From: Acidobacteriota bacterium
Lineage (GTDB): Bacteria > Acidobacteriota > Blastocatellia > RBC074
Direction: 5' to 3'
DNA: 39,759 nucleotides
NCBI GenBank assembly: GCA_016196035.1
Contig: JACPYM010000097.1
Coordinates: forward strand, 1 to 39,759
A program made the position numbers and the translations under genes. Below are positions 1-39,759 of the stretch, piece after piece. Each line of letters opens with the position of its first letter. Position 1 is the first letter of the stretch. A model generated the notes under the pieces. That model ran no database searches, had not been told where the DNA came from, and saw nothing but the letters and a program-made list of their open reading frames with translations.

Positions 1-130
1 GCTGGAAAAACTGACCCACCTGATTGCGACCTCATTGCCACAACAGCTTGCCTCGGTAAATACGTCCTAAAGCTAAATTCAACTACCACACTCTCAACAC
101 ACAATCGGCAAAATCAAAGCGAGCCGCTAA
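1..130. other. AT-rich stretch, no gene seen
   Basis: I see no convincing coding sequence or structured element here. It lies downstream of the stop of the kinase remnant, and the missing C-terminal half of a kinase domain is not recognisable in any frame. Confidence 0.4.
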
Positions 131-750
131 TCAAGTACGCTCTAGTGATGCATATTCAGGAGTACTCGCATATTCGCTTGGCTTCATTACAGACATACCT
201 GCTGCTGCACCTTTAGCTAATCCAAAATCAAGCAATACAATTTGGCCGTCGTTAGTTAGTTTCAAATTACTTGGCTTAATGTCGCGGTGAATAATGGTAA
301 GCCTATGGAGGTAATGAAGGGCATCAAGTAATTGATCTGCCCAGTTAAGGACATCTTCCAAAGGAAAAGGTCCCAACTTGCGGGTTTCACGATCAGCCAA
401 CATTTCGTGGAGGTCTTTGCCTTCGATGAAATCCATGACAAAAAACTGGTTGCCCTTTTCATCACAGAAATAATCAATTACACGCGGCAATGCTTGATGT
501 TTTAGTTTACGGAGCAGGCGGGCCTCAAGCTCAAATGCTTTTTGGAATGCCTCAACAGTTCTGTTGATCTTTTCTTCTGACCAGCCACTGTATTCACGTC
601 GTACAAACTCGTGAGTAAAGATTGATTGTTTAATGACAACCGTATCGCCAAGGTTTGTATCTCTTGCACGATAGACAAGCCCAAAACCACCTTTGCGGAT
701 AAGTGTTTCTAGTTTGTAACGCTTATTAAAAACAGTTTTTCACTCGGCAT
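131..750 (-). pseudogene. Truncated, frameshifted Ser/Thr protein kinase remnant
   Basis: Reading the minus strand from about 739 gives a continuous kinase N-lobe and half a C-lobe: YKLETLIRKGGFGLVYRA (glycine loop), VVIKQ (ATP-binding Lys), HRDIKPSN (catalytic loop), DFGLAKG (Mg-binding) and TPEYASLERT. It then stops at TGA 131-133, just where the APE/YASPEQ segment should lead into the rest of the C-lobe. At the 5' end an in-frame TGA (740-742) precedes the domain and no usable start follows it. An ATG at 748-750 reading MPSEKL looks like a normal kinase start but is out of frame with the domain, so an indel near the T-run at 735-740 is likely. The only in-frame start, a TTG at 490, would omit the glycine loop. 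I read it as a decayed gene; its base composition is AT-richer than its neighbours. Confidence 0.8.
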
Positions 751-1064
751 AACTGGATTTCTTCAACGAGGAGTCGATCGTGATGCCGTGACTGTAAAAG
801 GAACAGAACTTCTTATGAAGAGCACTAATGGCAAGTACACCCTACCCTTGACAGACACGGTACTATGGCGGCATTTCAGTCACCTGCCAGCGCCAACCTG
901 TAATGCAATCATGGATGTAATGCTACGGCGCGCATTGTGCTACAGCTTCGCAAACAAGTCCAAACATTGTGGCAAAAAGCTGGGTTCTATATGTTGCAGG
1001 TCAATCTAGATCACATAATCGCCCAGAGAGAAGCAAGACAAGCGAGGCGATCTAATAAGGGCAA
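751..1064. other. Gene-free stretch beside kinase remnant
   Basis: There are short open frames here but none has a recognisable product or ribosome site. Base composition stays lower in GC than the aceE region. It may be leftover DNA from the same decayed locus. Confidence 0.4.
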
Positions 1065-1065
1065 A

Positions 1066-1096
1066 CGGGGAGGCCGCGAAACGAGCGGCCTCCCCG
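1066..1096 (-). terminator. Likely intrinsic terminator of aceE
   Basis: A 12-bp perfect stem (1066-1077 with 1085-1096, CGGGGAGGCCGC) with a 7-nt loop lies 26 nt past the aceE stop. On the minus strand it is followed by a weak T-rich tail (TTTGCCCTTATT). The position and stem support termination; the poor U-tract lowers certainty. Confidence 0.65.
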
Positions 1097-1121
1097 CCAA
1101 TACCTTTTCCTTAGTCCGCAT

Positions 1122-3839
1122 TTACACCGTTGTCGGGTCTTTCGCTTCTGGATTGATGCCCATATCCGCCAGCGCCTGCACCGCTTTCTTCGCGGGTACC
1201 TTGCCATCGCGAGCGAGCTTCGACATCGTCGCCGCCACAATCGAGGCGGCATCAATCTCAAAAAACTTCCGCAGATGCTCGCGGCTGTCGCTACGTCCGA
1301 AGCCATCCGTGCCGAGCGCTACCAGCCGGTTGCCCAGCCAGGGCGACAACTGATCGGGCATGATCTTCATAAAATCCGAAGACGCGATGATCGGGCCGTC
1401 ACTGCCTTTCAGCGCTTGCAAGATATACGGCGCCTTCTCGGTTTGATCGGGGTGCAGCCGGTTCCAACGTTCGACGCGCAAGGCCTCGCGGCGCAATTCG
1501 TTGTAGCTGGTCACGCTCCACACATCCACGTTGACCTTGTATTGCTCGGCCAAAATCTGCTGCGCCTTCAACGCTTCGTTGACCATCGGGCCGCTGCCAA
1601 ACAGATGCGCTTTGGCTTTGCCGCTGCCCGCGCGGAATTTGTAGACGCCCTTGATGATGCCCTCTTTGATTTGCTCAAGCGGGGCGGGGGCGGGCGGTTG
1701 CAGGTAGTTCTCGTTATACAGCGTCAAGTAGTAGAAGCGGTCTTCGCCTTCCTGATACATGCGCCGCATGCCGTCTTCGACGATGACGGCGATCTCGTAA
1801 GCAAAGGCCGGATCGTAGGCCGCGCAGGTTGGCACTGTGCTCGCCAGCACGTGTGAGTGGCCGTCCTGGTGTTGCAAACCTTCGCCGTTGAGCGTCGTGC
1901 GGCCCGCCGTCGCCCCGCACATGAAGCCGCGTCCGCGCGAATCGGCAAAGGCCCAGGCGAAATCGCCGATGCGCTGGAAGCCGAACATTGAATAGTAAAT
2001 GTAGAAGGGAATCATCTGCACGCCGTAGTTCGTATACGACGTGCCCGCCGCCGTGAACGAACACATCGCACCCGCTTCGGTGATGCCTTCTTCCAGGATT
2101 TGGCCGCTCTTGGATTCCTTGTAGTACAGGAAATTGTCCATGTCGTGCGGCTCGTAAAGCTGGCCTTGGCTCGCGTAAATGCCGACCTGGCGGAAGAGCG
2201 ATTCCATGCCGAAGGTGCGCGCTTCGTCCGGAATGATGGGAACGACGTGCTTGCCAACCTGCGGGTCTTTGAGCAGCGCCGTCAGGATGCGCACGAAGGC
2301 CATCGTGGTCGAGACTTCGCGGTCAGCCGAACCGGCGTGCTGCTCTTTGAAAAACTCAGGGCCGGGCGTTTGCAACGCCGCCGACTTGTTTTCGCGCGCG
2401 GGAACGGGGCCGCCCATGGACTGACGGCGCTCCTGCACGTACTTCACTTCGGGGCTGTCGGGATTGGGCAGGAAGATTTTGGCTTTGAGCGCATCCTCCT
2501 CGCTGATGGGCAGGCTGAAGCGTTTGATGAAGTCTGTCAGATCGTGCTCGTCCAGCTTCTTGGACTGGTGCGCCAGGTTGCGCCCTTCGCCGCCGGACGG
2601 GCCTAAGCCGTAGCCTTTGACGGTCTTTGCCAGGATGACCGTCGGCTGGCCTTTCGTCTCGACCGCGCGTTTGTAGGCGTTGTAGACCTTGATCGAATCG
2701 TGGCCGCCGCGTTTGAGCTTGCCTAATTCTTCGTCGCTCAGGTGTTCGACCAGTTTGAGCAATTCGGGATACTTGCCGAAGAACTTTTCGCGCACATACG
2801 CGCCGCCCTTGGCTTTGAAACTTTGGTATTCGCCGTCCACGCACTCTTCCATGCGTTTGAGCAGCAGCCCCGACGTATCACGGGCGAATAACTCATCCCA
2901 ATTGCTGCCCCACAGCACTTTGATGACGTTCCAACCGGCGCCAGCAAAAGCGGCTTCGAGTTCATTGACGACTTTGCCATTGCCACGCACCGGGCCGTCA
3001 AGGCGTTGCAGGTTGCAGTTGATGACAAAGATCAAGTTATCCAGCTTCTCGCGGCAAGCCAGCGTGATCGAACCCATGGATTCTGGCTCATCCATTTCGC
3101 CGTCACCCAGATAGGCCCAAACCTTGCGGTCGGTCGCTGGGATCAAGCCGCGATTTTCCAGATAACGCATAAAGCGCGCCTGATAAATGGCGTTGAGCGA
3201 AGCCAGCCCCATTGAAACAGTCGGGAATTTCCAGAAATCGGGCATCAGCCAGGGATGCGGATAGGATGAAAGGCCCGGCGTGTCGCGCAATTCGTGGCGG
3301 AAGTTTTCGAGATGTTCGAGCGTCAAGCGGCCTTCCAAAAAGGCGCGCGAATAAATGCCCGGGCTGGCGTGGCCCTGAAAGAAGATGAAATCGCCGGGTT
3401 GGTCGTCGATCCTGCCCCGGAAGAAGTGGTTAAAGCCGACTTCCATCAACGTGGCGACCGAGGCATAGGTGGCGATGTGGCCGCCGATGCCGGGGTCTTT
3501 CTTGTTCTGATTGACGACCATCGCCATCGCATTCCAGCGGATGATGCTCTTGATGCTGCGTTCGATTTCCAGATCGCCAGGGTAGGCAACTTCGTCTTCG
3601 TCGCGGATGGTGTTGAGGTAGGGCGTGTTGAATTCCGGGTCAATCGGCATGCCTGTGGCGCGGGCGCGGGCGCTCAGCGCATTGAGCATGTAAGCAGCGC
3701 GTTGCGGACTGTCCTCGTCCAAAATCTGATCCCAGGCTTCCAGCCATTCGGCAGTCTCTTGGGGATCGCTGTCCGCCGGAGCCTGCGGCAGCGCCTCGGC
3801 TGCCTGAATCTCTGCTTCGAGTTGTGCTTTTGCTTGCAT
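1122..3839 (-). CDS. aceE: Pyruvate dehydrogenase E1 component, homodimeric type
   Basis: This 905-residue protein matches the AceE family (E. coli AceE is 887 residues). It is the thiamine-diphosphate-dependent E1 subunit that decarboxylates pyruvate and acetylates the lipoyl group of E2 in the cytoplasmic pyruvate dehydrogenase complex. The ThDP/Mg motif is seen as GDGEMDEPES at about residue 245 with the paired Asn in FVINCNLQRLDGP. Other AceE hallmarks are FQGHASPGIYSRAFLEGRL (about 154-172), VKGYGLGPSGGEGRN and a C-terminal transketolase half. The ATG at 3839 is preceded by AAGGA (complement of 3854-3858). No aceF or lpd lies nearby, so the rest of the complex must be encoded elsewhere. 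Confidence 0.97.
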   Translation of the reverse strand: MQAKAQLEAEIQAAEALPQAPADSDPQETAEWLEAWDQILDEDSPQRAAYMLNALSARARATGMPIDPEFNTPYLNTIRDEDEVAYPGDLEIERSIKSIIRWNAMAMVVNQNKKDPGIGGHIATYASVATLMEVGFNHFFRGRIDDQPGDFIFFQGHASPGIYSRAFLEGRLTLEHLENFRHELRDTPGLSSYPHPWLMPDFWKFPTVSMGLASLNAIYQARFMRYLENRGLIPATDRKVWAYLGDGEMDEPESMGSITLACREKLDNLIFVINCNLQRLDGPVRGNGKVVNELEAAFAGAGWNVIKVLWGSNWDELFARDTSGLLLKRMEECVDGEYQSFKAKGGAYVREKFFGKYPELLKLVEHLSDEELGKLKRGGHDSIKVYNAYKRAVETKGQPTVILAKTVKGYGLGPSGGEGRNLAHQSKKLDEHDLTDFIKRFSLPISEEDALKAKIFLPNPDSPEVKYVQERRQSMGGPVPARENKSAALQTPGPEFFKEQHAGSADREVSTTMAFVRILTALLKDPQVGKHVVPIIPDEARTFGMESLFRQVGIYASQGQLYEPHDMDNFLYYKESKSGQILEEGITEAGAMCSFTAAGTSYTNYGVQMIPFYIYYSMFGFQRIGDFAWAFADSRGRGFMCGATAGRTTLNGEGLQHQDGHSHVLASTVPTCAAYDPAFAYEIAVIVEDGMRRMYQEGEDRFYYLTLYNENYLQPPAPAPLEQIKEGIIKGVYKFRAGSGKAKAHLFGSGPMVNEALKAQQILAEQYKVNVDVWSVTSYNELRREALRVERWNRLHPDQTEKAPYILQALKGSDGPIIASSDFMKIMPDQLSPWLGNRLVALGTDGFGRSDSREHLRKFFEIDAASIVAATMSKLARDGKVPAKKAVQALADMGINPEAKDPTTV

Positions 3840-4289
3840 TGTCGTGTTTACAATCCTTACTCGTGTTGAGGTGCTGCGTCAGCCGGGCTTATCAGACAAG
3901 CCAGTCGGGCCAGCCGGGCCGGGCGCGCAAAGTGGTTGCGAAATTGTTTCTGATGCTTAGTTGATGAACTCACTGATCTTCGTTGATGACGACGGCTTTT
4001 GATTTAAGGCCGGTACTATAACGTAAAGATGGCGGAAGGGCGAAATGGAAGGACGAATTTTCGCGGGACACCGAATTGGCAGCACAGCTTCTGGCTTGGA
4101 GCGTTGGGTTGTACGGCTCAGCCATGGGCTGGATAGATGGCCTTCGAATGTTAGCGCTTTAGGTTTTTTGCGGCAGAGCCGCAAGACAAGGGCGTAGCCC
4201 CAAATTCAATAACAAAGGTTTCTGGAAGGTCACAGACCTTCCGCACATCAGGCGGCAGAGCCGCTAAAACCCAAACGCAGCGGGCCCTA
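3840..4289. other. Intergenic region with short hairpins
   Basis: No gene is supported. It holds the aceE upstream region and, toward psuG, three small hairpins. One is TTGCGGC/GCCGCAA (4168-4184). One is GGAAGGTC/GACCTTCC with a 3-nt loop (4224-4242). One is a GCGGC/GCCGC pair near 4252-4265. On the minus strand the last two follow the psuG stop and could act as terminators; the 4224-4242 stem is followed by AGAAACCTTTGTT. The motif GGCAGAGCCGC occurs twice in this gap. Confidence 0.45.
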
Positions 4290-5204
4290 TTATCTCGCCG
4301 CTAATGCACAGGCGATTTCACCCGCGATGCTTGCGTTATTTTTCAGCAGCGAAATGTTGGCACGGAGCGCGCGGCCTTGTGTGCGCGCGGCAATACGGCT
4401 GAGCAAAAACGGCGTGACGGCTTTGCCGCTGACGTGTTGTTGCGTGGCTTCGCGTAAAGCTTCGTCAATGAATTCGCTGATCTCGGCGGCGGGGATTTCG
4501 TCTGCGCGTGGCACGGGCGCGACGACCAACACGGCGGTTTGAAAGCCCTGTTGCCAGTGGGCCTGAGCGATGGCCGCAACTTCGGCGGCAGATTGTGCCG
4601 TCAGATCGAGTTTCAAACCGCTCGACCGCGAATAAAACGCGGGCAGTTCGTCGGTTTGATAACCGACCACCGGCACGCCCAGCATTTCGAGCACTTCCAG
4701 CGTTTTGGGCAAGTCGAGAATGGCCTTGGCCCCGGCGCAGACAGTCACGAGCGGATAGCGCGTCAACGCCGTTAAATCCGCCGAGACATCGAACGAGTTG
4801 CTGGCCCCGCGATGCACGCCGCCGATGCCGCCCGTGGCGAATACTTTCAGCCCGGCCCGTTGCGCCAGATGCAAGGTTCCGGCCACCGTCGTTGCGCCCC
4901 AGCCGCCCGCCGCCAGCACCGCGCCCAGATTCGCCAGATTGACCTTGGCGATGGGCTGATGCGTCGCGATAGCTTGCAACTGTTCGGTGTCGAGACCGAT
5001 GACGGGCTGACCGGCGATGATGCCGATAGTGGCGGGTTGCGCGCCTGTGGTCCGCACGGCTTGTTCGCATTGTTGCGCGGTTTCCAGATTGTGGGGCGCG
5101 GGCAGGCCGTGCGCGATGACGGTGGATTCGAGGGCGACGACGCCCTTGTTGGCCATCAATGCACTTGCGACAGCAGGTTGAAGAAAATAGTTGACGGTCG
5201 TCAT
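4290..5204 (-). CDS. psuG: Pseudouridine-5'-phosphate glycosidase
   Basis: This 304-residue protein belongs to the PsuG/YeiN (indigoidine synthase A-like) family, which reversibly splits pseudouridine 5'-phosphate into uracil and ribose 5-phosphate. Visible hallmarks are [17 protein letters not shown] (Glu26 region), [13 protein letters not shown] (about 122-134), [15 protein letters not shown] with Lys160 matching the Schiff-base lysine of E. coli PsuG (Lys166), and DELPAFYSR. Length matches the family (E. coli 312 residues). The ATG lies 12 bp after the stop of the upstream small membrane gene, so the two are probably cotranscribed. The usual partner, pseudouridine kinase PsuK, is not adjacent. 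Confidence 0.95.
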
Positions 5205-5216
5205 GCTTGCCTTATT

Positions 5217-5483
5217 TCAATGTGACGTTGCAGTGATGTCCGGAGTAATAAACAGGTAGGCCAAGGTCATCAATAGCGCACCAATGCCCGCACCTAACAA
5301 AACGCCTTTTGAGGCGAACCCGACCAGCCAAAGAGTATTGGAGAAAAAGTTGCCAGTCTGAAGATGCACGCTCGTATCACGCATACTTACAAAGAAACCG
5401 AATAGCGCACCGCACAAAATGCCACTCAATATCCCCAAAAAGCCTAGCACTAAACTAAAGATTCCCGTGTGTGCTTTGAACAT
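5217..5483 (-). CDS. Small two-helix membrane protein, unknown function
   Basis: This 88-residue hypothetical has two hydrophobic, Gly/Leu-rich spans: about residues 8-32 (FSLVLGFLGILSGILCGALF) and about 51-80 (LWLVGFASKGVLLGAGIGAL). They are separated by a short polar loop. A strong ribosome site GGAAGGA lies just upstream of the ATG, and the gene sits 12 bp before psuG on the same strand, which supports it being real and cotranscribed. I recognise no family. It is more likely an inner-membrane protein than a secreted one because no cleavage site is evident. Confidence 0.7.
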   Translation of the reverse strand: MFKAHTGIFSLVLGFLGILSGILCGALFGFFVSMRDTSVHLQTGNFFSNTLWLVGFASKGVLLGAGIGALLMTLAYLFITPDITATSH

Positions 5484-5657
5484 CTTGCATTCCTTCCATT
5501 GCTTGGATCGTTTCTGGTTGTTAGCTTGAAAAAGCCCCTAGCCTCTCTTATCCTCTGCCCGCTTCAAAGCTTAGCGTAATCAGTAAAATGCGCCAAGCAC
5601 TCAAGTTCGCAATCAACCAAGCACGATCATTATTCAGTTCGCTTTCAGGAGTCCCCG

Positions 5658-6944
<1,287 letters not shown>

Positions 6945-6952
6945 ACGGGTAA

Positions 6953-7037
6953 TAGTCAGTAGTCGGTAGTCGGTAGTCAGTAGTGCGAAGCCCTTTCGGC
7001 TTCGCACTACTGACTACCGACTACCGACTACTGACTA
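6953..7037. repeat. Large perfect inverted repeat built of 7-bp units
   Basis: Arms 6953-6992 and 6998-7037 are perfectly complementary over 40 bp around the 5-nt loop CTTTC. The outer part of each arm is made of heptads of the form AGTCAGT/AGTCGGT repeated four times; the inner part is GTGCGAAGCC. A run of T follows on the plus strand (7039-7044), directly before the plsC ATG. It could serve as the glgC terminator. Confidence 0.95.
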
Positions 7038-7044
7038 CTTTTTT

Positions 7045-7767
7045 ATGGGCAAACTGCGCTACTACTGGACGCTCTTTGTCGGCGGCCTGCTGCTGATCGT
7101 ACTGGGTCTTCCGGTGATCACGATTGGGCACATCCTGCGGGTGTTCTTTGGCCGCGAAGATTTCGCGCATCCGTATGCCAAGCTGGGCTGCCGGATTTTA
7201 CTGCGCGCGGCGGGTGTGCGCGTGCACGTGACAGGGCTGGAAAACCTCGACCCAAACCAGAATTACATGTTCGCCGCCAACCATCAGAGCAACATTGATC
7301 CGCCGCTGCTGTTTGCGTACCTGGGACACGATGTCGGCTTCCTGGCGAAAAAAGAGCTGACGCGGATTCCGATCATGAAGCAGGGCTTCCCGCTCGCCCA
7401 CGTCATCCCGATTGATCGCAGCAGCCGCGAACAGGCCATCACCAGCACACGCCAGGCTGCCGAAAAGCTGCGTCAGGGCTATTCGATTATGGTGCATCCC
7501 GAAGGCACACGTTCGTTTGATGGCCGCGTGCTGGATTTCAAAAAGGGTGTGTTTTATATGGCCCTGGCCGCTGGCGTACCCATCGTGCCGGTCGCGGTGA
7601 ATGACACGCGGCTGGTGATGCGTAAAGGGATGCACACTTGCTATCCCGGCGACGTGTATATGGAAATTCTGCCGCCGGTGAGCACGGCGGGATATACAGA
7701 AGACACGGTGCAACAACTAATCGAACGCGTGCGGCAACCGATTGTCGAGCGCGTGCGCACGGATTGA
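7045..7767 (+). CDS. plsC: 1-acyl-sn-glycerol-3-phosphate acyltransferase (PlsC family)
   Basis: This 240-residue membrane-associated acyltransferase probably converts lysophosphatidic acid to phosphatidic acid. An N-terminal hydrophobic span (about residues 7-30) is followed by the family motifs NHQSNIDPP (His80, Asp85), a middle [16 protein letters not shown] block, [10 protein letters not shown] (about 151-160) and GVPIVPVAV. The ATG at 7045 is the only sensible start, because the next Met lies beyond the first span. It has no Shine-Dalgarno sequence: it abuts a T-run and the 85-bp hairpin at 6953-7037. Translation may therefore be leaderless or limited by the structure. Confidence 0.93.
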
Positions 7768-7846
7768 CGCTGGCTTACGCTAAAGCGAAACAATCATGAT
7801 TGGACAGGCAAAACCGGGGGGGCGCCAGTAGCAGGTGTTCAGAGTT

Positions 7847-7947
7847 CAGGTGTTCAGAGTTCAAGCTTCAGCTTGTGAGCGCGCCACAGGCGCAACTCGC
7901 GCACCTGCGAGGCGCCAACAAGCTGAAGCTTGAACTCTGAACACCTG
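7847..7947. repeat. 30-bp inverted repeat with duplicated arm
   Basis: Arms 7847-7876 and 7918-7947 are perfectly complementary over 30 bp, with a 41-nt GC-rich spacer that can itself pair in part (GGCGC elements). The left outer part, a 15-bp CAGGTGTTCAGAGTT unit, is tandemly duplicated just before the arm (7832-7861). It lies between plsC and the dehydrogenase gene, which points the same way, so it is not a simple end-of-operon terminator. Confidence 0.9.
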
Positions 7948-8023
7948 ACGGTCACAGTGCTTCGCTTTCTATCCGTGTACTTGAGGCAGTGCTTGCTGCC
8001 TGCGTTACAGACTGAATTAAGCT

Positions 8024-8854
8024 ATGAATATCAATACGAACACAGTGGCTATCGTCACGGGCGCGGCCTCCGGCATCGGGCGTGCGCTGGCTGTGCGCTT
8101 GTCACAGGCGGGCGCACAACTCGCCATTGCCGATGTCAACGAAGCGGAGTTGCAAGCGACGGCCAAACTCGTTCGAACCACTTGCACGACACATTATGTG
8201 GACGTGAGCGATGAGCAGCGTATGCAGGACTTCGTGCAAGAGGTCGTCGCCGCGCACGGGCGCGCCAATCTGGTCATTAACAACGCGGGCGTTGCGCTGT
8301 TGGGCACGTTCGCGGAACTCTCGACCGCCGACATCGCCTGGCTGATGGGCGTGAATTTCTGGGGTGTGATTTACGGGACGAAATACTTCCTGCCCGTATT
8401 GCAGCAACAGCCAGCGGCGCATCTGGTCAACATTTCCAGCATCTTCGGCATCATCGGCTTTCCGGGCCAATCGGCCTACAACGCCAGCAAATTCGCCGTG
8501 CGCGGCTTTACCGAAGCTCTGCGCCACGAACTGGAAGGTTCACACGTGCGCATCTCGTGCGTGCATCCGGGCGGCATCAAAACCAACATCGCCCGCAGCG
8601 CCCGCGTGGGGGCCAATGCACAGGCGGTGCAAGCCTCGCTTGAAGAAGGACACTTCGAAAAACTCGCGCCCACCACACCGGAACAAGCGGCGGAACGCAT
8701 CGTGCGCGGCATCGAGCGCAACGAACCGCGCATCCTGATCGGCGCCGATGCCGGCGCGATGGAGCGCTTGCAACGGCTGTTTCCCGTGCGCTATTGGCGG
8801 TTGTTGCGGCCCTTGATGGAATGGCGGCTGGGCGAATCGCTCGATTCAAAATAA
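8024..8854 (+). CDS. Short-chain dehydrogenase/reductase (SDR)
   Basis: This 276-residue classical SDR is an NAD(P)-dependent oxidoreductase whose substrate cannot be told from sequence. It shows TGAASGIG (12-19, Rossmann loop), NNAG (86-89), the catalytic Ser in NISSI (138/139), and Tyr152/Lys156 in SAYNASKFAVRGF. HPGGIKTNIARSAR follows. Its Asp37 in AIADVN would favour NAD over NADP, which is a family-level inference. The C-terminus is longer than in minimal SDRs and basic (RLFPVRYWRLLRPL). The next hydrolase gene starts 5 bp after the stop, so the pair is probably one transcript and may act on related hydrophobic substrates. Confidence 0.93.
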   Translation: MNINTNTVAIVTGAASGIGRALAVRLSQAGAQLAIADVNEAELQATAKLVRTTCTTHYVDVSDEQRMQDFVQEVVAAHGRANLVINNAGVALLGTFAELSTADIAWLMGVNFWGVIYGTKYFLPVLQQQPAAHLVNISSIFGIIGFPGQSAYNASKFAVRGFTEALRHELEGSHVRISCVHPGGIKTNIARSARVGANAQAVQASLEEGHFEKLAPTTPEQAAERIVRGIERNEPRILIGADAGAMERLQRLFPVRYWRLLRPLMEWRLGESLDSK

Positions 8855-8859
8855 CCACT

Positions 8860-9792
8860 ATGGCAAGCTGGCAAGCCAAACTTTATTCACTCTTCTTGCG
8901 CGCCTATCTGAAACGCCGTCCGCTTGGCGATGAAACGGCGTTCGTGCAATTCGCCCGCCGCAAATTCGACCCGCCGCAATTCATGCGGCAACCCGTGCCG
9001 CCTTACGCGCAGATTGACGCCGTCAGTGAAAACGGGGTGGTTGGCGAATGGGTGCGCGCGCAGGACAGGCCAGCGCAACGCACGATTTATTATTTGCACG
9101 GGGGCGGTTATGTCGTGGGTTCGCCCCAACTCTATCGCCCGTTTACCGCGACGCTGGCCAAGGCCGCCCAAGCCAAGGTCTTCGCGCTCGATTATCGGCT
9201 GGCGCCCGAACATCGCTTCCCGGCGGCGGTGGATGATGCGGTCGCGGGCTATCGCTGGTTGCTGGCCCAAGGCGCGCGGCCTGAAAACATGTTGATCGGC
9301 GGCGATTCAGCGGGCGGCGGGCTGACGCTGGCGGCGCTGGTGCGGTTGCGGGCGGAAGGCTTGCCGTTGCCAGCGGCGGCGGTCTTGCTCTCGCCGTGGA
9401 CGGATTTGGCGGGAACCGGGAAGTCGTTGCTGGCGAATGAAGCCACGGATGCGATGTTTTATGCCGACGCGCTCAAAACATTCGCGCCGATTTATCTGGG
9501 AAAGGCCTCGGCGCTGGAGGCCTGGGCCTCGCCGCTCTATGCCGATTTGAAAGGCTTGCCGCCCTTGCTGATCTTTGTCAGCAAAAGCGAATGCCTGTTG
9601 GACGACTCCCTGCGCCTCGCCGCCAAAGCGCGGGCGGCGGGCGTTTCGGTTGATTTACAAGCCTGGGAGGATTTATCGCACGTCTGGCCGGTGGCCGTTG
9701 GTTTCTTGCCCGAAGCACGGGCGGCGTTGTCACTCATCGCGGACTTTGCCCAGCGGCAACTCGCAGGGTCTATTCATTCTCTGACCAACTGA
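8860..9792 (+). CDS. Alpha/beta hydrolase, HSL-type esterase/lipase
   Basis: The protein has 310 residues from the ATG at 8860. Its frame is open 66 bp further upstream, but that part overlaps the SDR gene, and the MASWQAKLYSLFLRAYLKRR start fits family N-termini. It belongs to the hormone-sensitive-lipase family: YLHGGGYVVGS (oxyanion HGGG at 80-83), DYRLAPEHRFPAAVDD, nucleophile Ser150 in GGDSAGGG, the acid in SECLLDDS (about 243-250) and His274 in LSHVWPV. It probably hydrolyses short- to medium-chain esters in the cytoplasm. No clear ribosome site precedes it, so translation is likely coupled to the dehydrogenase gene 5 bp upstream. Confidence 0.92.
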   Translation: MASWQAKLYSLFLRAYLKRRPLGDETAFVQFARRKFDPPQFMRQPVPPYAQIDAVSENGVVGEWVRAQDRPAQRTIYYLHGGGYVVGSPQLYRPFTATLAKAAQAKVFALDYRLAPEHRFPAAVDDAVAGYRWLLAQGARPENMLIGGDSAGGGLTLAALVRLRAEGLPLPAAAVLLSPWTDLAGTGKSLLANEATDAMFYADALKTFAPIYLGKASALEAWASPLYADLKGLPPLLIFVSKSECLLDDSLRLAAKARAAGVSVDLQAWEDLSHVWPVAVGFLPEARAALSLIADFAQRQLAGSIHSLTN

Positions 9793-10039
9793 ACCTGTCA
9801 GTCCGAAAATTGAACAGGATGCGCAGGATTTTCAGGATGAACAGGATGAGCCGAAAGAAAGCGCTGAAACAATTTCAGGGCGGCGGCTCAGCCCAGGTGC
9901 GGTGCGCCTCCTCACGGGCAGGCGTGGCGGCGGACAGGAGCGTGCCGTAGGGTTACCTTCTCAAACCGCGCAAACATTCCATCGCATCGGCACAATTTTT
10001 TGTAAGTCAGCATCACCGCGACTACACCCCACCTCAACT
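9793..10039. other. Convergent intergenic gap with short tandem motif
   Basis: The gap lies between convergent genes. Around 9813-9850 it has an imperfect tandem of the motif CAGGATG/CAGGATT (ACAGGATGCGCAGGATTTTCAGGATGAACAGGATG, read as four units). No gene or strong terminator stem was found. Confidence 0.5.
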
Positions 10040-11332
10040 TCACTTGATCTTCCCCAACATCTCATACAGCCAAATCAGCGCCGCATTCATCATCTGTTCG
10101 CCCGCGCCCACCGCCACGGGCGCAACCTGATTGTCCGCGCCGTAGCCGCCTTCCGCCACTGCTTCAATCGTCGGGAAGTATTGGTGGTAGCCGTTGCAGT
10201 AGCCGAAAAAGAAAAGCTGTTTGACGCGCGCGCGTTCTTTCAAACGGATGGCGTGGTTGCTGAAGAATTCGCCCGACGCGCCGACTAGCGCGATCTCGTT
10301 GTTCAACAAAGCGACGGTCAGGCGCGGTCGCACGCCGTCCGCATATTCGTCAATGAAATTGGGGATGAGTTCGGGGAAGAAGCCCTTTTCGTATAAGCCG
10401 CGAATCACCGGATTGGCGAGGTCGGTGCGCGAGGTGAATTTGAAACGCTCTTCGCGGATTTGCAGCCTGGGTTGTTTGACCTCTTGCGGTTGCAGACTTG
10501 TGGCTAGCTTGACCGCCTCACGCGCGAGGGCCTGGCCGAACTCCAGGTGGTCTTTATACGCACCCTTGTTGACTGACTGATCGCCTGACGCGCCTTGCAT
10601 AAAGATGGCGGGCGCGCCGGTCTCTTTTTCAACGGCGGCTTTCATTGCGCCGACGTAATCCGCCGAAAACTTGAGCAGGCTGGACGGCAGCATCGTGGGG
10701 TGCGCGGTGAAGTTGACCACGACGGCCAGCGGCTTTCCTTGCAGATCGTCAAAGCGCATGACGGCCAGGTCGCGGTCGCTCGGTTTGGGTTCGAGCTTGG
10801 TGTGGCGGTTGCGATTGAAGTTGGCGAGTTGCGTCGTGCCAGCGGCAAATTTGGCGGGCACGAGTTTTTGATTCGCCTCGACAATCGCGGCGACGATGGC
10901 GTCTTCGAGTTGCGTGTAATAACGCAGCGCCGCGTCAAACCGGCCCTGGCCTTTGCCCGGCGCGTTGCTCAGTTCGAGCACCGGCCCGTGGTGCGTGTGC
11001 GAACCGGCGATGAAGGAATACTCGATGCCCGCTTCGGCTTTGATGCGCTGGCGAATGCGTTGCAACGAGGCCTCCGCCGGGGCGCGGCCCAAGTCCAGGC
11101 CAACGATCGCCAGCTTTTGCGCGCCCGTCTGAATGACCAGCGCGGCGGCATAGAGCGGATCGAGCGTGCCTTCAGACAATTTGTCGTGACGGTCGCCATA
11201 GCCCCACATCGGTACCGGTTCGCGTGGCGTAATGTCGCGGCGGGCGGTACCGGCTTTGAAGGTATCGGACGTTTGTGCTGACGCGGCAAAGCCGCAGGAT
11301 AGAACGAGCAGCAAAGTACAGAGCAATTTCAT
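10040..11332 (-). CDS. Secreted neutral/alkaline ceramidase-like protein
   Basis: This 430-residue protein starts with a clear signal peptide (MKLLCTLLLVLSCGFAASAQ, likely cleaved after ASA or AQ). It continues with the neutral/non-lysosomal ceramidase N-terminal fold: AGTARRDITPREPVPMWGYG, then the zinc-site-like GSHTHHGPVLE (His112, 114, 115), and NFTAHPTMLPSSLLKFSADY and QGASGDQSVNKG further on. True neutral ceramidases are roughly 650-750 residues with a C-terminal domain that is missing here, so this is the short uncharacterised branch. It is probably periplasmic or exported. Activity on N-acyl-sphingosine is a family inference only. Confidence 0.85.
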   Translation of the reverse strand: MKLLCTLLLVLSCGFAASAQTSDTFKAGTARRDITPREPVPMWGYGDRHDKLSEGTLDPLYAAALVIQTGAQKLAIVGLDLGRAPAEASLQRIRQRIKAEAGIEYSFIAGSHTHHGPVLELSNAPGKGQGRFDAALRYYTQLEDAIVAAIVEANQKLVPAKFAAGTTQLANFNRNRHTKLEPKPSDRDLAVMRFDDLQGKPLAVVVNFTAHPTMLPSSLLKFSADYVGAMKAAVEKETGAPAIFMQGASGDQSVNKGAYKDHLEFGQALAREAVKLATSLQPQEVKQPRLQIREERFKFTSRTDLANPVIRGLYEKGFFPELIPNFIDEYADGVRPRLTVALLNNEIALVGASGEFFSNHAIRLKERARVKQLFFFGYCNGYHQYFPTIEAVAEGGYGADNQVAPVAVGAGEQMMNAALIWLYEMLGKIK

Positions 11333-11400
11333 AGCTTCTCTTTCGTTGATATACCGTTCAGGTAACCGAAGGGTGTGCGTAATTCAGCAAGTTCCGAAGC

Positions 11401-11550
11401 CAGCTCCGTAGGAGCTAAATGTTTATAGAAATCGCGTGGTTATTGCTCTCAAGCTCTGTAGGAGCGGCATGTGCCAGAGGTCGCTCCGCTGGAGCTTGGG
11501 AACAACGGCTCACCAAAACTATAAACATGCCGCACCGCTGGCGCTAAAAC
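11401..11550. repeat. Palindrome-rich intergenic repeat between secreted-protein genes
   Basis: It contains small palindromes (GCTCCGTAGGAGC at 11403-11415, and a related GCTCTGTAGGAGC near 11453) and an inverted pair ATGTTTATAG (11419-11428) with CTATAAACAT (11519-11528). The pattern looks like a dispersed intergenic element, but only this copy is in the window. It fills most of the gap between 11333 and 11588. Confidence 0.55.
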
Positions 11551-11588
11551 CGCTGCAAACACAGGACGGGAATTACGCACAGACTTCT

Positions 11589-12701
11589 TTAGTGTTTGTT
11601 TCCCAATCCGAATTGATCACCCGCCCGCACCGGTTTGCCATCGGTGAAATCAATTTCCAGCACCTTTTCGCTCATCACTTGCCTTCCAGCTTCATCGGTC
11701 AGTTTGGTGACGATTTGCTTGGTCTTTACGTCAAAGACTTCGCCGGTCGAGGGCCAGGCGTGTTGGCCGTCGAGCGAGAACGTAATCCAGCCGGGTTGAT
11801 CGCGCACTTTGAGGCTGGTGATGAGTTTGGGCGGCATCACCGTCGCGTCAAACACATGCATGCGTTCGTTGAAAGCGTCGCAGACCCACAGTTCTTTTTC
11901 ATCCGGCGTCAGGCCGATGCCGTGGCTGGGGCAGCCGTGGCGCTTGACCGGGCCTTGCTGAAAGCCTGGGACTTCGACGCGGTGCAACATTTTGCCGGTG
12001 CGCAAGTCGCCGATTTCAAAGCCCAGCAGTTCGTTCACATTGACGAAGCAGAGCGTTTGCGCGCCGTTGATCGTGAACGGGCGAATGGCTTTGGTGAAGG
12101 GGCCTGCCTCGCTGCTGACTTCGTGGGTTTTGGTGTCGGTCACACGCAGCAACGGTGATTTCAGCCCCGCCAAATAAGCGTGTTTGCCATCCAGCGAATA
12201 AACGGTGTTGTGCGCGCCCGCGTTGAGCACGAGCTTTTTGATGACCGCACCGTCCAGCGCATTGACCACCAGCCAGTGCGGCCCTTCAAACGAAGGCACG
12301 TACATGATTTTGCCGTCGGGCGAGAGCGCCATGCGATCCGCGCCGCCCTCAAATTCCTTGTCCCAGATTTTCTTTTCGCTGAGCAAGTCCCAGCAGGCGA
12401 CGCGCTTGGGTGTGCTCACATAAATTTTGCCGGTCTTGGCATTGGCGACGATGCCTTTGACGTTTTCGGGTTCCTGTCCAGCGGGCACCTCCCACGTGGG
12501 GATGCGTTTGACGAATTTGTATCCCGCGTCAATGTCGTAAACCAAAATGCCTACGCCGCCATATTCGACGTAATTGCGGATGCCGGGTTCGGCGACGTAC
12601 AAGTAACGTTTGGTGACTTTGGCCGTGCTGTTAAAGGTGAAGCCAGCCGCGCCGAGCAGGACGAAGAGCAAGGTGACGAAGAGGTAGCGGTGACGGGTCA
12701 T
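11589..12701 (-). CDS. Secreted YVTN/beta-propeller-type protein
   Basis: This 370-residue exported protein has an N-terminal signal or anchor (RYLFVTLLFVLLGAAGFTF) followed by propeller-like repeats with short beta signatures. Examples are GKIYVSTPKRVACWDL, RMALSPDGKIMYVPSFEG, YSLDGKHAYLAGLKS, IGLTPDEKELWVCDAFN and ITFSLDGQHAWPSTGE. It resembles YVTN/lactonase-like surface propellers; no catalytic function can be assigned. The frame is open to 12809 but I choose the ATG at 12701, because it has an ideal ribosome site and gives a proper signal peptide. Confidence 0.85.
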   Translation of the reverse strand: MTRHRYLFVTLLFVLLGAAGFTFNSTAKVTKRYLYVAEPGIRNYVEYGGVGILVYDIDAGYKFVKRIPTWEVPAGQEPENVKGIVANAKTGKIYVSTPKRVACWDLLSEKKIWDKEFEGGADRMALSPDGKIMYVPSFEGPHWLVVNALDGAVIKKLVLNAGAHNTVYSLDGKHAYLAGLKSPLLRVTDTKTHEVSSEAGPFTKAIRPFTINGAQTLCFVNVNELLGFEIGDLRTGKMLHRVEVPGFQQGPVKRHGCPSHGIGLTPDEKELWVCDAFNERMHVFDATVMPPKLITSLKVRDQPGWITFSLDGQHAWPSTGEVFDVKTKQIVTKLTDEAGRQVMSEKVLEIDFTDGKPVRAGDQFGLGNKH

Positions 12702-12709
12702 AGTCTGAG

Positions 12710-12714
12710 CCTCC
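12710..12714 (-). promoter_or_regulatory. Ribosome binding site fixing the propeller gene start
   Basis: GGAGG on the minus strand, 8 nt upstream of the ATG at 12701, selects this start over the upstream alternative at 12809. Confidence 0.85.
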
Positions 12715-12878
12715 GAAGTGGTGTTGCGTTGTGGTTGAAACGAGAGAGCCTTGAACGAACGTCGAATGCAAAGCGGCGCGATTCTAGCCCAGGCCGCTAG
12801 CGTTACCAAGCTGCTGCCTTGTGCTCTTGTGCTGGGTGTGTATCAAAGTTTTGCACAAAGGCAAGCCGGGCGGCTGCG

Positions 12879-12918
12879 GTGCACGTAGCGCAACCTCGGC
12901 AGGTTGCGCTACGTGCAC
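12879..12918. repeat. 18-bp perfect hairpin with GTAG/CTAC foot
   Basis: Arms 12879-12896 and 12901-12918 (GTGCACGTAGCGCAACCT and complement) pair perfectly around a 4-nt CGGC loop. Weaker outer arms flank it (CAAAGTTTT near 12844 and AAAACTTTG near 12943), so the whole 12840-12960 stretch is roughly palindromic. It lies between divergently transcribed genes, so it is not a terminator for either. The rest of the 12702-13029 gap holds no gene. Confidence 0.9.
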
Positions 12919-13029
12919 TGCAACGTTCGTTTCCGCCTGCGGAAAACTTTGACGCACACCCCCTTGCGCTGCTGTTGCGGTTACCGATAATGCGCAGCAC
13001 GTTTTAACCCTCGTGAGTTGGAGAACCTG

Positions 13030-13956
13030 ATGCTAAAAGCAGTTTTTATCGTCGCCCTGACGTTTTGGTTGTCGGCAGTCGCCGGGTTATTGAAGCCGAA
13101 CTTGGCCACCGTGCTGCAAAGCAAATCCCAAGTCGTCTTACTCGGTACCGGTACGCCCAACGCCGACCCAGACCGTGCTGGCCCAGCCGTCGCCGTGGTC
13201 GTCAACGATACGCCGTATCTGATTGATTGCGGCCCGGGGGTTGTGCGGCGTGCGGCGGCGGCGGCGCGCAATGGTGTGAAAGGATTGGCGGTCGAAAAGC
13301 TGCGGCGCGCTTTCATTACGCATTTGCATTCGGATCACACGGTTGGCTATCCCGATTTGATCTTCACGCCCGCCGTGTTGGAGCGCAACGCGCCGTTGGA
13401 AGTTTACGGCCCGCCCGGCTTGCGCGCGATGACGCAACACATTCTGGCGGCGTACAGGGAAGACATCGAAATCCGGTTGCGCGGTTTGGAGCCGAGCAAG
13501 CCTGCGGGTTACACGGTCAATGTGCATGAGATTAAGCCGGGCCCGATTTACCGCGATGCCAACGTGGCGGTCAAAGCCTTCGCGGTCAAACACGGTTCGT
13601 GGAAATACGCCTATGGGTTTCGCTTTGAAGCCGCCGACCGCACCGTCGTACTTTCTGGCGATTGCGCGCCCAGCCAGAGCGTTGTTGAGAACTGCCAAGG
13701 TTGTGATGTGTTGATTCACGAAGTCTATTCGACCGCCGGCTTCGCGCGCCGCCCGCCCGAATGGCAACGCTATCACGCCAGTTTCCATACCTCGTCGCGT
13801 GAATTGGCCGAGTTGGCGAAACAAGCGCAGCCGAAGCTCTTGATTCTGTATCACCAACTGTTATGGGGCGCGACGAAAGACGAGTTGCTGGACGAGATCA
13901 AACGCGCCGGGTATGCGGGCAAAGTAGTTTTCGGCAACGATCTGGACGTTTATTGA
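13030..13956 (+). CDS. Exported MBL-fold metallo-hydrolase
   Basis: This 308-residue protein starts at the ATG at 13030, with GGAG at 13020-13023; an upstream in-frame TTG at 13018 is less likely. A hydrophobic N-terminus (MLKAVFIVALTFWLSAVAG) suggests export or anchoring. The metallo-beta-lactamase/RNase Z-like fold is shown by LLGTGTPNADPDR, THLHSDHTVGYPD (His98, His100, Asp102, His103 as metal ligands), VVLSGDCAPS and LILYHQLLWG. The closest theme is the arylsulfatase/RNase Z-like branch; an exported RNase is unlikely, so the substrate is unknown. Confidence 0.9.
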   Translation: MLKAVFIVALTFWLSAVAGLLKPNLATVLQSKSQVVLLGTGTPNADPDRAGPAVAVVVNDTPYLIDCGPGVVRRAAAAARNGVKGLAVEKLRRAFITHLHSDHTVGYPDLIFTPAVLERNAPLEVYGPPGLRAMTQHILAAYREDIEIRLRGLEPSKPAGYTVNVHEIKPGPIYRDANVAVKAFAVKHGSWKYAYGFRFEAADRTVVLSGDCAPSQSVVENCQGCDVLIHEVYSTAGFARRPPEWQRYHASFHTSSRELAELAKQAQPKLLILYHQLLWGATKDELLDEIKRAGYAGKVVFGNDLDVY

Positions 13957-13995
13957 AAGCAGGATTTACGCAAATGATCAGTGCTCGGCAGGCCC

Positions 13996-14658
<663 letters not shown>

Positions 14659-14931
14659 GTGGTCAACCTCATCAGGAAGATGATGCGAAATGATTATTGT
14701 CTGGCCTCGCTCAGAAAGTAAATGATGTGCCCGTCCAGCGAAGCCCGCTGTGGGAGCTATGCACGAATCGTAATGGGCGGTCTGGCAAGTCGCCGGCCTG
14801 TCAGATAAGCCGCACCGCCAAGGCTCCCGGCGGGCTTCACGCTATTGCCGGTCAAGCAGCAGTGCCACAACTGCCGGTGCCAGGTGATGGTGAAGGAATT
14901 TTCCTTCCTGCAAAGCTGTTAGCCCAGCAGA

Positions 14932-15056
14932 ACTTACGCAAGGATTTGCCACAGAGGCACGGAGACACAGAGGAAGACCGCGATCTCCGGCAGAATTGTA
15001 ACAAAGCTCTGTGCCTCTGTGTCTCTGTGGCTACCTCGCTCGCGTTTTGCATAAGT
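14932..15056. repeat. Imperfect large inverted repeat
   Basis: The outer arms ACTTACGCAA (14932-14941) and TTGCATAAGT (15047-15056) enclose near-complementary tracts of the type GCCACAGAGGCACGGAGACACAGAG (14948-14972) and CTCTGTGCCTCTGTGTCTCTGTGGC (15007-15031), with two or three mismatches. It occupies the promoter-side gap of the LuxR gene. The rest of the 14659-15136 gap shows no gene. Confidence 0.85.
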
Positions 15057-15136
15057 CCTGCCCAGCATAAACAGATGCCCAAAGTGTCAATGTGACGGTT
15101 ACAGCGTAATCAATGTAATGAGTGACGGAGGTCTTC

Positions 15137-16540
15137 ATGGAAAGTAACGGGTGTGAGGGTACGCCAGGCCGGAGCTTGGCGTGGTTATGGAGAATGGCGT
15201 TGTTGCTGCTGGCGGGGCTGTTCTTGCGCGTTGATCCAGCCGCGGCGCAGGTGAAATGAGCGCCTTCGACGCTTCCGGTCGGAAGCCTCAATCAAACCAG
15301 CCGCGCGCAAGTGCCAGGAGAATTTTCCCTCGGCTGGACTTTCGATTATCAGTATTTCAAGCGCGCGCAAGCGGGAACCAAACCGACAGCGAATCCGAAA
15401 AACGAACAGACGATGGTGCGCACGTCGTTTCTCAACCTGAACTATCAAATCAGCCGGCGGCTTGCGTTCACCGCGCTCTTGCCCGTGCGCATGGTTAGTG
15501 CGCCCAAGGATATTCGCCCCGGCGAACGCGTGACGCGCACCTTCAAAGGACTGGGCGATCTGCTGGTGCTGGGGAATTACCAACTCAACCTGCCCGAAAA
15601 ACCTGCGCGCCCGGCCTTCGCGGTGCAGTTCGGCTTGCGGCTCCCGACGGGCCAGGCCCAGCCGGATCACACCTGGGCGGGCAGTCTCTCGCGCGATCCG
15701 GTGCTGCAAACCGGTTACGGTACGGTTGATCCGATGTTGGGCGTCAGTTGTTATCAGCAATGGGGCCGCACGGGGTTGTCCGCGAACGTGCTGGCGCGCT
15801 TGTCGGGCGGAGAGAATCGTTACGGCCTCAAGTTTAGCCACGAAGTGCAAGGCGGCGCAGGGCTGGCGCGGTCATTCAAAGCGCCGCGCAAGTTCGCTGC
15901 ATTCCTCAACGGCACACAGTTGGGCTTGCGCGTTTATGGCGTGAAAAGCGGCCACGATTACGATCAGGGCAAGCAGGTCTTCAACACTGGCGGCCAATGG
16001 CTCTACTTGTTGCCGACGCTGAACCTGGAAACGAAAAGCGGCGTCACGTACTTCTTTCAGTTCCAGCTTCCCGTTTATCAAAACGTCAATGGCGGCCAAC
16101 TCGTCGCGCCTTACGGCTTCACCACCGGCATTGCCTTCACGCCCTTCCGCCGCAAGGCGAGCCGGGAAGCGGCTGCGCAGCTTGAACCAGCGGGCGTTAG
16201 CGCTCCCGGTGAGCCGGAGGTCATCTCGCGCGGTGAACGGGTCGAACTGCAAAACCACCTGGCCGCAGGCCGCGTGACGGTCTTTGAGTTCTATGCGGAT
16301 TGGTGCGCCGTGTGCAGGCGGTTGGATTCAGGGCTGAAGCAGTTGGCGCTCACACGTCAGGACTGGGTCTTGAAGCGGGTCAATATCGGTGACGGTGAAA
16401 CGGCGGTGAGCAAACAGTACGACATTACCGCGACGCCGACTTTTCGCGTTTATGGAGCGGATGGAACGCTGGTCAAGGCCTTTGTCACGGACGACCTGCA
16501 AAAGCTGGCAGACGTCATCAAAGACGCCCGCGCGCATTGA
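15137..16540 (+). pseudogene. Outer-membrane beta-barrel/thioredoxin fusion with in-frame stop after the signal peptide
   Basis: From the ATG at 15137 the frame reads a signal peptide (RMALLLLAGLFLRVDPAAAQ), then V-K and TGA at 15257-15259. The same frame continues without any shift (APSTLPVGSLNQTSRAQVPG) into a 409-residue open frame. That part looks like an outer-membrane barrel: alternating strands such as FSLGWTFDYQYFKRAQAG, FAVQFGLRLPTGQAQPDHTW and YFFQFQLPVYQNVNGGQLVA. From about 330 onward it carries a thioredoxin fold with CAVC in EFYADWCAVCRRLDSG and the cis-Pro loop TATPTFRVYG. Either the gene is a recent nonsense pseudogene, the stop is read through, or an alternative GTG start at 15311 makes a protein lacking a signal. 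I favour a nonsense mutation or sequence error. Confidence 0.75.
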
Positions 16541-16633
16541 TCATCCGCACCAAACAAATGATGAAATCGCATTATTGTCAGGCCCTCCACAAGCGGCAAA
16601 TACTGCGCGGCGACAAACCGTCTTTTCGCTCGC

Positions 16634-16672
16634 GTGCGCGTCGTTGAGCCAGCCCGGCGCAACGACGCGCAC
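16634..16672. repeat. 13-bp hairpin downstream of barrel gene
   Basis: GTGCGCGTCGTTG (16634-16646) pairs perfectly with 16660-16672 across a 13-nt loop. It lies 94 bp past the barrel gene stop with no T-tract, so it may be a repeat element rather than a terminator. Confidence 0.75.
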
Positions 16673-16737
16673 GCCAAGGTTGAGTTGAGTTTCAGCGACT
16701 AGAGCGGTTTGCAATGGCGTTTACGGGAGTCAGTTGA

Positions 16738-16841
16738 CGCTGGGACAGTACCGCGCGCGTGAGCAAGCGGCGTGTCAAGCTGGCACCATTGGCTAAATTA
16801 CCAAAGCTCCGCTTGCTGACGCGCGCGGTACTGTCTCGCTG
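16738..16841. repeat. GGACAGTACCGCGCGC palindromic element, copy 1
   Basis: Inverted arms 16742-16770 and 16809-16837 match with two mismatches over 29 bp (GGGACAGTACCGCGCGCGTGAGCAAGCGG type). The element 16743-16836 is bracketed by CGCTG at 16738-16742 and 16837-16841, a possible 5-bp target duplication. A second copy lies at 26058-26131. Together with the 16634 hairpin this accounts for most of the structure in the 16541-16898 gap, which has no gene. Confidence 0.88.
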
Positions 16842-16898
16842 CGCGGTTTTCCCGTACATCGTAGTGAAAACCGATCTAATACAAAAAAGGAGCTTGCC

Positions 16899-17369
16899 AT
16901 GATTACTACTTGGGATTGGTCACACTTGCGCAGCAGTGCTGCGACGTTGGTGCTGGTCGGCTGGGCTTTGTTGGGCGCGTCCTCTCCGCCGTCAATCGCC
17001 CGCGCGCAAGAAGCCATGAAACAGAAGGGGCACATCGAGTGTTACATCAAATGCTGCCCGATAGAAATTGGCTGCAAGTGGGTTTCAGGCAGCGCCAGCG
17101 CGACGCGGTTGGCAGACCCTGGCGCCCAGATCACCGTCAACGGCAGGCAGTTGCTGGCCGAGTTCAAACCAACCGCCGCGCAAAAAGTTTACGAGGTCAA
17201 GCAAGAGACGAAACTTGACGCGCAGACGGCTGAGGCCCTGGGCTTCAAGGAAATCACGCTCTTGCCCGGACAGTACCCGCTCACTCAGTTGGGGAATGGC
17301 CGGGCGAAAGTCGCTATCAAGGTCAGAACGGCTGGGGCGAAGAGCAAGCGGGCCGATTCGAGCGACTGA
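16899..17369 (+). CDS. Small secreted protein, unknown function
   Basis: This 156-residue protein has a good ribosome site (AGGAG shortly before the ATG). Its N-terminus resembles a signal peptide (SSAATLVLVGWALLGASSPP, cleavage plausible after ARA). The mature part starts with a Cys-rich stretch, HIECYIKCCPIEIGC, then a charged and small-residue region (ITVNGRQLLAEFKPTAAQKV) and a basic tail. I recognise no family; the Cys pattern may form disulfides outside the cytoplasm. Confidence 0.7.
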   Translation: MITTWDWSHLRSSAATLVLVGWALLGASSPPSIARAQEAMKQKGHIECYIKCCPIEIGCKWVSGSASATRLADPGAQITVNGRQLLAEFKPTAAQKVYEVKQETKLDAQTAEALGFKEITLLPGQYPLTQLGNGRAKVAIKVRTAGAKSKRADSSD

Positions 17370-17411
17370 AGCGCGTGACTGTTGAGGCCTCGCACATGGC
17401 TTGGCCGTTGA

Positions 17412-17598
17412 TTATTCAAGGTGGGATTCGCCTTCAACAAGGCCTTCAACAAGGATGGCTATGTCGAGCCGCCGCCCGTCACTAGCGGCGACGATCTCGT
17501 CATCTGCGCTCGGTCCCTGCCCCCCGCACAAAAACAGTTACGGCCCCGCAGATGTGATCAATTATCTGCTGGGCGTGTGCCAATCCCCGTTGGCTTGA
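17412..17598 (+). pseudogene. Possible gene fragment with frameshift
   Basis: One frame reads GFAFNKAFNKDGYVEPPP and GDDLVICARSLPPAQK. The next frame then takes over near 17530 and reads NSYGPADVINYLLGVCQSPLA before a stop. The joined sequence looks more protein-like than either frame alone, suggesting the C-terminal remnant of a gene with one indel. No start, family or ribosome site is visible. The rest of the 17370-17840 gap is featureless. Confidence 0.3.
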
Positions 17599-17840
17599 TT
17601 TAGCCCGGCGCATGCTGAATAAATTCCTGTCGCCAGACCTGCTGACGGCCCCGGCGTAAGCGGGCGGCTGTCCGCACAACCAGCTTGTAAAAACTCGTAA
17701 AAGCTCTTTCTGCAACGCAAATTGCCACGACTCGGCCCGTGGTTGCTGGCTATACTGTGGACAAGCTCATCGCAACAACCTTGCGACCTGAAACCATTGG
17801 CGGCTTGCTCATAGCTGCCACCGTATTGAAGGAGAAAAAC

Positions 17841-19151
17841 ATGAAACGCCAGCTACCGTTTGTGACTTGCTTGGTTCTCTGTCTGTTGGCTGTGCCGGGC
17901 TGGGGACAGACGGTCGTGCAATTGTCGCTCAAATCCGAAGTGCTCGGCGAAGTGCGCACGTTGCTGGTACGCACGCCGCGCGGCTACGAACAGAATGAAT
18001 TGCGTTATCCGGTGTTGTATATGACCGATGGCGCGGCGCAGTTCGAGCACACCAACAGCACGATTGAATTTCTCGCGCGCAATGGCCGCATGCCTGAAAT
18101 GATCGTGGTTGCGATCAACAACACCGACCGCACGCGCGACCTGACACCCACCAAAGGCGCGTTGCGTGATGCGGCCAACGGAGAGCCGCTCAATTTCCCC
18201 ACAGCGGGCGGGGCCGAAAAGTTCCTGACCTTCATCGAAAAAGAACTGATCCCGCAAATCGAAGGCGCCTATCGCACGCATCCCTATCGCATCTTCGCCG
18301 GGCATTCGTTTGGCGGCCTCTTGGCCCTGCATACCTTTTTGAATCACACCGAGTTGTTCAACGCCTATCTGGCCGTTAGCCCTACTACTCCATCAAGCTG
18401 TAAGTGATGGATGCTGAGAGCGCATCCGGGATGTAGGGCGGGATTAAATCCCGCCCTACATCCCTCATTTTCAGCTTGATGGAGTACTACGTTCCCCTGG
18501 GATAACAATCTGGTCTTGCGGCAGGCCGAGAAATTTTTCAAAGACCGCAAGGAATTGAAACGCACGCTCTTTTTCTCGCTGGGCAATGAAGGCGGCGACA
18601 TGCAACGCGGTTTCGAGAATTTCAAAGGACTCCTGGCCAAGCAAAAGCCATCAGGTTTCTTGTGGGATTCCATGCTGCTGTTGGACGAAGATCACGGCAC
18701 CGTTCCTTTGCGCAGCCACTATCACGGCTTACGCAAAATTTTCGAGCAGTGGCAGATGCCCGCCGACGCGGCGACCGGCGCGCTCATTGGCGGCTTGCAT
18801 GGCGTGGACGAGCATTACCGCAAGCTGACTGAGCGTTACGGTTTCACCATTGCCCCGCCCGAAGCGCTGGTCAACCAACTCGGCTATCAACTGCTGCGCG
18901 CGGGCCGGGCGGATGAGGCCATCGCGGCGTTCAAAGCCAATGTCGAACGCTATCCGCAATCGGCCAATGTGTATGACAGCTTGGGAGAAGCTTACGAGAA
19001 AAGTGGCAAGCTGGAACTGGCTCGGGCGAACTATGAACGGGCGGCGCAGTTGGGCGCGCAGCACAAGGACGCCAATCAGGCTGTGTTCCAGGACAATTTC
19101 AAGCGCGTGGCCGAGTTGTTGCTGAAGAAAGCCAAGACTGCGGGGCAATAA
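17841..19151 (+). pseudogene. Secreted esterase with C-terminal TPR, interrupted by a palindromic insertion
   Basis: AGGAG precedes the ATG at 17841, and a signal peptide (FVTCLVLCLLAVPGWGQ) follows. It is a putative-esterase (PF00756-like) alpha/beta hydrolase: RYPVLYMTDGAAQF, nucleophile Ser156 in FAGHSFGGLLALH. After AYLAVSP a 105-bp insertion (101-bp element plus one CTAC copy) brings in TGA at 18405-18407. Downstream the same frame resumes at PWDNNLVLRQAEKFFKD with the likely catalytic His in LDEDHGTVPL and a TPR-like tail (VYDSLGEAYEKSGKLELARA). Removing 105 bp restores one open frame. The insert is a multiple of three but contains a stop, so the enzyme is probably inactivated. Confidence 0.9.
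18382..18490. mobile_element. 101-bp MITE/REP-like element with 15-bp TIRs and CTAC duplication
   Basis: The element at 18386-18486 has terminal inverted repeats TACTCCATCAAGCTG (18386-18400) and its complement (18472-18486). CTAC flanks it on both sides at 18382-18385 and 18487-18490. A nested perfect 17-bp hairpin (18428-18444 with 18448-18464, GGGATGTAGGGCGGGAT) lies inside. It has no coding capacity. Deleting the element plus one CTAC restores the esterase reading frame exactly, which is direct evidence of insertion. Confidence 0.93.
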
Positions 19152-19383
19152 CACCTGCCCACGCTGCTGCCCGAATTTTCACAGAAAGAAAATCTGCCGC
19201 TGTCTTTCTCTCTATGTTCCCTCAGCTTCTGCCACACACGCGGCACTTTCTCGGTTGCCCGAAGGCCAAACCTCAGCCGCCGCCTTGACGCTGCGAATGG
19301 ATTGGCTAAAGTCGCACAGAGCCTTTAAGCTGGCACCAGGGTTCATTCGTCTTACTTTCGTCTGCTATCTTGACCGGAAATTT

Positions 19384-21294
19384 ATGTGTGGGATTGTTGG
19401 CATCGTGGCCACGACAGGCAGGGAACTGACGGCGCAGCTTCAACCGATGCTGGATGCGCAGGCGCATCGCGGGCCGGATGCCTGGGGCGTCTGGCCGGCG
19501 GCTGGTGTGGCGAGTCTGTGCGCGTTTGGGCACCGGCGCTTGGCCATCATTGATTTGTCAGCAGCGGGCAAACAACCCATGTCGAATGCCGACGGCAGCG
19601 TGTGGATTACGTTCAATGGCGAAATTTACAACTTCCAGCAACTGCGGCGGGAATTGGAAAGTCGCGGCCATCGCTTTCGCACGCGCACCGACACCGAGAC
19701 GATCATTTATGCCTACGAAGAATGGGGCGTCGAATGCGTCAAACATTTGCGCGGCATGTTTGCCTTTGGAATTTGGGATGCGCGTCGCCAGCGTTTGTTG
19801 CTGGCGCGTGATCGCGTCGGCAAGAAACCGCTCTTTTACGCGCAAGCGGGCGAACGGTTTCTGTTCGCGTCAGAGTTGCAAGGTTTGCTCGCCGATGCTG
19901 AAGTGCCGCGCGTTGTGAACGCGGCAGCCATTGATGCTTATTTGAGCTATGGCTATATCCCTGCGCCGCACACGGCGTATCAGGGCGTCTTCAAGTTGCC
20001 GCCCGCGCATTGGTTGACGCTCGACGTGACGCCGGACGGCTTCACCACGCGCGTTGAGCGTTACTGGTCGCTGGCCTATCAGCCGAAGCTGACGCTGAGC
20101 GCCGAAGAAGCGGGTGAGCAGTTGCGGGCTGTGCTGACCGAAGCCGTGCGCTTGCGCATGATCAGCGATGTGCCGTTGGGCGCGTTTCTGTCCGGCGGGA
20201 TTGATTCGAGCATCGTCGTCGGCTTGATGGCGCAGTTATCGGGGCAGCCGGTCAAAACCTTTTCGATTGGCTTTGCGGAAGCGGCCTTCAATGAAACCGA
20301 GCACGCGCGGCGCATCGCGCAAAAGTGGCAGACCGAGCATCACGAATTTATCGTCCAGCCCAACGCGCTGGAGATTTTGCCGAAACTGGTGCGGCATTAT
20401 GGCGAACCTTACGCCGATTCATCGGCGCTGCCCACGTTTTATGTCGCCCAACTGACGCGCCAGCACGTGACGGTGGCGCTCAATGGCGATGGCGGCGACG
20501 AGAGCTTTGCCGGTTACGAACGTTATCTAGGCAATCGCGTCGCCGAACGGATGCAGGCCGTGCCGGGCGCGGCTTGGGCCGGACGCACGCTCGGCGGCCT
20601 CCTCCCGGATTCGCTTGATCCGAAAAATCGGTTGCGCACGCTGCGGCGCTTCCTCAGTGTGGCCGCGCAACCGATGGCCGAACGCTACACGCGCTGGCTC
20701 AGCTTCTTTCACACCGAAACCAAGCTGCCGCTTTACAGTCCCGAATTTGCGGCGCAACTCAACGGCACGCGGGACGGCTATTTGAATGCGCTGTTTGCCG
20801 AAGTGCTGCAAAATTCAGAGGCCATTGATCCCATTGACGCAGCAATGGCCGTGGATGTGCAGTCCTATCTGCCGTTTGATTTGCTGGTCAAAGTGGACAT
20901 CACCTCGATGGCGAACAGCCTGGAAGCGCGTTCGCCCTTTCTCGATCACGAGGTGATGGAGTTGGCGGCACGGTTGCCCGCGCACCTGAAAGCGCCGGGC
21001 AAGGATTTGAAGCATCTGCTCAAACGCACCTTCGCCGATTTGTTGCCGCCGGAAAACGTCAACCGGCGCAAGATGGGCTTCGGCGTCCCGGTCGGCGCCT
21101 GGTTCCGGCGCGAGTTGCGCGACTTCGTGCGCGATGTGCTGCTATCGCCCACAGCCGTACAGCGCGGCTATTTCAAGCGCGCCGAAGTTGAGCGTCTGGT
21201 GACGGAACATCAGGCGGGGCGGGCGGATTATGCGTTTCAGCTTTGGAGCTTGTTGATGTTGGAATTGTGGCAGCGGGAGTTTATCGCTGACTGA
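19384..21294 (+). CDS. asnB: Asparagine synthase (glutamine-hydrolysing)
   Basis: This 636-residue protein starts at the ATG giving MCGIVGIVATTG, so that Cys2 is the N-terminal nucleophile of the class II glutaminase domain; the upstream extension to 19255 would mask it and is rejected. Glutaminase motifs: HRGPDAWG, GHRRLAIIDLS, FNGEIYN. Synthetase motifs: SGGIDSSIVVGL (PP-loop), the YGEPYADSSALPTFYVAQL block, NGDGGDESFAGYERY and LKHLLKRTFADLLPPE. In this context, followed with a 1-bp overlap by a glycosyltransferase, it may be the exopolysaccharide-locus type that amidates a sugar or amino-acid substituent rather than making free asparagine. No strong ribosome site is visible. Confidence 0.95.
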   Translation: MCGIVGIVATTGRELTAQLQPMLDAQAHRGPDAWGVWPAAGVASLCAFGHRRLAIIDLSAAGKQPMSNADGSVWITFNGEIYNFQQLRRELESRGHRFRTRTDTETIIYAYEEWGVECVKHLRGMFAFGIWDARRQRLLLARDRVGKKPLFYAQAGERFLFASELQGLLADAEVPRVVNAAAIDAYLSYGYIPAPHTAYQGVFKLPPAHWLTLDVTPDGFTTRVERYWSLAYQPKLTLSAEEAGEQLRAVLTEAVRLRMISDVPLGAFLSGGIDSSIVVGLMAQLSGQPVKTFSIGFAEAAFNETEHARRIAQKWQTEHHEFIVQPNALEILPKLVRHYGEPYADSSALPTFYVAQLTRQHVTVALNGDGGDESFAGYERYLGNRVAERMQAVPGAAWAGRTLGGLLPDSLDPKNRLRTLRRFLSVAAQPMAERYTRWLSFFHTETKLPLYSPEFAAQLNGTRDGYLNALFAEVLQNSEAIDPIDAAMAVDVQSYLPFDLLVKVDITSMANSLEARSPFLDHEVMELAARLPAHLKAPGKDLKHLLKRTFADLLPPENVNRRKMGFGVPVGAWFRRELRDFVRDVLLSPTAVQRGYFKRAEVERLVTEHQAGRADYAFQLWSLLMLELWQREFIAD

Positions 21295-22538
21295 TGAACG
21301 CCACCTCCTCCCGCCTCAAAATCGTGCGCATCATTGACCGCCTCAACGTCGGCGGCCCCGCCAAACACGTGACCTGGCTGACGGCCGGACTCGATCCGGC
21401 GGAGTTTGAAACGACCTTGATCACCGGCACCGTGCCGCCGCACGAAGGCGATATGACCTGGTTCGCCACGGCTGCCGGGATTGAGCCGCTGATCATCAAA
21501 GAGATGAGCCGCGAGCTCAGCCCGCGCGACCTGCTCGTCATTTTCAAACTGCTGCGCGTTTTCTGGCGCTTGAAACCACAGATCATCCACACGCACAAAG
21601 CCAAAGCCGGAGCGGCGGGGCGTGTGGCCGCCTGGCTTTACAAATGGCTGACGCCGTCGGCGTTGTGGCTGTGCCCACGCCCGTGCCGTGTCGTGCACAC
21701 CTTTCACGGCCACATCTTTCATAGCTATTACGGCGCGGCCAAAACCCGGCTGTTTGTCTGGATCGAGCGCGTGCTGGCGCGCCTGTGCACGGATTGCATC
21801 ATCACGATCAGCCAGCAGCAGCGGCGCGAGATCAACGAAGTTTTCGGCGTGGGCCGCACCGCGCAATTCCGCGTGATCCCCTTGGGCATTGATCTTGCCG
21901 AAGCGCAAAGACCAAAAACTGGCCCAACGTTGCGCGCGCAATACAGGCTGGCGGAGGAGCCTTTGACGTTGGGCATTGTCGGGCGTTTGTGCGAGGTCAA
22001 AAATCACGCGTTGTTATTGCGCGTGCTGGCGTATTTGCAAGCGCAGCAGCCTGACCTGCCAGAGCGGTTGCATTGCTTCATTATCGGCGATGGCGAATTG
22101 CGCGCGTCGTTGGAAGCTTTGACGGATGAATTGAAGCTGCGCCACTGCGTGACATTCACCGGTTTTCGCGACGATGCGGCGGCGCTGTATCAAGAACTGG
22201 ATTTAGTCGCGCTGACATCGTTGAATGAAGGCACGCCGCTGACCTTAATCGAAGCGCTCAACAGCGGGCGTCCGGTGCTGGCCACGGCGGTGGGCGGCGT
22301 TGTGGATATTCTGGGCGCGCAGCTTGAAGCGCTGGACGGGTTCACCCGTTGGGAACATGGGCTGACGGCGGCCAGCGGCGATGTCACAGCGTTGGCGCAA
22401 GCGCTGCGGTATTTGCTCAACCGGCCTGAATTGCGCAAACAAATGGGCGCCCAGGGGCAAGCATTTGTGCGCACGGCGCTGTCGCGCGAACGTTTGTTAC
22501 GCGACATTGCGGTACTCTACCGCGAAATGGCTCCTTGA
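21294..22538 (+). CDS. Glycosyltransferase family 4 protein
   Basis: This 414-residue GT-B enzyme has an N-terminal Rossmann half with IIDRLNVGGPAKHVTWLTAGL and a C-terminal nucleotide-sugar half with GIVGRLCEVKNHALLLRVL, LHCFIIGDGELRASLEAL and the GT4 Glu pair in LNEGTPLTLIEALNSGRP. It would transfer a sugar from a nucleotide donor to a lipid-linked or polysaccharide acceptor on the cytoplasmic face. Its ATG overlaps the asnB stop (ATGA), so the two are translationally coupled. The acceptor and donor cannot be read from sequence. Confidence 0.93.
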   Translation: MNATSSRLKIVRIIDRLNVGGPAKHVTWLTAGLDPAEFETTLITGTVPPHEGDMTWFATAAGIEPLIIKEMSRELSPRDLLVIFKLLRVFWRLKPQIIHTHKAKAGAAGRVAAWLYKWLTPSALWLCPRPCRVVHTFHGHIFHSYYGAAKTRLFVWIERVLARLCTDCIITISQQQRREINEVFGVGRTAQFRVIPLGIDLAEAQRPKTGPTLRAQYRLAEEPLTLGIVGRLCEVKNHALLLRVLAYLQAQQPDLPERLHCFIIGDGELRASLEALTDELKLRHCVTFTGFRDDAAALYQELDLVALTSLNEGTPLTLIEALNSGRPVLATAVGGVVDILGAQLEALDGFTRWEHGLTAASGDVTALAQALRYLLNRPELRKQMGAQGQAFVRTALSRERLLRDIAVLYREMAP

Positions 22539-22582
22539 CGGCCAGGGCTCTAGCAAAGTCCTCAAAACATCCGCCAAGACGC

Positions 22583-22686
22583 TTGGCTGACTCCTGATTC
22601 CTGACTCCTGATTCCTGACAAATTGAAAATCAGCCGTCATTTTTAGTTTATCAGGAATCAGGAGTCAGGAATCAGGAGTCAGCCAA
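22583..22686. repeat. 36-bp perfect inverted repeat built of 7-bp units
   Basis: Arms 22583-22618 and 22651-22686 pair perfectly over 36 bp with a 32-nt AT-rich spacer. Each arm contains four heptads alternating TGACTCC and TGATTCC. It lies between the glycosyltransferase and epimerase genes, both on the plus strand, and shares the heptad design of the element at 6953-7037 though not its sequence. Confidence 0.95.
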
Positions 22687-22831
22687 ACCGTTCAGGCGCC
22701 TGCACTGGCGGCTCTGCAAAGGTCCTGCCTTGACAGCATAACTTGGCAAAGCTTTTGGTTGATGGCGGGCGGCCCTTTATACTGCCCCGGCGAGCTGCGC
22801 ATTGCGCAATCCTAAAATCTCAGGAGAATTG

Positions 22832-23836
22832 ATGAAGGTATTAATTACGGGTGGCGCCGGATTTATCGGCTCACACTTGGCCGAACAGCATCTGCGGGTT
22901 GGTGATGAGGTTTATGTCATTGATGACCTCTCGACCGGCTCGGTCGAAAACATCCAACACCTCAAGGAATTTCCCGGCTTTCACTATCACATAGACACCG
23001 TCACCAACACGCGCTTGACGGCGGAGTTGGTGGATCTGTGTGATGCGATCTATCACTTGGCGGCGGCGGTGGGCGTCAAACTGATTGTCGAAAGCCCGGT
23101 GCGCACCATCGAAACCAACATTCGCGGCACCGAAGTCGTGCTGGAACTGGCGGCCAAAAAACGTAAACGCGTCTTGGTCGCTTCGACTTCGGAAGTGTAT
23201 GGCAAACGCGAACAGGTGCCTTTTCACGAAGACGACGACCTGGTGATGGGCGCGACCAACAAAGGCCGTTGGAGCTATGCCTGCTCCAAGGCGATTGATG
23301 AATTCCTGGCCATCGCCTATTGGAAAGAGAAACAGGTGCCGACCGTGATCGTGCGCCTGTTCAACACGGTCGGCCCGCGCCAGACAGGGCAATACGGCAT
23401 GGTGATTCCGAATTTCGTGCGGCAGGCGTTGCAGGGTGAACCGATCACCGTGTATGGCGACGGCACGCAATCGCGCTGCTTTACGCACGTTTATGACATT
23501 GTCGGGGCGTTGATGAAATTGATTGGGCATCCTGCGGCGGTGGGCGAGGTTTATAACATCGGCAGCACACAGGAAGTGACGATGTTGCAATTGGCCGAGC
23601 GCATCAGGGAACTGACCGGCTCGCCTTCGGACATCGTTTTCCTGCCTTACGAGCAAGCGTATGAAATGGGTTTTGAAGATATGTTGCGGCGCGTGCCTGA
23701 CATCGGCAAGATACAGCGGTTAATCGGCTATCAACCGAGTTTCACTTTGGACGAAATTCTCACGAGTGTGATAGAGTCGCAGCGCGTCAAGTTAGCGAAT
23801 CGGAGCGGAACGATCTTACCTGCGTTTCGCACTTAG
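22832..23836 (+). CDS. NAD-dependent sugar-nucleotide epimerase/dehydratase
   Basis: This 334-residue extended SDR has AGGAG at 22822-22826 and ATG at 22832. It shows VLITGGAGFIGSHLAEQ (Rossmann glycine loop), the acidic VIDDLSTGSVENI that binds the NAD ribose, VASTSEVYGKREQVPF, catalytic Tyr and Lys in WSYACSKAIDEFL, and VRLFNTVGPRQTGQYGMVIPNF. The pattern is that of UDP-glucose 4-epimerase, UDP-glucuronate decarboxylase and dTDP-glucose dehydratase relatives; the QTGQYGMVIP motif resembles the UDP-glucuronate decarboxylase/epimerase side. It supplies activated sugars for the neighbouring glycan enzymes. Confidence 0.92.
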   Translation: MKVLITGGAGFIGSHLAEQHLRVGDEVYVIDDLSTGSVENIQHLKEFPGFHYHIDTVTNTRLTAELVDLCDAIYHLAAAVGVKLIVESPVRTIETNIRGTEVVLELAAKKRKRVLVASTSEVYGKREQVPFHEDDDLVMGATNKGRWSYACSKAIDEFLAIAYWKEKQVPTVIVRLFNTVGPRQTGQYGMVIPNFVRQALQGEPITVYGDGTQSRCFTHVYDIVGALMKLIGHPAAVGEVYNIGSTQEVTMLQLAERIRELTGSPSDIVFLPYEQAYEMGFEDMLRRVPDIGKIQRLIGYQPSFTLDEILTSVIESQRVKLANRSGTILPAFRT

Positions 23837-23980
23837 CCCTACTCACTGGATCAATTACTTGAAGCTTATGACGTCACTGGAGCAGGCGCGGCTGCTGCGG
23901 TTGGCGCGTAGTTTGGCGGATCTACCGGCAGTCCGTTCGGCAACTCCGGCCTGCGGGCCATCTCTCAGGAGAAGAAGTAT

Positions 23981-25735
23981 ATGTGGCTTGCTGCGAGTGT
24001 CGGCGCCTTCACTCTGCTGTTGAGCTTGGGTTTGACTTATCTGGTACGCGCGCAGGCAACCCGCTTTGGCTTTGTTGCCGCGCCGCGTCAGGATCGTTGG
24101 CATCAGCGGCCCACCGCCTTGATGGGCGGCATTGCGATTTATGCCGCCTTTCTGACCAGTTACTTTTGGGTCTTCCCTCATTCGCCAAAGATGGTGGCGA
24201 TTCTGGTGGCCGGCACCTTGCTGTTCGTGACCGGCCTGCTGGATGATCTGGTTCAGTTCAAACCCTACATCAAACTGGTGATGCAATTGGTGGCGGCGGC
24301 GATCACGGTCTATAGCGGCTTGCGGCTGCAATTGACGGGTTCCGAACTGCTCAATGATTTCATCACGATTTTCTGGCTGGTCGGGCTGACCAACGCCGTC
24401 AACCTGCTCGACAATATGGACGGTTTGGCCGGCGGCATCTCCCTCATTGCCTGCGTCTATCTTTCGCTCACCTTCTACTTAAACGGTCAGGTTTACGAAG
24501 CCATGCTGACCGTGCTGCTGGCGGGTGCCCTGCTGGGGTTTCTGGTTTTCAATTTCAAACCGGCCTCGATCTTTATGGGCGATTGCGGCTCCATGTTTTT
24601 GGGCTACACGCTGGGCGGCATCGCCTTGCTCAGCAATTACGGCTTCACGCGCAACCTGGCCTCGGTCTTTTTGACGCCGGTGCTGATTCTGATGATTCCC
24701 ATCTTCGACACCTGTCTGGTGACGATCACGCGCAAGGGGGCGGGCCGTCCGGTGTCGCAGGGCGGGCGCGATCACACCTCGCATCGTTTGGTGGCGCTGG
24801 GCATGTCCGAACGCAAAGCCGTGTTGGTGCTGTATGTGTTGGCGGCGATGTCGGGCGCGTTGGCCTTGCTGGTGCGCGGCGCGCGACTGGAAGTGACGGT
24901 GTTAGTCGCCTCCGGCTTTGCGCTGACGATCATTATGCTGGGGCTGTATCTCGGCAAAGTGCGCGTTTATGCAGACGGTCGGCATCACGGGAATGAACTG
25001 GTCAATGTGCTGAAAGATTTCGCCTACAAACGGCGCGTCTTTGAGATTCTGCTCGATTTCTGTTTGATCGTGCTGGCCTATTTCGGCGCCTATCTGCTGC
25101 GCTTCGAGAGCGAATTGCCCGCCGAACAATGGGATATTTTCATCCGCACGCTGCCGCTGATTATCGCCATTCAATTACTGCTTTTTTTGGCGGGCGGCAT
25201 CTATCGCGGTTTGTGGCGCTACATCGGAATTGACGATTTTCTGGCGCTGGCGCGCGCCGTCGGATTGGGAGTGGCCGTCAGTGCCTTGATGGTGTTTTCG
25301 GCCTACCGGTTTCGCGGGCCTTCGCGCGTGGTGTTTATCATTGACGCCTTGTTGCTGTTGGTGTTTATCGCGGCCAGCCGGTTGTCGTTCCGCCTGTTCG
25401 CCGCCTTGCTGGTGGGGCAACGCGTGGCGCAACCGAATGCCCGGCCCGTGCTGATTTATGGCGCGGGCGACGGCGGCGATTTTCTGATCCGCGAACTGGT
25501 CAATCATCCCGAATTGCATTACCGCCCCATCGGCTTTATTGACGACGACGAACGCAAAGCCGGCAAACTGATGCGCGGCTATCGCATCTTTTCCAGTGCC
25601 TTGCTGCCTGAATTGGTGGAAGAACACGGCGTCAGTGAAGTGCTGGTTTCCAGCATCAAAGTGCCCGAAAGCAAGCTGGATTTTTTGCGCGGCCTGGGCC
25701 TGGCGCCCAAACGCCTGCGCATTCAGCTTGAGTAA
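23981..25735 (+). CDS. Polyprenyl-phosphate sugar-1-phosphate transferase fused to CapD-like N-terminal region
   Basis: This 584-residue membrane protein has two parts. Residues about 1-330 are a WecA/MraY-type transferase that attaches a sugar-1-phosphate from a UDP-sugar to undecaprenyl phosphate: GLLDDLVQFKPYIK (Asp pair), LTNAVNLLDNMDGLAGG, FKPASIFMGDCGSMFLGY and the HIH-like block GGRDHTSHRLVALGM. Residues about 340-584 are the CapD/WbpM-like N-terminal part with four helices (FEILLDFCLIVLAYFGAYLL, IYRGLWRYIGIDDF) and a Rossmann CoA-binding-like fold (VLIYGAGDGGDFLIREL, IGFIDDDERKAGK). The NAD-dependent dehydratase half found in CapD, FlaA1 or WbpM is absent. AGGAG precedes the ATG. It would start glycan chains at the membrane. 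Confidence 0.92.
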   Translation: MWLAASVGAFTLLLSLGLTYLVRAQATRFGFVAAPRQDRWHQRPTALMGGIAIYAAFLTSYFWVFPHSPKMVAILVAGTLLFVTGLLDDLVQFKPYIKLVMQLVAAAITVYSGLRLQLTGSELLNDFITIFWLVGLTNAVNLLDNMDGLAGGISLIACVYLSLTFYLNGQVYEAMLTVLLAGALLGFLVFNFKPASIFMGDCGSMFLGYTLGGIALLSNYGFTRNLASVFLTPVLILMIPIFDTCLVTITRKGAGRPVSQGGRDHTSHRLVALGMSERKAVLVLYVLAAMSGALALLVRGARLEVTVLVASGFALTIIMLGLYLGKVRVYADGRHHGNELVNVLKDFAYKRRVFEILLDFCLIVLAYFGAYLLRFESELPAEQWDIFIRTLPLIIAIQLLLFLAGGIYRGLWRYIGIDDFLALARAVGLGVAVSALMVFSAYRFRGPSRVVFIIDALLLLVFIAASRLSFRLFAALLVGQRVAQPNARPVLIYGAGDGGDFLIRELVNHPELHYRPIGFIDDDERKAGKLMRGYRIFSSALLPELVEEHGVSEVLVSSIKVPESKLDFLRGLGLAPKRLRIQLE

Positions 25736-25760
25736 GCTGGCAAGCGTTGGCCTTGCAAAT

Positions 25761-25808
25761 AAAACAAAGGGTGAAGCGCAATCGAGTTGCCGCTTCACCT
25801 TTTGTTTT
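25761..25808 (+). terminator. Rho-independent terminator after the glycan cluster
   Basis: AAAACAAAGGGTGAAGC (25761-25777) pairs with 25792-25808 (one G-U or mismatch) around a 14-nt loop. The A-rich 5' side becomes a T-rich 3' side (TTTTGTTTTA). It begins 26 bp after the transferase stop, a classic terminator position. Confidence 0.85.
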
Positions 25809-26057
25809 AGGGGACGGAAGCCGATGCCGTAACCTTCAGTCACATTGCTGGTAGTGGCTCAAAGAGGGGAGGTCTTGCCGCAGATGGCCGCTGAAAAACG
25901 CGGATCAAACCTGTTGGCCATTCAATTGATCTGCGTGCCCCGCGTTGATCTGCGGCTTGGCTTTCTCCCCATTGACCCACTACCACATTGCTCAGCCGCG
26001 CTGTGACTTGGTGACGCTGCGGCTGTTTCTAAATCAAAGCACACAGGATTGGTATAC
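25809..26057. other. Intergenic stretch with imperfect palindrome
   Basis: No gene is seen. TTGCCGCAGAT near 25875 is mirrored by ATCTGCGGCTT near 25949, and GGTAGTGG near 25852 by CCACTACC near 25978, giving a loose palindrome of about 130 bp. This is another sign of intergenic palindromic DNA between convergent genes. Confidence 0.5.
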
Positions 26058-26131
26058 GGGACAGTACCGCGCGCGCCGGCAAGCGGCACGTGGCGCGAGT
26101 GGCCGCTGGCTGACGCGCGCGGTACTGTCCC
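26058..26131. repeat. GGACAGTACCGCGCGC palindromic element, copy 2
   Basis: GGGACAGTACCGCGCGCG at the left end and its complement ending at 26131 form 17-18-bp perfect outer arms; the inner part is shorter than in copy 1 at 16742-16837. It lies 18 bp beyond the stop of the large surface-protein gene, so it could also help terminate that transcript. No target duplication is evident here. Confidence 0.88.
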
Positions 26132-26149
26132 AATGTTGCGAGCTTCGAT

Positions 26150-29100
26150 TTAGCGCATACCGTAAGCAGGCACAGGTATGTCGCCACTTTGTCCCTGGTT
26201 TTGAATCAGGAAGCTGCCGTTGCTGCTGCGTTTAACGAACCACGTACCACTCCGCCGCCAGACCGCAATATCCGCCTTGCCATCGCCGTCATAATCGCCC
26301 GGCGTCGGAATATCGAAGTACGGCGCATAGTTCGCGCCCCACGAATCCAGGATGAACCCGCCATCCGATGACTTGCGGATGTACCAGATCGAATCGGCCC
26401 CGCGCCAAATCGCCAAGTCCGCTTTGCCATCGCCGTCATAGTCAGCAGGCACCGGCGTATCGAAATACGGCGCATAACCCGCGCCCCATTGAATGCTCGT
26501 CACCGTGTTCGTCGAACTGTTCAGGATGATCCAATTGGGCGCAGGGGCAATCGCCCCGGGCCGGAAGATGGCCAAGTCGGTCTTGCCATCGCCATCGTAA
26601 TCGGCAGGCACGGGGATGTCGTCCTGCTGTCCGTGTGTCAGGATCAGGAAGGAGCCGTTCGAACTGCGGTTGACGAACCAAGTGCCACTGCGCCGGAAGA
26701 CGGCGATGTCCGTCTTGCCGTCGCCGTCGTAATCGCCCGGCACTGGCACATCCGTCGCCAGGCCCCAGGCTTTGACCAAGGCGCTGCCATCGCTGCTGCG
26801 TTTGACGTACCAAGTGCCGTTCGCGGGCCGGAAAACCGCGATGTCGGTTTTCCCGTCGCCATCGTAATCACCGCTCAGCGACACATCGCCCGTCGTGCCC
26901 CATTGCAGCGTTTGCGCCTGCTGCTCGCCGCTGCGCTGAATACGCCATTCACCGTTGGCTGCGAGCAAGGCCAGATCGCTCTTGCCATCGCCATCGTAAT
27001 CGTTGCGCAAGGCCAACGCCGCCATGTTCGTGCTGATCAACACCGTGTAGCTTTGACTGGCGGAACAACCGTTGCTGGTGGCGGTGATGGTGAAGGTGTA
27101 GCTGCCCGCCGCCGTCGGGTAGCCAAAGAGCAAGCCCGCCGCGTTGTAGAAGCTCACGCCCGGTGGGAGCGTGCCGGTCAGCCCGTAACTGTAGCTGGCA
27201 GGAGGCGAGGCGATGATCGTTTGCGAGTAGAGTTGCCCGACGCTGCCCTTTGGCAAGCTGGTAGGCAAGGTGATCGTCGGGCAACCGCCGTTGCCGATCG
27301 CGACAGTGTAGCTGCGACTCCCCGTGCAACCGCCAAAGCCGGTCGCCGTCACCGTAAAAGTGGCTGAGCCATTCGCGGTCGGCGTCCCGCTCAGCACACC
27401 AGTCGCCGGATTGAGCGCCAAGCCTGCTGGCAGCGCGCCGCTCGTCACGGCAAAGGTGTAATTGCCGCCCGCCGGACTGGCCGTGATGCTCTGGCTGTAA
27501 GCCGTGCCAGTGGTTCCATTCGGCAAGCTGGCCGGAGACAACGTGACGGTTGGGCAAGTGATCGCCAGCGCATAGACCTGCGTGGCGCTGCAACCATTTG
27601 CCGCTTGCGCCCGCAGCGTGAAGTTAAACGTGCCAGTTACCAACGGCGTCCCGCTCAGCACGCCCGTGCTGGGGTTGAGCACCAAGCCGTTCGGCAGATT
27701 GCCCACCACCAGCGCGAATGAATAGCTGCCTGCCGGGCTGACCGTGATGGCCTGGTTGTAGGCCGTGCCCACCGTCGCATTGCTCAACGCGCCCAGCGTG
27801 ATGGCCGGACAAGCAATCACTATTGTGTAATCGCGGAAGCCGCTGCAATTCAGCCCCACCGCCGCCGTCACGCGGAAGGCATACGTGCCCGCCTGCGTCG
27901 GCGTGCCGCTGAGCGCGCCCGTGCTGGCGTTGAGCGTCAAGCCATTCGGCAACGTGCCGCTCGTCACGCTGTAGCCGTAGCTGCCAGCGGGCACCCCGCT
28001 CACCGTTTGGTTGTAGGCCGCACCGACCGTTCCGTTGGACAGTGCCGCCGGGTTGAGGCTGATGGCCGGACAGTTCAGGTTGAGCGTGAAGGTGGCGTCG
28101 GCCATCGCCCCGCACTGGTCGGTAGCGCGGATGGTGATGACAAATGCTCCACCCGGGGCAGCGTTGGTCAAGCCGACCACGCCGGTTGTGCTATTGACCG
28201 TGAGGCCGCCCGTGTAACCGCCCGCGCTCAGCAGGGCGATGGAGTTGATTGACCCGTTGTCGCTCGGCCCACTGATTGGCGTGATGGTCAGCGCCTGGCC
28301 GATTCCGACTGTTTGCGGTGAACCGTAGCCGAGTGTCGGCGGCGGGTTGGCCGTGACAGTGACGTTCAGGTTGGCGCTGACTGACGAACCGCCACTGTCG
28401 GTCACGGTCAAGGCGAAGCTGGCGTTGGTTGCGCCGCAGGCGGCTACGACGTTGGCGGTCACGCCGCCCGCGCTATTTACGCTGAGGCCGGAGATGGTGA
28501 CGCTGTTGACAGTCGCGCTCGTGGCGTTGTTGACCTTGATGCTCAGGGTGTTCTCGGCGTCTTCGGTGTCATTGACGTTGGCGATGGTGGCGCTGGCGGC
28601 TGGGCTGCCTTGCTGGCGCGCGACGGTGGCGGCGGCGATGGTGGGCGGGTTGTTAATCGGAACGACCTGCACATCCGTGATGGTGAATTCGGAGATGTCG
28701 GCGGCGGTCAATGAAACGCTATCCAGGCCGTCAATCGTGACGCCGCTGCCTTCGGCGGTCACGCGCAATTCGTCGCCAGTGTAGTTGGTGTTGTTGATCG
28801 TGAAGACAGTGCTGGCCGGATAGCTGGCGATGAAACCGGGTAAGCCGACAACCTGTTTGCTGTTGGGCCGATTGCCGCCGTTGGCGGCGACCCGTTGCCC
28901 GAAGCCGATGGGCCAGGCCGAAGTCGTGCCGACCGCGCCGGTGTGACCGGGAATGTCAATCACCAGCGCGCCGTTGTTGTAAACCTGCACGCGCTGCGTG
29001 GCGGAAGGGATGACGCCGAAGTCCGCCGTGACGGTGTAAATCTCGCTGGTGACGGCCACTGGTGTGCTTTGCGCTTGCTTGGGCGTGGTTGTTGGACGTA

Positions 29101-31672
29101 GCGGTGCTGAAGTCGCGATTGATTTCAGCATGCCCAACGTTTGGTTGGGAGTTCCATTGACCGTGCCGGTGGCCTTGGTCACAATCTTTGATCCGGCGGC
29201 GATAGCTCCAGCCTGAAACGCGGCCAACAACGCCTCCAAAGCTTGGGTGGCCCCCGCATCACCTAACATAATGCTCACGCCGTCCAGCTCGCTGCTGCCG
29301 ATGTTCGAAACGGTGAGACCGCTAGGCCCGGCTGACAGTATGGCGGTTTGCGTCTGACCAGGGAGCAGCGGCTGCGCACTTTCAAAGGGTAAGCCGAATG
29401 CGCCTACTGCCGGATGGCTGGCGGCGATGGTGCCTTGATCCATGTGGGCCAGCACGGTGGCGCTGGAAACAAAGTTGACGAGGGCGGTGGGATTCAGCGC
29501 CGTTACGCTGATCTCCGTCACGTTGGGCGTCGGCAGGTTGGACGCATCGCGCACCGTCTTCGGATCTACAAAAGTAGCTTTCGCGGTATTGGAACGGGAG
29601 TCGTAATAACTTTTCGCGGCAGTGGTGTAAGGTGAAGCACCGCCGACAATCGTCAACGGAGACAGGTTCGGCCCGACAAAGGCGAGCAACAGATTGCCCG
29701 TCGCGCCATAGAGTTGGAAGAGGGATTGCGTTGAGCCGATGCCGGAGAAGTCAACAGCGTGAATCACATCCATCCCATTGCCCGTGAAACTGGCAGTGGC
29801 GATGACTTGTCCTGCCAAGCCGTTTATCTGCCCGTGTGTCTGCATCGCAATAGTGTTGCCGTTGGGTCTGAGGTCTGCGGCTGGTTCCAGCGTGACTCCC
29901 GCACCTGTGGCCTGACCAAGCTGTATCGTGTAGCCATTCAGACCGGGGTTGTTGAGACCGGAAATGAGCACTGAACCATCCGGGCCAAGAGTGACTTGCG
30001 CTTGCCCCACTGTCGTCACCGGCATCCCGCCAATCACAAAAGCCCAACTCAATGCGTAACTGCGCAGGCCCACGCAGCCATTGCTGTCGGTTGCTCTGAT
30101 GGTAAAGCTTGCGTTGCCAGCCTGCGGCGGCATGCCCGACAGCACGCCCGCCGCCGAAAGCATCAGCCACCCCGGCAAGGCGCTGCCACCGTTCAAACTG
30201 TAGCTCACCGCGCCAGTGCCGCCCGTCGTCGAGAGGCTTTGATTGTACGGCACTCCTGTTATGCCCGCAGGCAGCGTGTTGGGGCTGAGCGCCATCACCG
30301 GACAGTTGACCGTGAGCGTGAAGCTGGCATCGTTCGTCGCGCCGCAATTGTCAGTTGCGCGCACCGTGATCGTGTGCAGGCCGGTCGGCGCGGCGTTGCT
30401 GATTGCCACTACGCCACTGGCATTGACTGTCGGCGCGTTGTTGAGCGCGGGCGACACACTGACGATGCCGTAGCCGGTGATCGAACCGTTGTCACTGGCC
30501 GTCGCGGGGCTGACTGTCGTCGAACTGCCTGCCGTGATGCTTTGATTGCCGTAGCTGAGCGTGGGCAGCGTATTGGCCGTCACCGTAACGATGAAGTTGG
30601 CCGTCGCAGACGCGTTGTTGCCATCAGTCGCGGTCAACACGACCGTGTTATCGCCAACGGCCGCAGTGCACCCGGCAGCGACGGTCGCGGTGATCGTGCC
30701 GCCGCTGTTGCCGATGTTCGTGACGCTGAGGCCCGCCGGTACGGTCGTTGCCGTGACGCTGATGTTGCCTGCGGCGGTCAGATCATCGCTCACGGTGGAC
30801 AGTGTGGCGGCGCTGCCAGCCGTGCCTTGTTGCCGCGTGATGGTGGCGCCCGCAATGATCACCGGTGGAGTATTCACGCATTTGCCCGCGCTGCCCGCCG
30901 CGACGATGGACTGAATCTCGCTAACGGTGAGTGCGCGGTTGTACAGCGCCAATTCATCAATGACGCCATTGAAAAAATTGTTGGCCGCCGCATTGCTTTC
31001 ACTTCCGATCTGCAAGGGGTTCGCGTTGTTCTGCGGCGTGACGGTCTGCACGACGGTTCGATCAAGCACCCCGTTGAGATAAAGCTTCATCTCCGAGCCG
31101 GAGGCAGTCGCGGCGATGTGCGTGAGGACGCCCACGGGTATAACAGCCGTGGAGTACATGGTTTGAAAGTTGACGCCGTCGGAAAGCGTGAAACCGAGCT
31201 TGCCTTGATCCGTTAATGAACCGGTGCCCTGCACAAACAGCGTATAGGCTCCACTCAAGGTCGCCCCCGTATTGTTGCCTTTCCAGACGATGTCCATCCC
31301 GAAGAGATTGTTGGCATCCACTCTGACCCAGGCTTCAATCGTCAAAGTCGTCAGGTCGAGGCTGCTGTTATCGTTGATGCGGACGACACTGGCTTGCCCG
31401 CCGCTCTTGAAGCCTTGATTGACTTCGGCAGCCGGGAAGGAATGGCCGCTGCCTTCAATCACACCTGAATTGCCGCCGGCGATGTCGTTCGCGTTGCCGT
31501 CGAGCGGCCACCAACTGACCAGTCCGGCAGGCGGGGGTGCGCAAGTGAATACCGGCGCGGCCGCCGCAGGCTTCAGCCCGCGCCATTGCGCCAGGCTGAA
31601 AAGCAGGACGGCCAGGGTCAGGGCTGAGCAAAACAAGATGCGACGAGTCGAACGGGTTGGGCTAATGAACAT
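26150..31672 (-). CDS. Giant secreted repeat protein: LamG, Ig-like and FG-GAP/VCBS modules
   Basis: The protein has 1840 residues. AAGGAGA lies just upstream of the ATG. Signal peptide: RILFCSALTLAVLLFSLAQW. Modules in order: a LamG/concanavalin-like domain (about 50-260: GLVSWWPLDGNANDIAGG, SLDLTTLTIEAWVRVD, GVIDELALYNRALTVSEIQS); cadherin/Ig-like repeats (VTVTANTLPTLSYGNQSIT type); a central non-repeated region (about 540-1000); a series of putative-Ig (He_PIG) repeats with PNGTTGTAYSQSITASPAGG-like units; and six C-terminal FG-GAP/VCBS repeats (GDYDGDGKTDIAVFRRSGTW type), each a Ca-binding DxDxDG loop. No sorting anchor is seen, so it is probably secreted or surface-bound. Adhesion or binding of glycans or matrix is an inference from the domains. 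Confidence 0.93.
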   Translation of the reverse strand: MFISPTRSTRRILFCSALTLAVLLFSLAQWRGLKPAAAAPVFTCAPPPAGLVSWWPLDGNANDIAGGNSGVIEGSGHSFPAAEVNQGFKSGGQASVVRINDNSSLDLTTLTIEAWVRVDANNLFGMDIVWKGNNTGATLSGAYTLFVQGTGSLTDQGKLGFTLSDGVNFQTMYSTAVIPVGVLTHIAATASGSEMKLYLNGVLDRTVVQTVTPQNNANPLQIGSESNAAANNFFNGVIDELALYNRALTVSEIQSIVAAGSAGKCVNTPPVIIAGATITRQQGTAGSAATLSTVSDDLTAAGNISVTATTVPAGLSVTNIGNSGGTITATVAAGCTAAVGDNTVVLTATDGNNASATANFIVTVTANTLPTLSYGNQSITAGSSTTVSPATASDNGSITGYGIVSVSPALNNAPTVNASGVVAISNAAPTGLHTITVRATDNCGATNDASFTLTVNCPVMALSPNTLPAGITGVPYNQSLSTTGGTGAVSYSLNGGSALPGWLMLSAAGVLSGMPPQAGNASFTIRATDSNGCVGLRSYALSWAFVIGGMPVTTVGQAQVTLGPDGSVLISGLNNPGLNGYTIQLGQATGAGVTLEPAADLRPNGNTIAMQTHGQINGLAGQVIATASFTGNGMDVIHAVDFSGIGSTQSLFQLYGATGNLLLAFVGPNLSPLTIVGGASPYTTAAKSYYDSRSNTAKATFVDPKTVRDASNLPTPNVTEISVTALNPTALVNFVSSATVLAHMDQGTIAASHPAVGAFGLPFESAQPLLPGQTQTAILSAGPSGLTVSNIGSSELDGVSIMLGDAGATQALEALLAAFQAGAIAAGSKIVTKATGTVNGTPNQTLGMLKSIATSAPLRPTTTPKQAQSTPVAVTSEIYTVTADFGVIPSATQRVQVYNNGALVIDIPGHTGAVGTTSAWPIGFGQRVAANGGNRPNSKQVVGLPGFIASYPASTVFTINNTNYTGDELRVTAEGSGVTIDGLDSVSLTAADISEFTITDVQVVPINNPPTIAAATVARQQGSPAASATIANVNDTEDAENTLSIKVNNATSATVNSVTISGLSVNSAGGVTANVVAACGATNASFALTVTDSGGSSVSANLNVTVTANPPPTLGYGSPQTVGIGQALTITPISGPSDNGSINSIALLSAGGYTGGLTVNSTTGVVGLTNAAPGGAFVITIRATDQCGAMADATFTLNLNCPAISLNPAALSNGTVGAAYNQTVSGVPAGSYGYSVTSGTLPNGLTLNASTGALSGTPTQAGTYAFRVTAAVGLNCSGFRDYTIVIACPAITLGALSNATVGTAYNQAITVSPAGSYSFALVVGNLPNGLVLNPSTGVLSGTPLVTGTFNFTLRAQAANGCSATQVYALAITCPTVTLSPASLPNGTTGTAYSQSITASPAGGNYTFAVTSGALPAGLALNPATGVLSGTPTANGSATFTVTATGFGGCTGSRSYTVAIGNGGCPTITLPTSLPKGSVGQLYSQTIIASPPASYSYGLTGTLPPGVSFYNAAGLLFGYPTAAGSYTFTITATSNGCSASQSYTVLISTNMAALALRNDYDGDGKSDLALLAANGEWRIQRSGEQQAQTLQWGTTGDVSLSGDYDGDGKTDIAVFRPANGTWYVKRSSDGSALVKAWGLATDVPVPGDYDGDGKTDIAVFRRSGTWFVNRSSNGSFLILTHGQQDDIPVPADYDGDGKTDLAIFRPGAIAPAPNWIILNSSTNTVTSIQWGAGYAPYFDTPVPADYDGDGKADLAIWRGADSIWYIRKSSDGGFILDSWGANYAPYFDIPTPGDYDGDGKADIAVWRRSGTWFVKRSSNGSFLIQNQGQSGDIPVPAYGMR

Positions 31673-31708
31673 GGCATTTCTCCTTGTTGTGTGACGGAAA
31701 AAAATTGG

Positions 31709-31765
31709 TTTGCATACTCTTTAGCGAAAAAAATGATTGCGCCGTCTCACCGCTGGTAATTATTT
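31709..31765. repeat. Direct repeat, copy 1 (left of REP copy A)
   Basis: A 57-bp segment beginning TTTGCATACTCTTTAGCG recurs at 32051-32108 with a few mismatches. The two copies are 342 bp apart and flank a block that includes the palindrome at 31914-32017. The copy lies just upstream of the surface-protein start, so it may include its promoter region. Confidence 0.85.
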
Positions 31766-31913
31766 TCGTGCTTTCATGTTGGTATGGCAGAAACAGGCAA
31801 AACATCAGGGCAGAAACTTGGCGCTACCCTATAAAAATCGTAACTGCGCATCCAGGGGGGGCACTCCCGAATTATTTACAGGCAGAAAAATTTCCTTCTG
31901 TAAATTTTTCGGT

Positions 31914-32017
31914 GACAACGTAGGGGCAGACCTGGGTGTCTGCCCCGGTGGCATTAGACGTAAGCGGGGGCGTCTGACCCGACCGGGGCAGACACCCAGG
32001 TCTGCCCCTACGTTGTC
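31914..32017. repeat. REP-like palindrome pair (BIME), copy A
   Basis: Arms 31914-31949 and 31982-32017 pair perfectly over 36 bp. Each arm is itself a REP-like unit: a GTAG foot, then GGGGCAGAC, a 6-nt loop (CTGGGT) and GTCTGCCCC, so the whole is two inverted REPs. It lies in the 538-bp gap between the surface-protein and sigma-factor genes, which holds no gene. Confidence 0.93.
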
Positions 32018-32050
32018 GTCACCGGATTTTTTACAGGAAGAAAATTTTGA

Positions 32051-32108
32051 TTTGCATACTCTTTAGCGAAAAAAATGGCTGCGCCGTCTCACCCCCTGGT
32101 AATTTTTT
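32051..32108. repeat. Direct repeat, copy 2 (right of REP copy A)
   Basis: This is the partner of 31709-31765, starting TTTGCATACTCTTTAGCG and ending in a T-run. Both copies sit next to pieces of an ACAGGMAGAAAA-type motif (near 31878 and 32033), suggesting a duplication event linked to the palindrome between them. Confidence 0.85.
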
Positions 32109-32210
32109 CTACGGCTCAGCCCCATTGAACATAGGCAACCTGCTTGGGCGCTTGTTAGAATGCGCCGCCACCGCAACACGATTGCGCCGTATCCAGGGGA
32201 AAGGCTTTCC

Positions 32211-32792
32211 ATGTCTGAGACCGCGACAACCCCCGTCACACAACTCTTGCAAGCCTGGCGCGCGGGCGATCAGGCGGCGCTCGATCAACTGTTGCCGCTG
32301 GTACACACCGAATTGCACAGCCTGGCGCGCCGCATGATGAGCCGCGAAAATCCGGGCCACACCTGGCAAACAACTGAGTTAGTCAATGAGGCGTATCTGC
32401 GGCTGGTGGGGCAATCCCACCAGGCCGAATGGCAGGATCGCGCGCATTTCTTTGCCGTCGCCTCCCAGGTAATGCGCCATCTGTTGGTGGATCACGCCCG
32501 CACAAAGCAGGCGGGCAAACACGGCGGCGCCGTGCAACGCATGGCATTGGAAGAAGCGGCGCTCGTTGCGCCCGAACGCTCGGCCACCCTGCTGGCGCTG
32601 GATGAGGCGCTCGACCGGCTGGCGGGCGTTGACGCGCAAAAGAGCCGCATCGTCGAGTTGCGCTATTTCGGCGGCCTGACGGTTGATGAAGTCGCCGACG
32701 TGCTCGGTATCGCCGCCATCACGGTGAAACGCGAATGGGCCAGGGCGAAGCTGTGGCTGCATCGTGAAATGCAAACAGGGGCCGCGCAATGA
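32211..32792 (+). CDS. ECF-like RNA polymerase sigma factor (TIGR02999 type)
   Basis: This 193-residue sigma-70 family protein starts at the ATG at 32211, with the purine-rich AGGGGAAAGG upstream; an upstream in-frame ATG at 32160 lacks one. Sigma region 2 is seen in LLQAWRAGDQAALDQLLPLV and TTELVNEAYLRLV, and region 4 in RIVELRYFGGLTVDEVADVL and ITVKREWARAKLWLHREM. This acidobacterial/planctomycete ECF-like group usually sits directly before a Ser/Thr kinase gene, and such a kinase lies 1.2 kb downstream on the same strand. The stop overlaps an ATGA reading M-T-P-A-F-Q, which resembles the start of that kinase (M-T-P-A-R). A RAYT/REP block appears to have separated the two. Confidence 0.93.
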   Translation: MSETATTPVTQLLQAWRAGDQAALDQLLPLVHTELHSLARRMMSRENPGHTWQTTELVNEAYLRLVGQSHQAEWQDRAHFFAVASQVMRHLLVDHARTKQAGKHGGAVQRMALEEAALVAPERSATLLALDEALDRLAGVDAQKSRIVELRYFGGLTVDEVADVLGIAAITVKREWARAKLWLHREMQTGAAQ

Positions 32793-32838
32793 CTCCGGCA
32801 TTTCAGCGTAGGGGCAGATCTGTGTGTCTGCCCCGGTG
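32745..32838 (+). repeat. Duplicated segment, copy 1 (3' end of sigma gene plus half REP)
   Basis: Bases 32745-32838 recur at 32966-33059 (offset 221 bp) with only about four changes. The unit covers the last 16 codons of the sigma gene, the overlapping ATGA and the first half of a REP palindrome. Confidence 0.92.
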
Positions 32839-32900
32839 GCAGCAGACGGAATCGCAGGCCGCAAAAGCGACCGGGGCAGACACACAGGTCTGCCCCTACG
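32807..32900. repeat. REP-like palindrome pair, copy B
   Basis: Arms 32807-32837 and 32870-32900 (CGTAGGGGCAGATCTGTG and complement) match with one mismatch over 31 bp. The loop (GGCAGCAGACGGAATCGCAG) is nearly the same as that of copy F, so B and F are close sisters. A half-unit with a GTCGGCC-type stem follows near 32910-32925. Confidence 0.92.
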
Positions 32901-32965
32901 TTGTCGGGGTTGACACGCAGGTCGGCCCTGATAGGTAGAAATCCAATGTCATACGATCCCGAAAA

Positions 32966-33059
32966 GCGAAGCTGTGGCCGCATCGTGAAATGCAAACAGG
33001 GGCCGCGCAATGATTCCGGCATTTCAGCGTAGGGGCAGACCTGTGTGTCTGCCCCGGTC
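32966..33059 (+). repeat. Duplicated segment, copy 2 (with half REP, copy C)
   Basis: This is the second copy of the sigma-gene 3' end (GCGAAGCTGTGGCCGCATCG) and of ATGATTCCGGCATTTCAG. It ends in the half REP CGTAGGGGCAGACCTGTG...CCCCGGT (33028-33058). No matching right arm follows directly; the RAYT gene begins here instead. Confidence 0.92.
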
Positions 33060-33773
33060 GCATCAGACAAATTCGGATGCGTCAGAACCCAGCATGGTCG
33101 TCGCTCGATTCGCCTGCGCGGGTACGATTATTCGGCACCGGGCAAGTATTTTGTGACTTTTTGTGTGCAGCAGCGAAAATGCCTGTTCGGAGAGGTCAGC
33201 ACGAGCGAGATGAGTTTGAACGAGGCCGGTCGGATGGTTGAAAAATGGTGGCAGGAGTTGACGCGCAAGTTTCCACTGGTGGATTTGGATGAGCACATCA
33301 CGATGCCGAATCACTTGCACGGCATCATTGTGATCGTGGATCGGCGCAAGCGCGAGAAAGACCTTTTCTACGAAGGAAAAACAAACGACCACATCACACA
33401 AGCCCTGGCAGCGCTCCCTGAAAAGAGCGCGCCTTTGCCGGAAATCGTGCAATGGTTCAAGACGATGACCACCAATGAGTACATTCGCGGAGTCAAGCAA
33501 TCGGATTGGCCGCGGTTTGAACGCAAACTCTGGCAGCGCAATTATTACGAGCACACCATTTTCAGTCTGCGGTCATTGCAGAATATTCGCCAATACATTC
33601 GCGCAAATCCCGCGCTGTGGCCGTATGACCGGGATAATTCCTTTGCTAGTGCGCCTGATCGTGAACAGGTCAGGCTGCTGCTTGCGAGCAAGTTTGAAAT
33701 AACGGAGGAAGAACTCAATTTCATCCTCGATTTTGATGACGAATATCGGGAGGAAGAGGTTCCCGGCGCGTAG
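33045..33773 (+). CDS. REP-associated tyrosine transposase (RAYT, Y1/HUH family)
   Basis: This 242-residue single-strand DNA transposase belongs to the IS200-like Y1_Tnp/TnpA_REP family, which nicks and joins REP hairpins. It shows RRSIRLRGYDYSAPGKYFVT (about 19-38), the HUH metal motif in MPNHLHGIIVI (His90, His92), KLWQRNYYEHTI and the catalytic Tyr184 in IRQYIRANPALW. This tyrosine aligns in context with Tyr115 of E. coli TnpA-REP (DYIYINP). The only good start is GTG at 33045, which lies inside the half REP copy C, and the TAG stop (33771-33773) is part of the GTAG foot of REP copy D. The gene is thus exactly framed by its presumed substrates. It is probably intact; activity is unproven. 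Confidence 0.92.
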   Translation: MSAPVASDKFGCVRTQHGRRSIRLRGYDYSAPGKYFVTFCVQQRKCLFGEVSTSEMSLNEAGRMVEKWWQELTRKFPLVDLDEHITMPNHLHGIIVIVDRRKREKDLFYEGKTNDHITQALAALPEKSAPLPEIVQWFKTMTTNEYIRGVKQSDWPRFERKLWQRNYYEHTIFSLRSLQNIRQYIRANPALWPYDRDNSFASAPDREQVRLLLASKFEITEEELNFILDFDDEYREEEVPGA

Positions 33774-33862
33774 GGGCAGACCTGCGTGTCTGCCCTGGTG
33801 GTGTTTAGCGCATTCGATTTCGTCTCAGGCGACCGGGGCAGACACACAGGTCTGCCCCTACG
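33769..33862. repeat. REP-like palindrome pair, copy D
   Basis: Arms 33769-33799 and 33832-33862 (CGTAGGGGCAGACCTGCGTG and complement) pair with a few mismatches. The left foot supplies the RAYT stop codon. The right arm merges into a 33-bp tandem repeat. Confidence 0.9.
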
Positions 33863-33959
33863 TTGTTGGGTTGACACACAGGTCTGCCCCCTACGTTGTT
33901 GGGTTGACACGCAGGTCTGCCCCCTATGTTGTTGGGTTGACACGCAGGTCTGCCCTCGA
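33861..33959. repeat. 33-bp tandem repeat, three units, derived from REP arm
   Basis: Units 33861-33893, 33894-33926 and 33927-33959 are near-identical (CGTTGTTGGGTTGACACGCA then GGTCTGCCCCCTA). Each carries the right half of a REP stem plus a GTTGGGTTGACAC linker also found after copy B (GGGGTTGACACGCAGGTC). This is likely serial duplication of one REP end. Confidence 0.93.
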
Positions 33960-33994
33960 CGGTTGAGCGACAAGGCAGCAACAGGAAATGTGTA

Positions 33995-36900
33995 ATGACA
34001 CCGGCACGCTGGCAACAAGTTGACCAATGGCTCGAAGCCGCGCTCGAACAGCCACTGGCTGAACGCGCGGCCTTCCTGGCACAGACTTGCAACGGGGACG
34101 AGGCGTTGCGGCAAGAGGTCTTGTCGCTGGTGGCTGGCAGCGCGCGCGCCGACGATTTCTTTGAAGCGCCGCCGGTCGCCGAAATGAGCGCGGCGTTGCA
34201 ACGCGCCGAGTCCGCCGTTGCGCCGGGACAGCATATCGGCCCGTACCGGATTTTGCGCGAGTTGGGGCGCGGCGGCATGGGCGTAGTGCTGCTGGCGGTG
34301 CGCGACGATGATGTTTATCAAAAGCAGGTCGCCATCAAACTGGTTTCGCCCAATCCGCTGCAACCGGAATTGCTGCGGCGCTTCCGGCGCGAGCGGCAGA
34401 TTCTGGCCAATCTGGATCATCCGCACATCGCGCGTTTGCTGGACGGCGGCAACACGGAGCAAGGCTGGCCGTATCTGGTGATGGAATACATCGAGGGTGT
34501 GCCGCTCGCGCAGTACTGCCAGCAACAAAAGACGCCGCTGGCCCAGCGGTTGGCGCTCTTCCGCGATGTGTGCGGCGCGGTGCAATACGCGCATCAGAAC
34601 CTGATCATTCATCGCGATCTGAAACCCGGCAACATTCTGGTCACAGCGGCGGGTGAGGCAAAGCTGCTGGATTTCGGGATCGCCAAACTGCTTGACCCGC
34701 AACATCACCAGCTTACGGCGCATGCGACGCTCACCGGGACACAGTTGATGACGCCCGAATACGCCAGCCCCGAGCAAATGCGTGGCGAACAGATCACCAC
34801 GGCCAGCGATGTTTACAGCCTGGGCGTGCTGCTTTACGAACTACTGACCGGCCAATCCCCCTATCGTTTCAAAAGCCAGGCGTTGCCCGAAATCATCCGT
34901 ACCGTTTGCGAAGACGAAGCCCTGCCGCCCAGCGTGCGCATGGGCCAAAGTACAGTCGGGGCAGACCTGCGTGTCTGCCAACGTACCGTAGGGGCCGACC
35001 TGCGTGTCGGCCCCGGTCGGGGTTTGACGTCTGCGGGTTTGTCTGACGCCATCGGGGCCGACACGCAGGTCGGCCCCTACCCTGTTTTGCCAGCCGAGTT
35101 GAAAGGCGATCTGGACCTCATCGCGCTGACCGCTTTGAACAAAGAAGTGCCGCGCCGTTATGGCTCAGTCGAACAATTGAGCGAAGACCTGCGGCGTTAT
35201 CTGGCTGGGGAACCGATTCTGGCGCGCACCGCTACGTTTGGTTACCGCATCGGCAAATTTGTACGCCGCAACCAACTCGGCGTGAGTACCGCCGTGCTCG
35301 TCCTGTTGACGCTGATTGGCGGGATTATCGGCACGACCTGGCAGGCGCGCGTGGCACAAGAACAGGCGCGCGTGAATCGCCGCTTGGCTTACGCCGGGCA
35401 AATGCATCAGGCCGTGCAAGCCTGGGAGATCGCCAACATGGAGCAGTTGGGCGATTTGCTCGAACAATCCAAACCCCAGCCCGGCGAAGAGGATTTGCGT
35501 GGCTTCGAGTGGTATCACCTGTGGCGGTTGGCCTATCGCCACGGCGAACGCTACAGCCTGCCGCATCCGAGCGACGTTTGGGCGGTGGGTTACTCACCTG
35601 ATGGCCAACGCATTGCTTCGGGTTGTGCCGATAACAAGCTGCGCGTGTGGGATGCCGCCACCGGGCGCGCACTGGCCACGTTCAGCGGACACACGGGGAA
35701 CATCTGGGCGATCGCTTTTTCACCCGACGGTCAGCGCATCGCCACGGCGAGCGGGGATCGCACGGCGAAATTGTGGGACGCGGCGACGGGGCGCGAACTC
35801 CTCACCTTCAACGGCCATACCAACCAAGTGATGTCCGTGGCGTTTGCGCCGGACGGCAAGACGCTGGCTACTGGCGGCCGCGACAACACGCTGAAATTGT
35901 GGGACGTGGGCACAGGCCGCGAACTGCGCAGCCTGCAAAGCAACGCCAGTTGGGTCAATGCCGTGGCGTTTTCGCCGGATGGCCGGCTGCTGGCAACGGG
36001 GCACGCCATTACCCCTAACCTCAAATTGTGGGACGCCGCCACGGGCCGGGAGCTGCGCGCTTTCAATGAATTTGCGTGTGCCGTTTTGTCGGTGGCGTTT
36101 GCGCCGGATGGCAAGAGCGTGGCAGTGGGTTACAGAAACCGCTTCGCGCAATTGTTTGAGGTCAGCAGCGGCAAACTGCTCGCCATGTTCAAAGGTCACG
36201 CCGGTGAGATCAGAACCGTGGCGTTATCACCAGATGGAAAGTTGCTGGCGACGGGCAGCGCTGATCGCACCGTTAAGTTGTGGCGGGCGGTGACGGGTGA
36301 GGAAGTGGCTACGCTGAAAGGCCACCTGGGCCAGATTTGGTCAGTGGCCTTTGCGCCGGACGGCCAGCGCCTCATCACCAGCGGCGATGACCACACCGCC
36401 AGGCTATGGGACATTCCCGCTGCGCTGGAATTCACGGCGCTCAAGTTTCTTGGTGGTCAGCAAGCCTTTGCGCTGTTCTCACCCGATGGCCGGATACTGG
36501 CGGTAACAGGTCAGACCTACACCGTCAGGTTATTAGATGCCGCCACCGGCCAGGAACTCGTGACCATCGCCGAGCGGGCTGACCTCACATCGTTGGCCTT
36601 CTCGCCTGACGGGAAAAGTCTGGCCACTGGAAATCGGGACGGCAAAGTGAGTTTGTGGGATGCGGACACCGGTCAAGAGTTCATGACTTTCAAAGGTCAC
36701 ACGGCACAGGTCAACGCCGTGACGTATTCACCCGACGGCCAACGGCTGGCGACGGCTAGCTCGGACAAAACGGTGAAGGTCTGCCAGGCTGCTACGGGGC
36801 AGGAACTCTTCACGTTCAAAGGACACACCAAGCTGGTGCGCGCTGTCGCCTTTTCGCCGGATGGCAAACGCCTGGCTTCCGCCGGTTACGACAACGTCGC

Positions 36901-37333
36901 GCGCCTCTGGGACAGTGCCACGGGCCGGGAACTGGCGGTGCTCAACGGTCACACAGAGCCGCTGCTGGCGCTGGCCTTTGCGCCGGATGGCAAGACGCTG
37001 GCGACCGGCAGCGCCGACAATACGGCGAAGTTGTGGGACGTGGCGACGGGCCGCGCACTCGGCACCTTCAAGGGGCACGCGGGCCACGTTCGCTGTCTGG
37101 CGTTTTCGCCGGATGGCACCAGACTGGCGACCGGCAGCGCCGAAGGAATGGTCAGATTGTGGGATGTCGCGACGCAGCAGGAGATCATCGCGCTGAAAGG
37201 CCACGACGACGCGGTCGGTTCCGTCGCTTTTGCGCCCGACGGCCAGACGCTGGTCAGCAGCGGCACCGATGGTGTCGTGCGGTTCTGGCGCGCGGCGACG
37301 CGGCAGGAAGTGACGGGTATGGGCGGCCAGTAA
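33995..37333 (+). CDS. Membrane Ser/Thr protein kinase with 14 WD40 repeats
   Basis: The protein has 1112 residues. Order: a short N-terminal helical region (MTPARWQQVDQWLEAALEQ); a PknB-like kinase domain (about 84-390) with ILRELGRGGMGVVLLAV, VAIKLV, HRDLKPGNILV, DFGIAKL and TPEYASPEQM; one transmembrane helix (about 428-452, VSTAVLVLLTLIGGIIGTTW); then 14 WD40 units from about 520 to the end (GHTGNIWAIAFSPDGQRIAT type), enough for two seven-bladed propellers. Residues about 320-362 (STVGADLRVCQRTVGADLRV onward to IGADTQVGPYP) are encoded by inserted REP copies between the kinase core and LKGDLDLIALTAL. It probably signals with the sigma factor upstream. Confidence 0.93.
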   Translation: MTPARWQQVDQWLEAALEQPLAERAAFLAQTCNGDEALRQEVLSLVAGSARADDFFEAPPVAEMSAALQRAESAVAPGQHIGPYRILRELGRGGMGVVLLAVRDDDVYQKQVAIKLVSPNPLQPELLRRFRRERQILANLDHPHIARLLDGGNTEQGWPYLVMEYIEGVPLAQYCQQQKTPLAQRLALFRDVCGAVQYAHQNLIIHRDLKPGNILVTAAGEAKLLDFGIAKLLDPQHHQLTAHATLTGTQLMTPEYASPEQMRGEQITTASDVYSLGVLLYELLTGQSPYRFKSQALPEIIRTVCEDEALPPSVRMGQSTVGADLRVCQRTVGADLRVGPGRGLTSAGLSDAIGADTQVGPYPVLPAELKGDLDLIALTALNKEVPRRYGSVEQLSEDLRRYLAGEPILARTATFGYRIGKFVRRNQLGVSTAVLVLLTLIGGIIGTTWQARVAQEQARVNRRLAYAGQMHQAVQAWEIANMEQLGDLLEQSKPQPGEEDLRGFEWYHLWRLAYRHGERYSLPHPSDVWAVGYSPDGQRIASGCADNKLRVWDAATGRALATFSGHTGNIWAIAFSPDGQRIATASGDRTAKLWDAATGRELLTFNGHTNQVMSVAFAPDGKTLATGGRDNTLKLWDVGTGRELRSLQSNASWVNAVAFSPDGRLLATGHAITPNLKLWDAATGRELRAFNEFACAVLSVAFAPDGKSVAVGYRNRFAQLFEVSSGKLLAMFKGHAGEIRTVALSPDGKLLATGSADRTVKLWRAVTGEEVATLKGHLGQIWSVAFAPDGQRLITSGDDHTARLWDIPAALEFTALKFLGGQQAFALFSPDGRILAVTGQTYTVRLLDAATGQELVTIAERADLTSLAFSPDGKSLATGNRDGKVSLWDADTGQEFMTFKGHTAQVNAVTYSPDGQRLATASSDKTVKVCQAATGQELFTFKGHTKLVRAVAFSPDGKRLASAGYDNVARLWDSATGRELAVLNGHTEPLLALAFAPDGKTLATGSADNTAKLWDVATGRALGTFKGHAGHVRCLAFSPDGTRLATGSAEGMVRLWDVATQQEIIALKGHDDAVGSVAFAPDGQTLVSSGTDGVVRFWRAATRQEVTGMGGQ
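34955..35080 (+). repeat. REP-like elements inside the kinase gene, copy E
   Basis: A half unit (34955-34979, GTCGGGGCAGACCTGCGTG...) is followed by a perfect pair of arms 34988-35014 and 35054-35080 (GTAGGGGCCGACCTGCGTG and complement, 27 bp). In the paired arms the stem pair A-T of the other copies is replaced by C-G (GGGGCCGAC/GTCGGCCCC), a compensatory change that keeps the hairpin. The insertion stays in frame with no stop. Confidence 0.93.
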
Positions 37334-37440
37334 CTCTGGTTGATTCTGACTCCGACCTATCGTCCACAGACGCGCCGCGTCAAAAGAAGCAACAGACTCT
37401 CACCAAATAAATGCTTCCTGCAAAAAATCCGGTGATGACA

Positions 37441-37536
37441 ACGTAGGGGCAGACCTGTGTGTCTGCCCCGGTGGCAGCAGACGGCATCGAAGGCTGCAAA
37501 AGCGACCGGGGCAGACACACAGGTCTGCCCCTACGT
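37441..37536. repeat. REP-like palindrome pair, copy F
   Basis: Arms 37441-37472 and 37505-37536 pair perfectly over 32 bp (ACGTAGGGGCAGACCTGTGT and complement). It sits between the convergent kinase and phosphatase genes in an otherwise gene-free 228-bp gap, and the loop is nearly identical to copy B. Confidence 0.94.
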
Positions 37537-37561
37537 TTTGCGGTCTTTTGGCTGGCAAAAA

Positions 37562-39759
37562 TTAACTCACCTTGACCACCACCAACGTCTGATCATCCTG
37601 CGGCGCCATTGAGCCTAAAAACGCTTTGACATCCGCCATGATTGCATTGAGCGCCGCGCCCGCATTCAGCTTGTCGGTTTGTGCGGCCACGGCCATCAGA
37701 CGCTCTTCGCCGTATTCTTCCTGTTTGGCGTTCATGGCTTCGGTGATGCCGTCGGAATAGAAAAACAGCGCGTCATCAGCGGCGAGTTGCAGTGTTGCTA
37801 CTTTTAAGGTCGCGTTGAAAATCTTGCCTTGATTCAAGCCCAGCCCCATGCCCGCCGGACGCAGCAACTCGGTCGCATTGCGGAGCGGGCTGCGCCAGAC
37901 GGTGGGATTGTGACCGGCGCGGGCGTAAGTGAGCGTGCGCGTTTCAGGATCGAGCACGCCTAAAAACAGTGTGACAAACACCTTCTTGCGGCAGGCTTCA
38001 TACAGATGGCGATTGACCTCGCGCAGGATGTTACCGGGATCGCTTTGTTCTTCGGCGACCGAGGCGAGCAGGCCTTTGGTCAGCGTCATATACAACGCCG
38101 CCGGGACGCCTTTGCCCGAAACATCGGCAACGACGATGCCCAGTCGTCCATCGGGCAGGTTGATGAAATCGTAAAGATCGCCGCCGACATCTTTGGAGGG
38201 CGTACAAATCGCCGCGATGTCATAGCCGGGCAATTGCGGCGGCGCGCCGGGCAGCATCTGTTGCTGGGCGCGGCTGGCGACTTCCAAATCGGCTTTCAAG
38301 CGTTCGCGTTCGGCCCGGTTGGCCGCTTTCAACAACGGTTCAAATGCCGTCTGCGGCAGTTCCTGGCCGCGCCAAACGCCGATCAACGCAATCACCAACG
38401 CGACGCCTAAACCTGCCAACACCGTCCAGCCGGAGTTTTTCAAGGCGGGCAGCGGTTGCGCCAGTAAGCCGCGCGCCTGCAAGACGGCCAGCGAACTCAG
38501 GGCGCTCACCAGCACGGCGAGAAAATCAAAGCGCCGGTAGATCGTGAAATAGGCCGCCGCTAAACAAACACCAAACAGCAAGGCGGCGGGCAGCGAAGCG
38601 ACGAAATAGGCTTCGCCCGAAAACCAGACTGTGCCGGCCAGCAGCACCGCCAAACTCGCCCACGCGCGCGGCAAATAGGCGGCCAGCAAGGGCACGATCA
38701 AACTGAAAAAAAGGAAGACGCTGAAAAGATGGTCAGACGTCAACGCGGACAGCACGGGTGATTGCGCCGTGATCTGGCTGTATGAATCCCGGATGCCGAA
38801 ACGCAGCGCATTCAGATACGGCAAGGTCTTCAGCAAAAAGGGCAGCGCCGCCAACGCGCCGCCCAGCAAGACCCCCACCGCAATCTGTTCCCAGAGGTAG
38901 CGTGACTTGAGCCGCCCTTGTATCAACAATTCATACGCCACCGTGCGCCGCAGCTGGGCGCGCGCCGCCAGCGAATGGCCGCTGGCCCAGAACAAATAGA
39001 GCGGGATGGCGAACAGCAACATCACCAGCGCCAGCACGGCGAACCTGACGAGGGCCGCCAGCGCCGCCTGTTTGATCGGCACGTCAACATTCAAATCATC
39101 CAGATAGCCGCCGAAATAGCTGCACAGCAGCATGAAGAGAAAGCAGAACGCGAAATTGAGCAGCGCATAACGATGCAGCAATTCGCCATTGCCCCAGCCC
39201 AGAAAGAACAGGAAGAGACAAATGATGCTGAAGGGCAAGAGCAACACGCCGAGCAGCGTTTTTAAGACATCCTGGGTCGGATTTTTATTGGCATCGGCTT
39301 CGTGCTGAAACGCTTCGCTGAAATTGGGCGCAAACCCGACCTCGCGCACCTGTGCGCCGCGCACCGAAATTTCAGCCAGCAATTTCAGCCGGTCATCCGT
39401 TGCAAACGTGGCTGTCCAGGTGAACTTGGCGTTCTGGCGGTCGCGCGTTAATTGCGGCGCTGGCGCAAACAGTGCCTGCTCGGCGCCGCTGAAACTATTG
39501 AAGGTCGTCTCAGCCAGCGCCTGATTAGGGGGCGCTTCGGTGGGCGCGGTGGTGGCGGCCTTTTCTTCGGTCTTTTCGCGTTCGCGTTCGCGCCGACCAC
39601 CCGGATCAGGATCAATTTGAATGTCGCCGCCGCAACGCTCGCGGCAATAACGAATCAGGCGGCCTTGCGGCGTGAGTTGCACGATGACCCGGCCCTCTTT
39701 GCCGTTGGAATGCAGCTTCACTTCCGTCATCAAAGAGGGCAGCAACGCGGCCACCACGG
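37562..39759 (-). CDS. Membrane PP2C-type phosphatase (SpoIIE/RsbU), 5' end cut by window
   Basis: At least 731 residues are visible; the frame stays open to the right edge, so the start lies beyond it. Order: a charged periplasmic or cytoplasmic N-terminal part with CRERCGG and an E-rich stretch (REREREKTEEKAATT); about ten hydrophobic spans (from LGVLLLPFSIICLFLFFLGW to VLAGLGVALVIALIGVWRG); a short coiled linker (ERERLKADLEVASRAQQQML); and a C-terminal SpoIIE-type PP2C domain with YDIAAICTPSKDVGGDLYD, GIVVADVSGKGVPAALYMT, LTYARAGHNPTVWR, FFYSDGITEAMN and PQDDQTLVVVKV. Such proteins dephosphorylate anti-anti-sigma factors or similar targets. The stop is 26 bp from REP copy F. Confidence 0.93.
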   Translation of the reverse strand, partial: VVAALLPSLMTEVKLHSNGKEGRVIVQLTPQGRLIRYCRERCGGDIQIDPDPGGRREREREKTEEKAATTAPTEAPPNQALAETTFNSFSGAEQALFAPAPQLTRDRQNAKFTWTATFATDDRLKLLAEISVRGAQVREVGFAPNFSEAFQHEADANKNPTQDVLKTLLGVLLLPFSIICLFLFFLGWGNGELLHRYALLNFAFCFLFMLLCSYFGGYLDDLNVDVPIKQAALAALVRFAVLALVMLLFAIPLYLFWASGHSLAARAQLRRTVAYELLIQGRLKSRYLWEQIAVGVLLGGALAALPFLLKTLPYLNALRFGIRDSYSQITAQSPVLSALTSDHLFSVFLFFSLIVPLLAAYLPRAWASLAVLLAGTVWFSGEAYFVASLPAALLFGVCLAAAYFTIYRRFDFLAVLVSALSSLAVLQARGLLAQPLPALKNSGWTVLAGLGVALVIALIGVWRGQELPQTAFEPLLKAANRAERERLKADLEVASRAQQQMLPGAPPQLPGYDIAAICTPSKDVGGDLYDFINLPDGRLGIVVADVSGKGVPAALYMTLTKGLLASVAEEQSDPGNILREVNRHLYEACRKKVFVTLFLGVLDPETRTLTYARAGHNPTVWRSPLRNATELLRPAGMGLGLNQGKIFNATLKVATLQLAADDALFFYSDGITEAMNAKQEEYGEERLMAVAAQTDKLNAGAALNAIMADVKAFLGSMAPQDDQTLVVVKVS

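Follow-up and report, generated by a model that had tools for sequence, protein, structure and literature searches.

A RAYT gene and its REPs between a sigma factor gene and a kinase gene that probably once overlapped in an acidobacterial genome

The locus lies in a stretch of 39,759 nucleotides (the window), which is one whole contig of a 9.59-Mb draft genome of an Acidobacteriota bacterium in 139 contigs. An ECF sigma factor gene occupies positions 32211 to 32792 of the forward strand in the list of open reading frames; in a family profile search, its product scored 216.6 bits against TIGR02999 (cut-off 126.15) and 181.1 bits against PF07638. Downstream, on the same strand, is a gene for a Ser/Thr kinase with WD40 repeats (33995 to 37333; PF00069, 161 bits), so that the window holds the pairing of a TIGR02999 sigma factor gene with a Ser/Thr kinase gene. 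The two genes are 1,202 bp apart, and a RAYT gene and several REPs lie between them.

The body of the RAYT gene runs from HGRRSIRL to the stop codon (33093 to 33773, forward strand). Its product matches PF01797 at 23.7 bits (cut-off 23) and NF047646 at 56 bits, which is below the equivalog cut-off of 80, and it carries the motifs MPNHLH and YIRANP, 91 residues apart, and LWQRNYY; the PF01797 match and the first two motifs indicate a Y1/HUH transposase domain. In 36 of the 51 distinct relatives of this RAYT, a start codon and a YDP-like to HH-like motif stand directly before RRS, and the length from start to RRS is nine residues in 27 of these 36. In the window, the nine residues are present as seven plus two: the codons for the amino end, MSYDPEK, are detached at 32946 to 32966 (forward strand), and HG directly precedes RRSIRL. 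The motif [MV]x(1-2)YDPxK occurs a single time in the six frames of the window. The 126 bases between the two parts consist of a copy of the sigma tail, a junction block, a REP arm with its loop, and an in-frame TAG. A reading frame of 28 codons leads from the amino end to this TAG, which belongs to the GTAG of the REP, and the sole in-frame start before the body (among ATG, GTG, and TTG) is the GTG at 33045, inside REP C, where the formal open reading frame begins.

This intervening segment (32967 to 33092, forward strand, the ends being uncertain by a few bases) includes the junction block at 33010 to 33021, the arm and loop of REP C, and the TAG at 33030 to 33032. The first-pass annotation of this DNA, made from the letters alone, had described a 93-bp duplication of the sigma 3′ end, and this duplication is real: the sequences from 32745 onward and from 32966 onward are identical at 91 of their first 95 bases. 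Beyond these bases the copies diverge, the final block of the comparison, which lies in the REP loop, agreeing at 13 of 21 positions; a repeat search extends the duplicate to 122 nt at 89%.

The three REPs that had been reported in the gap are likewise genuine, B and D being inverted pairs and C a half with its loop. REPIN B, which has a GTAG foot, lies at 32804 to 32903 and folds as RNA at −82.2 kcal/mol (z −12.3); REPIN D lies at 33769 to 33865 and folds at −74.1 kcal/mol (z −9.4). The RAYT gene is therefore flanked by inverted, GTAG-footed REPs (REPINs B and D and the half C). Since REPINs B and D are predicted to fold stably as RNA, fewer transcripts may run through from sigma to kinase. 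The coupling of the two genes may have been weakened or lost. Scans of the locus for promoters and terminators did no better than scans of shuffled sequences (1 versus 0.9 and 3 versus 3.1, respectively). Another REPIN stands upstream of the sigma gene (31915 to 32018, from the merged loci of a DNA search of the genome), and one more follows the kinase gene (37438 to 37537), which among the matches listed is closest to REPIN B, at 95%. A DNA search and a comparison with relatives also revealed a REP group inside the kinase gene (34956 to 35086), where it is in frame (residues 321–364) and adds about 44 residues; it is absent from that place in three relatives, one of which (G006) has a shorter, different insert. 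Three copies of the REP 3′ arm, 33 bp apart, were found by the repeat search at 33855 to 33961 (forward strand), just before the kinase leader; they are progressively altered towards the kinase.

Three blocks resembling the kinase start were found where the annotation had placed them, at 32789, 33010, and 33995. The present start, ATGACACCGGCA, opens the kinase reading frame at 33995 and is preceded by a Shine–Dalgarno-like AGGA (the two together span 33983 to 34006, forward strand). The block at 32789 to 32800 (forward strand), ATGACTCCGGCA, overlaps the sigma stop codon TGA (32790 to 32792), and the block in the duplicate reads ATGATTCCGGCA. When the 12 bases across the sigma stop were compared with the pair's own kinase start in 39 pairs with gaps of at least 30 bp, the window had 11 of 12 in agreement, the next pair 8, and the remaining 37 at most 6. 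The kinase start is thus related to the block at the sigma stop, as had been proposed, rather than being of unrelated sequence, and the sigma-side block appears to be a former kinase start. Between this block and REPIN B there are three bases; the REP thus starts 15 bases into the former start of the gene and lies inside it. Upstream of the two starts the agreement is weak (9 of 17 bases, the maximum in 38 gapped controls being 7) and may come from a shared Shine–Dalgarno sequence. A plain search of the window for the junction-block pattern, with at most one mismatch, gave 4 matches where 0.92 would be expected, and at least 4 turned up in 7 of 100 shuffles; this is weaker evidence than the own-start comparison of the 39 pairs.

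The sigma protein was then used to search 118 genomes of the class, evenly sampled from a larger group (E ≤ 1e-55). The best match outside the window, at locus G010:C16, is 78% identical, and the next by E-value, at G006:C90, is 63% identical; in a sigma tree of 109 rows, the window and G010:C16 group together with support of 100/99. At G010:C16, the stop codon of sigma (TGA) and the start codon of the kinase (GTG) share a 4-bp overlap, GTGA, which is followed by ACTCC as in the sigma-side block of the window, so that GTGACTCC stands at the same place as the former start. Neither a RAYT match nor the REP pattern (with at most one mismatch) was detected in the G010 genome. A locus of the kind that the annotation had envisaged, with a 4-bp overlap of sigma and kinase and no RAYT detected, is thus available for comparison.

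The kinase side points the same way with less resolution. A tree built from 82 kinase amino ends places the window in a clade with G006:C90, G010:C53, and G010:C16 (support 0.94), and the junctions of these three relatives are all tight, at −4 bp for G010:C16, about +4 bp for G006:C90, and −29 bp for G010:C53. For G006:C90, the script picked an ATG at +4, and the conserved block begins at +16. Within the clade, the window and G006:C90 group with only 0.31, and the true counterpart among the three relatives is not singled out, which counts against the order of events favoured below. So does the gene neighbourhood, which seems to be conserved on one side at most: the gene divergent from sigma encodes a repeat-rich protein in both the window and the G010:C16 locus, a weak likeness of 31–43% identity in pieces, and no counterpart of the phosphatase gene on the far side of the kinase was found within the stretch that was compared. 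A comparison within the genus is uninformative, its single other genome being 73% complete and its best sigma match 59%.

The first alternative to be weighed is that sigma and kinase were already apart, as they are in many paralogous pairs, and that the RAYT merely entered the gap. A kinase start lies within about 1.4 kb of 88 of the 109 sigma genes surveyed, a count biased upward by the part of the loci that was fetched via kinase hits; sigma matches that ended before residue 170, that had no stop in the locus, or whose junction was already counted had been dropped. Of these 88 pairs, 35 overlap, 14 are 0–29 bp apart, 14 are 30–99 bp apart, and 25 are at least 100 bp apart. In the genome of the window itself, 36 of 48 sigma genes have such a kinase start (11 overlapping, 3 at 0–29 bp, 7 at 30–99 bp, and 15 at 100 bp or more), and the largest gap apart from that of the window is 872 bp. 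As 22 of these 36 pairs, the window included, have gaps of at least 30 bp, a gap alone proves nothing. A long gap in relatives that lack the RAYT had been named in advance as an argument against a split, and such gaps do exist between paralogous pairs; the nearest relatives, however, have tight junctions. These junctions, together with an 11-of-12 copy of the kinase start at the sigma stop that the other 38 gapped pairs do not have, make an older gap unlikely. Because of the same tight junctions and the duplicated start, there is good support for the claim that the pair once overlapped and was then driven 1.2 kb apart. The same genome has 52 TIGR02999-like sigma matches and 189 listed kinase/WD40 matches, a large expansion of sigma–kinase pairs.

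A second alternative, which is the one originally put forward, is that a single event, the arrival of the REPs and the RAYT itself, duplicated the sigma–kinase joint together with the 93-bp sigma tail. It would account for the copies of the junction that flank the REPs and for the duplicated kinase start. However, the sigma-tail copy sits between the MSYDPEK and the HGRRSIRL of the RAYT, and the near-identity of this copy (91 of 95) versus the poor agreement upstream of the kinase start (9 of 17) indicates two ages. A single event is thus slightly less credible even than an older gap, and the reading in which the arrival made the duplication was dropped once MSYDPEK, a piece that the annotation does not list, had been found upstream of the copy. 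Since the duplicate is placed inside the 5′ end of the RAYT gene, it is younger than the RAYT. A plain tandem duplication of a 221-bp unit was also considered and fails to explain why the loop of REP C differs from that of B; the duplicate might instead have arisen by REP-anchored copying or by duplication followed by gene conversion.

A misassembly of this repeat-rich stretch, with an unreal duplicate, is very improbable: the draft is in 139 contigs, of which the window is one, and several repeats of at least 37 nt are nearby, but there are 4 differences in 95 bases between the copies, and the REP loops differ strongly, which is not what one sequence placed twice would give.

The order of events that probably explains the locus is that a REPtron settled at the overlap of sigma and kinase, that REPs then spread, and that a later duplicate split the RAYT. 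The lineage would have acquired, presumably by horizontal transfer, a REPtron near TnpA-REP subclass 2.4, made up of a RAYT and REPs with a GTAG foot, and this would have settled where the end of sigma and the beginning of the kinase overlapped. HUH transposases of such a kind are not known to make target duplications, so the duplicated kinase start needs an extra step; the junction may have undergone a short tandem duplication, either earlier or together with the insertion. The kinase would have been saved because the junction is repeated on the far side and has a Shine–Dalgarno-like AGGA of its own there. REPs are indeed clustered around the RAYT, one group being in frame in the kinase gene, and would have accumulated there locally after the arrival. 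Finally, a later copying event at a REP arm may have carried the sigma tail, the junction, and the REP arm into the RAYT gene, where they now separate codon 7 from codon 8.

The idea that a RAYT has been caught moving with its REPs is supported only indirectly: the RAYT has a single match in its own genome, as if it had been acquired once and its REPs had then spread locally; the possibility of several RAYT copies was rejected on the same count. At E ≤ 0.001, RAYT matches are present in 16 of the 162 class genomes, its own included, and in one of the 11 genomes of the family, which is its own; none was detected in the other 10 at this threshold. A search of plasmids with the RAYT protein gave four records, all below 60% identity. 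The GTAG-footed REP pattern, with at most one mismatch, occurs 31 times forward and 32 times in reverse in the genome of the window, and among the 162 genomes it was otherwise found in G021, in G022, and, as one hit, in G078; it was found at this stringency in none of the other 10 family genomes. By DNA search, the genome has at least 42 REP loci (at least 84 matches, merged), a lower bound since 40 of the 66 first candidates were scored, so that the RAYT is accompanied by dispersed cognate REPs that the 10 family genomes without a RAYT do not have. Six of these loci lie within 5.6 kb around the RAYT, a place that was not chosen blindly, versus 0.025 expected if they were uniformly distributed. 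G022 and G078 have the REP pattern without a RAYT detected at E ≤ 0.001, which counts against the order of events favoured here. G022, a class relative whose draft is 87% complete, matches the pattern fifteen times in each orientation and has no RAYT match at that threshold.

The split 5′ end suggests that the RAYT may have been lost as a functional gene or weakened. That its frame is still open was rejected as proof of use, the frame remaining open in 60% of neutral simulations at 2% change and in 25% when indels were allowed. A more speculative view, to which we would give little credence, is a control of the RAYT by its own substrate: with a 28-codon leader that stops at the TAG of the REP and with a GTG start in the hairpin, the output of the gene would depend on the hairpin and would perhaps be repressed. 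If this were so, such REP duplication could be a general brake on REPtrons or a route to their death.

The RAYT is likely to belong to TnpA-REP subclass 2.4 (RAYT group 4), with which it shares, as that subclass is described in PMC6006769, an HUH/Y1 transposase, the motifs NHxH, WQ, and YIxxNP, and long flanking REPs with a GTAG foot. A patchy occurrence across phyla is also shared, as are, among its relatives, in-frame REPs between the HUH and Y motifs. Measured against the motifs tabulated for the subclass (NH[IFV]H, WQ, and YIxNNP; PMC6006769), NHLH and YIRANP are each one residue off, and WQ is present in LWQRNYY. Among the 51 relatives, NHLH recurs in four, and many do not conform to YIxNNP. 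REPs inside the rayt gene are a mark of the subclass, predominant rather than universal in the account given there, and such RAYT–REP units do not seem to transpose as a unit (PMC6006769). The RAYT in the window differs from this description in its split 5′ end and in that no palindrome is left between the motifs; no 8-bp palindrome was found in the gene, and as the in-frame REP is merely predominant, this does not exclude the assignment (PMC6006769).

Earlier reports describe RAYTs between inverted REPs and the gathering of REPs near a newly arrived rayt gene (PMC2817692, PMC8266576); REPs in host open reading frames are on record too, along with the term REPtron (PMC3733652). The REPtrons read as recent arrivals resemble the window in that REPs are concentrated around a single RAYT and relatives lack them (PMC2817692, PMC8266576); the window differs from these published cases, as there described, in having a comparison locus free of the unit, a gene overlap as the target, and a RAYT that was split afterwards. 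The group of REPs in frame in the kinase is of the type known from intragenic REPs and the Rickettsia RPE, although here the host gene is a Ser/Thr kinase-WD40 gene beside the RAYT (PMC3733652). A literature search on RAYT and "empty site" found no paper, most subscription journals lying outside its coverage. Local REP accumulation and REPs in genes being already published, the window adds a clean new example of something known, and it leaves the general picture of REPs and RAYTs unchanged. A locus with a readable junction free of the unit, a duplicated kinase start, local REP spread, and later damage to the RAYT helps to trace the entry and ageing of a REPtron, and it indicates that overlapping genes can be driven apart by a REP unit without either being destroyed.

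Some further observations concern the relatives of the RAYT. In loci L062 to L159, 38 of the 48 RAYT frames of at least 120 aa hold a perfect, GC-rich, 8-bp palindrome, mostly soon after the HUH motif; codon-shuffled controls gave a mean of 1.5 and at most 4. The notion that REPs inside RAYT genes are new was rejected, as they are published for subclass 2.4 (PMC6006769). Where a RAYT gene has both an internal palindrome and a GTAG-footed flanking one, the arm is identical in 14 of 17 cases (mean 7.2 and maximum 12 in 1000 permutations). The RAYT of G021 (G021:C52, 84132 to 84722) has a REP inside its own frame (84459 to 84484) and another about 100 bp upstream.
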